Origin: Methanocaldococcus bathoardescens | GTDB taxonomy: Archaea > AGJL01 > Methanococci > Methanococcales > Methanocaldococcaceae | Direction: 5' to 3' | Assembly: GCF_000739065.1 (NCBI RefSeq) | Contig: NZ_CP009149.1 | Span: 1,373,311-1,437,310, forward strand | DNA: 64,000 nt | Shown here: positions 1 to 64,000 of the stretch, piece by piece | How the letters are laid out: each line of letters begins with the position of its first letter | Position numbering within the stretch: position 1 is the stretch's first letter | The notes under the pieces: model-generated | Told to the model about the DNA's origin: nothing | The model's database searches: none | Seen by the model: only the letters and a program-made list of their open reading frames with translations | Translations under genes and position numbers: made by a program

Positions 1-28
1 TTATATTTATAATAGTCATATAAAAAAC

Positions 29-198
29 TTAATAGGACTTTCGCACTTTATATATTAACTTTGGAACTTGGATGCTAAAGGTATCATTAACAGGTTGAAT
101 GCACTTCAAATATTTATTAAGGCAATTTTGAAGCCATCGGCTTCAATTAACCTGTTAATTTTCCTTATAAATATTTATTCCTGCGAAAGTCCTATTAA
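29..198. mobile_element. MITE-like element with 17-bp perfect terminal inverted repeats
   Basis: The ends TTAATAGGACTTTCGCA (29-45) and its exact reverse complement (182-198) enclose 170 bp with no coding capacity. A second, nested inverted repeat (ATTAACAGGTT against AACCTGTTAAT) lies inside, around 86-157. A non-coding palindrome of this size with perfect ends fits a miniature inverted-repeat transposable element. Its termini share the ATAG..CTTTC pattern with the element at 18472-18583. No transposase gene is present in the window. Confidence 0.7.
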
Positions 199-200
199 TC

Positions 201-276
201 AAAATAGTCCTCGATGATGAGTAGCAAAAACTGAAAATGTGATGAGCCCTTTGGGGTATCTGAGAGGAACTATTTT
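201..276 (+). ncRNA. Box C/D guide sRNA
   Basis: All four boxes are present in order: C box ATGATGA (214-220), D' box CTGA (231-234), C' box GTGATGA (239-245) and D box CTGA (260-263). The guide segments are 221-230 upstream of D' and 246-259 upstream of D. By the family rule, the RNA directs 2'-O-methylation of the nucleotide paired five bases upstream of each D/D' box. The ends are held by an extended stem (201-212 with 264-276, one bulged A), longer than the usual 4-5 bp. The D guide would pair with AUACCCCAAAGGGC. I could not identify the target. It begins two bases after the palindromic element at 29-198. Confidence 0.85.
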
Positions 277-313
277 TTATAAAATAGGTTTATAATTGTT
301 TTATATCAATATT

Positions 314-1444
314 TTAATCAAGCATCCAAATATCTATGATATCTCCTTCGTTCTTTTCTAATTCATTTTCTTTTATTATAGCTAATCCATCAGCATCCAA
401 TATTGAAGTTAATATATTGGAGCCTTTAAATGTTGGATAAGCAATTCCATTTTTTAATTTCACAGGCCTTAAATATAAAAAATCTGGCTCTGAAATTATT
501 TTTTCAGATAATTTTGCTTTAATAATCTTTCTTCTATATGGTTTATGTGTCATTTTCATTAAAAAAGGAAGTAAAAATACATAGCTACAAACTAAACATG
601 AAACTACATTCCCAGGCATACAGAAAATTGGCTTTTTGTCTATTTTTCCAAATAGCATAGGCATTCCTGGTCTCATTTTAACTTTATGGAATAAAATTTC
701 TCCTAAATCTTTTACAACCTTTGGAAGAAAATCTTTCTCTCCAACAGAAACTCCACCAGAAGTTACAACAACATCACATTTTTCTGACGCTTCAATTATT
801 TTCTCTTTTATTTCATTAAAGTCATCCTTCACAATCCCTAAAAATATTGGCTTACAACCTGCTTTTTTTACAATGGACGAGATTGTTTTTGAATTTATAT
901 CTTTAGTCATCTTAAATAATTCATTACCAGTTGATATAATCCCAATTTTTGGAATTTTATAAACTTTCACTTCTTCAATTCCTAAGCCAGCTAAAACACC
1001 AATATTTCTCTCATTTATTAAAGTTCCCTTTTTTAAAATTCTCTCTCCTTTCTTTATATCACAACCTTTTCTTGAAATCTCTTCAATTCTATCAAAGCTT
1101 ATAACAACCGCTTTATTTCCAACTCTTACTGTGTTTTCAATGGGAATAACATACTTTGTATTTTTTGGAACTTTTCCACCAGTAGCAACTAAAACACACT
1201 CATTTCCATTTATCTCTAAATCCTTATCATCTCCAGCAAAGACCTGTTCAATTAAAACATACTCATCTAAAATCTCTGCAACTGCATAACCATCAATATC
1301 GCTTCTATCAAATCTTGGAATATCTATATCACTTACTATATCTTCCGCCAAAACTCTTCCATAGGCATCTTCTATTTTAACATATTCAGTTTTGTTAAAA
1401 TGAAATTTGCTTAAAATTTTCTCGGCTTCTTTAACTGAAATCAT
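314..1444 (-). CDS. moeA: MoeA-family molybdopterin molybdenumtransferase
   Basis: This 376-residue protein belongs to the MoeA family, which inserts molybdate (or tungstate) into adenylylated molybdopterin in the cytoplasm. Visible marks are the N-terminal RFDRSDIDGYAV segment (MoeA domain 1/2), the molybdopterin-binding signature TSGGVSVGEKDF around residues 229-240 and GRVLAEDI near residue 29. The length fits a plain MoeA, without the extra C-terminal substrate-binding domain some archaeal paralogues carry. ATG at 1444 follows a GGTGAT Shine-Dalgarno site. It lies downstream of, and on the same strand as, the formylmethanofuran dehydrogenase operon, whose catalytic subunit needs this cofactor. 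A palindrome shared with the fmd upstream region lies 53 bp before its start. Confidence 0.9.
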   Translation of the reverse strand: MISVKEAEKILSKFHFNKTEYVKIEDAYGRVLAEDIVSDIDIPRFDRSDIDGYAVAEILDEYVLIEQVFAGDDKDLEINGNECVLVATGGKVPKNTKYVIPIENTVRVGNKAVVISFDRIEEISRKGCDIKKGERILKKGTLINERNIGVLAGLGIEEVKVYKIPKIGIISTGNELFKMTKDINSKTISSIVKKAGCKPIFLGIVKDDFNEIKEKIIEASEKCDVVVTSGGVSVGEKDFLPKVVKDLGEILFHKVKMRPGMPMLFGKIDKKPIFCMPGNVVSCLVCSYVFLLPFLMKMTHKPYRRKIIKAKLSEKIISEPDFLYLRPVKLKNGIAYPTFKGSNILTSILDADGLAIIKENELEKNEGDIIDIWMLD

Positions 1445-1496
1445 AACATCACCGTAATTATATTAGGTTAATTTTTGTCTAATAAATTAATTAAAA

Positions 1497-1511
1497 TTAG
1501 TTACTAAATAT
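1497..1511. promoter_or_regulatory. Candidate operator upstream of moeA (TTAGTTACTAAATAT)
   Basis: The 15-mer TTAGTTACTAAATAT contains the palindrome TTAGT-T-ACTAA. The same 15-mer occurs in reverse orientation at 6695-6709, in the divergent region upstream of the fmd operon. Repetition at two sites flanking the same molybdenum/tungsten genes suggests a regulator site. The regulator is unknown. Confidence 0.4.
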
Positions 1512-1537
1512 TGTAAAAAAAATAAATAATAAAAGCT

Positions 1538-1572
1538 ATGATACGCCTCCCTTAACGGGTTCGGCGTATCAT
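1538..1572 (-). ncRNA. Archaeal SECIS element in the fmdB 3' UTR
   Basis: Read on the minus strand, a 10-bp stem (AUGAUACGCC with GGCGUAUCAU) is followed by the asymmetric internal loop GAA on the 5' side and A on the 3' side. A 3-bp CCC/GGG stem then carries a small loop. This is the archaeal selenocysteine insertion sequence consensus. It starts 39 nt after the fmdB stop codon, the usual 3'-UTR position in methanogens, and serves the in-frame UGA at 2581-2583. It would act with the selenocysteine elongation factor SelB, which is not in this window. Confidence 0.95.
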
Positions 1573-1587
1573 CCTAAACGTTTAGCT

Positions 1588-1604
1588 GGCTGGACTTCCT
1601 GGCT
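1588..1604 (-). promoter_or_regulatory. 3' UTR arm complementary to fmdB coding sequence just past the Sec codon
   Basis: The minus-strand sequence AGCCAGGAAGTCCAGCC is a perfect 17-nt complement of the fmdB coding stretch at 2535-2551. It begins 7 nt after the stop codon and ends 15 nt before the SECIS stem. The coding partner begins 29 nt after the UGA and encodes the conserved AGLPGCTAG segment. Pairing would loop out about 930 nt and place the SECIS near the UGA. The complementarity is seen directly; its function is inference. Confidence 0.6.
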
Positions 1605-1611
1605 TAATTTT

Positions 1612-2943
1612 TTAGTTTTTCTTTCCTTCTTTAATTTCCTTAACCTTTACAAATATCTGTCTTAAAGTGTCTTCATTACTCTTTGTGAATGGGAATGGTG
1701 AGGTTGTGAATGGTTTTGCATACAAAGTTAAGCCGTCAAATCTATAGAACGTTGCTCCACATTCCATTCCATCAATAACTCCTGGCAATACTACATCTGA
1801 AGCGTAAGGTGTAGGGCCGGGAGCTATATCTATACAAACCATCGGAATTTCATTTAAATATTTTGCACAGTCTTTTGGTGTATGTGCTACAATATCAGCG
1901 GCAACAACTAACACAGCGTCAATTTCTCTTTCTCTCAAAAGGTCAGCAAATGTGAACTCTCCTGGATTGTATCTTGGATAACCTCTTGCGAAATCTAAAC
2001 CGTAAGGGTAGCCATACATGTATGAAGCAACTTGGTTGAATCCATTAACGTTACAGTGCCCTCTTAAAGCTCCAATAGCACATTTTGTATATTTGTTTAA
2101 TTCCCTAACTAAAGTTAAGACACATTCAATATTTCTATGCCCACCTCTTGATGCTGGCAACCCTAAACCACCATAAATCTTTACAAATTTAGCGTTTTTC
2201 ATCCACTCAACCATTTCTTCCATAACCTCAATTGGAACGCCAGTGATTTTCTCAACACTATGGTGAGGTTTTTTACCCCTCAATATTGTTAATAAGGCAG
2301 AGAACATCTCATAGTCAGTGTTTGGCTTTAACTGAACATGTAAATCTGCTAACTTTGCAGTATCTGTTTTTCTTGGGTCAACAACAACTATCTTTCTATC
2401 CTTTCTACCTCTCTCAGTCCAATAACCTCTTGCAAAGACTGAATATCTACTCATATGTCTTGGGTGTGAGTGCATCGGATTACAGCCCCAGAATATTATT
2501 AAATCAGCTCTATTTTTTACCTCACCGGCAGTACAGCCAGGAAGTCCAGCCTCTTGAACCCCCATTAAAGTAGGCCCGTGTCATATTGTTGAGTTTGAAT
2601 CAACAACTCCCCCTAAGTATTCAGCCATGTGCAATCCAACAATATGGGCTTCAGCAGATGTCTCAGCTCCCATAAATAATAAAGGTCTTTTAGCATTTGC
2701 TAAAATTTCTGCTGCTTTTTCTATAGCTTCTTCCCAGCTAACTTTAACAAACTTTCCATTTTTCTTTATCATTGGTTCTCTTATTCTATGTGGGCTAACA
2801 AGCTCTTTAAACTTTGGTGCTCCTTCTCTACAAACATTTTTTACAATTATCTCCTGCTTTTCTTCATCATACCAAACCTCTATATCATCACACGCCATCC
2901 CACAGACGGGACAAGTTATGCCCCTAAAAACCTTCATAGTCAT
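1612..2943 (-). CDS. fmdB: Formylmethanofuran dehydrogenase subunit B, selenoprotein
   Basis: This is the catalytic subunit of the molybdenum/tungsten enzyme that reduces CO2 to formylmethanofuran, the first step of methanogenesis. The two open segments 2581-2952 and 1612-2565 are one frame interrupted by TGA at 2581-2583. The flanking residues DSNSTI-U-HGPT match the family active site, where the metal ligand is Cys or Sec, so the UGA encodes selenocysteine 121 of a 443-residue protein. The N-terminal CPVCGMACDDIEV motif supplies an Fe-S site. A SECIS hairpin follows the gene. I chose ATG at 2943 because GGGTGA lies 5 nt upstream; the GTG at 2952 overlaps that site. Last gene of the fmdE-fwdA-fmdCD-fmdB operon. 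Annotation pipelines will probably split it in two. Confidence 0.95.
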
Positions 2944-2948
2944 AAATC

Positions 2949-4187
2949 TCACCCATATATCTTTTTCATAATCTCTTCAGCAGTTAATATCTCAGCTTTT
3001 CCTTTAACTGGTTCAACATAGACATAACACCCCTTATAGAGTGGAGAACCCATGGATTCAGTGTATGAGCCAATAACAACATTAGCCCAAATAGACCTTG
3101 GAATAAATACAGTTCCCTCTTGGAGAGAATCATCAGGAATTGCTCTTAGAGTTATACTTGCTTTCTTATCCTCACTGATTACATTCACGTACTTTGGCTT
3201 TCCAAGATAGGCATAGTCATTTGGATGAATATAGCAGACTGCACACTCTTTAACGTATTTTTCAGTGAATTTCTTTCCTCCTTTGATGATTTCTCCCTGA
3301 ACAACAGTACTTCCAGTGTTTAGAAGAGCTTTAATTCCTCCATCATATCTGTAATCTTCATAGCATTCATACAACTCTGGCTCTATAAGTCCAAGGTTTT
3401 TCTCTTTTAAAGCATACAAAACTCCTTTTGGTTTTCTACTTATCGCATAATCTCCAATAAATTTGAGATATTCTCCATAAATTGTCATATCATTTATGTT
3501 TAAATCCTTCTCTTCCCCAATAAATTCAAATCCTGGGGCAAAAAATCTTATTCTTCCACAAACAACTATTGTTCCTTTTGTCATCTCTACTCCAACAGCC
3601 CTCTCAGCATTTCCTCCGATATAGATAAATCCTCCATTCTGCCTAATCCCACAAAACTGCCTAACATTTCCTTTTATAATAATCTCTCCGCCTGTTATTG
3701 CAGCCCCAACGTTGTTTCCAGCATCTCCTTCAACAATAATCTTTCCTCCCTTCATTCCATGCCAACTCCCCCTATAAGCAGAACCAACATAATCTCCAGC
3801 GTTTCCGTTGATTTTTATTAACCCTCCTTCCATCTCCCTACCAACCCAGTGTTTTGCATTTCCATTAACAATAATCTCTCCGCCTTTCATTTCAGAACCA
3901 AGCTGGATTCCAACATTTCCATTTATTATAATTTTACCAGAGCTCATTTGATAGCCAATATACTTTACCCTCTCAACATCTCCTTCAATTATTATTGTTA
4001 CATCTTTTTCGCCATTTGAGCTTATATCAACATCAAAGAACTCTGAAATTGGGTATCTATTAGGCCCCTGCCAAACTAATAGAGATTCAATTTCCTCTTT
4101 ACTCTTATTTGCAAATATATCTGGATTTATAACTTCTGCCTCTATTGGAATGTCTGGCTCTCCTTTTGGTATCAAGATGATTTCCAT
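2949..4187 (-). CDS. fmdC: Formylmethanofuran dehydrogenase, fused subunits C and D
   Basis: This is a 412-residue fusion. Residues about 60-270 hold the repeated G-x-x-x-G strands of the FwdC/GltB-type right-handed beta-helix, with blocks such as GGEIIVNGNAKHWVG and GGKIIVEGDAGNNVG. Residues about 285-410 resemble FwdD, the molybdopterin-dinucleotide-binding beta-barrel (NTGSTVVQGEI, HPNDYAYLG, IPDDSLQEG). Tungsten-type operons usually encode C and D separately; as I recall it, the molybdenum-type FmdC of methanogens is fused this way. The gene lies 2 bp after fwdA and 5 bp before fmdB, so co-translation is likely. ATG at 4187 follows GGGTGA. Which metal is used cannot be told from sequence. 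Confidence 0.9.
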   Translation of the reverse strand: MEIILIPKGEPDIPIEAEVINPDIFANKSKEEIESLLVWQGPNRYPISEFFDVDISSNGEKDVTIIIEGDVERVKYIGYQMSSGKIIINGNVGIQLGSEMKGGEIIVNGNAKHWVGREMEGGLIKINGNAGDYVGSAYRGSWHGMKGGKIIVEGDAGNNVGAAITGGEIIIKGNVRQFCGIRQNGGFIYIGGNAERAVGVEMTKGTIVVCGRIRFFAPGFEFIGEEKDLNINDMTIYGEYLKFIGDYAISRKPKGVLYALKEKNLGLIEPELYECYEDYRYDGGIKALLNTGSTVVQGEIIKGGKKFTEKYVKECAVCYIHPNDYAYLGKPKYVNVISEDKKASITLRAIPDDSLQEGTVFIPRSIWANVVIGSYTESMGSPLYKGCYVYVEPVKGKAEILTAEEIMKKIYG

Positions 4188-4189
4188 AG

Positions 4190-5938
4190 CTATTCACCCA
4201 CATTTATTGGCGTTGCTTTTGTTAAATAATGCTCTGTTGTTGGATAATTGGTGAAATCAAATGTATAATACTTAAACCACTCTCTAACATCCTTAATCAT
4301 TTCATTATAGATTTCTTCATCTGGGAATTTGGCATTGCAGTAATATGTTTTCCCATCAGGTGTTGAAACAATCTTTCCATTGTGAGCAACAATTACTCCA
4401 CCGTTTATGGTGTATTCTGTACAAGAAAACTTCTTTTCTATGGTTTTGTAGTCATTTGGATTCAATGTATCTGGATTTATATCATAGATAGCTATGTCAG
4501 CATCAGCTCCAACACCCAAATGCCCCTTAATTGGTGCTAATCCAACAGCTTTTGCTGGTGTAGCCCTTGTAATTGTTGCTATTTCAAATAAACTCATTTC
4601 TCTATCAATGTTTGGAAGGTCTGTTCTCTCAGAAGCCCATTTGTGGCATTCTTTTAGCATATCTTCTCTTGCTTTTTTAGACATTAGCCATGAGATAACT
4701 TTTGGATAGTTTGTAAATGAGCCACCATTTGGACTGTCTGTTGTCATAACAACCTTCCATGGGTCTTCAACTCCTAACAACAACTCTAAACCCATTGCCC
4801 ACTGAACGCTATGCACACCATTTTTCTTTTTGTAGGTGAAAGGAACAATACCAGAACCGCACTCTAATTCAACATCATCATTAGACCATTTTCCTCCAGT
4901 TAAAACAGCTAAATCGTATAAATTAGGTCCATCCCCAGTCATACAAATTGCTGGACCAAAAACAACACAACCACTGTCAATAACAACGTGTTTTGATTTA
5001 TTTACATAGTCAATAATCCCTTTTGTTCCTGATTCAAAATCCTTCCATGAAGTCCCACCAAACGCGTTAAACTGCACATGAGTTAAATAAATGCTCTGCT
5101 CTCTCTCATAAGGAACTTTTGTCTTTATTTCTTCCTCAATCTCAACTTTTGGATTTGCCTTTACATCCTTTGGAACTGCTAATGTCTCTCTTGCTATCTC
5201 CCAATTTCCTGGATGTCCTAAACCATTGGCATGAACGTGTATTGACATTGGATAACCTAGCATTTCATTTACTTCTGCTAACCCTCTAATAATTTCTCTT
5301 GGTGTAACTTCAAAATGCAAATTTGGCTCATCTAAGGAATAGATGTTTAAACCCCAACCCCAATTTTCTACACCAGCAGGATTTACACACTTAATTCCAA
5401 AAGTTTTATGAGTTTTAATCATCCATGCAACATAGGCAGCGGTTTTTTCAATATCTCCTTCTTTTAAATACCTCATAATAAACCAATTGTTTCCAAGCAT
5501 TAAGTATGCACATTTATTTAAAATAGGGACGTGCTTTAGCTCTTCATGAGTGTGTTTTGCAAGCATTGGTGGTGTTGCAGCTTCGCAAACGGTTGTATAA
5601 CCCATTAGAGTATATTTATAACCCATAGCATAGCTTGAAGGCACGACATTTCCAGTTCCGCTGTGGGTTATATCAGTTTTTTCCATGCTGTGTTTGTGTT
5701 GGTACTCTGGACACATTAATCTACCAACTGTAACTTTAGGCCCAGCAACGTGAGTGTGGGAATCAACCCCTCCTGGCATTACTGTTTTGTTTGTAGCATC
5801 AATAACCTTTGCTTCTTTTAGGTCATTTGGCGATAGCTCTTCAACAATCTTTCCATCTTTAACAAAGATATCCATTTTTTCTCCATCAATTCCATTCAGT
5901 GGGTCAAACACGTATCCATTTTTTATTACAAGATTCAT
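4190..5938 (-). CDS. fwdA: Formylmethanofuran dehydrogenase subunit A (amidohydrolase)
   Basis: This 582-residue metal-dependent amidohydrolase condenses formate, made at subunit B and passed through an internal tunnel, with methanofuran. The zinc-binding HTH motif appears in GGVDSHTHVAGPK near residue 55. Further metal-ligand regions are SIHVHANGLGHPGN (about 236) and TTDSPNGGSF (about 398). The C-terminal HLGVGADADIAIYD is the typical amidohydrolase end strand. ATG at 5938 lies about 15 bp after fmdE, with a GGTGAT site. The length matches the family. Confidence 0.95.
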   Translation of the reverse strand: MNLVIKNGYVFDPLNGIDGEKMDIFVKDGKIVEELSPNDLKEAKVIDATNKTVMPGGVDSHTHVAGPKVTVGRLMCPEYQHKHSMEKTDITHSGTGNVVPSSYAMGYKYTLMGYTTVCEAATPPMLAKHTHEELKHVPILNKCAYLMLGNNWFIMRYLKEGDIEKTAAYVAWMIKTHKTFGIKCVNPAGVENWGWGLNIYSLDEPNLHFEVTPREIIRGLAEVNEMLGYPMSIHVHANGLGHPGNWEIARETLAVPKDVKANPKVEIEEEIKTKVPYEREQSIYLTHVQFNAFGGTSWKDFESGTKGIIDYVNKSKHVVIDSGCVVFGPAICMTGDGPNLYDLAVLTGGKWSNDDVELECGSGIVPFTYKKKNGVHSVQWAMGLELLLGVEDPWKVVMTTDSPNGGSFTNYPKVISWLMSKKAREDMLKECHKWASERTDLPNIDREMSLFEIATITRATPAKAVGLAPIKGHLGVGADADIAIYDINPDTLNPNDYKTIEKKFSCTEYTINGGVIVAHNGKIVSTPDGKTYYCNAKFPDEEIYNEMIKDVREWFKYYTFDFTNYPTTEHYLTKATPINVGE

Positions 5939-5953
5939 AATATCACCAAAAAT

Positions 5954-6526
5954 CTAATTTTGGCAGGATGGACAGATGGTTTCATTTTCTTTTTGTATAA
6001 ACGGCTCGTTGCAGATTTCACACAGCTTTATAGATTTTTTTGATTTGCTTGGAACAAGAATATCAACAAACTCGTAAGAGTAGATATCTTCACCAGCATT
6101 GACAATGTCTAAAATAACATCATCATGGGGAACTTTTTCAATGTTTAGATACCAAGCATGAAGCTTTGGATATTTGGCAGTTTTTTTAGGGTCAAGAATT
6201 ATTCTAACCCCTTTCACAACTTCCCCCTCTCTACCCCATTTATTTACAGTAACTGCCATCTTTCCAGTGTCACTGATTTTTAATCTCTTATTTCCAGTTG
6301 TGCATTTTCCGAGAATTTGGAATGCATCAGGAATGCAGTTGTAGGTTTCGCAGGTAACATAAACTCTGTCTTTTTCATCAATATTGAGAATTTTCTTAGC
6401 TAAATTAAACATAAAAATCCCAATTAAAACTCCTGGACTCAAACAACCATGAAAATCAATGACTTTTTCAATGTCTTCCTTTTTAATGCCGCTGAGTTTG
6501 TTAGCTATGGAATTTAGAACATCCAT
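5954..6526 (-). CDS. fmdE: FmdE, formylmethanofuran dehydrogenase accessory subunit
   Basis: This 190-residue FmdE-domain protein heads the operon. The N-terminal signature DFHGCLSPGVLIGIF (residues about 24-38) and a conserved Cys in CETYNCIPDA are FmdE marks. The C-terminus has a small zinc ribbon (CEICNEPF..ETICPSCQN). FmdE proteins co-occur with the molybdenum-type enzyme, but their biochemical role is not settled. ATG at 6524-6526 follows GGTGATACCCGT. A 245-bp promoter region with repeated TTAGTAAC-type motifs lies upstream, divergent to the small Fe-S fragment. Confidence 0.88.
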   Translation of the reverse strand: MDVLNSIANKLSGIKKEDIEKVIDFHGCLSPGVLIGIFMFNLAKKILNIDEKDRVYVTCETYNCIPDAFQILGKCTTGNKRLKISDTGKMAVTVNKWGREGEVVKGVRIILDPKKTAKYPKLHAWYLNIEKVPHDDVILDIVNAGEDIYSYEFVDILVPSKSKKSIKLCEICNEPFIQKENETICPSCQN

Positions 6527-6771
6527 ACGGGTATCACCGAGTTAATTAAAATTGATTACTTAACTGTATGTGATTACGTAGTTTACATATGTTAGTAACG
6601 TCTACAAATTATGTAGTCAGACATTTTATATATATAAGTTACGACTTATGATTAAGACAAAAAATATTTATTTGTGATAATTTTTATAATTCACATATTT
6701 AGTAACTAAAACCAAAAACATATAAAGATATAAATATTTTAATTCTTAGTGTTCCTTTGAGAGGTGGTATA
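6527..6771. promoter_or_regulatory. Divergent upstream region of fmdE with repeated palindromes
   Basis: This AT-rich stretch lies between fmdE (minus) and the Fe-S fragment (plus). It holds TATA-like TTTATATATA at about 6634-6643, ATATTTAGTAACTAA at 6695-6709 (identical in reverse orientation to 1497-1511) and GTTAGTAAC at 6591-6599. The arrangement fits a regulated divergent promoter. No regulator gene lies adjacent. Confidence 0.45.
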
Positions 6772-6921
6772 TTGCAACAGATAAAAGAGGTTTATAATGG
6801 CATTATAACAATATCGAGAAATGGTATTGAAAAAAGGGAGTTAATGTGGAATGATTACCTATGTGTTGGTTGCGGTATCTGTAGAGTTGTTTATTGGGAG
6901 AAATTAGATTTATTATTATGA
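6772..6921 (+). pseudogene. Short remnant of a 4Fe-4S protein
   Basis: A 49-codon reading frame starts at TTG and follows a good GAGGTGG Shine-Dalgarno site. It carries DYLCVGCGICRVVYW, the start of a ferredoxin-type cluster motif (C-x2-C-x2-C), but the fourth Cys-Pro is missing and the frame stops 12 codons later. The N-terminus looks like that of larger methanogen Fe-S proteins (FrhB/FdhB or ferredoxin-subunit types). The intact translation start with a truncated end suggests a gene broken by deletion. A real small protein cannot be excluded. Confidence 0.5.
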
Positions 6922-6993
6922 AATTATTAAAAGCAAAGGTTTATATTATGTCTATTTTTAAAATTTTTAATACTTCTTTGAGTTGGTGATATT

Positions 6994-7770
6994 ATGATTA
7001 TTGATGGTATTGTTGAGAGAGTTAATGATTTTATAAGTGCTAATAAATTTGAATTTAAAATTGTTGATTTCTCTTTTGCTCTGCCATATAGCTATGTATT
7101 AATTGAAAAAGATGGTAGAAAATCTCTTGGGGTAGCGATGACTTTGTTAGAGGAATATAAGGGGCATAGTGAAAAGAGAAAAGTTGATTCTGAAGTAAAA
7201 ACCATCAATGATTTTGTAAATATGGCTAATGACTTAGATATTATTAATAGAACTCTTGGATTAGCGACAATAAATGCCATTTCTCAATATTTTATTAAAT
7301 TAACTGAAGATGATTACAGTAGGGATATAGTAGATTTAATTTTAAAGCATAAGGGGATTAAAAAAATTGCTTTTATTGGAAATATGATGCCATTGGTTAA
7401 AACTTTAAAAGAAAATGGTGATTTTGAGTTCTATATATTTGAGAGAAATCCAAAACATACAACAAGTGAAACAATAAGTGATGCTTTTGAATATGCATTA
7501 TTGCCAAAGATGGATGCTGTTTTAATTAGCGGGACATCTTTATTAAATAATAGCTTAGATATGATTTTAGATAGAGCTAAAAATGCTAAATTAAAAATTT
7601 TGATAGGGCCGAGTGCTCAAATTCTACCAGAATTTGTTAAAGATTATGGAATTGACTATATTGCTTCAGTTCATACAATAGATGTTGATAAAGCTCTGTA
7701 TAATTTAAAACTTGGCTCTTCTTTTGGATTGTTTAAAAAATATTCTAAGAAATATGTTGTTAAGGTGTAG
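6994..7770 (+). CDS. DUF4213/DUF364 family protein
   Basis: This 258-residue cytoplasmic protein has an N-terminal DUF4213-like part (residues about 1-105) and a C-terminal DUF364 part with a Rossmann-like run (IKKIAFIGNMMPLVKTLK; AVLISGTSLLN; LKILIGPSAQILPEF). DUF364 is described as a putative heavy-metal chelation domain; its biochemical function is not known. ATG at 6994 follows GGTGAT. It sits downstream of the region divergent to the Mo/W formylmethanofuran dehydrogenase, which is compatible with a role around metals, but that is only context. Confidence 0.75.
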   Translation: MIIDGIVERVNDFISANKFEFKIVDFSFALPYSYVLIEKDGRKSLGVAMTLLEEYKGHSEKRKVDSEVKTINDFVNMANDLDIINRTLGLATINAISQYFIKLTEDDYSRDIVDLILKHKGIKKIAFIGNMMPLVKTLKENGDFEFYIFERNPKHTTSETISDAFEYALLPKMDAVLISGTSLLNNSLDMILDRAKNAKLKILIGPSAQILPEFVKDYGIDYIASVHTIDVDKALYNLKLGSSFGLFKKYSKKYVVKV

Positions 7771-7891
7771 AATTTAAAATCATTGGAGGTATTATTTTTT
7801 AAATTTTAAGAGTAAGAGTTATAAAATAAAATCACAAACTTTAAAGTAGATTTTCTAATTTTTTAATGTTAATAATATTGATGGTGATAGT

Positions 7892-9178
7892 TTGTTAATT
7901 GTGAAAAAAACTAATAGATTGGAGGGAACAGTTAAAGCCCCACCTTCAAAATCCTACACACATAGGGCGGTTATAGGAGCATCTTTAGCTGATGGAGAAA
8001 GCAGAATAATAAATCCCCTCTGGGGGGCTGATTGCTTATCATCAGTTCATGGATGTAGAATGTTAGGGGCTGAGATAACTTTAGATAAAGAAAAAGATGA
8101 ATGGGTTGTTAAAGGTGGAAAGCTGAAGACACCAGATAATATTATAGATATTGGAAATAGTGGAACAACTTTGAGAATCTTAACTTCTATAGCTTCACAA
8201 ATTCCAAAGGGATATGCAATTTTAACAGGGGATGATTCAATAAGAAGGAGACCAATGCAACCTTTATTGGATGCCTTAAAACAGCTAAATATAGAGGCAT
8301 TTTCATCAAAGTTAGATGGAACTGCACCAATAATAGTAAAAAGTGGAAAAATTGATGGAAATGTTGTAAAAATTAGAGGAGATATTAGCTCCCAATTTAT
8401 AACATCGTTGATGATGCTTCTTCCTTTTAATAGGGAAGATACTGAAATAATCTTAACTTCCCCACTAAAATCAAAGCCATATATAGATGTAACATTAGAT
8501 ATACTAAATAAATTTGATATAAAAATTGATAAAACAGAAAATGGATTTTTAGTTTATGGAAATCAAAAGTATAAGCCAATAAATTATATTGTTGAAGGAG
8601 ATTACTCATCAGCTTCATATTTAGTGGCAGCAGGAGTTTTAATAAATTCAAACATAACAATTGAGAACCTATTTGCTAATTCAAAGCAAGGAGATAGAGC
8701 TATAATTGATATTGTTAAAGAGATGGGGGCAGATATTAAAGTTAAAAAAGATAAAGTTGTTATTGATGGAGAGTATAGCTTGGAAGGAATAGATGTAGAT
8801 GTCAAAGATATCCCTGATTTGGTTCCAACCATTGCAGTTCTTGGATGCTTTGCAGAAGGAAAGACAGAAATCTACAACGGAGAGCACGTTAGATTGAAAG
8901 AATGTGATAGGCTAAGAGCATGTGCTGTTGAATTAAAAAAGATGGGGGCTGATATTAAAGAGAAACCAGATGGTTTGATTATAAGAGGAGTTAAAAAGTT
9001 AAAAGGGGCTAAGTTAAATACATATCACGACCATAGGTTAGTTATGGCATTTACAGTAGCAGGTTTAAAGGCAGAAGGGGAGACAATTATTGAGGGTGAA
9101 GATGCTGTTAATATATCATTCCCAAATTTTGTTGATGTTATGAAAAGTATAGGTGCTAATATAGAGATAAAGAGATAA
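7892..9178 (+). CDS. aroA: 3-phosphoshikimate 1-carboxyvinyltransferase (EPSP synthase)
   Basis: This enzyme transfers enolpyruvate from PEP to shikimate 3-phosphate in aromatic amino acid synthesis. Its 428 residues carry the substrate motifs APPSKSYTHRA (residues 16-26), GNSGTTLRILTS (about 88-99), RRPMQPLLDAL, GDYSSASYLVAAG and LKECDRLRACA. The length is normal. The TTG start at 7892 is preferred because GGTGAT lies 3 nt before it; GTG at 7901 would be 12 nt away. It is followed by aksA, as in M. jannaschii (MJ0502-MJ0503, from memory). Confidence 0.95.
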   Translation: MLIVKKTNRLEGTVKAPPSKSYTHRAVIGASLADGESRIINPLWGADCLSSVHGCRMLGAEITLDKEKDEWVVKGGKLKTPDNIIDIGNSGTTLRILTSIASQIPKGYAILTGDDSIRRRPMQPLLDALKQLNIEAFSSKLDGTAPIIVKSGKIDGNVVKIRGDISSQFITSLMMLLPFNREDTEIILTSPLKSKPYIDVTLDILNKFDIKIDKTENGFLVYGNQKYKPINYIVEGDYSSASYLVAAGVLINSNITIENLFANSKQGDRAIIDIVKEMGADIKVKKDKVVIDGEYSLEGIDVDVKDIPDLVPTIAVLGCFAEGKTEIYNGEHVRLKECDRLRACAVELKKMGADIKEKPDGLIIRGVKKLKGAKLNTYHDHRLVMAFTVAGLKAEGETIIEGEDAVNISFPNFVDVMKSIGANIEIKR

Positions 9179-9317
9179 AATAATTAAAATAATTAAACAA
9201 TTTTATATATTTTATTTTTATAAGAGCATCTTTAATGTAAGTATTGGTTATAAAAAAATAATAAAAAAATTTATACAAGTAATAATAACTCTATGACAAA
9301 AATGTTGGTGATATTTT

Positions 9318-10514
9318 ATGGATTTCTTATTTGAAAATAGCTGGAAGGCAGCTTGTCCTTATAATCCAAAATTGGATTTAAAAGATATCTATATATATGA
9401 CACAACTTTGAGGGATGGAGAACAAACTCCTGGAGTTTGCTTTACAAAAGAGCAAAAATTGGAGATAGCGAGAAAATTGGATGAGCTTGGATTAAAGCAA
9501 ATTGAAGCTGGCTTTCCAATCGTCTCTGATAGAGAGGCGGATATAGTTAAAACAATAGCAAATGAAGGGCTGAATGCTGATATCTTAGCTTTATGTAGGG
9601 CATTGAAAAAAGATATTGATAAGGCAATTGAATGTGATGTAGATGGAATAATTACATTTATAGCAACATCCCCACTACACTTGAAATATAAATTTAACAA
9701 TAAAAGTTTAGATGACATCTTAGAGATGGGAGTTGAAGCAGTTGAATATGCAAAAGAGCATGGCTTATTTGTTGCTTTCTCTGCTGAAGATGCAACAAGA
9801 ACACCAATAGAAGATTTAATTAAAGTGCATAGAGCAGCTGAAGAAGCAGGAGCCGATAGAGTTCATATTGCAGACACTACTGGATGTGCTACACCACAAA
9901 GTATGGAATTTATCTGCAGAACATTAAAAGAAAACTTAAAAAAAGCTCATATAGGAGTTCACTGCCACAACGACTTCGGATTTGCGGTTATAAATTCAAT
10001 ATATGGTTTAATTGGAGGAGCTAAGGCAGTTTCAACAACTGTTAATGGTATTGGAGAAAGAGCTGGAAATGCAGCTTTAGAAGAGTTAATTATGGCTTTA
10101 ACTGTTTTATATGATGTTGATTTGGGCTTAAATTTGGAAGTTCTGCCAGAATTATGTAAGATGGTTGAAGAATATTCAGGAATAAAACTTCCAAAGAACA
10201 AACCAATAGTTGGAGAGTTAGTTTTTGCTCATGAAAGTGGAATACACGTAGATGCAGTTATTGAAAATCCATTAACCTATGAGCCATTCCTTCCAGAGAA
10301 AATAGGACTTAAGAGAAATATATTGTTAGGGAAACATTCTGGATGCAGGGCTGTTGCTTATAAGTTAAAGCTTATGGGCATTGATTATGATAAAGAGATG
10401 TTATGTGAGATAGTTAAAAAAGTTAAAGAGATTAGAGAGGAAGGTAGATTTATAACTGATGAGGTCTTTAAAGAGATTGTAGATGAAGTTTTAAGAAAGA
10501 GAAATAAAAATTAA
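9318..10514 (+). CDS. aksA: Homocitrate synthase AksA (coenzyme B pathway)
   Basis: This 398-residue protein belongs to the LeuA/NifV/AksA family of acetyl-CoA-dependent Claisen condensing enzymes. The TIM barrel carries DTTLRDGEQTPGVCF (residues 28-42), the metal-binding HCHNDFG (about 214) and NGIGERAGNAALEE (about 238). AksA makes homocitrate and longer homologues on the way to 2-oxosuberate and coenzyme B. LeuA, CimA and AksA are hard to separate by motif. I prefer AksA because of the short length without the leucine-feedback domain and the aroA neighbour. ATG at 9318 follows GGTGAT. Confidence 0.82.
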   Translation: MDFLFENSWKAACPYNPKLDLKDIYIYDTTLRDGEQTPGVCFTKEQKLEIARKLDELGLKQIEAGFPIVSDREADIVKTIANEGLNADILALCRALKKDIDKAIECDVDGIITFIATSPLHLKYKFNNKSLDDILEMGVEAVEYAKEHGLFVAFSAEDATRTPIEDLIKVHRAAEEAGADRVHIADTTGCATPQSMEFICRTLKENLKKAHIGVHCHNDFGFAVINSIYGLIGGAKAVSTTVNGIGERAGNAALEELIMALTVLYDVDLGLNLEVLPELCKMVEEYSGIKLPKNKPIVGELVFAHESGIHVDAVIENPLTYEPFLPEKIGLKRNILLGKHSGCRAVAYKLKLMGIDYDKEMLCEIVKKVKEIREEGRFITDEVFKEIVDEVLRKRNKN

Positions 10515-10553
10515 GTATAGTTAGTATATTTACTAATGAAAAAGGTGATTGGA

Positions 10554-11132
10554 ATGAAATTATTTGAATATCCAGGAGCTCAAAATACTGACGAAACATT
10601 AAAAATAGCTGTAGAGAGAGCTAAGAAGGGAGATATAAAAAGTATTGTTGTAGCTTCATCCACAGGAGAGACAGCTAAAAAATTACTTGATTTGTTAGAA
10701 AAAGAAAAATTAGATTTAAATGTTGTTGTTGTCACCTATCATCAGGGATTCTATGGGGAGGATATAATTTCGATGGATAAAGAGGTTGAGGAAGAATTAA
10801 AGAGAAGAGGAGCTAAAGTATTTAGAGGAAGCCATGCTTTAAGTGGAGTTGAAAGAGGGATATCAAATAAATTGGGTGGATATGGACCTGTCCAAGTTAT
10901 TGCTGAGACATTAAGAACTTTTGGGCAGGGAGTTAAGGTTTGCTATGAAATCACTATTATGGCATGTGATGCAGGCTTAATAAAAGCAAAAGAGGAAGTT
11001 ATAGCTATTGGAGGAACAGGTAAAGGAGCTGATACAGCAATGGTCATAAAACCAGCAAATATGAACACTTTCTTCAACATAGAGGCAAGAGAAATTTTAT
11101 GCATGCCAAGAATTAAAAAGAAGAGAGGATAA
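10554..11132 (+). CDS. Pyruvate kinase C-terminal-domain-like protein
   Basis: This 192-residue protein resembles the isolated alpha/beta domain found at the C-terminus of pyruvate kinase ([19 protein letters not shown] near the N-terminus; [18 protein letters not shown] near the C-terminus). It has none of the catalytic barrel, so it is not a pyruvate kinase. Its function is unknown. The GGTGAT site at 10543 points to ATG 10554 (MKLFEYPG) rather than the ATG at 10536, which overlaps the site. It lies 39 bp after aksA and may be co-transcribed with it. Confidence 0.75.
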
Positions 11133-11153
11133 ATAATAAATTAAGTGGAATTT

Positions 11154-11897
11154 ATGAATAAAACTTTACTTTTCTTATTTTCCGTATTTGCCATTTTGCT
11201 TATTGTTTTATTCTCTTTTATTTTTAGTGACAATGACCAAAATAAGCAAAATAAACCTATAATATTAATTCATGATGTCTCTCCAGTATATTTTGATGAA
11301 TTAAAAGAGATTGAAAAAATTATAGATAAATACCACTACCAAAATAGAACATATCTTTTTTTAATTGTTAATCATGCAAATAGATATAATTTGAAAGATT
11401 ATCCAGAGTTTGTAAATTATCTCCATAAATTGGAGAAAGAAGGATATAACATAGAGTTTCATGCATACAACCATATAGGAAATGAGTTCAACTGTAATAA
11501 AAGTGTTGCAGAGGAAAAACTAAATAAATCATTTAAAATTTTGGAGCAATGTGGATTTAATTCCAAAGAAATTAAGTATTTTATCCCACCAAGATATAAA
11601 CTATCAAAAGATGCTGAAAAATTGTTCTTAGAGAAAAATATGACAATAATCCTTGGAAACAAAATGATAATAAACAAAAATGGAAAAATATCTGAAATTG
11701 GGATTACAAATAGAGAATATACGTGGTATCTTCCAGAATCATCATTAAAAGTGGTTGAAGATATTGCTTTAATTGATTACAAATTAAGCATAAAAGAGAA
11801 TAAGCAGTTTTTTCTCTCAATTCATCCAAAGGCAGTAAATTATGGTGGGGGTTTAGAGTTTTTAGACTGGTTTTTGAATGAAACATCAAAAAATTAA
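11154..11897 (+). CDS. DUF2334-like polysaccharide deacetylase-fold protein, membrane-anchored
   Basis: An N-terminal hydrophobic helix (LLFLFSVFAILLIVLFSFIF) is followed by an extracytoplasmic domain with IILIHDVSPVYFDEL near the start, EFHAYNHIG near the middle and FFLSIHPKAVNYGG near the end. These resemble the D/H/H metal-binding strands of NodB/DUF2334 deacetylase-like proteins. It could act on surface glycans, but the substrate is unknown. The start is uncertain: ATG 11154 is chosen, with GTG 11145 in frame and weak Shine-Dalgarno support for both. Confidence 0.65.
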   Translation: MNKTLLFLFSVFAILLIVLFSFIFSDNDQNKQNKPIILIHDVSPVYFDELKEIEKIIDKYHYQNRTYLFLIVNHANRYNLKDYPEFVNYLHKLEKEGYNIEFHAYNHIGNEFNCNKSVAEEKLNKSFKILEQCGFNSKEIKYFIPPRYKLSKDAEKLFLEKNMTIILGNKMIINKNGKISEIGITNREYTWYLPESSLKVVEDIALIDYKLSIKENKQFFLSIHPKAVNYGGGLEFLDWFLNETSKN

Positions 11898-11902
11898 ATT
11901 AA

Positions 11903-12493
11903 TTATAATAACTCAACAAAGTTTTCTATAATCTTTAATCCAATTTTTCCACTTTTTTCTGGGTGGAATTGAGTGGCATAGACGTTATCTTTATTTATAA
12001 CGCTTGGGAATTCCCTACCATATTCAGTTTTTCCAACTATACAATCTTCAGCTGGATTTACATGATATGAATGAACAAAGTAAAAGTAACTATTATCTTT
12101 TATTCCTTCAAACAATGGGCAGTTTTTTTCAATCTTCACATTATTCCAGCCCATGTGTGGAAGTTTCTCAACATCCTTAAATTTAATTACATTGCCTTTT
12201 ATAATCCCTAATCCTTTAATTCCCTTTTTTTCTTCACTTTCTTCAAATAAAACTTGCATTCCTAAACATATCCCTAAAAATGGAACTTTATCCTCAATAA
12301 TTTTGTATATTGTCTCTTTTAATTTTGATAGATTTTCCATTGCACTACCAAAATTCCCTACACCTGGCAAAATTACTTTATCACATGCTAATAGCTCTTC
12401 ACTGCTGTTTGTTATTATTGCTTTATCATAAAGTTCAACTGCCTTCTGAATACTTCTCAAATTTCCTGCATTGTAATCAATTATTCCAATCAT
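11903..12493 (-). CDS. hisH: Imidazole glycerol phosphate synthase glutaminase subunit HisH
   Basis: This class I glutamine amidotransferase supplies ammonia to HisF in histidine synthesis. The nucleophile Cys lies in PFLGICLGMQVLFE (about residue 79). The His/Glu pair lies in QFHPEKSG (about 176-183). The N-terminus IGIIDYNAGNLRSIQ is typical of HisH. Its 196 residues match the family. ATG 12493 is chosen because AGGGATGA precedes it; the ATG at 12499 overlaps the site. It ends 5 bp from the convergent deacetylase-like gene and is followed upstream by tbp. Confidence 0.93.
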   Translation of the reverse strand: MIGIIDYNAGNLRSIQKAVELYDKAIITNSSEELLACDKVILPGVGNFGSAMENLSKLKETIYKIIEDKVPFLGICLGMQVLFEESEEKKGIKGLGIIKGNVIKFKDVEKLPHMGWNNVKIEKNCPLFEGIKDNSYFYFVHSYHVNPAEDCIVGKTEYGREFPSVINKDNVYATQFHPEKSGKIGLKIIENFVELL

Positions 12494-12508
12494 TTTCATC
12501 CCTAAAAT

Positions 12509-13051
12509 TTAGAGTTCTTGGACTTCTTTTATAGTGTCTAAAATCTTTTTTAAAGCTCTTTTTGCGTCTTCTTCACTTTTTAATCCTGTGATAACAACTT
12601 TACCACTACCAAAGATTAAAACAACAACTTTTGGGTCATCTAACCTATAAACAAGACCAGGAAATTGTTCTGGTTCATATTCAGTTCCTTCAACCATTAA
12701 TGCAATGTCATCTAAGTTTGGTTCAATTCCTAAATCAGCTGTTGCAACCATATTTTGGATTTTAATTTCAGGGTTTTCAATAACATCAATTCCAGCATCT
12801 TTCAACTCTTTTATAATTTTTTTAATGGCTATTTCAGCCTCTTCTTTACTTTTAGCTCCAGTACAATTTACCTTTCCACTTCTAAATATTAATAAAGCTA
12901 CTTTTGGTACTGATAATCTACAAACCAATCCTGGGAACTGTTCAGGTTCATATTCAGCATTTTCTAAAATCATAGCAACCTCTTCTAAATCAATATTGTC
13001 TCCAATCTTAGTTGAGACAACAACATTGACAATCTTAATCTCTGGTTCCAT
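12509..13051 (-). CDS. tbp: TATA-box-binding protein
   Basis: This is the archaeal basal transcription factor that recognises the TATA box. The 180-residue protein consists of two direct repeats, visible in IKIVNVVVSTKIGDNIDLEE against IKIQNMVATADLGIEPNLDD, and in YEPEQFPGLVCRL against YEPEQFPGLVYRL. ATG 13051 is chosen because GTGGTGA lies just upstream; the longer frame from 13063 would run through this site. It has its own upstream TATA-like element at 13111-13125. Confidence 0.97.
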   Translation of the reverse strand: MEPEIKIVNVVVSTKIGDNIDLEEVAMILENAEYEPEQFPGLVCRLSVPKVALLIFRSGKVNCTGAKSKEEAEIAIKKIIKELKDAGIDVIENPEIKIQNMVATADLGIEPNLDDIALMVEGTEYEPEQFPGLVYRLDDPKVVVLIFGSGKVVITGLKSEEDAKRALKKILDTIKEVQEL

Positions 13052-13110
13052 GATTTTCACCACATCTTAGTAGATAACTTAAATATTATATAAAAACCTC
13101 AATATAAATA

Positions 13111-13125
13111 CTTTATATATAAATA
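13111..13125 (-). promoter_or_regulatory. TATA-box promoter of tbp
   Basis: The minus-strand TATTTATATATAAAG lies about 65 bp upstream of the tbp start codon, preceded by purine-rich AAAGG (BRE-like). Spacing allows a start site around 13085-13090 and a 35-40-nt leader. The call rests on sequence and position only. Confidence 0.5.
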
Positions 13126-13205
13126 CCTTTAAACACTCTATAGGATTTATATATTCAACTTAATGAATATAATGTCTAAAAATAAAAAAAAAGAAAGTAG
13201 AGGAT

Positions 13206-13514
13206 TTATCCGAATAAAGCTGCCAATCCTGCAACAGCAGCTGTATCTTCTTCTTTCTTCTCTTCTTTTTTCTCTTCTTCTTTCTTCTCTTCAGCAGCTG
13301 CTGCTGGAGCTGCTGCAGCTGGAGCAGCAGCTACAGGCATTGCAGCGTTTGCGATAGCTTCTTCGATGTTTACTCCTTCTAATCCAGCAACTAATGCTTT
13401 AACTCTTGCTTCATCGACTTCTACACCTGCTGCTGATAAAACTGCTTTAACAGCATCTTCTGTAATTTCTTTTCCTGCACTGTGCAATAATAAAGCTGCG
13501 TATATGTATTCCAT
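13206..13514 (-). CDS. rpl12: Ribosomal protein L12 (P1-type stalk protein)
   Basis: This 102-residue acidic stalk protein has the N-terminal dimerisation part [20 protein letters not shown], an Ala-rich hinge, an alternating Glu/Lys tract and the conserved C-terminal tail ending in AGLAALFG that contacts translation factors. GGAGGTG precedes ATG 13514. It lies 165 bp downstream of P0, with a separate strong-looking promoter right behind the P0 stop codon. Confidence 0.96.
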
Positions 13515-13663
13515 AATCTACACCTCCAACTTTCTATTAATTGTTATATTGATTGTGTTTATTTATTTAATGTTGGTTTTATTTATTTTTGATTGTTTAA
13601 TAATTGCCAATATCCAAACAACAACAATTGAAATAGATTTGCAATTCACTATTTATAATTAGT

Positions 13664-13678
13664 TATTTATATTTTTCG
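13664..13678 (-). promoter_or_regulatory. Separate promoter for rpl12
   Basis: The minus strand reads CGAAAAATATAAATA. This is a near-ideal BRE (CGAAAA) joined to a TATA box, directly after the P0 stop codon. The rpl12 ATG is 150 bp downstream, so transcription from here would leave a leader of about 125 nt. It would allow L12, needed in several copies per ribosome, to be made above the level of L1 and P0. Confidence 0.6.
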
Positions 13679-13679
13679 G

Positions 13680-14696
13680 TTAGAACAATAGGGCTAACCC
13701 AGCTGCTCCTGTGTCATCTTCTTTCTTCTCTTCCTCTTTTTTCTCTTCTTCTTTCTTCTCCTCTACTGCTGGAGCAGCTGAAACTTCTACTGAGGATAAC
13801 TTAGCTTTAACATCCTCATCTAATGCCTCATCAGGCAATTTTGATGCAATAGCTAATGCCTGAGCTTGAGCTTTTGCTAATATATCTCCAGCAGTTTCTT
13901 TTGTTATAAATGCTGTCTCTACTGATAAAGCTCTTGCTTCTACGAATGCCTTCTGTATTAAGAATGGCAATACTTCCTTTGCTGGGTATGCTGTGTTGAA
14001 TGCCAAGTTAAATGCGTTTTGGTAAGCAGCTTGTATGTCAGCTAATAATTTCTCTTCATCAACTTTTAAGACATCTGGTGTATAGATGATTCCATCTTCA
14101 TAAACTGCCAAAATGTTTAAACCAACTTTTATTGGTTTAATTCCTAATCTATCTAAAACAGCTGCCAATTTTGGTGAAACAACTTCTCCTTTTTTGACAA
14201 CAACTTTATCTTCTTTAATTGCAATTTTACCTTTTTCTATTGCAGCTGGGATACCAACACTTTTGAGTTCTCCTAAGAAAGGTCCTGGAGGCATTCCAGT
14301 TGAACCTTTCTCAACTTTAATGTCACAAGGAGCTATTTGTCCTCCTCTTACAGGAGCAGGACTTTTGTTCTCTTCTAATAATTTGTATAACTTGAATGGG
14401 TTCATGTCTGTAACTAATATCGCTGCCCCTCTCTCAACGTAGTTTGCTAATTCAGCTAATTTTGGGTCGTTTAATTCTTCAGCAGCTTCTTTTAAAGCCC
14501 TTATGATTAAAGTGTTTCTTGACATTCTTAATTTAACTTTATCTCTAATTTTGTCTCTAATTTCTTGCAATTGAGGGGCAGGAACGTCCATCATATCTAC
14601 AATAGCTACTACAGGCTTACTTTTAATAAGCCCCTTTAGTGTTTTAACTTCTTCAATCTTCCATGGGGCTACGTGAGCTTTCACTTTTGTTTCCAT
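13680..14696 (-). CDS. rplP0: Ribosomal protein P0 (L10), stalk base
   Basis: This 338-residue stalk-base protein binds 23S rRNA with its N-terminal domain ([28 protein letters not shown]) and carries L12 dimers on its C-terminal helices. It ends in an Ala/Lys/Glu-rich hinge and the GAAGLALLF tail that it shares with L12. ATG 14696 (METKVKAH) is chosen, with GGGGAT upstream; the ATG at 14711 lies on the other side of that site. L1-P0-L12 order is conserved in methanogens. Confidence 0.96.
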
Positions 14697-14732
14697 TTCT
14701 ATCCCCTTCACTTTTATTATTAATTTAAGATT

Positions 14733-15392
14733 TTATCTTTTCTTAGCCTTCTCTTTTTTAACTTTTACAGCTGGACCCATGGTTAATTTAACATAAGCAT
14801 CTTTTAAGTGGTAGAGACCTTTTTCATACTTCTTAGCTACAACGTTTAAAACTGCCTCTATGTTATCAACTATCTGCTCATCTGTCATTTTTTCGTTTCC
14901 AACTAATACTTGGAAGTATGGTTTATCTCTTGTGTTTATAACAACTGTTTTCTTTAATCTTTCAACTAATGGAGCTATGTTTGCGTTAGCTGGAACTGGT
15001 TTTGGCATCTTTCCTCTTGGACCTAATATAACCCCCATGTATCTACCAATCAATGGCATTAAATCAGCCTGAGCTATAAAGAAGTCGTGAGCATTAGCTA
15101 TTTTTCTTAATTTTCTTTTGTTTTTACCTAATTCTTCAATTTCTTCTTTTCTAATAACAGTTAATCCCATTTCTTCTGCCTGTTTAGCTAAGTCACCAGT
15201 TCCAATAACAGCTACTTTAGCTTCTTTCCCTCTTCCATGAGGAAGCACTACTTCTTCTTTAATTCTGTTCTCTGGCTTCCTCATGTCAATCTCTTTGAGG
15301 GTTGCTATGAATTCAAATGACTGTGTGAAGTTTCTCGGCTTCGCGAGTTCGCGAGCCTCCTTCACCGCTTGCAACAGTGCTTCTCTGTCCAT
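14733..15392 (-). CDS. rpl1: Ribosomal protein L1
   Basis: This is the 219-residue L1 protein of the large subunit stalk (marks: [35 protein letters not shown]). In Methanococcus, L1 also represses its own operon by binding a mimic of its 23S site about 30 nt inside the coding region; the same position here is a GC-rich hairpin (15334-15360). ATG 15392 (MDREALLQ) is chosen with AGGAGG 6 nt upstream; ATG 15398 would directly abut that site. Confidence 0.96.
15334..15360 (-). promoter_or_regulatory. L1 autoregulatory mRNA site inside the rpl1 coding region
   Basis: About 32 nt after the start codon the mRNA reads GGAGGCUCGCGAACUCGCGA followed by AGCCGAG. This is strikingly GC-rich, with codons (GCG, CTC, CGC) otherwise avoided in the gene. 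Translational control by L1 binding at such an intragenic site is established in Methanococcus vannielii. Position and sequence match that model; binding here is inferred. Confidence 0.7.
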
Positions 15393-15450
15393 ACTCATCC
15401 TCCTTTCTTTTTTATATTTGACAAAAAGCATCCATATTATATGGCATCTG

Positions 15451-15463
15451 ATATAAATATTTT
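15451..15463 (-). promoter_or_regulatory. TATA-box promoter of the L1-P0 operon
   Basis: The minus-strand AAAATATTTATAT lies about 60-70 bp upstream of the rpl1 ATG, with room for a leader of roughly 35 nt. It is the only TATA-like match between the rpoL end and rpl1 at a suitable distance. Confidence 0.45.
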
Positions 15464-15511
15464 ACACTTAAATTGAAAAGAGTAGGTATTCTGTTTTCTC
15501 AATAGTTAGGT

Positions 15512-15539
15512 AAAATTTTCAACACTAATTGAAAATTTT
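15512..15539 (-). terminator. Possible terminator after rpoL
   Basis: An 11-bp inverted repeat (AAAATTTTCAA / TTGAAAATTTT) with the loop CACTAA is flanked by T/A runs. It lies 85-112 bp beyond the rpoL stop, between the rpoL transcript and the L1 promoter. Archaeal termination mainly needs T-runs, so the hairpin may be incidental. Confidence 0.35.
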
Positions 15540-15623
15540 TATATTGCTAAGATATCCAACACCCTATATAAAATTTTCGGTTATTAATGAGAAGAGGTTA
15601 AAATTTGAAAGCTTTATTTAATT

Positions 15624-15923
15624 TTATTTGTTTTTCTTTAATTCGTCTAATAAAGTATCGCACATTTCAATAATATCTTTCAACCCTTCTTTTAAAACAT
15701 CTATAGGGTCTGTTCCTTCTTCGGTAATTATTGTTATTTTCGGATTTGATATGTATCTTCCAGTTTCTGGATGTAATAAAGGATGGTCTATAGAGTAAGA
15801 AGCCATCTTTACTCCTTCTTTTGTTAATAAGATATCTTTCAATAAATTTGGTAGTGAATGGTCTTCGTTAATTAACTCAATTTCTACCAAATTATCCTTC
15901 CTCTCCAATATCTTTATCTCCAT
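15624..15923 (-). CDS. rpoL: DNA-directed RNA polymerase subunit L
   Basis: This is the 99-residue archaeal RpoL, homologue of Rpb11/AC19, which dimerises with RpoD in polymerase assembly. Marks are HSLPNLLKDILL and YSIDHPLLHPETGRY. GGAGG precedes two consecutive ATGs (15926 and 15923); either could start it, and 15923 has the better spacing. The start lies inside the end of the upstream DUF2067 gene (overlap 32 bp), which indicates co-translation. Confidence 0.95.
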   Translation of the reverse strand: MEIKILERKDNLVEIELINEDHSLPNLLKDILLTKEGVKMASYSIDHPLLHPETGRYISNPKITIITEEGTDPIDVLKEGLKDIIEMCDTLLDELKKNK

Positions 15924-16515
15924 CATCTCCCTCCAATAAAACTTTTTTAGCTAAGTTTATATCTTTGTTTAATACAATTCTTCCTTCCTCTTCTCTAAAG
16001 AATTCTTTTTCTAAAGCCTCTTCAATAATATCATCAATTGGCTTTTTGGTAATGTATGAAACCAATACTACCAAATTTTTGAGAGGTTTTGAACCAAGAT
16101 TTGAAAACTTTAGCTCTTGATATAGCTCATGAAGGTCTTTTAGAATTTCATTAAATTTATTAATGTCTATATCTGTTTTTATAGCATTTTCATCTTCTAA
16201 GTATATAACTCTATATCCCAAAGTTTTTAACGCATCTATAACCAAGTTTTTATTAACTGGATATTTAAGCTCAGAAAGGTGATATTCATATAAACCTTCT
16301 TTATCTTTTCTATACTTTTTCCTAACTTTATCCATTAAGTTCATCACAGCTCTATAGTTTTCATTTAGAGAATCCTTATCATATCCAAATACATATATTT
16401 TTACATGATTTCCTTTTGATTCTATTGTGCAGTCAATATTTAACCTTGATAATCTCTCGCAAAGCTCTAAAAGCTCTTCATCACAACTAACCTTTGATGA
16501 AATAATCTTCCTCAT
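15892..16515 (-). CDS. DUF2067 family protein
   Basis: This 207-residue soluble archaeal protein is of the DUF2067 type; its function is unknown. The N-terminus (VSCDEELLELCERLSRLN) and middle are helical and charged, with no catalytic motif I recognise. GGTGAT precedes ATG 16515. It overlaps rpoL by 32 bp and is divergent to tyrS with 79 bp between them, an arrangement also seen in M. jannaschii (MJ0387-MJ0389, from memory). Confidence 0.75.
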   Translation of the reverse strand: MRKIISSKVSCDEELLELCERLSRLNIDCTIESKGNHVKIYVFGYDKDSLNENYRAVMNLMDKVRKKYRKDKEGLYEYHLSELKYPVNKNLVIDALKTLGYRVIYLEDENAIKTDIDINKFNEILKDLHELYQELKFSNLGSKPLKNLVVLVSYITKKPIDDIIEEALEKEFFREEEGRIVLNKDINLAKKVLLEGDDGDKDIGEEG

Positions 16516-16594
16516 GATATCACCGTAAATTTATAAATTATCCCTGCATATATAATAAACTTTTGCATGAACAAAAATGTTGTGGTGATACCTA

Positions 16595-17515
16595 ATGAAT
16601 GAATTTGAGATTATAAAGAGAAACACATCTGAAATAGTTAGTGAGGAAGAATTAAAAGAGGTTTTAAAGAAAGATGAAAAATCTGCTTACATAGGTTTTG
16701 AACCAAGTGGTAAAATCCATTTAGGACATTATTTACAAATTAAAAAGATGATTGATTTGCAAAATGCAGGATTTGATATTATCATATTGTTAGCTGATTT
16801 ACATGCATATTTAAACCAGAAAGGAGAGTTGGATGAGATTAGAGAGATTGGTGAATACAATAAAAGAGTTTTTGAAGCGATGGGATTAAAGGCAAAATAT
16901 GTTTATGGTAGTGAGTTTCAGCTTGATAAGGATTATACTTTAAACGTCTATAAATTAGCTTTAAAAACTACCTTAAAGAGAGCAAGAAGGAGTATGGAAC
17001 TTATAGCAAGGGAGGATGAAAATCCAAAGGTTGCTGAAGTTATATATCCAATAATGCAGGTTAATGATATTTATTACTTAGATGTTGATGTTGCAGTTGG
17101 GGGGATGGAGCAAAGAAAAATACACATGTTAGCAAGAGAACTTTTACCAAAAAAAGTTGTTTGCATTCACAACCCAGTATTAACTGGTTTAGATGGAGAA
17201 GGAAAGATGAGTTCTTCAAAAGGAAACTTTATAGCTGTTGATGACTCTCCAGAAGAGATTAGAGCTAAGATAAAGAAAGCTTACTGCCCTGCTGGAGTTA
17301 TTGAAGGAAATCCAATAATGGAAATAGCCAAATATTTCCTTGAATATCCTTTAACTATAAACAGACCAGAAAAATTTGGTGGAGATTTAACCGTCAATAA
17401 TTATGAAGAGTTAGAGACTTTATTTAAAAATAAAGAACTTCACCCAATGGATTTAAAAAATGCTGTAGCTGAAGAGCTTATAAAGATTTTAGAACCAATT
17501 AGGAAGAAATTATAA
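16595..17515 (+). CDS. tyrS: Tyrosyl-tRNA synthetase
   Basis: This is the 306-residue short archaeal class I synthetase that charges tRNA-Tyr. The HIGH-type signature appears as [10 protein letters not shown] (about residues 45-54) and the KMSKS loop as KMSSSKG (about 204-210). YIGFEPSGK at about 37 contributes to the tyrosine pocket. The C-terminal anticodon-binding domain is the compact archaeal type, ending [12 protein letters not shown] 16595 follows GGTGAT. Confidence 0.97.
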
Positions 17516-17905
17516 TTAGACAATTATTATATTACTTAATTTTCTCTTTTTCTCTTCTTTTTTAAGCTCTTCTAATGAAATGGGTTTAGAATCAGCTACA
17601 ATAATATCATTATTTTTTCTATCATTAGTTTTTTTAGTAATTTTATTAAAGTTAGAGCTTAAATTTTTATAATCTTGTTTTTTAACCTCTTTTTTATCTT
17701 TATTTTTGTGATTTGGTAAAGTTTTATATCTAATTTTAACAACAATTTCTCCCTCTCCTTCATCTTTGTCAAATGGTAGATTTATTTTAGCAGTATCTTT
17801 AGATAAAACTTCCAATGAAACATTTTTATCCCCTAAATAAATATCAACATAAGAAATTAAAACACTTTCTGGATTTTGAATTGAGAGAATTATTTTCTCT
17901 TCCAT
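17516..17905 (-). CDS. Conserved hypothetical protein (129 aa)
   Basis: I do not recognise a family with a known role. The first 65 residues look like a beta-rich domain (MEEKIILSIQNPESVLISYV; GEIVVKIRYK). A lysine/asparagine-rich low-complexity linker and a short C-terminal segment ending KLSNIIIV follow. It ends exactly against the convergent tyrS stop and starts 6 bp after cbiT, so it is likely co-transcribed with cbiT. Confidence 0.6.
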   Translation of the reverse strand: MEEKIILSIQNPESVLISYVDIYLGDKNVSLEVLSKDTAKINLPFDKDEGEGEIVVKIRYKTLPNHKNKDKKEVKKQDYKNLSSNFNKITKKTNDRKNNDIIVADSKPISLEELKKEEKKRKLSNIIIV

Positions 17906-17911
17906 GTTTAT

Positions 17912-18454
17912 CTACCTAACAGCTTTTATTATGGTTATTGGATTCTTTGCCAAAAACATGTGTCCAGAAGAGATTTTTTTGCTATAAGAAATAAAAACAT
18001 TAACCGCTTCAACATTATAGCCCTTATTTTCCAATTCGTTTATTATTTTAACAGCATTCTCTAAAACAATTGTATTGGCAACAATATGGTTTATTTTCTT
18101 TTTATCCAAAATTTCAATTATCTTTTCAATATTTTTTGTCCCACCTATAAAAGCTTTATTAAACTCTAATTCATCTAAAATATCTTCTGCTTTTCCTTTT
18201 ATGACTTGACAGTTTTTAATATTAAATTTGGCTAAATTTTGTTTAGTTAGCTCAATAGCATCATCTAAGTAATCTATAGCATATACAAACTTGCATCTCT
18301 TGGCTATCTCAACTGTCATTCCTCCACTTCCACAACCAATATCAACAACAACATCATTCTTATCTAAATTTAATTTCCCAATGCTTACAGCTCTAATTTC
18401 TTCTTTTGTTATTGGGATGCTTTCTTTCCTTATAAATTCTTCATCTGGAATCAT
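17912..18454 (-). CDS. cbiT: Cobalt-precorrin-6B C15-methyltransferase (decarboxylating) CbiT
   Basis: This 180-residue SAM-dependent methyltransferase belongs to anaerobic cobamide synthesis. Motif I is DVVVDIGCGSGGMTVEIA (about residues 33-50), acidic motif II is AIDYLDDAIEL, and NKAFIGGTKNIEKII is the CbiT-specific region. Methanogens need cobamides for methyl transfer. ATG 18454 follows GGTGA. A palindromic element sits 18 bp upstream of the start codon, in the place where the promoter should be. Confidence 0.9.
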   Translation of the reverse strand: MIPDEEFIRKESIPITKEEIRAVSIGKLNLDKNDVVVDIGCGSGGMTVEIAKRCKFVYAIDYLDDAIELTKQNLAKFNIKNCQVIKGKAEDILDELEFNKAFIGGTKNIEKIIEILDKKKINHIVANTIVLENAVKIINELENKGYNVEAVNVFISYSKKISSGHMFLAKNPITIIKAVR

Positions 18455-18471
18455 AGATTTTCACCGAATAA

Positions 18472-18583
18472 TATAGTGTCTTTCAAAATTGATAAAATTT
18501 ATTAAGGAAGATTTGAACGCCTTTCTTTGGAAAGGCGTTTATAAATACCTTATTTATTCCAATGAGTTTTGAAAGACACTATA
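18472..18583. mobile_element. MITE-like element with 17-bp perfect terminal inverted repeats
   Basis: TATAGTGTCTTTCAAAA (18472-18488) and its exact reverse complement (18567-18583) enclose 112 bp with a strong internal hairpin (AACGCCTTTC / GAAAGGCGTT). The terminal sequence matches that of the element at 56362-56503 at 14 of 17 positions. It lies between the divergent genes cbiT and the S2P-like protease, so it is likely part of their transcribed or promoter DNA. Confidence 0.72.
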
Positions 18584-18656
18584 AATATGCTATGAAATAG
18601 TAATATATAGTAATAGGAATTAAAAATGTAATTAAAATAAAAATAGGGGGAGGGGT

Positions 18657-19676
18657 ATGAATTACTCAATAAGATTATTCAAAATTATGGGAATTCCAAT
18701 AGAGTTGCATATAACTTTTATTTTATTTTTAGTGGTTATAATTGGGCTGTCTATTATTAATAACAGCATATTTTGGGCAGTTCTCTTTATTTTATTATTT
18801 GTATCTGTTGTTTTACATGAGCTTGGGCATAGTTACGTTGCTAAGAAATATGGAGTAAAGATAGAGAAAATTTTGCTATTGCCAATTGGTGGAGTAGCAA
18901 TGATGGACAAAATTCCAAAAGAGGGAGAGTTAAAGATAGGTATAGCTGGACCTTTAGTTAGCTTTATAATTGGGATAACTTTATTGGTTACATCTCAATT
19001 TTTTGATATAGATATAAATGGATATCCTTTACTATACACTTTAAGCTTACTAAACTTAATGCTTGGGAGCTTTAACTTAATTCCTGCCTTTCCTATGGAT
19101 GGAGGAAGGATATTAAGAGCTGTTTTATCAAAAAAGTATGGCTATTTAAAATCAACGAAGATAGCGGCAAATATTGGGAAGAGCTTAGCTTTAATCATGC
19201 TAATATTTGGTCTCTTATCAATGAATATTATATTAATTTTAGTGAGTTTATTCGTCTACTTTGGGGCTGAACAAGAAAGTAAAATAGTAGAAATTGAAAC
19301 AATATTTAAGAATATTAAGGCAAAGGACATTATGACATTAAATCCCGTATATGTAACTCCAGATATGAGTGTTGAGGAGTTTTTAGACTTCATGCTTAAA
19401 CATAAATATTTCGGTTATCCAGTAGTTGAAAATGGAAAGTTGATTGGATGTATTGGAATAAATAACATACACAAAAAAGAAGGGACTGTTAGGGATTACA
19501 TGCAAAAACCTGTTGTAGTTGATGAAGATACTGACATAAATGATATTCTAAGAAAAATGGCTTATACTGATAGAGTGTTTGTTGTAAAGGATGGAAAGTT
19601 AAAGGGAATAATATCAAAAACAGATATATTGAGGGCTATGAGTATATTGGAATTAAAAGAGGAATTAGAACGTTAA
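18657..19676 (+). CDS. Site-2-protease-family zinc metalloprotease with CBS domains
   Basis: This 339-residue intramembrane protease (M50 family) is closely like the M. jannaschii S2P whose structure is known. Six hydrophobic segments fill residues 1-215. The zinc site is HELGH (about 55-59) in VVLHELGHSYVAKKYG, with the second ligand region NLIPAFPMDGGRI (about 139-151). Two CBS domains at residues about 222-335 (DIMTLNPVYV; YMQKPVVVDE) probably bind adenosine nucleotides. The substrate is unknown. GGGGGAGGGG precedes ATG 18657. Confidence 0.93.
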   Translation: MNYSIRLFKIMGIPIELHITFILFLVVIIGLSIINNSIFWAVLFILLFVSVVLHELGHSYVAKKYGVKIEKILLLPIGGVAMMDKIPKEGELKIGIAGPLVSFIIGITLLVTSQFFDIDINGYPLLYTLSLLNLMLGSFNLIPAFPMDGGRILRAVLSKKYGYLKSTKIAANIGKSLALIMLIFGLLSMNIILILVSLFVYFGAEQESKIVEIETIFKNIKAKDIMTLNPVYVTPDMSVEEFLDFMLKHKYFGYPVVENGKLIGCIGINNIHKKEGTVRDYMQKPVVVDEDTDINDILRKMAYTDRVFVVKDGKLKGIISKTDILRAMSILELKEELER

Positions 19677-19680
19677 AAAT

Positions 19681-19863
19681 TTATTCATTCTTTTGTGGTT
19701 GTTTCCATTCCATATAACCGCATCTTCCACATGCATACCTGTTTAAGTGCTCAGCCATGAAAACTCCAGGCCCACATCTTGGGCAAACCTTCTTCAATCT
19801 AACAACTTTATCTCCTTCAATTTTGTAGTATTTGTATTTTGCTGTTTTTTTACCTTTTGTCAT
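19681..19863 (-). CDS. rps27ae: Ribosomal protein S27ae
   Basis: This 60-residue zinc-ribbon protein of the small subunit has the cysteine pairs CPRCG and CGRCG. The rest is lysine-rich (MTKGKKTAKYKYYKIEGDK). The start overlaps the S24e stop by one base (TAATG), typical of translational coupling. Confidence 0.95.
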   Translation of the reverse strand: MTKGKKTAKYKYYKIEGDKVVRLKKVCPRCGPGVFMAEHLNRYACGRCGYMEWKQPQKNE

Positions 19864-20171
19864 TATTCTCCCTCCTCAGCAGCTGTTTCTTCTTCTATTT
19901 TATTTTTTCTTAAGATGTGTTCTCTTTCAATTAATTTCATCATTTCTTCGTTGTCATATAATTTAGCATAACCTCTTGCTCTCTGCATTCCAGCTTCTTC
20001 AACGATTTTTTCAACTATTAATAAATCCTTGTTTGCATTTAACATTGCTGCAAGCTTTAACTTAACATCTTTAAAGGTTGGTGTTGCTCCATCGTGGTCT
20101 ACAATGAATCTGTATTCTTTTCTCTTCAATAATGGGTTGTATCTTTCTGATAATATTTTTATTTCCATCAT
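19863..20171 (-). CDS. rps24e: Ribosomal protein S24e
   Basis: This is the small-subunit protein S24e, 101-102 residues. Recognised parts are MEIKILSERYNPLLKRKEY at the N-terminus and DHDGATPTFKDVKLKLA in the middle, with an acidic C-terminal tail. Two consecutive ATGs (20171 and 20168) follow GAGAGGGGAT; either may be used. It is coupled to S27ae. Confidence 0.95.
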   Translation of the reverse strand: MMEIKILSERYNPLLKRKEYRFIVDHDGATPTFKDVKLKLAAMLNANKDLLIVEKIVEEAGMQRARGYAKLYDNEEMMKLIEREHILRKNKIEEETAAEEGE

Positions 20172-20223
20172 TTATATCCCCTCTCATTTTTTTGATGATT
20201 TTTAACAATATAAGGTTTTTGAG

Positions 20224-20709
20224 TTATTCTATTTTTTTGAATTGTTTTAGAATTTCTTCAATTTCTTGTTTTAGTTTTTCATCTATTTTTAGTACAACGA
20301 TTCCTTCATTTGGCTGACCGTATAGAACGTAAGTTCCAATGGGAAAGTATTTGATAACAATTAAAGTAAGGAGGTCTTCCTCACCATCAACCAGTAGAGC
20401 AATGTCTTTATCATTTATTGTAGATAGATATTTAATACTTTCTATTGCTTCATCAGATATGCATCCAGGAGGATTTTTTACCTTAATAATTTTTTTGAAT
20501 GTATGGTTTATTTCAACGGGAATATCTCTTTGAGTTTTTAAATCAAAAATGGAAAGTTTTGGAATTATATTATTTTCTATGACAGTTTTTGTTACAATAT
20601 CTCCAACAGTTACGATATCTCCATCTATATCTGGTAGTGTTTTATATACTTTTCCAAAGGGCTTTTTTAATTTTTCCCTCAACTTTTCTGTAAGCTTTAA
20701 CATAGCCAA
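20224..20709 (-). CDS. GTP-dependent dephospho-CoA kinase (DUF359 family)
   Basis: This 161-residue archaeal protein belongs to the DUF359 family, shown in other archaea to phosphorylate dephospho-CoA using GTP, the last step of CoA synthesis. Family marks are [49 protein letters not shown] and [10 protein letters not shown]. The start is TTG 20709 (4 nt after GGAG) or ATG 20703 (10 nt after). It is packed between S24e and spt4, one base after the spt4 stop codon. Confidence 0.88.
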
Positions 20710-20710
20710 T

Positions 20711-20890
20711 CTACTCCTTTACACTTAGTGCATACTTCCCTTTAATATCAATCCCTGCCTTTTTGGCTATCTCTGATTTTTCTGGATTTATAACTATTAA
20801 AAGCCCAATCCAATTTTCACTGGTTGGGGATTGACATATTGGACATGTTTCATCATCTGTTAGATATTTGCATTTTAAACAAGCCCTCAT
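20711..20890 (-). CDS. spt4: Transcription elongation factor Spt4 (RpoE'')
   Basis: This 59-residue zinc-binding protein has the cysteines [20 protein letters not shown] and the conserved continuation [18 protein letters not shown]. In archaea Spt4 pairs with Spt5 and raises RNA polymerase processivity. The gene is shorter than common ORF cut-offs and is easy to miss. It starts 9 bp after the rpoE1 stop codon, as in other archaeal rpoE1-spt4 pairs. Confidence 0.95.
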
Positions 20891-20899
20891 AAGCTCACC

Positions 20900-21463
20900 T
20901 TAATCTTGCTGTTCTTTTTTAGCTTTTTCTTCTTCAATCCACTCTAATTTCCCTAAATATGGCTGTCTCATGGTTAACGCTATCTTACTACCTCTCTTTC
21001 TCTCTGCTTTTAAACTAATAGCAACAATCCTTGCCCTAACATAATCTCCAATTTCCAAAACCTTTCCAGTTTCTTTTCCAATAATTGCTTCCCTCTTAGG
21101 GTCGTAAGATACATAGTCATCCATAATTTGTGAAACGTGGATTAATCCATCTAAAGGTCCTAATCTTACGAAGCTTCCAAATTCAACGACATCAACAACC
21201 TCTCCCTCAATAAGTTCATACATCTCTGGGATATAGACGAGGGTTTCAAATACAACTGGATGATAGGCAGAGCCATCACCATGCACTACCTTACCTTCTC
21301 CAACTTCTTTTACATCTACGATGGATAAAATAAATCCAACGTCTTTATCTAATCTTCCTTCATATTTTTCCATGAGAATTTTTTTTACAGTTTCTTTCAA
21401 ATCTTTTCCAAATTCTTCTGGCGGAACTCTAACAACATCAGCAATCTCTAAAATTTTATACAT
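20900..21463 (-). CDS. rpoE1: DNA-directed RNA polymerase subunit E' (RpoE1/Rpb7)
   Basis: This 187-residue stalk subunit of RNA polymerase is the homologue of Rpb7. The N-terminal tip domain begins [18 protein letters not shown]. The C-terminal S1/OB domain ([28 protein letters not shown]) binds the nascent RNA. ATG 21463 is chosen because GAGGTGA lies just upstream; the longer frame to 21544 has a hydrophobic leader that runs through this site. Confidence 0.96.
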
Positions 21464-21627
21464 AGGATATTCACCTCTCGGTTCAGTTAAATTTAATAAA
21501 AAAAGAGATATTGATGATATAAAATGTTTAATAAAAATTAACAAAATAATTCAAATTGTGAGTAATTAACTAATTTGTTACAAAGTTGTATTTATAATTA
21601 ACCATCTAATTTAAGAATTTAAATAAA

Positions 21628-22485
21628 TTATATCCCAATTTTATCTATGACAATTCCAATTATTCCACTTCCAACAATAACACTAAATAAATACCTTAGC
21701 GTTAATTTTATTCCATATATTCTTTTCATCCCCAACAATAAAGGCAATCCAATAGATTGTGAAGAAATTAAAAATGAAATAATTAACCCTTTTGGAATCC
21801 CTTCTATTGCAACCACTTTTATTAACGGAATCATCGCATGTGGGCAGAGAAAGATAAATATTCTTATTATTGAAACATAAAAATATGTGATTATATTGTT
21901 AGAAAGGATTAATAAAATTGTCTCCTTTGGAACATAAGTCATTACAAATCCAGAAATCAAAAATCCTAAAAATATTGAAGGAAACAGTTTTTTAAATTGC
22001 TCAATAAATACATCAAAAAAATTGTCATTAGATTTTTTATTCTCGAATGCGAAAAATATCGCCCTTTTATTATAAAAAACAAATCCCACAAATATGGACA
22101 AAATTAAAGATGCTAAAATTTGTATAACTGCTATTTTATAACCTAACAATGAGAGAGATAACAAAATTCCAATTGGATTTATTGCTGATGCGGATACAAC
22201 AAACGCAAAGCTAATCCCTAAATTAACCCCTCTTGAATTCAACGCATTTGCTATTGGAATGCTACTTGCAGAACATAAAGGTAAGAAAGCCCCAATAATT
22301 GATGCTAAAATTATGGATTTTTTTGAATTATCCAATAAATGAACAAACTTTTTTCTTAAATCCCCTTTTAACTTTATTTTTAAATAAGTAGATAAAATAA
22401 ATCCAAACATAAGGTATGGAAACGCTTTTAAAAAGAAGTTTAGAGAGCGTTCCAATGAAAGATAAATATCAGATATATTAATCAT
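21628..22485 (-). CDS. DUF318 (YraQ)-family membrane permease
   Basis: This is a membrane protein of about 285 residues with 8-9 hydrophobic segments. Two repeated signature regions, GAFLPLCSASSIPIANAL with SASAINPIG, and CPHAMIPLIKV with SSQSIGLPLLLG, identify the DUF318/YraQ permease family, whose members are thought to move metals or oxyanions. ATG 22485 is chosen: it overlaps the end of the preceding Fe-S gene (TATGATTAA), with GGAAG in front. It is the third gene of a unit with the Fe-S membrane protein and the substrate-binding lipoprotein. Confidence 0.8.
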   Translation of the reverse strand: MINISDIYLSLERSLNFFLKAFPYLMFGFILSTYLKIKLKGDLRKKFVHLLDNSKKSIILASIIGAFLPLCSASSIPIANALNSRGVNLGISFAFVVSASAINPIGILLSLSLLGYKIAVIQILASLILSIFVGFVFYNKRAIFFAFENKKSNDNFFDVFIEQFKKLFPSIFLGFLISGFVMTYVPKETILLILSNNIITYFYVSIIRIFIFLCPHAMIPLIKVVAIEGIPKGLIISFLISSQSIGLPLLLGMKRIYGIKLTLRYLFSVIVGSGIIGIVIDKIGI

Positions 22486-23134
22486 AACTTCCACACTTTG
22501 AACATTTTTCACATTTATGTTCATTTTTGTAAGTGTTTTTTATTTTTCTGAAAGCTTTTTTTATTAATTGGAATGTTGTCCCATAAGGACACAAAAACCT
22601 ACACCAAAACCTTGGTATAGCAATACCTAAAATCAATCCAATTATGATTAATGCCAATCTTGCATAATATGCGTTTTCAGCAGTTAAAAAAGCCAATTTT
22701 ATTGATGCTATTAAACTACTTGTGTGGATTGGGATGTAATATCTTGGGTTTCCATTCAGTAGTGCGATTATGGCAAAAACAAACACAACATACTTTAAAA
22801 AATTAAAAGTCAATTTTAGTTCTAATGGAATTTTTAATGTATTCTTTGAAAATTTTCTTCTTATTTTGTAAATAATGTCGTTTAAAGTTCCATAAGGACA
22901 AACCCAGGCACAAAAATCTTTCCTAAACAAAGCAATATACCCAAGGGCAAATATAACAAACTCTCTTCTATAATACTTGGAAGGACAATCAACAACAGGA
23001 CACATATCACATGCTAAAAATGGAATAACATAGGGGCATCTTAAAATAACAATAATCAATGTTGGAATAGCAACGATAAAAACACCATATTTAACAATTA
23101 ATGATAAAATTCTTTTAAATTTCTCAAAATTCAT
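22478..23134 (-). CDS. NapH/NosR-like 4Fe-4S polytopic membrane protein
   Basis: This 218-residue protein has about five transmembrane helices. Two CP motifs sit in the typical NapH/NosR/CcoG-like loops (CAWVCPYGTLNDIIYKIR; CRFLCPYGTTFQLIKKAF), with a further Cys cluster (LACDMCPVVDCPSK) and a terminal CEKCSKCG. Such proteins pass electrons across or within the membrane. ATG 23134 is chosen, 4 nt after GGTGAT. It overlaps the permease start and follows the binding lipoprotein by 38 bp, so the three are probably one operon. Its electron partner is unknown. Confidence 0.8.
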   Translation of the reverse strand: MNFEKFKRILSLIVKYGVFIVAIPTLIIVILRCPYVIPFLACDMCPVVDCPSKYYRREFVIFALGYIALFRKDFCAWVCPYGTLNDIIYKIRRKFSKNTLKIPLELKLTFNFLKYVVFVFAIIALLNGNPRYYIPIHTSSLIASIKLAFLTAENAYYARLALIIIGLILGIAIPRFWCRFLCPYGTTFQLIKKAFRKIKNTYKNEHKCEKCSKCGSYD

Positions 23135-23172
23135 TATTATCACCCCAAAAATAGAATTAAAAAGCAAAGTAA

Positions 23173-24024
23173 TTATTTAGGGGCAAGGTCTATATATTCT
23201 GGGTAATATTTATGTAATATTTCTTGACCTTTTTCAGATTTTACTGGAATAAATCCATGTTTTGCTAAAATGCTCTGTCCTTCATCTGATAAGACAAATT
23301 CCATGTATTTGTATGCTAAATCTTTGTTCTTTGAGTTTTTCAAAACACCAATTGTGAATAAGCCATCTGCTTTGTTTAAATATTCTCTTGGAATCTCAAT
23401 AATTTCAACATTTCCTTTTACACCATCTAAATATGCACATCTTCTCTCAACAAGTGCAGCATCACATTCTCCATCAACTACTGCTTTTAACATCTTTCTG
23501 TAGCAATCAAAATCCTTTGCACTTTTCTCATAAATCTTCTCAATTATATCCTTTTTTGGTTTTAATGCTCTACTTTCTGGAATTGATGCTTTTGAGTTTG
23601 TATATACAACAACATCATCCCTTAATAAATCTTCCAATTTGGTAATGTTCTTTGGATTACCTTTTGGAGTTATTATTACCCACTCAGTAAATTGGTAAAT
23701 TTTGAAATCTGGCTCAATTAAACCTTCATTTAATAATTTCTCTGCATGTTTAACCCCCCTTGGCATATATACATCACAGTATGCACCATTTTCTATTGCC
23801 TTTCTTAATGTTCCTGAACTTGCACCTGTAAATTCTACTTTACAGTTGTATTTTTTCTCAAAAACAGCATTTAATTCTTGAAGAGCTTCAGTTGGCCCTC
23901 CACAGCTATAAACTACTAAAGTTGGAATCTCTTTCTGAGCTTCAGTTGCTTGGTTAGAAGTGCATCCACTGAGAAGTAAAGTTGATACAACAATCCCCAC
24001 AACTAAGGCAAAAAACTTCCTCAT
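23173..24024 (-). CDS. ModA/WtpA-like extracytoplasmic substrate-binding lipoprotein
   Basis: This 283-residue protein begins with a lipoprotein signal (LVVGIVVSTLLLSGC, Cys 21). The mature domain is a type-2 periplasmic binding fold (TLVVYSCGGPTEALQEL; FTGASSGTLRKAIENGAYCDVYMP; GLFTIGVLKNSKNKDLAYKYMEFV), as in molybdate/tungstate-binding proteins. The SSGTL segment corresponds to the oxyanion-binding serine. No ABC ATPase or ABC permease follows; instead there is an Fe-S membrane protein and a DUF318 permease. The palindrome-like TTAGTTATTAG lies 22 bp upstream. Confidence 0.82.
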   Translation of the reverse strand: MRKFFALVVGIVVSTLLLSGCTSNQATEAQKEIPTLVVYSCGGPTEALQELNAVFEKKYNCKVEFTGASSGTLRKAIENGAYCDVYMPRGVKHAEKLLNEGLIEPDFKIYQFTEWVIITPKGNPKNITKLEDLLRDDVVVYTNSKASIPESRALKPKKDIIEKIYEKSAKDFDCYRKMLKAVVDGECDAALVERRCAYLDGVKGNVEIIEIPREYLNKADGLFTIGVLKNSKNKDLAYKYMEFVLSDEGQSILAKHGFIPVKSEKGQEILHKYYPEYIDLAPK

Positions 24025-24206
24025 AGTTTCACCATATTAGATTTTCTAATAACTAAATTACGAAATTTTCAAAAGTAGTTTTGATTTTTCATATAAAAAA
24101 TTTGTTATTTAGAATTTTTAATGACAATTTGGATATTAGAAACCAAAATATTAGGGGGCTATTTTTAAATTTCTCCTTTAATTAAAATTCGTTACAAACC
24201 ATGAAA

Positions 24207-24221
24207 CGAAAAGTATATATA
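24207..24221 (+). promoter_or_regulatory. BRE/TATA promoter of the tRNA pair
   Basis: CGAAAA (24207-24212) joined to TATATATA (24214-24221) is a strong archaeal promoter. It lies 54 bp before tRNA-Arg, leaving a leader of about 30 nt for RNase P to remove. The two tRNAs are 22 bp apart and likely share it. Confidence 0.75.
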
Positions 24222-24274
24222 GTAGAAAGTTCATTGTAGAAAGTGCTTGCAAACCAAAAAGGTTGAGTTGGAGA

Positions 24275-24352
24275 GGACCCGTAGCCTAGCCTGGATAGGG
24301 CACCGGCCTTCTAAGCCGGGGGTCGGGGGTTCAAATCCCCTCGGGTCCGCCA
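24275..24352 (+). tRNA. tRNA-Arg (TCT)
   Basis: The acceptor stem GGACCCG/CGGGTCC closes a normal cloverleaf with T-arm GGTTCAAATC. The anticodon loop CTTCTAA gives TCT. The discriminator is G and the CCA end is encoded. No intron is present. It reads AGA/AGG, the dominant arginine codons of this genome. Confidence 0.96.
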
Positions 24353-24374
24353 ATTTTTCTATTTTTTATTGATT

Positions 24375-24449
24375 GCTCCGGTGGTGTAGTCCGGCCAATC
24401 ATGCGGGCCTTTCGAGCCCGCGACCCGGGTTCAAATCCCGGCCGGAGCA
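24375..24449 (+). tRNA. tRNA-Glu (TTC)
   Basis: The acceptor stem GCTCCGG/CCGGAGC, the GC-rich anticodon stem and the loop CTTTCGA with anticodon TTC define tRNA-Glu. The discriminator is A and CCA is not encoded. The GC-rich stems in an AT-rich genome fit growth at high temperature. Confidence 0.95.
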
Positions 24450-24511
24450 TCATTATCTTATAAAAGTTTATATTTATTAATTTGGATTAATTGATTATTT
24501 TGAGGGATTAC

Positions 24512-25615
24512 ATGCATCTATGTATTAAATGCAAAGGTAAAGGTTATTGCGGAAAGCAGACATGCCCTCTTTTACATAATATTTATAAATCCAAATTTAA
24601 AGAAATTTTAAAATATCTGCCAGAGATTAAAACTGAAGTATTTGGGAATTCTACATCTTTTTTAGTTGGGAGAGTTAATTATCCAAATGTATTTATATCT
24701 CCACTTATTGGTGGGTTTGAGGATGTTGAACATCTATATGGTCTTAAAAAAGAAGAAATATTAAAAATTAGGTTAAATCTATTTTCCCCAAGAATTAAAG
24801 TAAATGCATACAAAATCAATACACTAATTGAAAAATTACAGGAAATAGCTATGAGTATAAAGCCAGTAAATTCTGAAGTGGAATTTTATAATAAACCAAA
24901 AATAGTATTGCCATTTTTTAATGACATTCCACCTATTGGCCCAGTTGGTGAGCTAAAAAGATTAAATTATGACAATCCAAAAATTCCGCAAATTGTTGAT
25001 AAGGTAATTGATGATTATTCAATTGAAGGAGTTTTAAAAATTTATAAAAAATTTGATGAAATTTATGCTTCAAGATTGTTTTCTTGTGGAATTTTGGGAA
25101 AAGAAAAAAAGCTGATTCCAACAAGATGGGCTATAACTGCAGTTGATGATATCATAGGAAAAGAATACATCAAAAAAATTAGGGATTATAAAGTTTTAGA
25201 TGAACCATTGAAGTTTGAAAATTATTATTTGGGTAATAGGTTTGAGATTTATTTCTTACCAAAACCTTGGAGCTTTAAATTAATAGAAACTTATAAAGCA
25301 GGATGTATTTGGAATAAAAGCAATAGAGATATAACTATTTTTGATTCTGAAATTAAAGAGAGGAAGAGATATGCCAGTAATACAGGAGGAGCTTATTACG
25401 CGGCAAGATTGGCTGTTTTGGAAAAATTAAATAAAATGAAAAGGCAGGCAAAGGTTATAGTTAAAAGAATTGTTGAGAGGAGTTATGATATTCCTTTAGG
25501 AGTTTGGGTTATTAGGGAAGGAGTTAGAGATGCGTTAAACAAAAAACCTTCTAAAATAGGGCAGAATGAAATAAAGAATTTAGACACTCAGAGGACTTTA
25601 GATGAATATATATAA
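24512..25615 (+). CDS. nreA: NreA-type DNA repair protein
   Basis: This 367-residue archaeal Nre protein is linked to DNA-damage repair. The N-terminal zinc motif is CIKCKGKGYCGKQTCPLL. The conserved SLIGGFEDV-like and WAITAVDD segments follow. The C-terminus ends QRTLDEYI, a PCNA-interacting peptide as known for the family. ATG 24512 is chosen with GAGGGAT upstream; the TTG at 24491 lies before that site. Confidence 0.92.
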   Translation: MHLCIKCKGKGYCGKQTCPLLHNIYKSKFKEILKYLPEIKTEVFGNSTSFLVGRVNYPNVFISPLIGGFEDVEHLYGLKKEEILKIRLNLFSPRIKVNAYKINTLIEKLQEIAMSIKPVNSEVEFYNKPKIVLPFFNDIPPIGPVGELKRLNYDNPKIPQIVDKVIDDYSIEGVLKIYKKFDEIYASRLFSCGILGKEKKLIPTRWAITAVDDIIGKEYIKKIRDYKVLDEPLKFENYYLGNRFEIYFLPKPWSFKLIETYKAGCIWNKSNRDITIFDSEIKERKRYASNTGGAYYAARLAVLEKLNKMKRQAKVIVKRIVERSYDIPLGVWVIREGVRDALNKKPSKIGQNEIKNLDTQRTLDEYI

Positions 25616-25758
25616 GCTAAAAATAATCTTATTGCGATTTAGGTTTCTTTAATTATCTTTATATTTTTAAAGGTTCATATATGCTATTTGTGAATCGAAT
25701 TAGCACACATTATTTTAATACAAACACTTCAGAATGATTAAGAGTTTGAGGGGGAATT

Positions 25759-26607
25759 ATGGGTGATATAAATAAAATGGCATTAAATAAATTAAAAGAA
25801 ATATTAAAAGAATTGAATAAACTTCCTGGAATTATAGGTTCGGCAATAATAAAAAAAGATGGTGAAATTGTCGCAAAGGACATGCCCGATTATATTAACG
25901 ATGATTTTATGAATATGCTATCTACTATAGAAGGGTTTATAGAAAATATGTTATCTAATAGCAATGATATTGCACCAAATGAAGTGATAATCAGAGGGAA
26001 ACATGAAAATATAATAGCAGTTAATATAGGGGATGTTATTTTGGTAGTTATGTCAAATTTAAGAGCAAATTTAAATAACATCTTAGAAATTATTGATGAT
26101 TTTTCAGATGATATAAAGAATTATTGTAATATGTTATTTGAAAATACCTTAGAATTCCCAATTAAGCAGATTCTCTCAATGGGAGGAAGAAAAAGGTTTG
26201 GGAGGGATGTAGACATATCAATATTTAGGATTCTTAGATTTATAAATTTAAGAAAATATATTGGTGTGGATAATGAAACACTGATGTATTATTTTGGTAA
26301 AGAACTATGTAGAAATTTAAAATTTAATAATTTTGATGAATTGAGTGATTTTTACGAAAAATATAAACTTGGAGAAATTCAAATGATTAGTGAAAACCCT
26401 ATAAAAATAAGGATATATGATTGTGTAAGTTGCGCTGGAATGCTGAATGTTGGAAAACCATTATGTCATTTTGAAGCAGGATTTTTATCTGGTTATATGG
26501 AAAATACATTTAACAAAAAATCTTATGTTATTGAAACACACTGCTGGGGATTAGGAAATGAATTCTGTCAATTTGAGATTAAATTAATTAACAAACCAAA
26601 AAAATAA
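25759..26607 (+). CDS. Roadblock/LC7 plus V4R domain protein
   Basis: In 282 residues the N-terminal part (about 1-115: LPGIIGSAIIKKDGEIVAKD; IIAVNIGDVILVVMSN) resembles the Roadblock/LC7 dimerisation fold. The C-terminal part (about 150-278) is a V4R small-molecule-binding domain with CVSCAGMLNVGKPLCHFEAG and THCWGLGNEFCQFEI. V4R domains sense hydrocarbons or hydrophobic ligands; the conserved Cys and His could bind a metal. It lies 48 bp upstream of smc on the same strand. The ligand and partner are unknown. Confidence 0.75.
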   Translation: MGDINKMALNKLKEILKELNKLPGIIGSAIIKKDGEIVAKDMPDYINDDFMNMLSTIEGFIENMLSNSNDIAPNEVIIRGKHENIIAVNIGDVILVVMSNLRANLNNILEIIDDFSDDIKNYCNMLFENTLEFPIKQILSMGGRKRFGRDVDISIFRILRFINLRKYIGVDNETLMYYFGKELCRNLKFNNFDELSDFYEKYKLGEIQMISENPIKIRIYDCVSCAGMLNVGKPLCHFEAGFLSGYMENTFNKKSYVIETHCWGLGNEFCQFEIKLINKPKK

Positions 26608-26655
26608 AAATAAGTAGAGCCAGTTATTTACATTTTTAGATAGATGGTGGTTGTA

Positions 26656-29600
26656 ATGGTTACTTTGGAAAAGATAGAGCTTAAGAACTTTAAATCATTT
26701 AAAAAATTGTCATTAGATGTTCCAAAGGGATTTACTGCTATAGTTGGGCCAAATGGAAGTGGAAAGTCCAATATAGTTGATGCTATTTTATTTGTACTTG
26801 GAAAAACATCTGCTAAAAAATTGAGGGCAAATAGGTTTAGTGGATTAATAACCTATCACAATGGAAAGAGGGCAGATTTTGCAGAGGTCTGTTTATATTT
26901 CTCAAATGAAAATAATGCATTTAATGTTAATGCTGAGAGAGTGGGGATTTTAAGAAGGATAAAGAGTAGTGGAGAGACAGATTATTATTTAATCTGGAAG
27001 GAAAATGATAAAGAAAAGAGAAAAAAGATGGCTAAGCATGAAATTATTGATTTATTTAGAAGATTGGGACTTTTGGGGGATAATGTAATTTCACAGGGAG
27101 ATTTATTAAAAATTATCAACATCTCACCAATTGAGAGAAGGAAGATTATTGATGAGATTAGTGGAATATCTGAGTTTGATGAAAAAAAGAAAAAAGCTGA
27201 AGAGGAATTAAAAAAAGCAAGAGAGTTAATTGAGATGATTGATATAAGAATAAATGAGGTTGAAAATAATCTAAAAAAACTTAAAAAAGAGAAAGAAGAT
27301 GCAGAGAAGTATATTAAATTAAATGAAGAGTTAAAATCTGCAAAATATGCCTTAATATTAAAAAAAGTTAATTATCTAAATATGCTCTTAGAAAATCTTC
27401 AAAATGACATTAAAAACTTAGAAAGCCTTAAAGATGAATTTTTAGGAAAAGTTAGAGAAATAGATGCTGAGATAGAGAATTTAAAATTAAGATTAAACAA
27501 TATCGTTAATGAACTCAATGAAAAAGGAAATGAAGAGGTATTAGAGCTTCACAAATCAATTAAAGAGCTTGAGGTAGAAATTGAAAATGATAAGAAAGTT
27601 TTAGACGGCTCAATAAATGAATTAAATAAAATTGAAAATGAAATTGAAAATAAAAAGAATGAAATTGATGAAACACAGAAGAAGATTATTGAGAATAGAG
27701 ATAAGATTATTGAAAAGGAAAATAAGATTAAAGAAATTGAGGAAAAAATTAAGGATTTAAATTATGAGAAAGAGAGATTAAAAGAGGCAATTGCTGAAAG
27801 CGAAAGCATTATCAAAAATTTAAAAAAGGCTGAGATGGAAATAGCAAATGAAATAGCTAAAAATCAAAATGAACTCTATAAATTAAAAAAAGAATTGAAT
27901 GATTTAGAGAATTTAATAAGTAGAAAGAATTTTGAAATTGAAAAAAATAATGAAATTATCAAAAAATTAAAGGAAGAGCTTGAAACCATTGAGGATGTAG
28001 ATACCAAACCATTATACTTAGAACTTGAAAACCTAAATGTTGAAATTGAATTTTCAAAGAGAAGGATTAAAGAGCTTGAAGAAAAAAAGAAAGAACTACA
28101 AACAAAATTGGATGAACTGCATGCTGAATATGTTAAGGAAAACGCAAGAATTAAGGCTTTAAAAGAAATGGAAGAGCTATCTGTAGATAGAGCTATTAAA
28201 GAAATCTTAAATGCCAACTTGCCAGGAGTTATTGATATTGTTGGAAATTTAGGAAAGACAAAGATTGAGTATAAAACTGCTATTGAAGTAGCGGCTGGGA
28301 ATAGATTGAATCATATAGTTGTTAAGCGAATGGATGATGCTGTTAGAGCTATAAAGTATTTAAAAGAAAGAAAGTTGGGGAGAGCTACATTTTTGCCATT
28401 GGATAGGATTGAAGGTAGAGAGGCAGATTATATCTATGAAGATGGTGTTATTGGAAGAGCTATTGATGTAGTAGAGTTTGACGAAAAATATAGGAAGATT
28501 TTTGAATATGTGTTTGGAAACACGGTAGTTGTTGAAAACATAGATATAGCAAAAGAATTAGCTAAAAAATATAGAAAAGTAAGGTTTGTAACATTAGATG
28601 GGGATGTTATAGAGCCGAGTGGGGTGATGATTGGAGGGACTTTTAAAAGTAAGGCAAAGATAAAGGTTGATATTGATTTAAGTAAGCTAAATAGAATAGC
28701 TGATGAAATTATAGCCATTGAAAATGAGTTAAGAAATATTAAAGGAGAGATTGAAAGATTAAATGAGATAATAAAAAAGAGTTCTGCCAAAAAAATGGAG
28801 ATTGAGAATACCTTGGAAATTATTAAAAAGAATGAGATGAGAAAAAGAGAGATTACTGAAAAGAACACTATAAAGATAAAAGAATTGGAGCTAAAAAATA
28901 AGGAAATTTTAGATGAGATGGAAGAGCTAAAACTTAAAAAAGAAGAAATTTTAGATAAAATTAATGAGATTGAGGATAAAATAAATGAGTTGATTGAAAA
29001 AAGAGAAAAAATAATGAACGAGTTAAAAGAATATGAAAGCGATGAAAATTTAAAAAGGATGAATGAAATTGAAGATGAATTAAAAATTTTAGAGAAAGAA
29101 AAAGCTAAGTTAAAAAATGAAATTGATAAAGGATTAACTTTAGTCAAAGAGATATTAATTCCAAAGATTGAAGAGTTAAATAGGAAAGTTTCTGAGCTGA
29201 TAAATAAAAAAGCAATATTAGAAAAGAATATTTCATTCTACAAAGAGAGCATTCAGAAAAACTTGGATATATTAGAAGAAAAGAAGAAGAGATATGAAGA
29301 GCTAACTAAAAACTTAAAAGAACTCACCACAAAAAAGGAAAAACTTGAGAAAGAAATAGAAAGCTTAGAAAGAGAAAGAAGAGAAATATTAAAGAAAGTT
29401 AGAGATATTGAAAATAAAATAAATGAACTTATGGTTGAAAAGGCAAAATACGAAAGTAAATTAGAAGAAGAGGATAGAAAACTCTACCTATGTGAAAAAG
29501 TAGATATAAGTGAAGAGCTTGAGAAAAAAGACATTGAAGAACTTGAGATATATATAGGAGAGCTTGAAAATGAAATAAAAAAATTAGAACCAGTTAATAT

Positions 29601-30165
29601 GAGAGCTATTGAAGATTATAACTATGTTGCTGAGAGATATAAAGAGCTGATAGAAAAAAGAAAAGAATATGAGAGAGATGAGAAAAAATATCTCCAGTTG
29701 ATGGAAGAGCTTGAAAATAAAAAGAAAGAGGTCTTTATGGAAGTTTTTAATAAGGTAGCTAAGAACTTTGAGGAGGTTTATAGAGAGATTGGAGGAATAG
29801 GAAAATTAAGCTTAGAAAATGAAAAAAATCCTTTTGAAGGAGGGATTTTAATAGATGCATCCCCAAGAGGTAAAAAGTTGTTGAGCTTAGATGCGATGAG
29901 TGGGGGAGAAAAATCATTAACAGCTTTAGCATTTTTGTTTGCCATTCAAAGGCTAAATCCTTCACCATTTTATGTGTTGGATGAAGTTGATGCTGCTTTA
30001 GATGTGAAAAATGTATCTTTAATTGCAGATATGATTAAAAACGCTTCAAAAGATAGCCAATTTATAGTTATAAGTCATAGAGAGCAGATGGTTAGTAAGG
30101 CAGATGTTGTTTATGGTGTTTATATGGAAAATGGGTTAAGTAAGGTTGTTGGGATTAGGCTGTAA
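26656..30165 (+). CDS. smc: Chromosome segregation protein SMC
   Basis: This is a 1169-residue SMC ATPase. The N-terminal Walker A is GPNGSGKSN (about 31-39). Two coiled-coil arms (about 165-510 and 670-1005) flank a hinge (about 520-665; GVIDIVGNLGKTKIEYKTAI). The C-terminal head holds the signature MSGGEKSLTALAF (about 1081) and Walker B FYVLDEVDAALD (about 1108). ATG 26656 (MVTLEKIEL) is chosen with GGTGGTT upstream; the frame from 26644 runs through this site. It acts in DNA compaction and segregation. Confidence 0.97.
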   Translation: MVTLEKIELKNFKSFKKLSLDVPKGFTAIVGPNGSGKSNIVDAILFVLGKTSAKKLRANRFSGLITYHNGKRADFAEVCLYFSNENNAFNVNAERVGILRRIKSSGETDYYLIWKENDKEKRKKMAKHEIIDLFRRLGLLGDNVISQGDLLKIINISPIERRKIIDEISGISEFDEKKKKAEEELKKARELIEMIDIRINEVENNLKKLKKEKEDAEKYIKLNEELKSAKYALILKKVNYLNMLLENLQNDIKNLESLKDEFLGKVREIDAEIENLKLRLNNIVNELNEKGNEEVLELHKSIKELEVEIENDKKVLDGSINELNKIENEIENKKNEIDETQKKIIENRDKIIEKENKIKEIEEKIKDLNYEKERLKEAIAESESIIKNLKKAEMEIANEIAKNQNELYKLKKELNDLENLISRKNFEIEKNNEIIKKLKEELETIEDVDTKPLYLELENLNVEIEFSKRRIKELEEKKKELQTKLDELHAEYVKENARIKALKEMEELSVDRAIKEILNANLPGVIDIVGNLGKTKIEYKTAIEVAAGNRLNHIVVKRMDDAVRAIKYLKERKLGRATFLPLDRIEGREADYIYEDGVIGRAIDVVEFDEKYRKIFEYVFGNTVVVENIDIAKELAKKYRKVRFVTLDGDVIEPSGVMIGGTFKSKAKIKVDIDLSKLNRIADEIIAIENELRNIKGEIERLNEIIKKSSAKKMEIENTLEIIKKNEMRKREITEKNTIKIKELELKNKEILDEMEELKLKKEEILDKINEIEDKINELIEKREKIMNELKEYESDENLKRMNEIEDELKILEKEKAKLKNEIDKGLTLVKEILIPKIEELNRKVSELINKKAILEKNISFYKESIQKNLDILEEKKKRYEELTKNLKELTTKKEKLEKEIESLERERREILKKVRDIENKINELMVEKAKYESKLEEEDRKLYLCEKVDISEELEKKDIEELEIYIGELENEIKKLEPVNMRAIEDYNYVAERYKELIEKRKEYERDEKKYLQLMEELENKKKEVFMEVFNKVAKNFEEVYREIGGIGKLSLENEKNPFEGGILIDASPRGKKLLSLDAMSGGEKSLTALAFLFAIQRLNPSPFYVLDEVDAALDVKNVSLIADMIKNASKDSQFIVISHREQMVSKADVVYGVYMENGLSKVVGIRL

Positions 30166-30253
30166 TTTGCTTATAAAGAATAAAATGAATGTTATTTGGA
30201 TTATCCCCTAAATACTTAGGATTTTTTATTTTTTTCTCTATTGGAGACTTCAT
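30155..30253 (-). pseudogene. Possible gene remnant (32 codons)
   Basis: ATG 30253 follows GGTGAG and opens a 32-residue frame (MKSPIEKKIKNPKYLG and onward) that ends inside the smc tail by 11 bp. A good ribosome site before such a short frame suggests the start of a gene cut off by rearrangement. It could equally be a real small protein. I recognise no family. Confidence 0.25.
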
Positions 30254-30324
30254 AATCTCACCAAAATTTTTTATAAGGTATTTTCATCAATATAAATTTA
30301 AGATTTAGTTTTATGGTGGGGGCT

Positions 30325-30369
30325 ATGGGGGAGATATTTAATAAGATAGATGAAATCTTAGAGAAGTAG
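30325..30369 (+). pseudogene. Possible gene-start remnant after smc (14 codons)
   Basis: GGTGGGGG precedes ATG 30325, which encodes MGEIFNKIDEILEK and then stops. This looks like the first codons of a protein that once followed smc, now truncated next to the McrBC pair. Confidence 0.3.
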
Positions 30370-30441
30370 GCTAATTTTATATTAGTATAAAAAAAGGTAG
30401 ATAAATTCTTTATAGTCTTTCTAAAGAAAATGGTGGGTAAT

Positions 30442-32979
30442 ATGGTAGTATGGATAAATAGAGTAGGTAAAAATTATGAATTTGAAGAAATATTTTTAAA
30501 TAATAAAGTTATTGCTATTGATTGGCATGAAATTGACGAAGATTTATCAAATATTAAAAATAAAGAAGAATTGAGAAATATTTATATAAAAGCATATCCC
30601 AACGAGAATGATAATCAAATAAATAATCAAGTGGGACAAATTTGGAGTTTTGTAAAAGAAATGAAAAAAGGAGACATTGTTTTAATTCCATTAAGAAATA
30701 ATAAAATTTTGATAGCAAAGATTGTTGGAGATTATAAATTCGATAAAGAAAGACCAAAACATAGAAGAGATATTGAAATAATTGGTTACATTTCAAACGA
30801 TACTTATTCAAATTTTACTGGTAAAGAGGGATTTTATAGTGGGACTGTTGCAAAACCTAAAGATAAAAAAGGCAAGTATTTGTGTGATTTTGATGTAATA
30901 AATTTAATTAATATCGAAAAAATTGATAAAATTTTGGAAAATAAAAAGCAGATAATTCTTTATGGAGTTCCTGGAGTAGGAAAGACGTATTTAGCAAAAA
31001 AGTTTGCTGAAAGTCAAAATGATGTTGCCATGTATAAAACAGTTACTTTTCATCAATCTTTTGCTTATGAAGAGTTTATTGAAGGATTAAAACCAAAAAC
31101 TAAAAATAAAGAGATTGTTTATGAAGTTGAAGATGGAATATTTAAGAAAATGTGTATTTTAGCTATTTGGGGAGCTTTGAAGAATAAAGTTAATCCAAGT
31201 AAATTTGATGGAGATAACAAAATTAACAATAATTTTGAGTTAAATAATGAGTTAAATTTTCTTATTAATTTATTTAAAGATTATTTAGAAACAGAGAAAG
31301 GCAAGGAACTAATTAAGGAATATGAAAATACTAAAAAAGAGTTTAATGAAATGTTAAATAGAATTAAAAATGGTGAAAAATTAGATAGTGAATATTTAAT
31401 GAGTTTAAATCTTTGGTATTTAGATTGGTGGATTGATGACTCAGAAGCAGACCATATCAACAATTTACTAAGATTAGCTTTAATTGAAAATAACGATAAG
31501 AAATTATTTTCTTCATTTTTAGAGTATTTTGAGTCTATTGAACCAGCTACTGAATTTTTATGTAAATTATTTCCTGATAAATTTATATTAATTGATGAAA
31601 ATGTTGTAGATTTTGCTCATAACTTTTTAGATATTGAGTTTGAATATTCTGAGGATATAGATTGGGAGAAATACGAAGGTATTGTAGTTCCTCCAATGAA
31701 AGATAGAAGAAAAAAGAAAATTGATGATATAAATTTGGGAGATTGGGAAGAATATAAAAAAGTGTTGGATAAATTTGCAGAGTTTAAAAATTTACTTGAA
31801 CAAAGATTTAATAAAAAGTTAGATTACTTATTTATTGTGTATTTTATAAAAAATCACTTCTTCCCGTTAATGGATATTTTTAAGGAAAAATATCCTCCTG
31901 GAACTTTATTAAACACAGTAAAAGGCATGTCCTTTAAAATTAAAGATTATTTAGAAAGGGGAATATACGGTAGTGGAAAAATATATTTAGAGAGATTAGA
32001 AAAAAATCGTCAAAATAAAATAATTACTATCAATATTGGTATATTAAGAGATGTTTGGATAAATCGACACAATATCAACAAACCATCAGATATTAAAACA
32101 TCAAACGGTTCTTATATTTATCCAATTCTTGAAGAGCTAAAGAAAATTGAAATTGAATATTTAAACAAATACTCTTCAGAATATCAAAATTTAACAAAAA
32201 TAAGAGACGATGTTAAATTTAATCACATTAATAATATTATTGATTATGAACAAATCAAACAAAAAGTAATAAACGCAATCAAAAACAAAGAACTAACAAA
32301 AGAAGATTTCCAAAATGCACCAAAATTCATCTTAATAATTGATGAAATAAATAGAGGAAATATATCAAACATTTTTGGGGAATTAATAACTCTCTTAGAG
32401 AAAGATAAACGACTAACAGAAGAAAATGAAATGATTGTTGAACTTCCATATTCGAAAGAGCTGTTTGCAGTTCCACCAAACTTATACATAATAGGGACAA
32501 TGAACACAGCAGATAGAAGCATAGCTTTATTAGATATTGCCTTAAGGAGAAGGTTTGGATTCTTAGAAATTGAGCCGAATTATGATTTAATAGACAAAGA
32601 AATTGAAGGAATTAATTTAAAAGAACTGCTACAAACAATAAATGATAAAATTACTCTTTTAAAAGATAGAGACCACAGAATAGGTCATTCATATTTCTTA
32701 AATGTTAAAAATATAGAAGATCTAAAATTTGTTTGGTATAATGAAATTATTCCTTTATTGATGGAATACGTCTACAACGACTGGGAAAGTTTAAAAGAGA
32801 TTTTAGGAAGTTTTGTTGAAGAAGTAAAAACTAATGTTAAAATAAATTCTGATTTAATTGACAGTGAGGAACAAAAAATATACAAAATTAAGGAATTTGA
32901 GAATGATGAAGAATTTATAAAAGCATTAAAGAGCATTACAATTAGCAATGAAAACAATAACAGGGAGAGTAATGACTAA
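30442..32979 (+). CDS. mcrB: McrB-like GTPase/AAA+ restriction subunit
   Basis: In 845 residues, an N-terminal domain (about 1-150; FVKEMKKGDIVLIPLRNNKI) looks like the PUA/EVE-type modified-base readers found on McrB-like proteins. Walker A is LYGVPGVGKTYLAK (about 173). A long helical insert follows. Walker B is LIIDEINRGNISNIFGEL (about 630), with the McrB-type sensor MNTADRSIALLDIALRRRF (about 687). McrB hexamers translocate DNA and activate the nuclease McrC, the next gene. ATG 30442 is chosen with GGTGG upstream. Confidence 0.85.
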   Translation: MVVWINRVGKNYEFEEIFLNNKVIAIDWHEIDEDLSNIKNKEELRNIYIKAYPNENDNQINNQVGQIWSFVKEMKKGDIVLIPLRNNKILIAKIVGDYKFDKERPKHRRDIEIIGYISNDTYSNFTGKEGFYSGTVAKPKDKKGKYLCDFDVINLINIEKIDKILENKKQIILYGVPGVGKTYLAKKFAESQNDVAMYKTVTFHQSFAYEEFIEGLKPKTKNKEIVYEVEDGIFKKMCILAIWGALKNKVNPSKFDGDNKINNNFELNNELNFLINLFKDYLETEKGKELIKEYENTKKEFNEMLNRIKNGEKLDSEYLMSLNLWYLDWWIDDSEADHINNLLRLALIENNDKKLFSSFLEYFESIEPATEFLCKLFPDKFILIDENVVDFAHNFLDIEFEYSEDIDWEKYEGIVVPPMKDRRKKKIDDINLGDWEEYKKVLDKFAEFKNLLEQRFNKKLDYLFIVYFIKNHFFPLMDIFKEKYPPGTLLNTVKGMSFKIKDYLERGIYGSGKIYLERLEKNRQNKIITINIGILRDVWINRHNINKPSDIKTSNGSYIYPILEELKKIEIEYLNKYSSEYQNLTKIRDDVKFNHINNIIDYEQIKQKVINAIKNKELTKEDFQNAPKFILIIDEINRGNISNIFGELITLLEKDKRLTEENEMIVELPYSKELFAVPPNLYIIGTMNTADRSIALLDIALRRRFGFLEIEPNYDLIDKEIEGINLKELLQTINDKITLLKDRDHRIGHSYFLNVKNIEDLKFVWYNEIIPLLMEYVYNDWESLKEILGSFVEEVKTNVKINSDLIDSEEQKIYKIKEFENDEEFIKALKSITISNENNNRESND

Positions 32980-34252
32980 AACATTAATAACATTTTTTGA
33001 ACATGAAAAGAAAACATTTAAAGATTTGGAAAAGGATGGATTATCAAAAAACGAAATTAAAAAACTAATAAAATTAAACGACAAATTAAAAATCTTCAAT
33101 ATTGGCTACAACTCAATAAAAGCAAAACAATACGTTGGAGTAATAAAGATTAAAAATATGTCAATCCAAATACTTCCTAAAATTTACAAAAATGAAGATA
33201 ATGAAGATATCAAACAGAAAGAAGCATTAACAAACCTTTTATATATACTTTCATATACAAATAATCTAAAAATAAAAGAAAATATAGCAAATTTAGCCAA
33301 AAATAATGATTTATTTGAAATATATACTTATCTTTTTGCAAAGAATCTATTGGGAGAGATAGAGAGAGGAATTTATAGGGATTACAATAAAAGAGAAGAA
33401 AATTTAAGCTATTTAAAAGGAAAATTAAATATAAACAAACAGATAAAGCATAACCTAATAAAAAAGCATAAGTTATATTGCACCCACAACGAATTCTCAG
33501 AAAACAATTCAATAAATCAAATTTTAAAATATACTGTCGAACTTCTCAAAAATATAACAAAAAATCCAAAAAACAAAAAGCTCTTAAATGATTTGAGCTT
33601 TATTTTTGAAGATGTTGAATATAAAATTATAATTCAAAAGGATTTTGAAAGAATAACTTTTAACAGAATGAATGAGAGATTTAAACCTTATATAAAAATG
33701 GCAGAGTTATTTATTAAAAATTCTTCAATTAATCTAACTACAAAAGATTTAGAAACATTTTCTTTAATTTTCAATATGGAAATACTGTTTGAAAAATTCA
33801 TTGGGAATATTTTAAGAAAATATAAAGATGAAATTTTTGGAAAGACCAGTCTTAATGTTTATTTGCAGTATAAAGGATGCTATCTAATGAAAGATGATAA
33901 CGGAAATGAAATTTTTGCTTTAAAACCTGATGTTGTTATAAAAGAAAATGATAAAACAGTGTTAATAATTGATACAAAGTATAAAAAACTCATCAATAAC
34001 AGAAGTAGGAATTATAACATCTCTCAGCCAGATATATACCAAATGTTTGCCTATTTAAAGAAATACAACTGTAAAAATGGAATTTTACTTTATCCAAAAT
34101 ATGAAGAAGAAATTAACAAAAGATTTAAATTTGATAATGAAAATTTATACATAAAGCAGATAAATCTAAAACATAACTCAAAATCGAAATTTGAATATAT
34201 AAACTTAATTAAAGATGATTTAAAATCCATAATTAACAATCTGGAGAGATAA
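32972..34252 (+). CDS. mcrC: McrC-like endonuclease subunit
   Basis: This is the 426-residue partner of McrB. The N-terminal part (GYNSIKAKQYVGVIKIKN; IQILPKIYKN) is the McrC DUF2357-like domain. The C-terminal PD-(D/E)xK nuclease is visible as ALKPDVVIKENDKTVLIIDTKYK, split as KPDVV (Asp) and IDTKYK (Asp-x-Lys). ATG 32972 follows GGGAGAG and overlaps the mcrB stop by 8 bp, so the two are coupled; ATG 32948 is the alternative. Confidence 0.87.
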   Translation: MTKTLITFFEHEKKTFKDLEKDGLSKNEIKKLIKLNDKLKIFNIGYNSIKAKQYVGVIKIKNMSIQILPKIYKNEDNEDIKQKEALTNLLYILSYTNNLKIKENIANLAKNNDLFEIYTYLFAKNLLGEIERGIYRDYNKREENLSYLKGKLNINKQIKHNLIKKHKLYCTHNEFSENNSINQILKYTVELLKNITKNPKNKKLLNDLSFIFEDVEYKIIIQKDFERITFNRMNERFKPYIKMAELFIKNSSINLTTKDLETFSLIFNMEILFEKFIGNILRKYKDEIFGKTSLNVYLQYKGCYLMKDDNGNEIFALKPDVVIKENDKTVLIIDTKYKKLINNRSRNYNISQPDIYQMFAYLKKYNCKNGILLYPKYEEEINKRFKFDNENLYIKQINLKHNSKSKFEYINLIKDDLKSIINNLER

Positions 34253-34254
34253 AA

Positions 34255-34986
34255 ATGATAAGGGAAATTTTTAGCTCAATAATGGGAGAAGGGAAGTATA
34301 TTGGAAGAAGGTTTATATTTGTAAGATTTGCTGGCTGTCCATTAAATTGTGTTTATTGTGATGAAGAGAGCAAAGGATATTTTAATAGAGTGGAAAAAAT
34401 TCCCGGTAGTGGAGAATTTGAGACCTTACAAAAGATGGAGATTGAAGATATAATAAATGCCATAGATAGATTAAAGACACCAGATTTGTTTGCAGTATCC
34501 TTTACAGGAGGAGAGCCATTATTATACCACAAACAAATAAAAGAAGTAGTTGAAATTTTAAAAGATAAAGGATATAGAACTTTTTTAGAGAGCAATGGGA
34601 TGTTTCCAGAGAAAGTGTTTTATTTTGATATTGCATCTATTGACATAAAGCTGAGAGAGCATTTTGAGTATATAAAAGATGAAGATTATAAAAAACTCTA
34701 TAAAAATGAGCTTAAAACAATAAAAAAGCTGTATAATTTGAATTCTGATGTCTATGCAAAGGTTGTTATAATGGAAGAGACAAATATAGAGGATGTAAAA
34801 ATAATAGCAAAGGATTTGAGTGATATAGGAAATATAACTTTATGCATTCAACCAGTAACACCTCATGGGAATATAAAATCCCCTTCTCAAAAAAAATTGT
34901 TTGAAATTATGGAAGCTTGTGGAGAGTATTTGAAAGATAATGTTATGCTAACAATACAAATGCATAAGTATTTGGGGATGTTATAA
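34255..34986 (+). CDS. queE: 7-carboxy-7-deazaguanine synthase QueE
   Basis: This 243-residue radical SAM enzyme rearranges carboxytetrahydropterin to CDG on the route to archaeosine in tRNA. The cluster-binding cysteines are in FAGCPLNCVYCDEE (C-x3-C-x2-C, near residue 28), followed by SFTGGEPLLYHKQI (SAM site). GGAGAG precedes ATG 34255, two bases after mcrC, although queE is metabolically unrelated to it. Confidence 0.92.
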   Translation: MIREIFSSIMGEGKYIGRRFIFVRFAGCPLNCVYCDEESKGYFNRVEKIPGSGEFETLQKMEIEDIINAIDRLKTPDLFAVSFTGGEPLLYHKQIKEVVEILKDKGYRTFLESNGMFPEKVFYFDIASIDIKLREHFEYIKDEDYKKLYKNELKTIKKLYNLNSDVYAKVVIMEETNIEDVKIIAKDLSDIGNITLCIQPVTPHGNIKSPSQKKLFEIMEACGEYLKDNVMLTIQMHKYLGML

Positions 34987-35021
34987 ATATTATCAACAAT
35001 TATTATAGAATGAGGGGGATT

Positions 35022-35645
35022 ATGAATAAAGAATTATTAAAAAAGGTTATAGAGCTAAAAAATAATGGGCTCACTATAGGGGAGATTGCTGAAGAGTTAA
35101 ATGTATCAATGGAGACAGCAAGATATTTAGTTTTAAATACTGAAAAACTATTAGAAGAAGAAGAAAAAACTATGAAACTTAAAAATGTGGACATATTTAT
35201 TGATTGGAAAAATATTGGTAGCTCAGCAAATAGATTAAAATGCATAAGCTCAATAATAGTTGATATTTTAAAAAGCAGAAATATTGAATTTGATACCGTT
35301 GTTGGAGTCTCTACAAGTGGTGTTCCTATAGCTACTTTAGTAGCTTCTGAGTTAGGTAAGGAGCTAACTATCTACATACCAAAGAAACATATATCTGAAG
35401 AAGGGAAAAAGATAACTGGTTCAATATCACAAAACTTCTCGGCTGTAAATTACAAGAGAGCTGTTATCATAGATGATGTTGTAACAAGTGGAAGCACTTT
35501 GAAAGAATGCATAAAGAAGTTAAAAGAAATATGTAGCCCAAAATTGGTAGTTGTATTAATAGATAAAAGTGGATTGGATGAGATTGAAGGAGTTCCTTTA
35601 ATTCCACTAATTAGAGTTGGAGTTGTAAATGTAGAACACAAATAA
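35022..35645 (+). CDS. gfcR: GfcR/PyrE-like transcriptional regulator
   Basis: In 207 residues, an N-terminal helix-turn-helix (LKNNGLTIGEIAEELNVSME, about 10-30) is joined to a phosphoribosyltransferase domain with the PRPP loop AVIIDDVVTSGSTLKECI (about 148-165). This architecture is that of GfcR, a PyrE-like regulator known from haloarchaea, where it controls sugar metabolism; the methanogen target is unknown. ATG 35022 is chosen with GAGGGGGAT upstream. Confidence 0.82.
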   Translation: MNKELLKKVIELKNNGLTIGEIAEELNVSMETARYLVLNTEKLLEEEEKTMKLKNVDIFIDWKNIGSSANRLKCISSIIVDILKSRNIEFDTVVGVSTSGVPIATLVASELGKELTIYIPKKHISEEGKKITGSISQNFSAVNYKRAVIIDDVVTSGSTLKECIKKLKEICSPKLVVVLIDKSGLDEIEGVPLIPLIRVGVVNVEHK

Positions 35646-35727
35646 ATAAAAATAAAATAAAAAATTAAATAACTTCCATTCATTTATCTTTATTTTTTTA
35701 TCTAAAAATTTTTGGAGGTATATATTT

Positions 35728-36021
35728 ATGTTACCAAAAGCTACAGTAAAGAGAATAATGAAACAACACACAAACTTTAACATCTCTGCAGAAGCTGTTG
35801 ATGAACTCTGTAATATGCTTGAGGAAATTATAAAAATAACAACTGAAGTTGCTGAGCAAAATGCAAGAAAAGAAGGAAGAAAGACAATTAAAGCAAGAGA
35901 TATTAAGCAGTGTGATGATGAAAGGTTAAAAAGGAAGATTATAGAGCTTAGTGAAAGAACTGATAAAATGCCAATATTAATTAAGGAGATGTTAAATGTA
36001 ATAACATCTGAATTAAAGTAG
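35728..36021 (+). CDS. Archaeal histone with C-terminal extension
   Basis: Residues 1-67 form a histone fold (LPKATVKRIMKQHTNFNISA; GRKTIKARDIKQCDDERLKR). About 28 further residues (KIIELSERTDKMPILIKEML..) follow, making 97 in all against 66-69 for standard archaeal histones. It corresponds to the M. jannaschii MJ1647-type variant, reported to form tetramers through its extension and to bridge DNA rather than wrap it. GGAGG precedes ATG 35728. Confidence 0.92.
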   Translation: MLPKATVKRIMKQHTNFNISAEAVDELCNMLEEIIKITTEVAEQNARKEGRKTIKARDIKQCDDERLKRKIIELSERTDKMPILIKEMLNVITSELK

Positions 36022-36039
36022 GGAGAATAAGGGGAGAAT

Positions 36040-36732
36040 ATGAAGATAGCAGTAACAAAATTCTTAGGGACTAATTGTGATTTAGATGTATGTCATGCAG
36101 TTAAATTAGCTGGTGGAGAACCAGAGCTTGTTTTTTTCACTCAAGAAAATTTAGACAATTATAGCGGAGCAGTAATTCCAGGAGGATTCTCTTATGGAGA
36201 TTATTTGAGAGCAGGAGCAATTAGTGCAAGAACTCCTATAATCAAAGGTCTAAAAAAGATGGTTGAAGATGGAAAGCCAGTTTTAGGCATATGTAATGGA
36301 GCTCAAATTGGTTTAGAGGCAGGATTTTCAAAAGGGACTTTGACAAATAACTTAAATGCAAGATTTATTTGTAAATGGGTCTATATTAGAGTTGAAAATA
36401 ACAAAACACCATTTACACAGTATTATAAAAAAGGAGAGGTTTTAAAAATACCTATAGCCCATGCTGAGGGTAGATTCTATGCAGATGATGAAACACTCGA
36501 CTATATGTATAAAAATAACATGATTGTCTTTAAATATTGTGATGAAACAGGAGAAATAACAGAGGAAGCAAATCCAAATGGTTCTATAGACAATATAGCA
36601 GGAGTTTGCAATGAAAATCAAAACTGCGTTTTATTAATGCCACATCCAGAGAGAGCAAGTGAAAAGATACTCGGCTCAGATGATGGGTTGAAGATGTTTA
36701 AGGGAATGATAGATTATGCAAAAAAGATTTAA
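36040..36732 (+). CDS. purQ: Phosphoribosylformylglycinamidine synthase glutaminase subunit
   Basis: This 230-residue class I amidotransferase supplies ammonia to PurL in purine synthesis. The catalytic Cys is in VLGICNGAQIGLEAG (about residue 87). The His/Glu pair is in MPHPERA (about 205-211), and IPGGFSYGDYLRAG is typical of PurQ. AAGGGGAGAA precedes ATG 36040. It is 18 bp after the histone gene. Confidence 0.95.
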   Translation: MKIAVTKFLGTNCDLDVCHAVKLAGGEPELVFFTQENLDNYSGAVIPGGFSYGDYLRAGAISARTPIIKGLKKMVEDGKPVLGICNGAQIGLEAGFSKGTLTNNLNARFICKWVYIRVENNKTPFTQYYKKGEVLKIPIAHAEGRFYADDETLDYMYKNNMIVFKYCDETGEITEEANPNGSIDNIAGVCNENQNCVLLMPHPERASEKILGSDDGLKMFKGMIDYAKKI

Positions 36733-37880
36733 TTCTTAACATAAAAGAAAATACATTTTAAATATTCAAGATTTTTATTTCCTATAGATATTGGATGGTC
36801 TGGAGCTTGTCCTTTATAATCAATCATAATTAACTCTTTTTTTGCTCTAAAGGCAGAAGATATAACTGTTCTTTTAAACATTTCTTTATCTACATGATGA
36901 GAGCAAGAGCAAGTGACAAATATTCTCTTAGCCAATTTTATCCCTAAATAATTTAGAGAGGCATAAGCCCTCAAAGCATTTTTTATATCCTCCTCAGTTT
37001 GTGTAAAAGCTGGTGGGTCTAAAATTACTACATCAAACTTCTCTCCATCTTCTATGAACTCTTTCATAACTTTAAATGCATTTCCTTCAATAAATTCATA
37101 TTTATCCTTTGGAATATTGTTTAACTCCATATTCTCTTCGGCAGTTTCTAATGCCTTTTTTGATAAATCAACCCCTACAACTTCAGCTCCTCTTATCGCT
37201 GCATGAACAGAAAATCCACCAGTATAACAGCAGATATCCAAAACTTTATCTCCCTCTTTTATAAACTTCTCTATCTCTAACCTATTCTCTCTCTGGTCTA
37301 AAAAGAAACCTGTTTTATGCCCCTTAACATTTACTTTAAACTTTGCCTCTCCTTCTTGAATAATTGTTTCAAATTTCTCTTTATTTCCAAAAATTTTATC
37401 TTTAATTCTCTCTCCTTTCTTTCCTCTCTTTACATATATTGTTTCTAAGTCAGATAACTCAAATAAAATATCAACAATATCTTTTAAATACTCTTTTTCA
37501 ATAAGCTTTGACATTAACTGCATAACTCCAAGCTCGTTGTATTTATCAAATATTATTGTTGGCAGTTCATCTCCTTCAGCGTAAATCCATCTGTAAGTGT
37601 CTTTATAGTTTAAAATATTTTCTCTATAAATTTTAGCGTTGAATATTCTTTTATAGAAGAAATCATAGTCAATTTCCTCATCTTCTGTAGTTAAAATCTT
37701 TAAAATTACAGATTTTGGATTATACAATGCTTTAGCAACAAATTTTCCATTATATGTTAGAGTAACAATTTCCTCTTTTTTTGGTAAATCTTCTTTGTTT
37801 TTTACAGCCTTTGTATAAACCAATCTTGAAAAATTTTTTATTGAATTGTAAGCCCTTTTATCAATTTCCAAATTAATCAA
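36729..37880 (-). CDS. RlmI-like PUA-domain SAM-dependent RNA methyltransferase (paralogue 1)
   Basis: This protein of about 383 residues has an N-terminal PUA-like domain and a Rossmann methyltransferase domain (motif I VLDICCYTGGFSVHAAIRGA; catalytic-type motif VVILDPPAFTQ; CSCSHHV), as in class I rRNA cytosine-C5 methyltransferases of the RlmI group. The start is probably TTG 37880, 4 nt after GGTGAT; ATG 37898 overlaps the nmd3 stop. Its central third is nearly identical to the paralogue at 60393-61550, while both ends differ. It overlaps purQ tail to tail by 4 bp. Confidence 0.82.
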   Translation of the reverse strand: MINLEIDKRAYNSIKNFSRLVYTKAVKNKEDLPKKEEIVTLTYNGKFVAKALYNPKSVILKILTTEDEEIDYDFFYKRIFNAKIYRENILNYKDTYRWIYAEGDELPTIIFDKYNELGVMQLMSKLIEKEYLKDIVDILFELSDLETIYVKRGKKGERIKDKIFGNKEKFETIIQEGEAKFKVNVKGHKTGFFLDQRENRLEIEKFIKEGDKVLDICCYTGGFSVHAAIRGAEVVGVDLSKKALETAEENMELNNIPKDKYEFIEGNAFKVMKEFIEDGEKFDVVILDPPAFTQTEEDIKNALRAYASLNYLGIKLAKRIFVTCSCSHHVDKEMFKRTVISSAFRAKKELIMIDYKGQAPDHPISIGNKNLEYLKCIFFYVKN

Positions 37881-37894
37881 TTTTATCACCAAAG

Positions 37895-39004
37895 TCATTG
37901 TTTATCCTTTTCTTCTACTTTATTTACCAAATAAGACACACCTTCTTTTTTAAATATCTTAACTTTATCCCCTTCTTTAATCTCCAAATCTCCAATATTA
38001 TCAAACTCATAAACTTCATAGCTCTTATCATCCATAACCATGATGTTTGGTGTTGTTGCTATAACTGTTGCAGTATCCAACTCATCCTTCTTTTTAGCCA
38101 TTTTTGTCTCTTTCTCTGCTATATGCCAAGCTAAGCCAATTTTTTCTCTTTTATAATCGATAGATTTCATATAAACTTTGTCTTCAGTTATTGCAGTAAC
38201 TAAGTAGTATTTGTCGTTATATTCTACAACATCTCCAACTTTATATTCAGGAATTCTTACAGAGACGGTGACTCTATAAAGTTCTCTCCCACTATCTCTA
38301 TCAACTCCAACTAATGTTGCTGTTTCTGTAATCTTTCCTCCATATCTCTCTTTAATTTTTTGAGCAACATTTCTTGCAGCTCCAACTGAACCGAGTTGAT
38401 AATCTAATCCCTCTTTTTGCGGGATAAATTTTGCTATAAATGCCATTCTATCCTTTTTTAGTCTTTTAGCCAACTCTTCTCTAACAAAGTTATCCAACTC
38501 TTCTCTCTCTTCTTCAGTTAAATACCTATTCATAGCTCTAACTTGTAAGGTTGCCTCATAGTAGTTAGACATAAATCTTGAACATCTTGGACATTGAACC
38601 ATCCTTAAATGCACTTCAATATCTTTTTCATAAACTCTATCTTCTTTCTCTCCTGGCAATCTTCCCTTAGCTACAATATGCACTGGAATAATTAACTTAC
38701 TCCTCTTTCCTCCAGGAAGTTGGGTAACTTCAGGATAAATCTCAACTTCAACCATGACACTTTTCTTTTTAATGGCATCTTTTGTGGCGTAGTAGGCAAT
38801 TTCGTTTAATATCTCAAATGCTTCTTCACTCTTAGGCGTTTGCCAAATTTTTCTTTTGTAAGAACCACACATATGACAAACTTCTATCTCAACCCTCTCT
38901 GAAACTTCAATTAATGGATGTTCTTGAGCATAGCAAATTGGACAGAGTCCTTCTATAAGCTCATCCTCTACTCCACATCTGTAACAGAATCCTCTAATCT
39001 TCAT
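37895..39004 (-). CDS. nmd3: NMD3 family ribosome export/maturation factor homologue
   Basis: In 369 residues the N-terminal zinc-binding cysteines ([44 protein letters not shown]) are those of NMD3, the large-subunit biogenesis factor conserved in archaea and eukaryotes. The middle and C-terminal beta-rich parts ([16 protein letters not shown]) contact the ribosome in eukaryotes. GGTGAG precedes ATG 39004. Confidence 0.92.
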
Positions 39005-39133
39005 AATCTCACCTTAAGATGCTGTTAAAGTAAAGTAAAATCTATAATAATAGAAATTTAACTTGAAAGATAAAAAATTAGACTAAAAAAGTCCTATTGT
39101 CATAATTATACCATAAGTGTAAATTTTAACACT

Positions 39134-39904
39134 TTATCCTATAATCTCAATTTCATCTAAATAATCAACATCTAATAGCTTTGAGGCATTATCCATAAAC
39201 TTAGAGATTTCTAAGAACCCTTCACTATTTATTAAGCATATAAAGTTATTTCCTCCTTCAAAGTATGATTTAACAAACTTACATTTAATTAACTTATCTC
39301 CATTTTTCGTTTTTATTTTAATTGAAACTTCATCGTAAATATTAAAATCAATTTCATCAGCTCTAATATTGGTTATTATATTCCCAAATCTGTCTATATG
39401 TATAACCTTCTTTTTTTCAGTATCTAATTTAACTATGTCCTCTAATTCTTCCCCATCATAGCTACCATTAATTAAAATCTCAGCCCCTACAACCGCATAT
39501 ACATCTCTTCCATGAAATGTTGAAGATGGAAGATATTTACTTTCGTCAATTTTAATGATTCTCTTTATCCCTAATTTTTCAGATACATAGGTGAATAATC
39601 CATTATCAGGCCCAACCAAATAATGCCCATTTTTTGTTTCAATAACTATTGAATTCCTTTCACTACCAACCGTTGGGTCTATAACTGCAACATGAACCGA
39701 TGGTGGAAAGTATGGAATAGCTGTTAATAAAACATAAGCACCGTGGTATATATTAAATGGCTTTATTTCATGGCAAATATCAAATATTTTTGCATCTTTA
39801 TTATGTTTTTTTAAAATATCTAAAATTCTACCTTTCATTGCCCCAACATATCCTTCATTAGTTCCAAAATCAGTAGTTAAGGTAATAATATCCGTAATTT
39901 CCAT
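39134..39904 (-). CDS. SAM hydroxide adenosyltransferase (DUF62)
   Basis: This 256-residue DUF62 enzyme hydrolyses S-adenosylmethionine to adenosine and methionine using a water nucleophile. Family signatures are TLTTDFGTNEGYVGAMKG at the N-terminus, AVIDPTVGSERNSIVIE in the middle and FHGRDVYAVVGAEI. The C-terminal domain is beta-rich. GGTGAT precedes ATG 39904. Its physiological purpose is not settled. Confidence 0.92.
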   Translation of the reverse strand: MEITDIITLTTDFGTNEGYVGAMKGRILDILKKHNKDAKIFDICHEIKPFNIYHGAYVLLTAIPYFPPSVHVAVIDPTVGSERNSIVIETKNGHYLVGPDNGLFTYVSEKLGIKRIIKIDESKYLPSSTFHGRDVYAVVGAEILINGSYDGEELEDIVKLDTEKKKVIHIDRFGNIITNIRADEIDFNIYDEVSIKIKTKNGDKLIKCKFVKSYFEGGNNFICLINSEGFLEISKFMDNASKLLDVDYLDEIEIIG

Positions 39905-40074
39905 ATTATCACCGAAAACTATGTTATATTTATAATTGAAAGAATATAAATGAAGCCAACTAAAAAACTTTCTCGATTGAATTTATTGATAAAGCTTTCT
40001 CATCATAAAATAAATTTATAATAAAAAATCTATGTTAATCTAATCCTTGATAATAAATTATTTAGTTTTTTTGT

Positions 40075-42855
40075 TTAAGTTGATTTCCCTCTACTTCTTT
40101 TTTCTCTTCTCCAATCGTAGAATAAATATGTAATACATGCCAAGAATGTTATTCCAGAGGTTGCTAAACCAATTTCAAACCAATCTTGTGGTTTGTATCT
40201 GATGACTATTTTTAGATTTCCAGTTTCATTTATGTAGAAACCATTTATTACTCCATATAATGGAACTGGAGAAACTTTCTCTACTAATTTTCCATCTTTG
40301 TATATTCTTGCTTCCCATAGTGGATCATAGCTTTCAGCAAATGAAAGCATAAATGGTTTCGTTGCATTTACCTGAACTTTCCATAAGGTTGGATTGATTT
40401 TGGTGTAGTTTAGTTTGTAATTGTTAAAAATTTTAGTCTCATTGTTATTATTTTTCATGTCTATCAATAAAATCTCTTTTTCAATATTTATATCCTTGTC
40501 TAATTTTAATGTCCAATTGACTGGATAATCGTTCCGATTTTCAAATCCTATTTGAATCCATTTTATTTTTCTTTTATTAATGTCTGTTACATCATCTAAG
40601 GAAAGGTTTATCTCATAAATCTTTGAAGTATTTTCAAAGTTATCTAAATATAGAGGAGGTTGATGTGTCCATAATTTGTTTTCATCCATTAAAAATACCT
40701 GTAGTCCTAAATTATATAGTGGTTTATCTGGTTTAATTCTTACCTTAACGATTGAATTACTTAAATCAATTGGATTGTAAAATTCGATTCCCACTTGCCC
40801 TACTGAATACTTCTCATGAAGACTAAGGTTAATATCTAACGAATTATTAGATTGCGATACAGATATTTTATCTTCTTTATAGACCCATGGCCATGTTCCA
40901 TAACGAAATCTCCCTAAATTTTGATTTGTTATGTCAATTACATAGGTCTCGTTTTTCTTTGTGAAATTAATTTTATTTATGGAAGATTTTGAATTTACAA
41001 TTGCAACTTTTCTAATATCAAAAGTATTTATCAATATGAATTTATCATTTGTTGTTAAGCTACCATTAATATAATAAATTTTACTTGGAATCCATATTAA
41101 AGAACTTGAAGCATTAGGTAATTTATATACCGAGTAGTTTTTGCCTTTATATATTAATTTAAACCCTTTTTTCTTTAAATGCTCTTCAATTCTTTCTACA
41201 TCTGCTGTAGGTAATGCTTCTTTTCCTAATCTTGTATCTAAGGTTCTATCTATCAGAATATACTTTATCCCCAAGTTTTTTAGTGTTGATATATTAAATT
41301 CAAAGAATCTTCTATATAGCATATCATCAACTAATTCTTTGCCATACCAACTTAAAGGAGGTTCCCCACCATATCTATAGATTAAAGCACTTCTATCTTC
41401 AATAAATGATACAAATATTGGTCTATTAGTGGAGTAATAACCCCATTTATAATAAGATAACCAAGTTCCAGGCATAATCATTACTTTTCCATAGTCCTCT
41501 TTTATTTGGCCGTTTAAGTAATTTGAAACTTCATAACTTTCCTGTGGAATTCCTTCGAAATAGTGGTTGATTAAAGTTCCAGTCCAAATTGGAAATGAAG
41601 AGGTTAGTAAAAATAAAATTATAATTAAATAAGGTAATGTTTTTCTTATTTTTTGGTTATTTGTTAATTTATTTAGTAAGTTTTTATAGCCTAAATAAGC
41701 ATAAGGAATAAATATAGAGTAGCAAAAGGCAAGAATTGCAACCCATTTATAGTTATTTCTAAATGTTCCAAAGAATGGAGAGTGAGTTATTAGATAGAAA
41801 TAAATATCCTTTATTATTGAAGTTGGATGATAACCTTGTGCTAATAATAATCCAAAAAGGAACAGTATGAAATAAGAAAGCAGTATTATTTTATCCTTTC
41901 TGTTATTTGTGGTTTTATAATAAATAAATGCACCAAATATGATTAAAGCACTTAATATTATTAAAACAGGTCTTATTTTCCATAGTATATCCGAGAAATA
42001 GAATACTTTCATTCTATAGTGAATAATAAATAATTCCCAATATCCGGATAAGTGAAAAACGTTTAGCAATGTTGAATTTCCACTGTAAAACAATTCCATG
42101 TGTAATGTTTTAATAAATTGATTTGTGAAATAGAGTTTGTATGTGAGTATAGGTAAAATCCACCAAAAAGACAATAAAAAACTTAAAGAAGCAATTTTTA
42201 TTCCTTTTGTTAGTAATTCTTTAAAGGACCATTTATTAATAAATTTAAATGTTAATATTGTCCATACTATTATAATTAGTGATATTATTACTGTTGGAGG
42301 ATTTGGAGCAAGTCCGAAGAATGAAAGCAGGAATGAAGTTGTTATTAAGTACTTTGATTTTTTTGAGGTTATGTATTTAAATGAATAATAGAGTATCCAG
42401 GGAGTTAAAATGTAGGGAATTAGTAAAAAGAAAAAATGTGATATTTCAATACACAAATGTAAATTTGCTCCATAAAATATTGAGGCGATTAAGACTGTAT
42501 TTATAATATTATATTCTTTTAGATAGAAATCCCTAATTAATTTATAAAATCCTACGGATGAAAATACTAAAGAGCCAAATATAATAAATAGAGATATAAA
42601 TTTAGGAGGGAATAAAATTTCAAAGTATTTAACAAATAATGCTAATAAACATCTTCCAGAAAGAAACATTGGAAACCAAGAACCACCAAAGTTAGTTTCC
42701 TGCCATTTATAGAAATAATCCTTAAATTCTAATGAAGGATTTAAAACTAAACTTTGCGGAGGGTCACCCAAAGCGACATAATTTATACTACTATCTAAAT
42801 AATAACAACTAAAAAATGCTAAAAAGAAAAGCATGATTAATATAAAATTCTTCAT
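40075..42855 (-). CDS. Large polytopic membrane protein, GT-C/YfhO-like, glycan island
   Basis: This protein of about 926 residues has some 13 transmembrane helices up to about residue 440, a large extracytoplasmic beta-rich part (about 440-890) and a final helix (IGLATSGITFLACITYLFY). The N-terminal half resembles membrane-embedded glycosyltransferases of the YfhO/AftD (GT-C) kind, which use lipid-linked sugars. It lacks the WWDYG motif, so it is not the oligosaccharyltransferase AglB. The 685-residue protein at 46607-48664 looks like a shorter relative. It probably attaches or modifies surface glycans; the exact reaction is unknown. Confidence 0.65.
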   Translation of the reverse strand: MKNFILIMLFFLAFFSCYYLDSSINYVALGDPPQSLVLNPSLEFKDYFYKWQETNFGGSWFPMFLSGRCLLALFVKYFEILFPPKFISLFIIFGSLVFSSVGFYKLIRDFYLKEYNIINTVLIASIFYGANLHLCIEISHFFFLLIPYILTPWILYYSFKYITSKKSKYLITTSFLLSFFGLAPNPPTVIISLIIIVWTILTFKFINKWSFKELLTKGIKIASLSFLLSFWWILPILTYKLYFTNQFIKTLHMELFYSGNSTLLNVFHLSGYWELFIIHYRMKVFYFSDILWKIRPVLIILSALIIFGAFIYYKTTNNRKDKIILLSYFILFLFGLLLAQGYHPTSIIKDIYFYLITHSPFFGTFRNNYKWVAILAFCYSIFIPYAYLGYKNLLNKLTNNQKIRKTLPYLIIILFLLTSSFPIWTGTLINHYFEGIPQESYEVSNYLNGQIKEDYGKVMIMPGTWLSYYKWGYYSTNRPIFVSFIEDRSALIYRYGGEPPLSWYGKELVDDMLYRRFFEFNISTLKNLGIKYILIDRTLDTRLGKEALPTADVERIEEHLKKKGFKLIYKGKNYSVYKLPNASSSLIWIPSKIYYINGSLTTNDKFILINTFDIRKVAIVNSKSSINKINFTKKNETYVIDITNQNLGRFRYGTWPWVYKEDKISVSQSNNSLDINLSLHEKYSVGQVGIEFYNPIDLSNSIVKVRIKPDKPLYNLGLQVFLMDENKLWTHQPPLYLDNFENTSKIYEINLSLDDVTDINKRKIKWIQIGFENRNDYPVNWTLKLDKDINIEKEILLIDMKNNNNETKIFNNYKLNYTKINPTLWKVQVNATKPFMLSFAESYDPLWEARIYKDGKLVEKVSPVPLYGVINGFYINETGNLKIVIRYKPQDWFEIGLATSGITFLACITYLFYDWRREKRSRGKST

Positions 42856-43393
42856 ATTTTTCACCAACTTAATAAATTAAAAAATTTGATAAACTTACTA
42901 CCCTTTCTGACAGTTTCAATTTTCATAAACATCCCCCAAGCATTTATTAGCAAATAGCAACAAACAAATATTTAAACTTACTAAAATAAACATTGTTAAA
43001 CATATTATAAAAACATTGTTATGCCGAGATAAACTTAGCAATAACGAGCAAGAATTGTTCATACAAAATAGTTCTTTCATAACAAAGTTGGTCATAACTA
43101 TCTAATTAAAAACTTCCTAATCAATTGCAGAAATAGACTAAATGAATGTATTGATATAAATTTGGAATAACATCGAATAAACTAAAATAACATTAGATGA
43201 AAATCGAAGGATTTTGTTCAATCCTTTGGGAAACTTATGATGCCCATCCCTGAATGGTTTATCGAAGTAGATTTTAACGGAAAATATTTGCTAAATATTT
43301 GCTGAGAGTTATTTAGCCACTAAGGAGAGCTCTCAATTACTAACTTCTTCCTTCAACATATTAATAATAGGTTTTAGATAGTTTTATATTAGT
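42856..43393. other. Intergenic stretch without a recognised gene
   Basis: These 538 bp separate two parts of the glycan island. I see no reading frame with a ribosome site. There is a short hairpin (AAGGATT/AATCCTT near 43206-43225), a box C/D-like fragment (ATGATGCCCATCCCTGA near 43240, incomplete) and the palindrome GAGAGCTCTC near 43326. It may be remnant DNA of past rearrangement. Confidence 0.4.
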
Positions 43394-44536
43394 CTAAGAC
43401 TTTTTAATATCAATCTTTTCTGTACATGGGAATACTTCACTATTTTTCTTATATTCTGAATGATTACACTCAAATTCTCTCATAGAATAATGCCAATAAC
43501 AAGGAGAGCATTCAAAGCCAGCAGTTATTATTTCATGTTTAGTATTCCAAGGATGAACTTTTCTCACATCAGTAGGCCCAAAAAAACATACTGTTTCTTT
43601 CCCAAGAGCAGCAGATATGTGCATTATTCCTGAATCAGTTACAAAAACTTTTTTACATCTTTTAATAATTGATGCTACTTCTCTTATTCTAAAACCTTCA
43701 ACAAGATAAATTTTTTTGTCTATTAGGGATTTAAAATTTTCTATTAAAAATTTTTTCATATATTTTTCTTCAGGGCCTATGTTAAATAAAATTTGATAAT
43801 CTTTACGTAATATTAAATTGATGAGTTCTTTTAATTTACTTAATGGCAGTCTTCTTTTTTCACTACCTTTTTTAACTCTTGAGCTTCCATTATGGATGAA
43901 AATTGCTTTGTCATAATCAATACCGTTTTCTTCAAAAAATATCCTGCCTTTTTCTTCATCTTCATCAGTTAAATATAACTCTAAATTCATTTTTTTAATT
44001 TCATTTTCACTAATAACAATATCAAGAGGTTTCAGCAAATTTACGTTATTAATAACATTGTGTTTATCCTCTTCAGCATTAATTAGATCAGTATTTAAAA
44101 AATGGAACTCTTTAAAATAACCTTTGTTAAATTTATGTGCTATTCTTCTTTTAGCCCCAATTAAATAACTCAAAACATGATAATGCTTTGGATAGGAGGG
44201 ATATATTGTAATTGAAACATCGTATTTTCCTCTAAAACTCTCAAATAAGTATTTTATAGAACCAAAATGTCCTATCTTAAAAAAATTAAAATAATAAACA
44301 TTATCTAAATTTGGATTCGTTTCTAAGATTTCATAAGTGGCTTTTTGCATAGTTAATGCCTCAATTTCATCATCTTTGAAATTTTTCCTAAGTAATTTAA
44401 TCATTGGTGTTGACATTAAAGCGTCTCCTAAACCTGGCAAGGCAATGACTAATATTGATATAATAATCACCTCGTTATTGATATATGCAGCAATTTTTAA
44501 GGCTATAAGTTCTTTATTAACACCACTATCCTCCAT
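43394..44536 (-). CDS. Glycosyltransferase family 9 (heptosyltransferase-like)
   Basis: This is a GT9-type protein of about 380 residues. The family normally starts at the strand seen here near residue 28 (ILVIALPGLGDALMSTPMI). The C-terminal sugar-nucleotide half holds FVTDSGIMHISAALGKETV and CFFGPTDVRKVHPWN, typical of GT9. GT9 enzymes add heptose-like sugars to surface glycans. The annotated ATG 44536 overlaps the upstream membrane gene by 11 bp and adds 25 atypical residues. A GAGGTGAT site lies exactly before the conserved part but no ATG, GTG or TTG follows it, so the true start is unclear. Confidence 0.8.
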   Translation of the reverse strand: MEDSGVNKELIALKIAAYINNEVIIISILVIALPGLGDALMSTPMIKLLRKNFKDDEIEALTMQKATYEILETNPNLDNVYYFNFFKIGHFGSIKYLFESFRGKYDVSITIYPSYPKHYHVLSYLIGAKRRIAHKFNKGYFKEFHFLNTDLINAEEDKHNVINNVNLLKPLDIVISENEIKKMNLELYLTDEDEEKGRIFFEENGIDYDKAIFIHNGSSRVKKGSEKRRLPLSKLKELINLILRKDYQILFNIGPEEKYMKKFLIENFKSLIDKKIYLVEGFRIREVASIIKRCKKVFVTDSGIMHISAALGKETVCFFGPTDVRKVHPWNTKHEIITAGFECSPCYWHYSMREFECNHSEYKKNSEVFPCTEKIDIKKS

Positions 44537-45128
44537 TCTTCTCTTTCCTCAATATATTTAATTTCATTGGAATATAAATTAATGCAATTATAAAAATTAA
44601 AATATATAAATATTTAAAATAATATTTAATATCGTTTGTATAATGAATAACTACTCCAAGGAGTATTAGAGATGTGAAGGTTTTTATAATGTTTATTTTG
44701 TCATTAATCTTTTCTTCTAAAACATAATCTACAAATTCATTCAATACTCCAAAGATTAAGAAATAATAACTTAGAATAGCAACTGCATTTGCATAATTTT
44801 CGTTATTTTTTATTAAAAAAATTGCAGAGTATATTATAAGGATAATTGCTATAAGAACAAATTTCTGCCCTAATGAAAACGATTTTATTGAAAAATAAAG
44901 TTTTTTATATAAATTATATACTGTTATTTTTAATCTTGGGATGTAAAGCAGGATAAGTATTATTCCTAAAATACCCAATATTGTTTGCATATTTGTCTTT
45001 ATAAAATATAAGTTGTAGAGGATGTTAGTTTGTAAGTAAGTATAAGTTACAATTGCCAAATAAATAATCAACATAATAACGAACACATCTAAAATCTTGC
45101 CTCTAATTTCCCTTACTTTATCTTCCAT
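44526..45128 (-). CDS. Polytopic membrane protein of unknown function
   Basis: In 200 residues there are about six hydrophobic helices (for example IMLIIYLAIVTYTYLQ and ILIFIIALIYIPMKLN) with short basic loops. No family is recognised. GGTGAC precedes ATG 45128. It overlaps the GT9 gene and heads this two-gene unit, so it may serve the same surface-glycan pathway. Confidence 0.6.
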   Translation of the reverse strand: MEDKVREIRGKILDVFVIMLIIYLAIVTYTYLQTNILYNLYFIKTNMQTILGILGIILILLYIPRLKITVYNLYKKLYFSIKSFSLGQKFVLIAIILIIYSAIFLIKNNENYANAVAILSYYFLIFGVLNEFVDYVLEEKINDKINIIKTFTSLILLGVVIHYTNDIKYYFKYLYILIFIIALIYIPMKLNILRKEKNGG

Positions 45129-45225
45129 GATGTCACCAATTTTTTTAAATATGTATTAAAGCAAATATATTTATAATATTATAAATAATTAATTAAATAA
45201 TTAATAATATAAAAAAGGTGAAACA

Positions 45226-46599
45226 ATGAAATCTATTATCTTAGCGGGGGGTGTAGGAAGTAGATTATTCCCTCTAAGTAGGGAATATTACCCAAAACAA
45301 TTTATAAAGTTCAAAGCATTTGAAAAATCTCTCTTCCAACTAACTTTTGAAAGAACTTTAAAGTTATCAAATATAAAAGATATCTACATAATAACTAATG
45401 AAAAGCATAAGTTTTTGGTTTTAGGGCAGATAGAAGAATTAGGCTACAACTTCAAAGAAGAAAATATATTAATAGAGCCGATAGGAAAAAATACTCTCCC
45501 AGCAATCTATTATGGAGTTAAAGTTATAAAAGAAAGAGACGGAGATGACGCTGTCGCTGTTTTCCCTTCCGACCATTTAATTAAAAATGAAGATGAATTT
45601 ATAAAAATAATTAAAGAAGGGGTTAAGTTAGCAGATAATTATTTAATAACTTTTGGAATAAAGCCAAATAAACCCCATACAGGCTATGGATACATAAAAC
45701 CAGGAGAAAAATTAGATATTGGTTATAAAGTTGATGAATTTAAAGAAAAGCCTGACTTAGAAACAGCAAAAAAATACATTGAAAATGGTTATTTATGGAA
45801 TAGTGGGATGTTTCTCTTTAAGACAGATATTTTTGAAGAAGAGGTTAAAAAATACTGCCCAGAAGTTTATGAGGCGTTTAAAGAAGATGATATAAATAAT
45901 GTTTATAGAAAAGTCCCTGACATTTCAATCGATTACGGTATTATGGAGAAGTCAGATAGAGTGGCAGTTATTCCAATAAACATAAAATGGAGTGATTTAG
46001 GTAGCTTTGATGCTATATATGATGTTTTTGATAAGGACGATAATGGAAATATCATCCATGGGGAAAATGTTATCTTAAATTCGAAAAATAATCTCATATA
46101 TACTCATGGTGGAAAATTAGCTTCTTTAATTGGAGTTGATGATTTGATTGTCGTTGATACAAGGGATGTTTTATTAATCTGTAATAAAGGAGATAGTCAG
46201 AAAGTTAAAGATATTGTTAAATATTTAAAACAAAAAGGTGATGAAAGGGTTTTATTCCACAAGAAAGTTTATAGGCCATGGGGATGGTATGAAGTTTTGG
46301 AAGAGGGAAGATTTTATAAAGTTAAAAAAATAACTGTTCTACCTGGAAAAAACCTGAGCTATCAACTACATTATCATAGGAGTGAGCATTGGGTTGTTGT
46401 TAAAGGAATGGCAAGAGTTGTTATTGAGGGAGAGGAAAAATTTGTTAGAAGTGGAGAGAGTATTTTTGTTAGAAGTGGTTTAAAGCATAGGTTAGAAAAT
46501 CCTGGAAAGATTCCTTTGGAGGTTATAGAGATACAGGTTGGAGAGTATTTGGGAGAGGATGATATTGTAAGATTTGAGGATGACTGGAATAGGAAATAA
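45226..46599 (+). CDS. manC: Mannose-1-phosphate guanylyltransferase / mannose-6-phosphate isomerase
   Basis: This 457-residue bifunctional type II enzyme makes GDP-mannose. The N-terminal nucleotidyltransferase has LAGGVGSRLFPLSREYYPKQ (residues 6-25), FPSDHLI and the mannose-binding FKEKPDLETAKKYI. The C-terminal cupin (about 345-455) has RPWGWYEVLEEG and the metal-binding LHYHRSEHWVVVKG. AAAGGTG precedes ATG 45226. It is the only plus-strand gene of the glycan island and supplies its sugar donor. Confidence 0.93.
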   Translation: MKSIILAGGVGSRLFPLSREYYPKQFIKFKAFEKSLFQLTFERTLKLSNIKDIYIITNEKHKFLVLGQIEELGYNFKEENILIEPIGKNTLPAIYYGVKVIKERDGDDAVAVFPSDHLIKNEDEFIKIIKEGVKLADNYLITFGIKPNKPHTGYGYIKPGEKLDIGYKVDEFKEKPDLETAKKYIENGYLWNSGMFLFKTDIFEEEVKKYCPEVYEAFKEDDINNVYRKVPDISIDYGIMEKSDRVAVIPINIKWSDLGSFDAIYDVFDKDDNGNIIHGENVILNSKNNLIYTHGGKLASLIGVDDLIVVDTRDVLLICNKGDSQKVKDIVKYLKQKGDERVLFHKKVYRPWGWYEVLEEGRFYKVKKITVLPGKNLSYQLHYHRSEHWVVVKGMARVVIEGEEKFVRSGESIFVRSGLKHRLENPGKIPLEVIEIQVGEYLGEDDIVRFEDDWNRK

Positions 46600-46606
46600 T
46601 GTTTAT

Positions 46607-48664
46607 TTAATTTCTAAATTTAATTTTATCTTTAATTAAGCATGCGATACATAACATTAGAGATATTAAGGAGATTATGTAAGAAGGCAAGCATATTTTA
46701 TAAAATCTTTCATAGGTTATGATATATTTATTCTCCTTTTCTTTTATTTCGTAGGCATTAACAACGCCATAAGCTTTTAAAGGTTTTTCTCCATTTAACT
46801 TCCAATCTTTTGAATATTCGTTTGTGAATATTATGTATTTTAAAGGTTTATCTTCAATAACGTATTTTGCAGGATTTATTTCTTTGTAATTTAATGACTT
46901 CCATTTGTCTGAAGTTTTATTAACTCCATTTCCAATTAAAATTAATTCTTTTGATACATCCTCTTTATTGCTTAAGTTTATAAGCTCATCAAGGTTTTTT
47001 ACATATTCAACTCCTTCAACTGAATAAATCTTTCCCTTATATCTTTCATTTTTAAACACATAAAAGTTTTCAGTCTCTAAAACTAATTTTAAGTCTTTCT
47101 GTTTAAATAGGAAGTCGTAGTTTTTATAATCCACTTCTTTTGTTAATAAGACATATTTTACTCCAAGAGGAGCCACTAAAGAGCCAAAGTTATTGATTTT
47201 TTCTTTATTTTCTAAGAGATAATTCATGTAGTTTTGATAAGGTGTATAAACTTCAGTATATATTGAATCTGCTTCAATATTTTCTGCAAAAATAACATTT
47301 TTATCGAAAAATGTTTGTGATGGATTTACTATTCTTTTATCTTTATTTGGAACCCAGTGAATGTCCATATATAGATGCCAAGGGAAGAATAAGATGTTGA
47401 AGTTATCCTTATCTTTATTTAAGAAGTTATTCACCTCATACCAATCTTTTGGATAATCTGTTGGTTTAATTTGATTGTCAAATTCGTTGAAGAAAGTGAA
47501 AGAGTATATTAAAGGAACTAAAATAAAGAAAATCATTATAATTTTTTTTATTTTATTTGATTTATGGCTTTCTATTATTTTCTTCAATCCAAACGCTCCC
47601 AATATTGAATAAGAGAGAACTACCAAATTAACAAATTTATGGGTTTCTCTCATTCCTTTTAGGATAAATATATGATTAAAGAGAAATTGGAATACATCTT
47701 TGAAAAATCCTGTTATGCCTGTAGCAAACAATAAACCAATTAGCCAAATCAGAGCAAAGGATATAACATAGACACCAACTTTTTTATTTTTATAATAACT
47801 TATAAACCCATAAATTGATAAGGAAAATATTATGATAAATAATATTTCCCAAAATGGTAGGTAGTCTTTTGCATAGGTGTAGGTAGGCCTCCAGAATCCA
47901 TACATGCTTGCCAATGTAAATAAAGGAGAGAAGGAATCAATCTTTGGAGCAAATACATATAAATCATAGATTGTTATATAATTAACCAATGACGAGGATT
48001 TTGCAGTTAGTAATGGGATTAACCAATAAAGATTTATCATTGTGAATGATATTGCAAATAAACTAACGGGCTTTAATAGTTTTAATGATTTTTCTTTTGC
48101 TAATTTTATAATTAATATTATCCCATAAGCCATAAAAGTCATAAATAGTGTATGTGTATTGAAAGCAATCAATGAAGTTATTAATGTTGCTTTTATAATG
48201 GAGTTTTTATCTCTATTTTCCAACAATTCAATGAAATATCTTATTCCTAATGGCAATAAGCTGTATGCAAATAAAATAAACCAATGTCCAACTATTATTC
48301 TTATATAAGTGTAAGGATTAACCATATATAAAATTCCTGCATAAAAACTGCCAATTTCTGAATTCGTTAATTTCTTTGCCAATGAATAGGCAGAGAATCC
48401 ACTGAAAAATAGGATAAATAATAATAGTAATTTTTGAAAGATATCTGCTGAAATTATGGAACATAAAATATTAAATGACAAAGTTCCTCCATAGGATGGA
48501 GCAACAAAACCATAAAATTGATTAATTAGATTATGATTACTTAAATCTGGTAGCATATCCAATAGAAAGAAATATTTATCTGAGAAGATTGGAATTGAGA
48601 TTATTATTGATAATAAAAGATAAATAAGAAGTATTTTGTATTTTTTTAATTTTTCTATATTCAT
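46607..48664 (-). CDS. Polytopic GT-C/YfhO-like membrane protein (685 aa)
   Basis: About 12 transmembrane helices fill residues 10-390. An extracytoplasmic segment (about 390-650) and a last helix (YIISLISLMLCIACLI) follow. The layout and motifs such as NPYTYIRIIVGHWFILF resemble the 926-residue protein at 40075-42855. It is probably a lipid-sugar-dependent glycosyltransferase or polymerase. It overlaps the flippase stop by 4 bp, indicating coupled expression. Confidence 0.62.
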   Translation of the reverse strand: MNIEKLKKYKILLIYLLLSIIISIPIFSDKYFFLLDMLPDLSNHNLINQFYGFVAPSYGGTLSFNILCSIISADIFQKLLLLFILFFSGFSAYSLAKKLTNSEIGSFYAGILYMVNPYTYIRIIVGHWFILFAYSLLPLGIRYFIELLENRDKNSIIKATLITSLIAFNTHTLFMTFMAYGIILIIKLAKEKSLKLLKPVSLFAISFTMINLYWLIPLLTAKSSSLVNYITIYDLYVFAPKIDSFSPLFTLASMYGFWRPTYTYAKDYLPFWEILFIIIFSLSIYGFISYYKNKKVGVYVISFALIWLIGLLFATGITGFFKDVFQFLFNHIFILKGMRETHKFVNLVVLSYSILGAFGLKKIIESHKSNKIKKIIMIFFILVPLIYSFTFFNEFDNQIKPTDYPKDWYEVNNFLNKDKDNFNILFFPWHLYMDIHWVPNKDKRIVNPSQTFFDKNVIFAENIEADSIYTEVYTPYQNYMNYLLENKEKINNFGSLVAPLGVKYVLLTKEVDYKNYDFLFKQKDLKLVLETENFYVFKNERYKGKIYSVEGVEYVKNLDELINLSNKEDVSKELILIGNGVNKTSDKWKSLNYKEINPAKYVIEDKPLKYIIFTNEYSKDWKLNGEKPLKAYGVVNAYEIKEKENKYIITYERFYKICLPSYIISLISLMLCIACLIKDKIKFRN

Positions 48665-49887
48665 AATCTCCCTCTAACTTTTACTAAAAATGGTATTTGT
48701 ATTATAGATGAGAACATTGATAACAGTAGAACAGCATCTACTATTTGGTTTATATCTAAATGGAATAAAGTTATACCAACTATTTCAATTATTAAAGTTA
48801 AAGTTAAAGCATAAGATATCCTTGTTACTCCCAACGATAAAAGATAATTCATCATCAGCCCAGAAATTGCAAAGAAAAACATTGCTAAACTATACTTAAA
48901 TAAATATGGAATTGCCTTTAGATATTTTTCTCCAAAAATGATTTTTACAATCAGTTCTGGAAAGAATTTGAATAGTAACAAGATAGGCAATGTTAAAATA
49001 ATTGTTAATATTAGTGCTTTTATAAATAAATTGAAATGATTAAGCCCTTTTTCTTTTAATTCTGATGCTTTTGGGAATAAAACTATTGCTATTCCGCCTG
49101 GGGCAAATAAAATTATTTTTCCTAATACAGAAATAGATGAATAAATCCCAGCTAAAAAATCGGTTAGGTAGTGTTTTGCTAAGATAGTATCTATTGAAAA
49201 ACTTGTTGTGTAAGTCAATAATGCCAATAAAGTTAAAGTTGAGTATTTATAAAGATTAGGGATTTTAAATGGTTCTGATTTTGTCTTTATTAAATCTTTT
49301 ATGAAGTAGAATGAGATAATGAAAACAATAACATTTGCAATTAAAAATGGTGCTAATGCTCCACTAACGCTAAATCCTAAATATACAAACACAACCCCTA
49401 ATACAAGTTTTAAGAACGCCCATAGTGTTTGAGTTATTCCCAATGGAATAAATCTTTGCAAACCTTGCAAGATCCCCTGATTTGTAGGCATTGCATAGGC
49501 AAATAATATAGATAAAAATAATACTAATGCAGGTATTTGTGAAGGGAAATGGAGGTAATTTGACAAGAAAGGGGTTATTATGAAAAATAAAATTGTGGTT
49601 ATTGCTCCAAATGTGAAGGATTTTTTTAAAGCATATCTCCAAAAATAGGAGATTTTATTGAGTTGATTTTTTGCTTTTAATTGGGATGTGTATTTTGTCA
49701 TTGTAGTTTGGACTGTTGTGGATAAGACACTAAAAATATAAAAAATATTTATTAAAGAAAATAAAATTCCATACTCCTCTGGAGTTAGTAACCTCCCCAT
49801 AAAAAGTTGATAGAGGTAGTTAAAAAATGCCATTGATAAACTAAATACTATCATTATTAAACTATGTTTTGCTAATTTTTGCTCCAT
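48661..49887 (-). CDS. Wzx-type polysaccharide flippase (MOP superfamily)
   Basis: This 408-residue protein with about 12 helices is of the RfbX/Wzx type (SLSMAFFNYLYQLFMGRLLTP at the N-terminus; FAPGGIAIVLFPKASELKEKG). It would flip lipid-linked oligosaccharides to the outer face. GGAGATA precedes ATG 49887. It is coupled to the 685-residue membrane protein downstream. Confidence 0.87.
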   Translation of the reverse strand: MEQKLAKHSLIMIVFSLSMAFFNYLYQLFMGRLLTPEEYGILFSLINIFYIFSVLSTTVQTTMTKYTSQLKAKNQLNKISYFWRYALKKSFTFGAITTILFFIITPFLSNYLHFPSQIPALVLFLSILFAYAMPTNQGILQGLQRFIPLGITQTLWAFLKLVLGVVFVYLGFSVSGALAPFLIANVIVFIISFYFIKDLIKTKSEPFKIPNLYKYSTLTLLALLTYTTSFSIDTILAKHYLTDFLAGIYSSISVLGKIILFAPGGIAIVLFPKASELKEKGLNHFNLFIKALILTIILTLPILLLFKFFPELIVKIIFGEKYLKAIPYLFKYSLAMFFFAISGLMMNYLLSLGVTRISYALTLTLIIEIVGITLFHLDINQIVDAVLLLSMFSSIIQIPFLVKVRGRL

Positions 49888-50130
49888 AGATATCTCCTTT
49901 TAAATTAAATCTTTTATAGCAAATAATTTGCTGTTTTTTCTATAAACTCAATTTTTTCACTAAAATAACAGTATCTTTATTAAATTGCTTGAACTTGCTA
50001 TCCTCTCTAATCTCAAACATTATATCAAAAATTGTTGGATGATATTCTAACTTCTCTTAGATTATAATAGAATAAAGAAATAAAAAATCGTCCCTAAAAA
50101 TGCAACAACGTGTATATAAACAAAAACATT

Positions 50131-51072
50131 CTAAAAACTATACAATAATAACAAATATCCCTCTATAATACCTCTTAAATAAGCCTTTGATATTTTCAAT
50201 CTCTCTTTAAGTGGTTTTTTAGATTCAAACAATATAACTTTTAAATAATATCCTGCTACAAGCCAATTAAAAACCAAAATAAAAATCAAAAATTGCCACC
50301 ATTTAGAGTATTTTTTATGATACATTATTCTATTTTTTCCACAATAGTATGCTCTAAATTCATTATGGCAATGAAATAATCTTGATTTATCCTTAACCTC
50401 TTCAGGTAGTGGCATATCATGCCAAATTATTGCTTTAGAGTTACAAACAATTTTATATCCTGCCTTTCTGATTCTTTCTCCAAAGTCTGAGTCTTCATAA
50501 TGAATAGGGAAGGTTTTATCGTCAAATACTCCAACTTTTTCTATCACTTCCCGTTTTACCATAAAAGCGTTGGGAAAATCGTCTATTTCCCATATTTCTT
50601 CGTTTGGTAAAGGTAAATCCCTGCCAATAAAATAAGTTCTACTTGTTATCATGTTTCTTTTTGTTCCTGCTGACCAAATTCTTTTTTTATCTTTCCAATA
50701 ATACATTATGGGTCCAACCATTCCTATTTTATTATCTGAAATGAGAACTTTTACTAAATTTTCAATACATTTCTTGTCTAATATATTATCATCATCAATT
50801 AAAAAAATCAATTCGCCTTTTGATAAACTTATGCCTTTATTTCTACTACCTGATACCAATAAATTTTTATCATTTCTTACAATTTTGAAATTGGTCAAAT
50901 TACTAAATTTTCCTTTTAGATATTCGTAAGTTCCATCAGTTGAATCATCATCTACTACAATTATTTCAATATTTTTATAAGTATTTTCTAAAATTGAATT
51001 TATTAACCGTTCAACGTGTTTTTTTCTATTGTGTGTTGGAATTACTATAGAAACCAGGGGATTTTTATTCAT
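50131..51072 (-). CDS. Glycosyltransferase family 2
   Basis: The 313-residue GT-A enzyme starts LVSIVIPTHNRKKHVERL, with EIIVVDDDSTDGTYEYL and the metal-binding IFLIDDDNILD (Asp-x-Asp). IHYEDSDFGERIRKAGY is the typical acceptor-side ED motif of rhamnosyl- or similar transferases. One hydrophobic stretch near residue 260 may touch the membrane. GGTGGT precedes ATG 51072, which overlaps the GT4 gene by 8 bp. Confidence 0.88.
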   Translation of the reverse strand: MNKNPLVSIVIPTHNRKKHVERLINSILENTYKNIEIIVVDDDSTDGTYEYLKGKFSNLTNFKIVRNDKNLLVSGSRNKGISLSKGELIFLIDDDNILDKKCIENLVKVLISDNKIGMVGPIMYYWKDKKRIWSAGTKRNMITSRTYFIGRDLPLPNEEIWEIDDFPNAFMVKREVIEKVGVFDDKTFPIHYEDSDFGERIRKAGYKIVCNSKAIIWHDMPLPEEVKDKSRLFHCHNEFRAYYCGKNRIMYHKKYSKWWQFLIFILVFNWLVAGYYLKVILFESKKPLKERLKISKAYLRGIIEGYLLLLYSF

Positions 51073-52168
51073 TATTTACCACCATCCCCAAGCCCCTTTC
51101 AAAGTCCTTAGCACTCCTATCCCAACTGAACCTTTTAGCCCATTTAATAGCATTTTCACTTAATCTATTCCTTAAATCATCGTCTTTCAATAAATTGATT
51201 AAAGTTTCAGAAAGTTTTGTAATATCCCCCTCTTCCACTAACAAACCATTATAGCCATCTTTAATAGAATCTACCAATCCTGAAACTCTATAACCAACAG
51301 CAGGAGTTCCTAAGGCGTTAGCTTCAATGACTGATATTCCAAAACCTTCTTTTTCTGAACAAATTACATAGACCCAAGATTTTCTTAGTAGTTCAAATTT
51401 TTCTTTTTCGGAAACATATCCCCAAAAAATTACATCATTTAACTTCAAATCCTTAACAAGTTTTTTCAATCTATCTTTTTCATCCCCCAAACCTACAATC
51501 CACAATTTAGCGCTGGGTATTTCATTTTTTACTATTTTAAATGCTTTAATAATATTATCAACTCTCTTGTACTTTTTTAATCTACCTAAATAAATAATTA
51601 TTGGTTCATTAGATTTTTTCAATTTTAAAAATTCAGTTAAAGGCTCATAATCAACTCCGTTATATACAATTTCAACATCTGAAAATCCAAGTTCTTCCAG
51701 CTCACTTTTTGAAGACTTGGAAACAGTAATCATTTTGTGTTTTCTATAAAATCTCAGCATAAATTTTTCCATAATATAAATATATAATGCTAAGAACGGA
51801 TTTAACTCGGTAAATAAAGTTTTTGCATGAATATGGTGAACAATTCCAATTATTGGAATGTTTTTAATATAAAGTGGAGTACCAAGAGGTATTTTTGATA
51901 TATCATCAATAACAACGTCATAATTATTTTTTCGTAATTTAAAAAACCAATATATTGGAAATATAAAGTTAAATAAGTATTTGTTGGGAATTCTATAAAC
52001 GGTATAGTTTTCAATTTTTTTAATTTTTTTACAACCTTTAAAAGTTGAAGAAACAAAGTCAATTTTAAAATTTTTAGGTAATCTTCTTAATATTTCATGA
52101 ATATGAACTTCAGCCCCTCCAGCCTCGGGGTCTTTAATACTTCTCCAATTTACTACCAAAATTTTCAT
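51065..52168 (-). CDS. Glycosyltransferase family 4
   Basis: This 367-residue GT-B enzyme has MKILVVNWRSIKDPEAGGAE at the N-terminus, IIYLGRLKKYKRVDNIIKAF in the middle and CSEKEGFGISVIEANALGTP (E-x7-E) near the C-terminus, all marks of GT4. ATG 52168 overlaps the preceding gene's stop (ATGA), so translation is coupled; the longer frame to 52189 lies in that gene. Confidence 0.88.
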   Translation of the reverse strand: MKILVVNWRSIKDPEAGGAEVHIHEILRRLPKNFKIDFVSSTFKGCKKIKKIENYTVYRIPNKYLFNFIFPIYWFFKLRKNNYDVVIDDISKIPLGTPLYIKNIPIIGIVHHIHAKTLFTELNPFLALYIYIMEKFMLRFYRKHKMITVSKSSKSELEELGFSDVEIVYNGVDYEPLTEFLKLKKSNEPIIIYLGRLKKYKRVDNIIKAFKIVKNEIPSAKLWIVGLGDEKDRLKKLVKDLKLNDVIFWGYVSEKEKFELLRKSWVYVICSEKEGFGISVIEANALGTPAVGYRVSGLVDSIKDGYNGLLVEEGDITKLSETLINLLKDDDLRNRLSENAIKWAKRFSWDRSAKDFERGLGMVVNNE

Positions 52169-52857
52169 TCTTTCACACTCAATTTCCACAAATACAACGT
52201 AAAAACCAAATTTAAATAATTAATAATCTCTTTATGGTTTAATTTTGTCTCTCCATACTTTCTAACTCCAAACTTAATAGGGATCTCTTTAACTTTTAAA
52301 TCCCTGCCTTTAACTAAAATCTCTAACAAAATTTTATATCCCACCAAGTTCCATTTTTTAATATTTTCTATAACATCTTTCTTCACTGCAAAATATCCAC
52401 TCATACAATCTTTAACATCAGTTAAAGGTCTTACTAAGAATGTAGCTCCTTTGGATATGATATTTCTCTTAACTCCCCATCCATCATCAACTTCCCCACC
52501 AGATCTACTACCAACAACTATATCATACCCATTTTCAATCTCTTTGACCATTTTACTCAAAACAGAAGAATCGTGCTGACAATCAGCATCCATGCAGATT
52601 AAAATATTCCCTTCAGCATTATAAAAACCAATCAATACAGCACTGGCTAAACCCAATTTTCCGTATCTTCTTATTAATTTAACTGGATATTTTTTACTCA
52701 ATTCTAAAGCAACCTTCCACGTCTCATCAGGAGAATTGTCATCAACAACTATTATTTCATAATCATAATTCCTCAGATTTCTATTAATTTCTTCTATAAC
52801 TATTGGTAAATTGTCCTTTTCGTTATAGGTAGGCAATATAATAGAAATTTTAGCCAT
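52165..52857 (-). CDS. Dolichol-phosphate mannosyltransferase-like GT2
   Basis: This protein of about 230 residues starts MAKISIILPTYNEKDNLPI, with EIIVVDDNSPDETWKVA, ICMDADCQHDSSVL (the DAD metal site) and FGVRKYGETKLNHKEI, all typical of Dpm1-like enzymes that load mannose or glucose on dolichol phosphate. ATG 52857 is chosen because GGGGGAGAT lies in front; the open frame to 52965 reads through inverted-repeat sequence. It heads the GT2-GT4-GT2 unit. Confidence 0.88.
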   Translation of the reverse strand: MAKISIILPTYNEKDNLPIVIEEINRNLRNYDYEIIVVDDNSPDETWKVALELSKKYPVKLIRRYGKLGLASAVLIGFYNAEGNILICMDADCQHDSSVLSKMVKEIENGYDIVVGSRSGGEVDDGWGVKRNIISKGATFLVRPLTDVKDCMSGYFAVKKDVIENIKKWNLVGYKILLEILVKGRDLKVKEIPIKFGVRKYGETKLNHKEIINYLNLVFTLYLWKLSVKE

Positions 52858-53279
52858 ATTATCTCCCCCATGTGCTACAAAAACTATAGTTTTTTGCAAA
52901 ATCTTTTGGAATAACCAATTAGTTCTATGAAAGATTGTGTCATAACCATACATTATAAGAAACAATGCTTTCGGACAGAGATGTCAATAATCCAAAAAAT
53001 AAAAGAAATTGAAGTGATATGGGCGTATTATAGCTCTACTCAATGCTAATAAACATATAAAACCATATTACTGGTATTATGCCACATAAGTTAAATGATT
53101 TATGAATTTATGACATAAGTTTAAAACATCTGAAATTAGACAGCATTAATAATCTGTGAAAAGCCGAGTGTTGCTAAAAAATAGCAAACGCTTTAGGAAA
53201 GGCTAAGAAAAAAAGTATTAATATAGTTCATGTTATAAATTAGAAAAAATAGAAAAAAGTTATTAAAAGATTATTATTT
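52858..53279. other. Intergenic region with a terminal-repeat remnant
   Basis: ATAGTTTTTTGCAAAA at 52886-52901 is the same 16-mer as the end of the hairpin element at 56362-56503. It sits next to its own partial inversion (AAAAACTATAGTTTTT), so this may be the scar of an excised or rearranged element at the edge of the glycan island. Further on, near 53160-53210, a GC-richer hairpin (GTTGCTA..TAGCAAAC inside AGCC..GGCT) may be a structured RNA. No coding frame is supported. Confidence 0.45.
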
Positions 53280-54899
53280 CTATTTTATCTCAACTTTAGC
53301 ATTTAAAAAGACCGGCCCCCTAATGTCTATAACTTTATTCTCCCCCATTATCTGTTTTAAAGCTAATTCATCAACTTTTAGGTTTATGTCGCTTAAGCTT
53401 CTAACTATTGGGACTCTGAACTTAAATTCATCTACATTAGAAACTAAAGCTTCTTCAATCTTAGCAACCAATTTATAGATAATTCCATCTATGTATCTAA
53501 TGTTTGTAGAAACTCCCTCTTCCTTAGCTTTCTTTAAAATTGGGATGTACTGCTCTTTAACTCCTTCAAATGTTGGTGGAATTCCATAGATATTTCCATC
53601 ATAGACATAGACCTCATTTAATACTGAAGGTCCTAAAAGCTTTTTATTTGGTTCATTCTCAAATATTTCAACCTTAATTGTTCTTTTCTCTCCATTAAAG
53701 TTAAATTCTCTTTTAACTTCAATTGAGCATGGGCTTTCCTTATCTTTGTTAGCTATACAAATATCAATAAGTTCATTGGCAAAGTTATAAAACTCATCTA
53801 AGATAGGAACTTTATCAACTCTTATCATTCCAGCTATATCCCTATCACTCAACTTATACTCATAAAATTGAGGATAAACCATTGCCCTAACATCTTCATA
53901 GCCATAAATTATCATTGCTAATCTTTCAACACCCAACCCAAGGTTCATAACTGGCACATCAATGCCATATTTAGCTAAAGCAATTGGGGAATAGACTCCA
54001 AAGGTAGCGACCTCAATCCACTCCCCTAATTTTGGGTGATAAGCATAAACCTCTGTCTGAGTTTCTGGAGTGTAGTATTTGCTTTTCTTCTCATCTGGCT
54101 TGAACTTAAATTTTGTAAATCCAAACTGCTCTAACAACCCCTCAGCAACTATTTTCCCATCATCTATACTAACATCTTCACCAACAACAACACATGAGGC
54201 AGAGTGATAAGTCATTAAATGGCTTCTATCCTCTCTTTGCTCTCTCCTGAAGCACCTATCAATTGAAAACAACTTTAATGGTAGTTTTCTCTTTTTTATT
54301 AAATGGCTTAGAGTTATAAACCATCCGGATGTCATATGGCTTCTTAAAGTTAATGTTGATGCCTCCGGTTTTAAATCCTTAAATTCAGGAAATGCAGTTT
54401 CTAAAACTTTTAATCCCATCTCATTACTTACATTTAACGCCTTAGCAATCTCAAAAACCAAATCGTCTCCATCTATGGCTCCTTTCTTATATAAGTGAAG
54501 AACTTCCCTTAAACTCTCTTTTTTTTCTTCATTTATATCTACACCTAATTTCTTTATAATTTCAACCTTCTCATTCCCTAAACCAACATCAGGTCTTGGC
54601 AATCCAGCTAAGTAAAAACATCTATCTAAAACTGCCATTGCTTCTGGTCCAAATTGCTTATAAATCTCTACTTCATCAACAATGACTGGATTAATCATCT
54701 CTTCAAATCCCATTCTAAGATAAGCTTGCCTTAATTTCTCTATTGTTTCCATTACAGGGTGTGGTTTTCCATACATTGGTTTTGCTCTTGGATATCTCTC
54801 ATCTATATGCTTATCCCTTATTAATTTCTTTGTCTCTCTCCAAGCCTTTTCAAAATCTTTCTCTGCCAATTCTAAAACCTTCTTTGTGTCAAATCTCAT
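53280..54899 (-). CDS. sepS: O-phosphoseryl-tRNA(Cys) synthetase (SepRS)
   Basis: This 539-residue class II synthetase charges tRNA-Cys with O-phosphoserine, the first step of the indirect cysteine route of methanogens. SepCysS then converts it to Cys-tRNA. Marks are PHPVMETIEKLRQAYLRMGF, TLRSHMTSGWF, the motif 2 region SIDRCFRREQREDRSHLM and the motif 3 region NLGLGVERLAMIIYGYED. It replaces CysRS in Methanocaldococcus. ATG 54899 follows GGGATGA. Confidence 0.97.
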   Translation of the reverse strand: MRFDTKKVLELAEKDFEKAWRETKKLIRDKHIDERYPRAKPMYGKPHPVMETIEKLRQAYLRMGFEEMINPVIVDEVEIYKQFGPEAMAVLDRCFYLAGLPRPDVGLGNEKVEIIKKLGVDINEEKKESLREVLHLYKKGAIDGDDLVFEIAKALNVSNEMGLKVLETAFPEFKDLKPEASTLTLRSHMTSGWFITLSHLIKKRKLPLKLFSIDRCFRREQREDRSHLMTYHSASCVVVGEDVSIDDGKIVAEGLLEQFGFTKFKFKPDEKKSKYYTPETQTEVYAYHPKLGEWIEVATFGVYSPIALAKYGIDVPVMNLGLGVERLAMIIYGYEDVRAMVYPQFYEYKLSDRDIAGMIRVDKVPILDEFYNFANELIDICIANKDKESPCSIEVKREFNFNGEKRTIKVEIFENEPNKKLLGPSVLNEVYVYDGNIYGIPPTFEGVKEQYIPILKKAKEEGVSTNIRYIDGIIYKLVAKIEEALVSNVDEFKFRVPIVRSLSDINLKVDELALKQIMGENKVIDIRGPVFLNAKVEIK

Positions 54900-54953
54900 T
54901 TTATCATCCCTTAATTTTAATTTCTTCTAAAATCTCTTTAATTGCTAATAAAT

Positions 54954-55313
54954 CTAAATTTTTAAGCTGATTAAATCAGGTCTTGGTTTTTTAAATTTAT
55001 ACTCTTCTCTACAAATATCACAGAGTTCTCTAACTCCAATATTTATTACATCATCACTTCCAGGCAACACTCTAATAAATATCCAATCATCTCCAATATT
55101 ATAACTTTTAGCTAAATCCTCCAACTTATTTAAAATCTTCTCTTTAAATATTTCAACATCATCAATAAACAATCCTCTAACTGTGAGCATTATTCCTACA
55201 CAGGAACATTTTGAGGCAAAGACATCCATTTCTGAGATAAAAATTTCTCTACCTAAAAGTTTTATAAAAAACTTCTCAATCTCTTCTCTATCATTTAAAA
55301 TTTTATTCTTCAA
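54954..55313 (-). CDS. Conserved hypothetical protein upstream of sepS (119 aa)
   Basis: I do not recognise a named family. There is a Cys pair (SKCSCVGIM) and a second (LCDICREEYKF) that could bind a metal. The middle (KLEDLAKSYNIGDDWIFIRV) is alpha/beta. It overlaps the U32-like gene by 4 bp and lies 54 bp before sepS, so the three probably form one transcript. Confidence 0.6.
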   Translation of the reverse strand: MKNKILNDREEIEKFFIKLLGREIFISEMDVFASKCSCVGIMLTVRGLFIDDVEIFKEKILNKLEDLAKSYNIGDDWIFIRVLPGSDDVINIGVRELCDICREEYKFKKPRPDLISLKI

Positions 55314-56308
55314 CCTTTCACCTTTAAAGCGTTCTCTGCCAATTCCTTACAAAAATTGCATTTACTGCATAATTTATTGCATGATTTCCACTGCTCTATA
55401 GCTCCATCTAAAGCTCTATTATCCAAATAATAGAAATGCTCTAACTCTCTTGGACAGTCTAACAATTCCATCAAGTTACCATCCCATCTCTCACTTAAAT
55501 AGGCGTTTATAACTCTTTTTATCCACCCAATTGGATGACTCCTTCCAGATATTTTAAATATATCAACTAAGTTTTTATAATGCTTTAAATCCTCTGGTCT
55601 TATAAATGGGCTTTTTATTATCAACTCTTTCTTTTTAATTCTTAGATTTATGCATTTATTGTAATAATAATCATCTAAAGCAGGGATGTTTTGAGCATTT
55701 ACATGAGAAAAGAAATTAAAGTGCTGTATTCTCATAGGGCATTTATACAAACAAGCTTCGTTAACTAAAATTTTTAACTTACAGGTTACATTTTCTTTAA
55801 TCTCCTGTATTATATCAAAATGTCTATTTATTGAGCTGTCTAAGGTTATTGCATAAACTTCCTTTTCATCCCAAAACATAGCTTTATCTAAGCTATCAAC
55901 TAAGGCAATACATGAGACATTAACATCCAATCCATTATTTTTGGCTAAATCAACTAAGTAGGGGTCTGATAAGGCAACACTATCAATGCCAATGTTTTTT
56001 AATTGGCTAAATATCCAGTTTATATAGCTAATCCCTTTTGGTGTTAAATGTATTCCCCCAATGCAGGAAGCGTTTATGACTACCTCAAATCTAATGTTGT
56101 TTTTCTTTGTATAAGCAACTTGTTTAGCCAAGTCTTCAAAATTTGGTTTGTATAAAGTTGCTCTTCCAGTCCCTATAAACTCTGGAAATCCCATATACAC
56201 TTCAAAACTTTCTTTTCTTAGCTTTTTATTTATTCTTCTAAGTTTATTAATCTCATCTACAATAATTTTTAATGATTCAAAATTTCCTGGATGAGGAATA
56301 GAGAACAA
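55310..56308 (-). CDS. Peptidase U32-like protein with Cys cluster
   Basis: This 332-residue TIM-barrel-like protein resembles the U32 family (RlhA, UbiU/V, TrhP), most of whose known members are RNA-modification or hydroxylation enzymes rather than peptidases. NEACLYKCPMRIQHFNF and the terminal CNKLCSKCNFCKE could hold an Fe-S cluster. The start is TTG 56308, 5 nt after GGTGAT; no ATG fits. The hairpin element lies 53 bp upstream of it. The substrate is unknown. Confidence 0.72.
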   Translation of the reverse strand: MFSIPHPGNFESLKIIVDEINKLRRINKKLRKESFEVYMGFPEFIGTGRATLYKPNFEDLAKQVAYTKKNNIRFEVVINASCIGGIHLTPKGISYINWIFSQLKNIGIDSVALSDPYLVDLAKNNGLDVNVSCIALVDSLDKAMFWDEKEVYAITLDSSINRHFDIIQEIKENVTCKLKILVNEACLYKCPMRIQHFNFFSHVNAQNIPALDDYYYNKCINLRIKKKELIIKSPFIRPEDLKHYKNLVDIFKISGRSHPIGWIKRVINAYLSERWDGNLMELLDCPRELEHFYYLDNRALDGAIEQWKSCNKLCSKCNFCKELAENALKVKG

Positions 56309-56361
56309 TTTGAATCACCATCAATTGTTTTGAAGTAAATTAATAAAGCAAAAAAGAAAAT

Positions 56362-56503
56362 ATAGTTTTTTGCAAAACTTATTAAAATTAAAAAGGCATA
56401 TTTGAAGCTCTTTAGAGCTTATTAAAATTAAAAAGGCATATTTGAAGCTCTTTAGAGCTTCAAATATGCCTTTTTAATTTTAATAAGTTTTGCAAAAAAC
56501 TAT
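56362..56503. mobile_element. Long perfect hairpin element with internal 40-bp tandem duplication
   Basis: The ends ATAGTTTTTTGCAAAA and its reverse complement mark a 142-bp element. Without one copy of the exact 40-bp tandem repeat (56381-56420 and 56421-56460) it is a 102-bp perfect palindrome: a 49-bp stem with the loop TTTA. The termini match those of the element at 18472-18583 at 14 of 17 positions. It ends 4 bp from the stop codon of the fumarylacetoacetase-like gene, and could also act as a terminator for that gene. Confidence 0.75.
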
Positions 56504-56507
56504 TTGG

Positions 56508-57134
56508 TTATTCCTCATCTTTAACATAGTTTCTTAAAATTCCAATGCCTTCTATTTCACATTCTACAACATCTCCTGCCTTTAATTCACCAACTCCTGG
56601 TGGTGTGCCAGTTGAAATAATATCTCCAGGATATAGTGTCATTATTGAAGAGACAAACTCAACCAATTCATAAACATCAAAAATCATATTTTTTGTGTTT
56701 GATTTCTGTCTTATCTCTCCATTAACCCTACATTCAATATTTAAGTTCATTGGGTCTATGTCTTTGACTATTCTTGGCCCTATTGGACAAAAGGTATCGA
56801 ATGATTTAGCCCTTGTCCATTGCCCATCTTTCTGCTGTAAATCCCTTGCTGTTACATCGTTTAAAATTGTGTAACCCATTATGTAATTGTCAGCTTCTTC
56901 TTTTTTAATATTCTTTCCTTTCTTTCCAATGACTATGGCTAATTCAACCTCATAATCTACTCTCTTAGAGATTTTTGGTTTTATAATGTAGTCTTCATTA
57001 TAGATGATGGCAGAAGTTGGTTTTAAAAATATTATTGGATATTCAGGAATTTCCATATTTAGCTCTTTTGCATGGTCTATGTAGTTTAAACCAACACAGA
57101 TAATTTTTGTTGGATTTATCTCTTTTATGTCCAA
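56508..57134 (-). CDS. Fumarylacetoacetate hydrolase family protein
   Basis: This 208-residue single-domain FAH-fold protein has KIICVGLNYIDHAKELN, FLKPTSAII, the metal ligands VDYEVELAIVIGKKG (E-x-E) and the catalytic YTILNDVTARDLQQKDGQW. The C-terminus TGTPPGVGELKAGDVVE is typical. Members hydrolyse or isomerise oxo-acids; the substrate is unknown here. GGTGATACTTTGG precedes ATG 57134. Confidence 0.85.
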   Translation of the reverse strand: MDIKEINPTKIICVGLNYIDHAKELNMEIPEYPIIFLKPTSAIIYNEDYIIKPKISKRVDYEVELAIVIGKKGKNIKKEEADNYIMGYTILNDVTARDLQQKDGQWTRAKSFDTFCPIGPRIVKDIDPMNLNIECRVNGEIRQKSNTKNMIFDVYELVEFVSSIMTLYPGDIISTGTPPGVGELKAGDVVECEIEGIGILRNYVKDEE

Positions 57135-57153
57135 AGTATCACCAGTTTATTAT

Positions 57154-58434
57154 TTATTTTTGCTGTTTTTTCTTATTTTCTAACTTAATTAGATATAAAA
57201 CTAAGATTAGAGATAAGATTAACACAACTAATATAATTGCTGTGATGTGTATTATAAGCTTTACATCTTCACTATAATCAAGTGCTTCTGGATTATAGTT
57301 TTTTATGCATTTTTGATTGTCAAATAAATATAAATCATCGTTAATTACTGCTACAACATATTTCCCATCGTCAGTTATTTTTATATCATGTATATATCCT
57401 TTTGAATATCTCCATAAGACTTTTCCATGCTCATTTAATACATAAAGCCCTTTATTTCCATACAAAAATGGAAAGTCTCCAAAATTATTAACTAAGGCAA
57501 TATATCTCCCGTCTGGTGTTATACATATTTTATCATAAAGTTTTGAAATTTCAATTTTCCATAATGGCTGTAGGTTTTTACCTAAGCAATATAAACATCC
57601 CATACTACAACCTATCAATATATTACTTTTGTTTGTTATTTTAAAAAATACAATCCAATCATCTCCAGTATGTATATGCGACTCCTTTATTAATCTTCCA
57701 TTCGGATTTAATAAATATATAGTGTTATTATAACCACACACTCCGATAACTTCACCGTTTGGATGTATAGAAACATATCCAATAGATTCATTTGTTTGAT
57801 AACTCCAAATTAGCCCTGATGTGTTGTATAGGTAGACATATCCGTCTTCATCTCCAACAACGCAGATGTTATTTTTTGCCATATCCATAGAGGTTATGTC
57901 TCCATTCGTCTCATAAATCCATGAAATCCCATTATCTCTGTCTATTAAATAAACTTTATCTTTAACTCCTACAAAAATATATTTTCCATCTTCTGAAACG
58001 AATAAATAAGGCATTCCATTTTTAATATTGTGTTTTTTAAGTATCGTCCCATTTTTATCCAAAATAAACACATACTGTTTATATATTCCTCTTCCATTAC
58101 TACAATCTACAACTGCAACAATGTAGTTTCCATTTTTTGATATTTTTACATCTTCCATTCCAAAACTATCAGTTGCAGATGTTGCAATTGTCCTATTCCA
58201 TAGTATTTTCCCTTTATTATCTATTAAATAAACTAAAATGTTCATTTTCTTTTGGTTGTTATCTAAATAACTATTTCCACCCACCACAATATAACTTCCA
58301 TTTGATGTTGTTGATATGTGATAATCAAAAAAGTTTTCTCCAAATTTTATACTCCATTCTGGATTTATTTCAGCAAAAACAACTCCTAAAGTAGATAACA
58401 TAACCAATAAAACCATAAGTCTTAAGAATTTCAT
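57154..58434 (-). CDS. Secreted, membrane-anchored PQQ/WD-like beta-propeller
   Basis: A signal peptide (LRLMVLLVMLSTLGVVFA) is followed by about seven or eight propeller repeats, seen in recurring blades such as GSYIVVGGNSYLDN, GKYIFVGVKDKVYLI and GEVIGVCGYNNTIYLL. A C-terminal transmembrane helix (IIHITAIILVVLILSLILV) ends in a basic tail. The propeller faces outside. Such proteins bind partners or polymers; no function is known. GGGGGAT precedes ATG 58434. Confidence 0.78.
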   Translation of the reverse strand: MKFLRLMVLLVMLSTLGVVFAEINPEWSIKFGENFFDYHISTTSNGSYIVVGGNSYLDNNQKKMNILVYLIDNKGKILWNRTIATSATDSFGMEDVKISKNGNYIVAVVDCSNGRGIYKQYVFILDKNGTILKKHNIKNGMPYLFVSEDGKYIFVGVKDKVYLIDRDNGISWIYETNGDITSMDMAKNNICVVGDEDGYVYLYNTSGLIWSYQTNESIGYVSIHPNGEVIGVCGYNNTIYLLNPNGRLIKESHIHTGDDWIVFFKITNKSNILIGCSMGCLYCLGKNLQPLWKIEISKLYDKICITPDGRYIALVNNFGDFPFLYGNKGLYVLNEHGKVLWRYSKGYIHDIKITDDGKYVVAVINDDLYLFDNQKCIKNYNPEALDYSEDVKLIIHITAIILVVLILSLILVLYLIKLENKKKQQK

Positions 58435-58506
58435 AATCCCCCTTTTTGATTTTAATTGATTAAAAATAGGTCAAATTAAACAATTAGTAATATAAAAATT
58501 TATCGA

Positions 58507-58968
58507 TTAGCAAATTTTCTGTTTTATTTCCTCTATTTTTACAAAATTATCTATTTTTAATCTCTCAAATAAAACAACCATCTCCTTAAAAGCATATAAA
58601 ACTCCTCTGCTAAATTCATCATCTTCATTTAAATAATCATCAACATATTCCTCAAAAATCATAAAGCAATCTCTTAAATAATAAGCTAATGATTCATCAT
58701 CAATTTCTGTTTTTGGAAATTTTGGAATTTTTTCTTCAACAGCTCCCATCAATTCTTTCTCAAAATCAATGTTAAGGTAGAGTTCTCCAACATTAAAACC
58801 AAAACTTATTGCTTCATCTCTAAAAGTATCTAAGATTATGTAATAACCAAATAAAAGCCCATTATTATATGAGTTTGGATTTTTCTTACAAATAAATTTT
58901 ATTTCAAGAGCTTTCTTTATCAGCTCTTTAAAAAAGGATTTTAATATAGATTTTAGAGGACTCTCCAT
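58507..58968 (-). CDS. Conserved hypothetical acidic helical protein (153 aa)
   Basis: This soluble, mostly helical, acidic protein (ESLAYYLRDCFMIFEEYVDD and YLNEDDEFSRGVLYAFKEM) matches no family I recognise. It starts 15 bp after the hpt stop codon and is probably co-transcribed with hpt. Confidence 0.6.
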   Translation of the reverse strand: MESPLKSILKSFFKELIKKALEIKFICKKNPNSYNNGLLFGYYIILDTFRDEAISFGFNVGELYLNIDFEKELMGAVEEKIPKFPKTEIDDESLAYYLRDCFMIFEEYVDDYLNEDDEFSRGVLYAFKEMVVLFERLKIDNFVKIEEIKQKIC

Positions 58969-58983
58969 ATTAATCCCTTAAAG

Positions 58984-59535
58984 TTATAAAATAACCACTT
59001 TTCCATCAACAACATCAATTTTAACTAAGGTTTTAATTTTATATCCTGTTTTTTCCTCAACTATCTTTTTTCCTTCACCTCTTTCAATAACACAGATGAT
59101 GTCTTTTATTTCTGCTCCAGCTCTTTTTAATGCCTCAATTACTGCTATCATTGTTCCTCCAGTAGAGATAACATCATCTATAATAACAACCTTATCTCCT
59201 TTTTCTATTCCGTTTAAATAGAGTTGTCCTTTACTATAACCGGTTGTTTGAAATACAGGAATTTCTCCTGGTAATTTGTATTCTCTCTTTCTCATAATTA
59301 CATAAGGTATATCTGTGTATAATGAAAGTGTTGTTACCAAAGGAATACCCATTGCTTCAGCGGTAACAATCTTATCAACATCTTCAAAGTTCCCTATCTT
59401 AATTATTCTCATAACCACTTCTCTCAATAATTTTGGTTCAACTACTGGAACTCCATCGCTTATTGGATGTATAAAATAATGATACTCTCCTCTTTTAACA
59501 ATTGGGCATGATTTTAATGTTTCTTCTAATAACAA
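58984..59535 (-). CDS. hpt: Hypoxanthine/adenine phosphoribosyltransferase
   Basis: This 183-residue purine-salvage enzyme transfers phosphoribose from PRPP to a purine base. The PRPP loop is [20 protein letters not shown] (about residues 118-137). [18 protein letters not shown] and [15 protein letters not shown] are typical of the archaeal Hpt/Apt group. Base preference (hypoxanthine, guanine or adenine) is not certain from sequence. GGAGGTG precedes ATG 59535. Confidence 0.87.
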
Positions 59536-59573
59536 TGTTCCACCTCCAGGTTATAATTTTACTTTATACATTG

Positions 59574-60161
59574 TTACAATGTTTTATAAACACCAGGGCT
59601 TGGTTCAAATATATCCCCTGATTCTTTCAACTCTGATAAATATTTTTCTAAATCCTCTTCTGGAATTCTAACCATTCCAGCAAGTTCTTCAAATGTAATT
59701 TCACCAAACTTATCAATAAGAGCTAAAATCTTATCTTTTATGACGTCAGGATTTAAAATCTCAGCGTATATCTCTTCTTCTAAACTCTCTTCTTCAAATG
59801 GTTCAGCTCTCTCCAATAAATATTTTCTTGTCTTTTTAATCTCCAAATCTCTAAGTTTTATCCATCTTTCATCTCTCTTTCTAATAATTTCAGCCATAAT
59901 ATATTTCTCTCCATCATAAGTTCTTGGTCTTCCAATAACATCTACTATATCTCCTTCTTCAATATACACAGGCTTCTCTTCAAAGTATCTAACATTAACT
60001 CCATCTACATAAAAGGATATGATATTTCCAACGTTTATGTCTTCAACCTTTCCTAAAATTCTAACTCTTCTAACTTTTCTTCCCTCTATGATTAAGGCGT
60101 TATCAATAACTTCATTATTTAAAAACTCTTCTGGATAGATTTTGTAAGCAACATATCTCAT
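59574..60161 (-). CDS. RPA32-like OB-fold protein with C-terminal winged helix
   Basis: In 195 residues an OB fold (about 10-105; KVRRVRILGKVEDINVGNII; GDIVDVIGRPRTYDGEKYI) is followed by a linker and a winged-helix-like end (about 145-195; KILALIDKFGEITFEELAGM). This is the layout of RPA32/Rpa-associated proteins of archaea, which join single-stranded-DNA-binding complexes. ATG 60161 is chosen with CAGGTGA upstream. A degenerate second copy of its first codons lies at 60361-60384. Confidence 0.75.
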   Translation of the reverse strand: MRYVAYKIYPEEFLNNEVIDNALIIEGRKVRRVRILGKVEDINVGNIISFYVDGVNVRYFEEKPVYIEEGDIVDVIGRPRTYDGEKYIMAEIIRKRDERWIKLRDLEIKKTRKYLLERAEPFEEESLEEEIYAEILNPDVIKDKILALIDKFGEITFEELAGMVRIPEEDLEKYLSELKESGDIFEPSPGVYKTL

Positions 60162-60186
60162 TATTTTCACCTGTTTCCCAAAATCT

Positions 60187-60384
60187 TAGATTGGACATTA
60201 ATTGGGGCTGAAAGCCCCAACTTATAACCAATTATCAAAGGAAATATATTTATTAATGAACTTAGAAGCCCAAAGGGCTTCTATAAGTGCCATATTAGTT
60301 TTAAAATTTGATAATTGGTTAAATGGACGTCGGGTATCCCAATAGGGCTAAGCCCTATGGTAAGCTACATATCTCATTGTTTCA
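60187..60384. repeat. Palindrome-rich insertion flanked by a duplicated gene start
   Basis: Four inverted repeats follow one another: GGGGCTGAAAGCCCC, AGAAGCCC/GGGCTTCT, AACCAATTATCAAA (60227-60240) with TTTGATAATTGGTT (60307-60320), and ATAGGGCT/AGCCCTAT. Beyond them, 60361-60384 repeats the ribosome site and first six codons (MRYVAY) of the OB-fold gene, whose working copy is at 60144-60172. An insertion together with a short duplication explains the pattern best. Confidence 0.55.
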
Positions 60385-60392
60385 CCAAAAAA

Positions 60393-61550
60393 TTAAATTT
60401 CCTCAACACTTAAGAATAGGCATTTTAGATACTCTGTTCCTTTAGATGTAATTGGATGGTCTGGACTTTGTGAGCCATACTTTATAATTTTAGCCCATTT
60501 TTTTGCTTTTAGGCAGGCATCAATAACTAAAGCTTTAAATGCATCTGGTTCTACTGGTTGAGAGCATGAGCATGTAACCAATAACCTATCAGCTAATTTA
60601 GCTCCAAATCTGTTTAGCATGTGATATCCTCTAATAGCATCTTTCAAAGCTTTTTTTGATTGAGCAAATGCTGGGGGGTCGAGAATAACCACATCAAATC
60701 TCTCCCCATCATCTATAAACTCTTCCATAACCTTAAATGCATTCCCTTCAATAAATTCATATCTATCCTTTGGAATATTATTTAGCTCCATGTTTTCTTC
60801 TGCTAATTTTAATGCCTTTTTGGATAAATCTACTCCAATAACCTCAGCCCCTCTAATAGCACAATGGACTGAAAATCCTCCGGTGTAACAGCAGATATCT
60901 AAAACTCTATCTCCCTCTTTTATAAACTTCTCTATCTCTAACCTATTTTCTCTCTGGTCTAAAAAGAAACCAGTTTTCTGCCCATCAAATGTAACTTTAA
61001 ATTTTGCCTCTCCTTCTTTAATGATTGTTTCTGTTTTCTCTCCAGCCAATATTCCTTCTACTTCTGGTAATCCAGCTCTCTTTCTATTCCTTCCAGAACT
61101 TTTTTCATATATACTGTCAATACCTAAATCTAAAAGAGTTTCAACAATAACATCCTTCATCTTCTCAATACCGTAGTTAAATATCTGAACTGTAGCTATA
61201 TCATTATATTTATCAATAACTAAGCCATTTAACCAATCTGACTGAGTATAAACCATTCTATAAGTATCTTTAAAACCTAATTTTAGTCTATATTCATTTG
61301 CTTTAATTATCTTCTCTCTTAAGTAGTTTTCATCCAAATCTTCTTTTCTCAAAGTCATTATTCTTACTTCTCTTGGATTTTTAAAACCTCTTCCTAAAAA
61401 TTTCCCTCTCTTTGAGTAGATATCAACGACCTCTCCAATCTCAATACTGTCAAAATCTTCTTTATTTAAGATATTCTCCCTTGGAATAATTAAATTTCCT
61501 TTCTCTATAGCAGAATATCCTCCAAAATCAACATATAACTTTATTGTCAT
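60393..61550 (-). CDS. RlmI-like PUA-domain SAM-dependent RNA methyltransferase (paralogue 2)
   Basis: In 385 residues a PUA domain (about 1-80; SIEIGEVVDIYSKRGKFLGRG) is joined to an RlmI-type methyltransferase (VLDICCYTGGFSVHCAIRGA; VVILDPPAFAQSKKALKDAI; VTCSCSQPVEPDAF). The conserved PPAFAQ and TCSCS cysteine fit rRNA m5C methyltransferases. Its middle third is nearly identical, in protein and DNA, to the gene at 36729-37880. AGGTGGAT precedes ATG 61550. Confidence 0.86.
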   Translation of the reverse strand: MTIKLYVDFGGYSAIEKGNLIIPRENILNKEDFDSIEIGEVVDIYSKRGKFLGRGFKNPREVRIMTLRKEDLDENYLREKIIKANEYRLKLGFKDTYRMVYTQSDWLNGLVIDKYNDIATVQIFNYGIEKMKDVIVETLLDLGIDSIYEKSSGRNRKRAGLPEVEGILAGEKTETIIKEGEAKFKVTFDGQKTGFFLDQRENRLEIEKFIKEGDRVLDICCYTGGFSVHCAIRGAEVIGVDLSKKALKLAEENMELNNIPKDRYEFIEGNAFKVMEEFIDDGERFDVVILDPPAFAQSKKALKDAIRGYHMLNRFGAKLADRLLVTCSCSQPVEPDAFKALVIDACLKAKKWAKIIKYGSQSPDHPITSKGTEYLKCLFLSVEEI

Positions 61551-61575
61551 GGTTAATCCACCTTCCTATTCTCTT

Positions 61576-64000
61576 TTATAGTTTTTCAGTGTATTTACAT
61601 TTTGGATAGTTAGAGCAACCAACAAACTTTCCAAATTTTCCATCTCTAACAACTAAATCTCCTCCACATTTAGGGCATTTTCCTACAACCTCTTTTTTAT
61701 TTATTGATTCTGTGTATTTACACTTTGGATAATTTGAACAACCATAAAATGCTCCATAAATCCCTTTCTTTAAAATCAAATCCCCTCCACATTTTGGACA
61801 TTTTCTGTTTTCTTCTTTAACTTCAACTTGCTTTAAAGGACATTCTGGATTAATACAAACCTCTCTATCTCCAATTTTTAAAATAGGGGATTTGCATACC
61901 TCACAAACTTTGTTTGGAATTTTTATTCTACCCTTATCTGGAAGAGAATATTTTACATCACATTCAGGATAGTTAGAGCAACCAACAAACCTACCCTTTT
62001 TGTATCTTATTAAAATTAAGTCCCCTCCACACTTTGGACATTTTCCAACAATTTTTCCTTTTTTATTTGTAGCATCTAAGTTTTTGATAAGATAGATTCC
62101 AATATCTTCTTCTTTCTTTTTAAACTCTTCTAATATTTTTCTCAATCTTTTTTCTGCCTCTTCTAAAACATCATCTTTTTTAATTTTTCTAAACTGTATT
62201 TTTTCTAACTTTTCTTCTAAATCTCTTGTCATCTTTTCATCAATAATTTCTGGGCAGAATCTTTTTAATGTTTCAATTACTGAAATCCCTAAATCAGTTA
62301 CTTTTAAAGACCCATCATCAATAACATAACCTCTTTTTATTAGTTTATCTACAATCTCTGCTCTTGTTGAGTTATGAACAACAATATTATTTGCAATAAA
62401 GTTTGAATATTCTGAATTTATGATATCATAAACATATCCATTATACTTGATTTTTCTAATACTTGAGATGGTTTTTGTGATGAAATCTTTGTTAATTACT
62501 TCTTCACCAATATACTTTATAGATGATACTACCTTCATACCTTTTTTCAAATCTTTGGCTTTAACATATCTAAAATCTCCATTATCGTATATCAAAATTG
62601 GATGCTTTTCTGTAACTTCAATAAAACTGCCATCCTCAAATCTAATCCTATAGACACTCTCATCTCTTTCCAATTTTCTTCTACTGATAAATTCAAAACT
62701 ACTTTCAACTTCATCTTTATAATTAAATGAGAAACATTTTATGCCTTTGTTATTTACTGCTAATTCAATGTCTTTTTCTTTATATTTGTCATTTAGCAAC
62801 TCAAATAGTTCTTCAATTTTTATATGCTTAATTTCACTACCAATTTTAACTTTAATTAATGTATTTGAAGTTAAACATTTTGTTCCTAACCCTTTCTTTT
62901 CTAATTCTTTTATAATACTTGCAACGGTATATCTTTTTGGTGGCTGTGTTTCTTTTCTTGTTATTGTTATCTTTTCAACTTTGATTATATCGTTTTTCTT
63001 TAATGCTGGCAACTCAATCTCATCAAATTTTGGGAAGTGATATATCTCATGCCAACCTTCTTTTACAGTTCTTGAACCAGATAGCTTAAATTTCTCTCCT
63101 TTAATATCAACTTTTATATTTAGATATTCTCTCTCTGCATTATCCCAAAAAGCGGCTAAAGTTCTTCTTGCTATTAAATCATAAATTTTCTTTTCTTTCT
63201 CTGAAAGTTCTTCTTTTGGAATATCTACAATATGTATTGCAGGATGTGCAGGGTCTTCTTTCTTTCCTTCAACTGGTTTTAAATTCTCTTTTAAAATTCT
63301 CTCAGCCCATTTTCCATAAACTGGATGATTTTTTATTATATTTAGAATATCTTCCAAATACTTTCTATCTTTTGGAAGTTTTTGGCTGGATGTTCTTGGA
63401 TATGAACAGTTATGCACAACTATACCATTTGCTATAAAGTTGTGATAATTTTCAACTGTTAAATCATAAACCTCTCCTTCATATTCAAGTTCTTCAATTT
63501 TTTTGATTTTTTGAATATAAACATCCCCGTTAGCAATTCTTTTTAAATCTCTGTCTATGATATAATTAGATAACTTTCTTAATCTATCTAAACTTAGACC
63601 TTTATTTTTTGATAATTGGTTAGATAGGTCAAATTTCTTTGCAATTCCAGATTTAAACTTATTTTTCCAATCTGAAGCATAGATAATACTATAATGATGA
63701 GAATATTTTTTATTTTCTAATATATAATCAACAAATCCAGTTTTTTTAATTTTAAATGTCTTTTCTGAATTATTTATAAACATCACTACTTGCTCATTTT
63801 CTTTTAATTTTTCAGCTGGTATAAATATTAGCTCATCCCTATAAACTAAAATTGGATGCTCCTTTGTAGTAATAAGTTTGGTTCCATCATTTAAAGTAAT
63901 TTTTATCAGTTTTTCTTTTATAGTTCTTTTTAAAAGTTTATATTTTGATTTCGTTAATTTTAAGTCTTTATTTAGACATAAAATCTCTCCCTCATCATCT
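61576..64000 (-). CDS. topA: DNA topoisomerase I (type IA), partial, with two inteins
   Basis: The frame stays open to the window edge, so the N-terminal half lies outside; the apparent GTG start at 63786 is inside an intein. Extein parts are SYPRTSSQ (active-site Tyr) after the first intein, KPVEGKKEDPAHPAIH, GLGTK joined to STRAEIVDKLIKRGY across the second intein, and four C-terminal zinc ribbons (for example CPKCGGDLILIRYKKGRFVG). The protein relaxes negative supercoils by single-strand passage. After splicing, the part encoded here would be about 440 residues. Confidence 0.93.
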   Translation of the reverse strand, partial: DDEGEILCLNKDLKLTKSKYKLLKRTIKEKLIKITLNDGTKLITTKEHPILVYRDELIFIPAEKLKENEQVVMFINNSEKTFKIKKTGFVDYILENKKYSHHYSIIYASDWKNKFKSGIAKKFDLSNQLSKNKGLSLDRLRKLSNYIIDRDLKRIANGDVYIQKIKKIEELEYEGEVYDLTVENYHNFIANGIVVHNCSYPRTSSQKLPKDRKYLEDILNIIKNHPVYGKWAERILKENLKPVEGKKEDPAHPAIHIVDIPKEELSEKEKKIYDLIARRTLAAFWDNAEREYLNIKVDIKGEKFKLSGSRTVKEGWHEIYHFPKFDEIELPALKKNDIIKVEKITITRKETQPPKRYTVASIIKELEKKGLGTKCLTSNTLIKVKIGSEIKHIKIEELFELLNDKYKEKDIELAVNNKGIKCFSFNYKDEVESSFEFISRRKLERDESVYRIRFEDGSFIEVTEKHPILIYDNGDFRYVKAKDLKKGMKVVSSIKYIGEEVINKDFITKTISSIRKIKYNGYVYDIINSEYSNFIANNIVVHNSTRAEIVDKLIKRGYVIDDGSLKVTDLGISVIETLKRFCPEIIDEKMTRDLEEKLEKIQFRKIKKDDVLEEAEKRLRKILEEFKKKEEDIGIYLIKNLDATNKKGKIVGKCPKCGGDLILIRYKKGRFVGCSNYPECDVKYSLPDKGRIKIPNKVCEVCKSPILKIGDREVCINPECPLKQVEVKEENRKCPKCGGDLILKKGIYGAFYGCSNYPKCKYTESINKKEVVGKCPKCGGDLVVRDGKFGKFVGCSNYPKCKYTEKL
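62371..62877 (-). other. Mini-intein 2 in topA
   Basis: The 169-residue insertion begins CLTSNTLIKV (block A, Cys 1), holds VTEKHPILIYD (block B) and ends YSNFIANNIVVHN (blocks F and G, His-Asn). The next extein residue is Ser. No LAGLIDADG endonuclease is present. It splits the conserved GLGT(K)-STRA segment of type IA topoisomerases. Confidence 0.92.
63409..64000 (-). other. Intein 1 in topA (3' part; begins outside the window)
   Basis: At least 197 residues are present. TTKEHPILVYRD (block B) is near the edge and YHNFIANGIVVHN (blocks F/G) is at the end, followed by Cys as the first extein residue. It is inserted one residue before the SYPRT active-site motif. The visible part has no LAGLIDADG motif, so it is probably not mobile by itself. 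Block A lies beyond 64000. Confidence 0.9.

Follow-up and report, generated by a model that had tools for sequence, protein, structure and literature searches.

The fmdB mRNA of Methanocaldococcus bathoardescens contains a perfect 17-nt complementarity between the coding sequence just past its selenocysteine codon UGA and the 3'UTR just before its SECIS. Judging by sequence comparison, this pairing very likely serves as a long-range RNA clamp positioning the SECIS near the UGA. Delivery of the SECIS by such a clamp, as proposed in an earlier note on this DNA, agrees with the observed complementarity, its conservation, its presence in a paralog and other selenoprotein genes, covariation in fwdB and selD, the lack of such pairing in Cys homologs and in genes with a nearby SECIS, and a nearly fixed spacing between arm and SECIS. 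Such a clamp would raise selenocysteine insertion.

The window (the whole analysed stretch of 64,000 nt) belongs to a single-contig genome of 1,607,556 bases of the Methanocaldococcus type. fmdB, coding for subunit B of formylmethanofuran dehydrogenase, occupies positions 1612..2943 of its reverse strand, as do all the elements described below for this gene. The frame stays open once TGA is read as selenocysteine, and the product scores 617.8 bits against the TIGR03129 equivalog (cut-off 327.8). The UGA is located at 2581..2583 and encodes residue U120 of the product (P0001). The coding arm of the putative clamp, GGCTGGACTTCCTGGCT (2535..2551), covers +30 to +46 past the UGA, leaving a gap of 29 nt. 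Its partner AGCCAGGAAGTCCAGCC (1588..1604) starts 7 nt past the TAA stop codon (1612..1614) and forms 17 Watson-Crick pairs out of 17. All coordinates given earlier for this pairing proved correct.

The SECIS, ATGATACGCC-GAA-CCC-GTTAA-GGG-A-GGCGTATCAT, was located by motif search at 1538..1572, 15 nt past the UTR arm. A 25-nt spacer (1563..1587) separates the clamp from the GAA of the SECIS kink-turn (1560..1562); in other clamp-bearing fmdB genes this spacer is 23–30 nt long. The hairpin fits the archaeal SECIS pattern (a stem, GAA opposite an A bulge, 2–3 G-C pairs and a loop of 4–8 nt, here 5 nt), is situated in the UTR, and the in-frame UGA of its gene aligns with Cys codons (TGC/TGT) of homologs. 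By its sequence it is an ordinary archaeal SECIS, the same hairpin with the kink-turn-like GAA/A motif as in other archaeal 3'UTRs. In the literature consulted these elements are treated as acting at no fixed distance, whereas the fmdB SECIS bears an address arm. No Rfam match was found for it at the gathering threshold. It is followed by a T-rich run in which, by inspection only, no obvious complement to the coding arm region can be seen. Elsewhere in the window, a perfect inverted repeat of at least 45 nt with closely spaced arms is located at 56362-56520, and shorter ones of about 17 nt occur at 29-198 and 18472-18584.

The pairing had been held unlikely to arise by chance, and shuffling bears this out. 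Dinucleotide shuffles of both 90-nt stretches never exceeded 13 nt in 20,000 trials, and 13 nt was also the maximum in 300 shuffles when the whole fmdB coding sequence was compared with the 3'UTR. Windows of 90 nt elsewhere in fmdB coding sequences have complements of at most 11 nt. The 17-nt pairing is the sole complement of at least 12 nt within the fmdB mRNA, and a genome-wide search with the 17-mer, allowing up to three mismatches, finds only the two fmdB arm sites. For the fmdB duplex, an energy of about -13.6 kcal/mol is predicted at 85 °C; the arms of mesophiles are predicted to form weak duplexes at this temperature.

We surveyed 36 Methanococcales genomes and found the fmdB clamp in five of them. 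Two Methanocaldococcus orthologs (G006 and G010), 96–98% identical, keep the pairing at 18–19 nt, and in a second genus it spans 19 nt (G034) and 16 nt (G035). UGA-containing fwdB and fmdB carry the pairing, whereas their Cys homologs have just 6–12 nt matches at scattered positions. The arm was not detected in the UGA-bearing fmdB of Methanococcus or of G015, G016, G018–G020, G022, G023 and G029. Among these, the G022 gene has a SECIS, while for Methanococcus, G023 and G029 neither arm nor SECIS could be detected. The UGA-containing fmdB genes with neither a nearby SECIS nor a long arm include L145–L147, L148, L149, L150 and L151. A trans-acting guide was sought for the clamp-less fmdB of G022, G023 and G029 and was not found. 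The two best candidates outside fmdB (in G023 and G029) were coding-like sequences lacking a SECIS and were dismissed. In the comparison of relatives, suggested earlier as a check, the arm recurs in other Methanocaldococcus and the pairing covaries in fwdB and selD; G022 has an fmdB SECIS with no detectable arm. The existence of several UGA genes without a detectable arm (subsets of fmdB and selD) counts against the clamp.

Arms of 11–28 nt, connecting the coding region just past the UGA with the sequence right before the SECIS, are frequent in UGA-bearing fwdB, hdrA, selD and fmdB of the surveyed genomes and weaker in vhuD. fwdB, hdrA and selD share the fmdB layout, but their arm sequences are very different. 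In fwdB, an fmdB paralog with about 45% identity, the coding arm GCAGGATGTAGGATACCCC at +24 to +42 pairs with GGGGTATCCTACATCCTGC just 5' of the fwdB SECIS; the arms are 12–26 nt long in most thermophiles and 9–11 nt in Methanococcus. The hdrA arms reach 15–28 nt in many genomes. Arms of 17–22 nt, often including the stop codon, are found in selD of Methanocaldococcus and of G034 and G035, and were not detected in selD outside these genomes. The second UGA of vhuD has an arm of 11–13 nt whose partner lies at the end of the coding sequence; being coding and short, it makes a weaker case. In almost every hdrA, fwdB and fmdB gene the GAA is separated from the arm by about 23–31 nt; this distance is more variable in selD (23–104) and vhuD (11–43). 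fruA and vhuU have their UGA just 72–75 nt ahead of the stop codon and SECIS, leaving neither room nor need for a clamp. The known 5'UTR pairing of fdhA was recovered as well (13–17 nt in Methanocaldococcus).

Two further observations concern vhuD and hdrA. The second UGA of vhuD is replaced by UGU (Cys) in G004, G009 and G012, and the first two of these still retain the arm complement (L261, L262, L266). Just past the hdrA stop codon (for example in L227, L226, L239 and L236), a GATGA...CTGAT-like motif is found on both sides of a stem that surrounds or replaces the SECIS. The motif persists where the SECIS was lost (G002, G013), with a variant in G012; from its sequence, it resembles a C/D-type kink-turn and is possibly an L7Ae site.

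Since the fmdB coding arm is invariant across the five clamp-bearing genomes, fmdB alone is unable to show covariation, and this evidence rests on fwdB and selD. In fwdB, 90.1% of the cells are paired, with six double-changed pairs in 19 cells (16 distinct rows, 19 pairs); in selD, 93.5% are paired, with seven double-changed pairs in 23 cells (14 rows, 21 pairs), both percentages being favoured upward by the choice of registers with the best complementarity and the former also by exclusion of two weakly paired mesophile rows (G019 and G020). The covariation score was matched by none of 500 shuffles for either gene, and fwdB registers slid by 1–3 positions gave at most 43.1% paired cells; the shuffles take no account of relatedness, whereas the slid registers do.

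The closest known system is the 5'UTR SECIS of Methanococcales fdhA1, reported in 2025, whose flanks are complementary to the coding sequence past the UGA (PMC11881835). These flanks place the SECIS 43 nt 3' of the UGA and are longer in thermophiles (PMC11881835). The 17-nt flank of the fmdB SECIS is similarly complementary to the coding sequence 3' of the UGA, but fdhA1 has its SECIS in the 5'UTR with two flanks, while fmdB, fwdB, hdrA, selD and probably vhuD have it in the 3'UTR with one arm 5' of the SECIS. As the fmdB SECIS belongs to the 3'UTR, we regard it as a variant of the fdhA1 type rather than a member. The 3'UTR clamps mostly span about 1 kb or more. The clamp is new in the 3'UTR and extends to 3'UTR genes what had been described for fdhA1 only. 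When a 5'UTR clamp was engineered into a bla reporter in mesophilic M. maripaludis, total activity was unchanged, the mRNA level was threefold lower and activity per mRNA twofold higher (PMC11881835). As total activity was not raised, the function of the clamp is inferred. In the same mesophilic species, a SECIS was functional across 520–679 nt without arms (PMC9622424). The published results from this mesophile are thus mixed with regard to the clamp.

According to the model we favour, the 3'UTR arm would pair after transcription with the coding arm 30–46 nt past the UGA, looping out about 930 nt. The SECIS is 3' of the UTR arm, whose 3' end would be joined to the 5' end of the coding arm, so that the SECIS would exit the helix at its UGA-proximal end. 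When a ribosome pauses at the UGA, the SECIS would thus be held a few dozen nucleotides in front of it, and a SECIS-bound factor could there assist aSelB with its Sec-tRNA. The tether would raise the local concentration of the SECIS at the UGA, and the duplex would presumably re-form after each ribosome passage. We know of no archaeal SECIS-binding factor. Helix orientation and predicted duplex energies favour reading the pairing as a tether; in the living cell the duplex would then form and increase insertion, especially at high temperature.

The same pairing principle probably acts in trans in some Methanocaldococcus by means of a small RNA. Positions +8 to +30 of hdrA (CCCCAAAGATGGTTAGCGTTGCA) have a perfect complement in a conserved element 7.2 kb downstream, which lies within the 3' region of fwdB and directly 5' of the fwdB arm, so that a single SECIS bears two guides. 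Of 14 genomes searched across the genus, 13 have one copy of this guide-SECIS element (examples are L298:1487-1590, L302:1490-1595 in G002, L294 on the reverse strand, L303 and L286); the remaining genome, G007, is an incomplete assembly. In most Methanocaldococcus the element, including a TATA-like box, sits shortly past the fwdB stop codon. Almost every copy examined has the box roughly 30 nt upstream of GGGGTGGGCG (G010 is ambiguous), and the predicted fold of the element includes a stable SECIS (z between about -3 and -3.7). No plausible family match was found in Rfam 15 with E up to 10. A literature search, with most subscription journals outside its coverage, found no published report of such an element.

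In three genomes the element is displaced from fwdB. In G012 it stands alone in an intergenic region at 315,241, with an opposite-strand ORF on either side and a T-run after it, whereas hdrA and fwdB are found near 757,000–763,000, 440 kb apart from it. In G002 it lies 4.8 kb from the fwdB UGA and 10.7 kb from the hdrA UGA, downstream of an ORF that we take to be ksgA, and fwdB is directly followed by an opposite-strand ORF. In the incomplete G008 assembly, the element, fwdB and hdrA are on contigs C6, C16 and C12, respectively. A scan of the 19-kb cluster found SECIS elements just for vhuD, vhuU and the guide element in G002, and just for vhuD and vhuU in G012. The fwdB guides of these three genomes differ, each matching 16 of 16 core positions with its own fwdB only and 13–15 with the others; two compensatory changes are present in the hdrA guide of G002. 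Within the genome, the fwdB guide matches perfectly at the element and at fwdB only. Displacement, combined with guides that track the mRNAs of each genome, suggests a trans-acting guide-SECIS RNA. We think it likely that a small RNA of about 105 nt, transcribed from a promoter of its own, combines the hdrA and fwdB guides with a SECIS; it would recruit the selenocysteine machinery to UGAs of other transcripts. Where the genes are collinear, a transcript running from hdrA through fwdB (7.2 kb) could possibly allow the hdrA guide to act in cis; this is unlikely in G012, G008 and G002. The hdrA UGA may also be served by neighbouring SECIS elements on a polycistronic mRNA.

The duplex itself could stimulate readthrough, much as a selenocysteine redefinition element or a viral readthrough structure does, by stalling the ribosome at the UGA, making SECIS proximity secondary. 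In favour of this, the arms start +7 to +46 past the UGA, where the ribosome has its leading edge or slightly beyond it; however, the starting point varies (+7 in selD, +46 in vhuD), a local hairpin would stall equally well, and the partner adjoins the SECIS, keeps a nearly constant distance from it and is placed so that the SECIS is turned toward the UGA. We therefore find this explanation unlikely. Still less probable is a role in mRNA stability or protection, or in repression of translation at low selenium, with no part in SECIS positioning. The engineered clamp did alter the mRNA level, albeit downward, but pairing accompanies a UGA whose SECIS is distant, the arm is right past the UGA and not anywhere in the coding sequence, and guides at separate loci are ill-suited to 3'-end protection. 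Chance, inverted duplication of conserved coding sequence or protein conservation alone can be dismissed on covariation: coding arms do encode conserved residues, but the compensatory changes in fwdB and selD and the recurrence in several gene families of arms of up to 28 nt, against a chance maximum of 13 for fmdB, leave this almost no probability.

A SECIS-positioning clamp has parallels outside selenocysteine biology. Plant RNA viruses use long-distance pairing for readthrough or frameshifting (tombusvirus PRTE-DRTE, BYDV): there too, a structure just past the recoded stop codon pairs with a 3'UTR element, though the systems are viral and involve neither SECIS nor selenocysteine. Archaeal C/D box and H/ACA sRNAs bring a functional module to its target by guide sequences. 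A trans guide-SECIS RNA would act alike, its guide-borne module being the SECIS and its target the UGA codon; we do not claim membership in either class.

The distance between a SECIS and its UGA has so far been regarded as unimportant. For thermophiles, covarying address arms offer a concrete, testable answer to how an archaeal SECIS can reach a UGA that is a kilobase distant, together with a rule for where arms occur. If the trans SECIS guide RNA is real, it would be categorically new: the recoding signal would be uncoupled from the message, and the stop codon to be redefined would be chosen by base pairing instead of linkage. Such a guide could serve as a programmable tool for stop-codon recoding.

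Follow-up and report, generated by a model that had tools for sequence, protein, structure and literature searches.

Three adjacent genes in the window, the whole 64,000-nucleotide stretch of Methanocaldococcus bathoardescens DNA analysed here, probably specify a selenium-scavenging permease that depends on a binding protein, works with a redox partner and is derepressed in Methanococcales when selenium is scarce. The genes, hereafter the trio, code for a ModA-like substrate-binding lipoprotein (SBP), a NapH-like membrane Fe-S protein and an ArsP_1/DUF318 permease (Table 1), and they share an operator-like box with selenium-starvation genes of the LysR_Se/HrsM regulon. Sequence and published data provide the linkage of the three genes, their co-occurrence, the shared box and the adjacency of selD in one genome; published data also show that two of the trio genes are induced in Methanococcus maripaludis.

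A preliminary description of this DNA had reported the three genes as tightly packed, with the last two overlapping and no ABC transporter component nearby. Reading of the open reading frames confirmed the three minus-strand genes and their family assignments; the permease and NapH frames overlap by 47 nt and a 38-nt gap separates the NapH and lipoprotein genes. No ABC permease or ATPase was recognised between 15 and 31 kb of the window, or in loci L046-L049 and L053, by reading of the frames and a crude scan for Walker A plus LSGG motifs. The trio is located between the gene for an Rpb7-type RNA polymerase subunit and a tRNA-Arg gene in a genome of 1,607,556 bases; its other neighbours are a tRNA-Glu gene, an Nre gene and a gene for an MsvR-like protein.

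Table 1. Features of the trio locus (window coordinates).
Feature	Position	Strand	Details
ArsP_1/DUF318 permease	21628-22524	minus	298 aa; PF03773 ArsP_1 E 7.8e-39
Segment missing in congener G006 at the same site	21629-24183		blastn of window 15001-27000; flanks 37 nt apart in G006
NapH-like membrane Fe-S protein	22478-23134	minus	218 aa from ATG; PF12801 Fer4_5 E 8.1e-16
ModA-like substrate-binding lipoprotein (SBP)	23173-24024	minus	283 aa; PF13531 E 3.2e-47; lipobox LLLSGC
Dyad ATTAGAAAATCTAAT, putative operator of LysR-type selenium regulator	24036-24050	minus	11 nt before SBP start codon
V4R/roadblock protein related to regulator MsvR	25759-26607		below NCBIfam cut-off

The three products were compared with family models. 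The lipoprotein passes the NCBIfam equivalog cut-off for modA (TIGR01256, 68.4 bits versus 62.5). The NapH-like protein scores 66.5 bits with TIGR02163 (NapH/MauN), under the cut-off of 213; it has hydrophobic segments, the two CX3CP motifs that are a NapH trait (C76-x3-C80-P and C179-x3-C183-P) and a CX2CX2C at its C-terminus, and its sequence lacks the C-terminal CX2CX2CX3CP ferredoxin motif. The permease exceeds the Pfam gathering cut-off for PF03773 (134 versus 32.3 bits), and in an alignment of nine sequences Cys84 (PLCSAS) and Cys227 (FLCP) are invariant. It matches two efflux models, SaoE and SO_0444, weakly (104.1 and 102 bits, far under the cut-offs of 325 and 300). Profiles of the NapH-like protein and of the permease gave no match to solved structures.

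The preliminary description had named a lack of linkage in other genomes as one observation that would refute its reading; the linkage is there. A NapH search across the phylum (36 genomes) led to the trio loci, and the same three families are adjacent in five further Methanococcales genomes, which is more than chance. Including the window genome (G000), the adjacent arrangement is found in six of the nine genomes with all three genes (the others being G035, G033, G022, G014 and G017). The NapH and permease frames overlap at five of these six intact loci, the exception being G033, where a gene for FmdE adjoins the trio. The same genome carries a second copy of the lipoprotein gene (L077; G033:C1:93697-94467) with two in-frame TAA stops, apparently decayed. 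In G018, G019 and G020 the trio is split into an SBP-NapH pair and, some 7-8 kb away, a second NapH-permease pair; in G019 two FecCD permease genes (L052:11552-13818) are found near the latter pair, with similar frames in G018 and G020. Finally, in G013 and G007 the SBP-NapH pair is divergent and the permease is lacking.

The distribution of the trio is narrow. At E<1e-100 an SBP profile detected members in 11 of the 394 archaeal genomes searched (next genome, 5e-36), and a NapH profile found the same 11 genomes as that SBP search at E<1e-80 (next, 5.5e-27). At E<1e-138 the permease profile picked out nine of 36 genomes, all with SBP and NapH (next, 4e-14). Profiles built from the members of each of the three families added no genome and gave sharp score gaps, and every trio member found belongs to the order Methanococcales. 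A wider archaeal or bacterial occurrence of the trio was rejected on inspection of 13 SBP relatives (23-43% identity, contig scan), several of which are beside ABC-type genes as judged from the starts of the frames; no frame at these 13 loci matched the NapH or permease of the window at E<=1e-3. In five of the genomes behind these loci NapH had no close match, the best being at 3.8e-9, and a 386-genome sample around G396 gave a single SBP match at E<=1e-30 (8.8e-32), which is within the range of other SBPs.

The 2.55-kb trio block is present or absent as a whole, since its matching flanks in G006 are just 37 nt apart; in G003 blastn likewise places them near each other, at a distance of about 0.1 kb. 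Just past the insertion boundary are the tRNA-Arg and tRNA-Glu genes (window 24275-24451), the trio block stopping approximately 90 nt earlier. The trio products are 88, 89 and 77% identical to those of G035, whereas TyrRS is 83% identical to that of G035 and 95-96% identical to those of congeners. This pattern makes a gain by horizontal transfer plausible, without proving it; repeated loss of the trio might account for it instead. Altogether, linkage, co-occurrence and the lack of the whole block in G006 show that the trio behaves as a unit. The last two observations argue against the idea of a lipoprotein that works for a distant ABC transporter of the same genome, with unrelated roles for the other two genes. 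Orphan binding proteins are known, and the divergent pairs of G013 and G007, which lack the permease, would suit such an arrangement, which we nevertheless regard as very improbable. The window genome contains one other match to the lipoprotein at E<=0.001 (29% identity), and this protein comes with an ABC permease and ATPase of its own.

A connection with selenium emerged from published expression data. In M. maripaludis JJ, selenium depletion raises expression of MMJJ_00160, annotated as molybdate-binding, by 5.79 log2 units and that of MMJJ_00180, a putative permease, by 3.10; MMJJ_00170 is not in the same table (PMC11097638, Table 1). To our reckoning these genes belong to the trio of G014. 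When genes of this assembly are counted from base 1, with two short frames (50 and 58 aa) left out, a 59-aa frame included and the parts of a gene split at a 20-kb fragment edge joined, SBP, NapH and permease are genes 16, 17 and 18, fitting MMJJ_00160/00180, and the aquaporin (MIP) gene is number 28, fitting MMJJ_00280, the glycerol uptake facilitator. Likewise, sauU, sdm, vhc/frc, tusA, hgdB-pstS1, hmd, pgtC and yedE are near the places predicted from their tags. We therefore take G014 to be strain JJ, an identification that the agreement of tag numbers makes tight. Neither MMJJ_00160 nor MMJJ_00180 is among the genes deleted in that study. Five candidate loci were removed, selected for lacking an obvious role in energy metabolism (transport of nickel, iron or molybdenum, for instance); a clear phenotype, with selenocyanate, was seen only for the sauU deletion, and no locus proved absolutely required (PMC11097638).

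These data bear on a reading in which the trio would export or recycle selenium or another metalloid, the SBP sensing or buffering the ligand, the ArsP-type permease exporting it and the Fe-S protein reducing it. The permease is related to ArsP through PF03773 and weakly matches SaoE and SO_0444, both efflux models. Characterised ArsP-family members do export (organoarsenicals in the case of ArsP proper), which counts against import. However, the induction reported for the two M. maripaludis genes follows depletion rather than excess (PMC11097638, accessible text), and a binding lipoprotein would suit capture better than export. Altogether, we consider export clearly improbable and favour scavenging.

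Genomic context adds to the selenium link at one locus. The gene immediately preceding the trio in G022, 299 nt upstream on the same strand, is selD, which contains an in-frame TGA; this adjacency is seen at one of the six intact loci, the other five having different neighbours. A selD-like match is present in all 36 genomes of the order, exceeding the cut-off in 33, and tRNA-Sec exceeds its cut-off in 33 of 36. Given this ubiquity, the selenium trait was rejected as a discriminator within the order. SBP and NapH, by contrast, are missing from 25 of the 36 genomes; the trio is therefore not needed for selenium use. G014 yielded no tRNA-Sec over the cut-off despite the reported use of Sec in M. 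maripaludis, probably owing to limits of the search or of the assembly.

Upstream of nine of the 11 SBP genes is a dyad, ATTAGA-N3-TCTAAT, of the form ATTARAAAWWYTAAT. Its position is -24 to -26 from the SBP start codon at all six intact loci and farther upstream in G018-G020; the dyad is missing upstream of SBP in G013 and G007. The T-N11-A shape is typical of LysR regulators, and the dyad of the window has this shape. A matrix of the box was derived from six trio promoters, leaving out G014, and then scored on M. maripaludis (G014) promoters. All seven held-out selenium-starvation promoters (vhc/frc, sauU, yedE, hmd, pgtC, hgdB-pstS1 and tusA) scored between 13.3 and 17.6 bits. At least 13 bits, a threshold chosen after the scores were seen, was reached by three of 227 controls, by two of 225 without the gene divergent from the trio, and by none of 97 controls with 100 nt of intergenic upstream sequence. 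None of 1000 permuted dyad matrices separated the sets as well, and a rank test, which is independent of the threshold, gave p 5e-6. The M. maripaludis trio site scores 13.4 bits.

The seven promoters are the ones that could be placed from the main text of PMC11097638, where induced genes number 51 in all (MMJJ_04340 was not placed). An earlier scoring included 14 starts, 11 of which scored at least 13.3 bits; four starts were tried in the pgt cluster and two were high. Keeping one leader per intergenic region left seven promoters. The sdm gene was left out of the set because its region had been fetched by the motif.

The box also precedes a LysR-type gene, one in each of G000, G035, G022 and G033 (16.2, 16.2, 14.8 and 16.2 bits, respectively), as would be the case for a self-regulating LysR protein. 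A search for LysR_substrate found no match in G014, leaving four of five genomes with a LysR gene. HrsM is reported in M. maripaludis (PMC11097638, accessible text), and the missing match probably reflects limits of the search or of the assembly. According to the same text, HrsM bound between frc and vhc keeps the Cys-isogenes repressed under adequate selenium. No paper on the HrsM binding site was among those listed by literature searches; we infer that HrsM binds the box. In G000, selD has a perfect box upstream (18.96 bits); in G022, G035 and G014 the region before selD has no outstanding match (10.5, 10.5 and 5.9 bits). A box before selD as a general rule was rejected, G000 being the sole positive among four genomes with a result.

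Genome-wide, matches to a degenerate pattern outnumber those of a reversed control in G000 (17 vs 7), G017 (14 vs 5) and G035 (23 vs 7); the pattern is not over-represented in G014 (7 vs 6). Six of the seven G014 matches were inspected: two are at selenium-linkable genes (the trio and sdm) and four are not. Matches also occur at genes with no known selenium link, for example before psmA (named by reading) in G014 and G017. Box sites in G035 precede tusA-dsrE, a gene for HGD-D and an operon that encodes a Sulf_transp (YedE-like) protein and a Se/S carrier, and the accessible part of PMC5322559 links families seen at these sites to selenium use. Three boxes surround a gene for HGD-D (2-hydroxyglutaryl-CoA dehydratase-like) and one for a molybdopterin oxidoreductase (formate dehydrogenase-like) in L173 (G000:C1:255000-262000). 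In three genomes a conserved gene encoding a GRDS(V/A)AAI-like motif also has a box nearby (L198:17593-18939 in G014, L173:1411-2895 in G000, L176:4920-6931 in G035); these genes, perhaps for a PP-loop enzyme, are possibly further members of the selenium regulon.

The lipoprotein was analysed for the nature of its ligand. A model based on an 8-row alignment (pLDDT 74.4, pTM 0.75) matches substrate-binding protein folds with Z scores of 16.7-18.8 among the 50 best matches listed, headed by ModA and ferric-binding proteins. The first lobe aligns significantly to ModA (9.5e-10) and the second does not by the same method, making the mapping of Val152 and Tyr170 the weaker. The ModA positions contacting the oxyanion are Ser12, Ser39 and Tyr170, in agreement with the letters of the E. 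coli sequence. By alignment, E. coli ModA Ser12 becomes Gly43 and Tyr170 becomes Glu193; the Ser39 column (residue 70, Ser/Ala/Thr) is Ala or Thr in six of eight aligned orthologues. Two cysteines that are invariant in an alignment of 11 sequences, Cys41 and Cys174, adjoin the predicted site, the former two residues before the Ser12 position and the latter next to the Val152 position. Replacement of ModA ligand residues, together with cysteines beside the site, speaks for a thiol-reactive ligand rather than molybdate.

These features also weigh on the possibility that the trio takes up tungsten, molybdenum or iron, needed in larger amounts when cells switch from selenoproteins to cysteine isoenzymes and Hmd. 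The regulon of the trio also induces hmd and the Cys-hydrogenases, and the box is common to hmd and vhc/frc; regulon membership is thus no proof of the substrate, and a metal is possible. Such a substrate would also agree with the modA cut-off passed by the lipoprotein, with its best structural matches, ModA and ferric-binding proteins, and with the FmdE gene beside the trio in G033. Yet the serine and tyrosine of the ModA site are replaced, the genome has a separate SBP-permease-ATPase set, and selD is upstream of the trio in G022, so that we hold uptake of another element to be unlikely. The oxyanions proposed in the preliminary description can accordingly be narrowed to selenium: selenite, which it listed, stands, whereas the replaced ligand residues and the selenium-starvation regulon tell against molybdate and tungstate, despite the modA score.

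We infer the substrate, direction, energy source and electron path of the favoured selenium-scavenging system as follows. The outward-facing lipoprotein would bind a selenium species, with selenite or another thiol-reactive form favoured, in a ModA-type cleft with substitutions at the molybdate-binding serine and tyrosine positions and a pair of cysteines beside the site. It would then pass the ligand to the ArsP-family permease, acting as a binding-protein-dependent secondary importer that uses no ATP. The NapH-like protein may move electrons into the membrane or through it, serving the reduction of bound selenium or else the maintenance of reduced thiols in SBP and permease. NapH partners quinones in bacteria; these methanogens are not known to have quinones, and the electron donor would thus be another carrier. 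Expression would be controlled by the LysR-type regulator (HrsM/LysR_Se) through the ATTAGA-N3-TCTAAT dyad. More tentatively, the trio could be the first dedicated selenium importer, one in which an ArsP-family permease works with thiol/redox capture and electrons from a membrane ferredoxin, without an ATPase and under a LysR-type selenium regulator; this full version remains doubtful.

The trio is a prime candidate for the open question of selenium transport, in a genetically tractable archaeon, and the dyad offers the selenium regulon a putative operator motif that lends itself to testing. The lipoprotein bears a molybdate-binding annotation, and the deletions described in PMC11097638 avoided obvious transport loci for nickel, iron and molybdenum.

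Literature searches for a DUF318 permease in a methanogen returned no paper. Among known systems, the selenocysteine-assisted organometallic (SAO) system resembles the trio in being selenium-linked transport with binding proteins, SaoB and SaoX (accessible part of PMC13188914, on Haft and Gwadz 2023). It differs in having an ABC transporter and the lyase SaoL (same source), and in its SaoE, to which the trio permease is a weak match (104.1 bits against 325); the SaoB and SaoX models were not among 18 NCBIfam families at E<=0.01. YedE/YedF, a predicted selenium transporter with a redox protein (accessible part of PMC5322559), is likewise a selenium-linked membrane transporter, and yedE is induced by selenium depletion in M. 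maripaludis (PMC11097638, accessible text). The yedE promoter also shares the box. The protein families of YedE/YedF are different, and the system has no binding protein. ModABC and WtpABC have a lipoprotein of the same fold and family as the trio SBP; the trio differs in having no adjacent ABC permease or ATPase and in the replaced oxyanion residues. NapH and related membrane ferredoxins share the Fer4_5 domain and two CX3CP motifs with the trio protein, which scores below the NapH cut-offs. TRAP and TTT systems are binding-protein-dependent secondary transporters; the trio would be a transporter of the same kind, with an ArsP_1 permease and an extra Fe-S protein.
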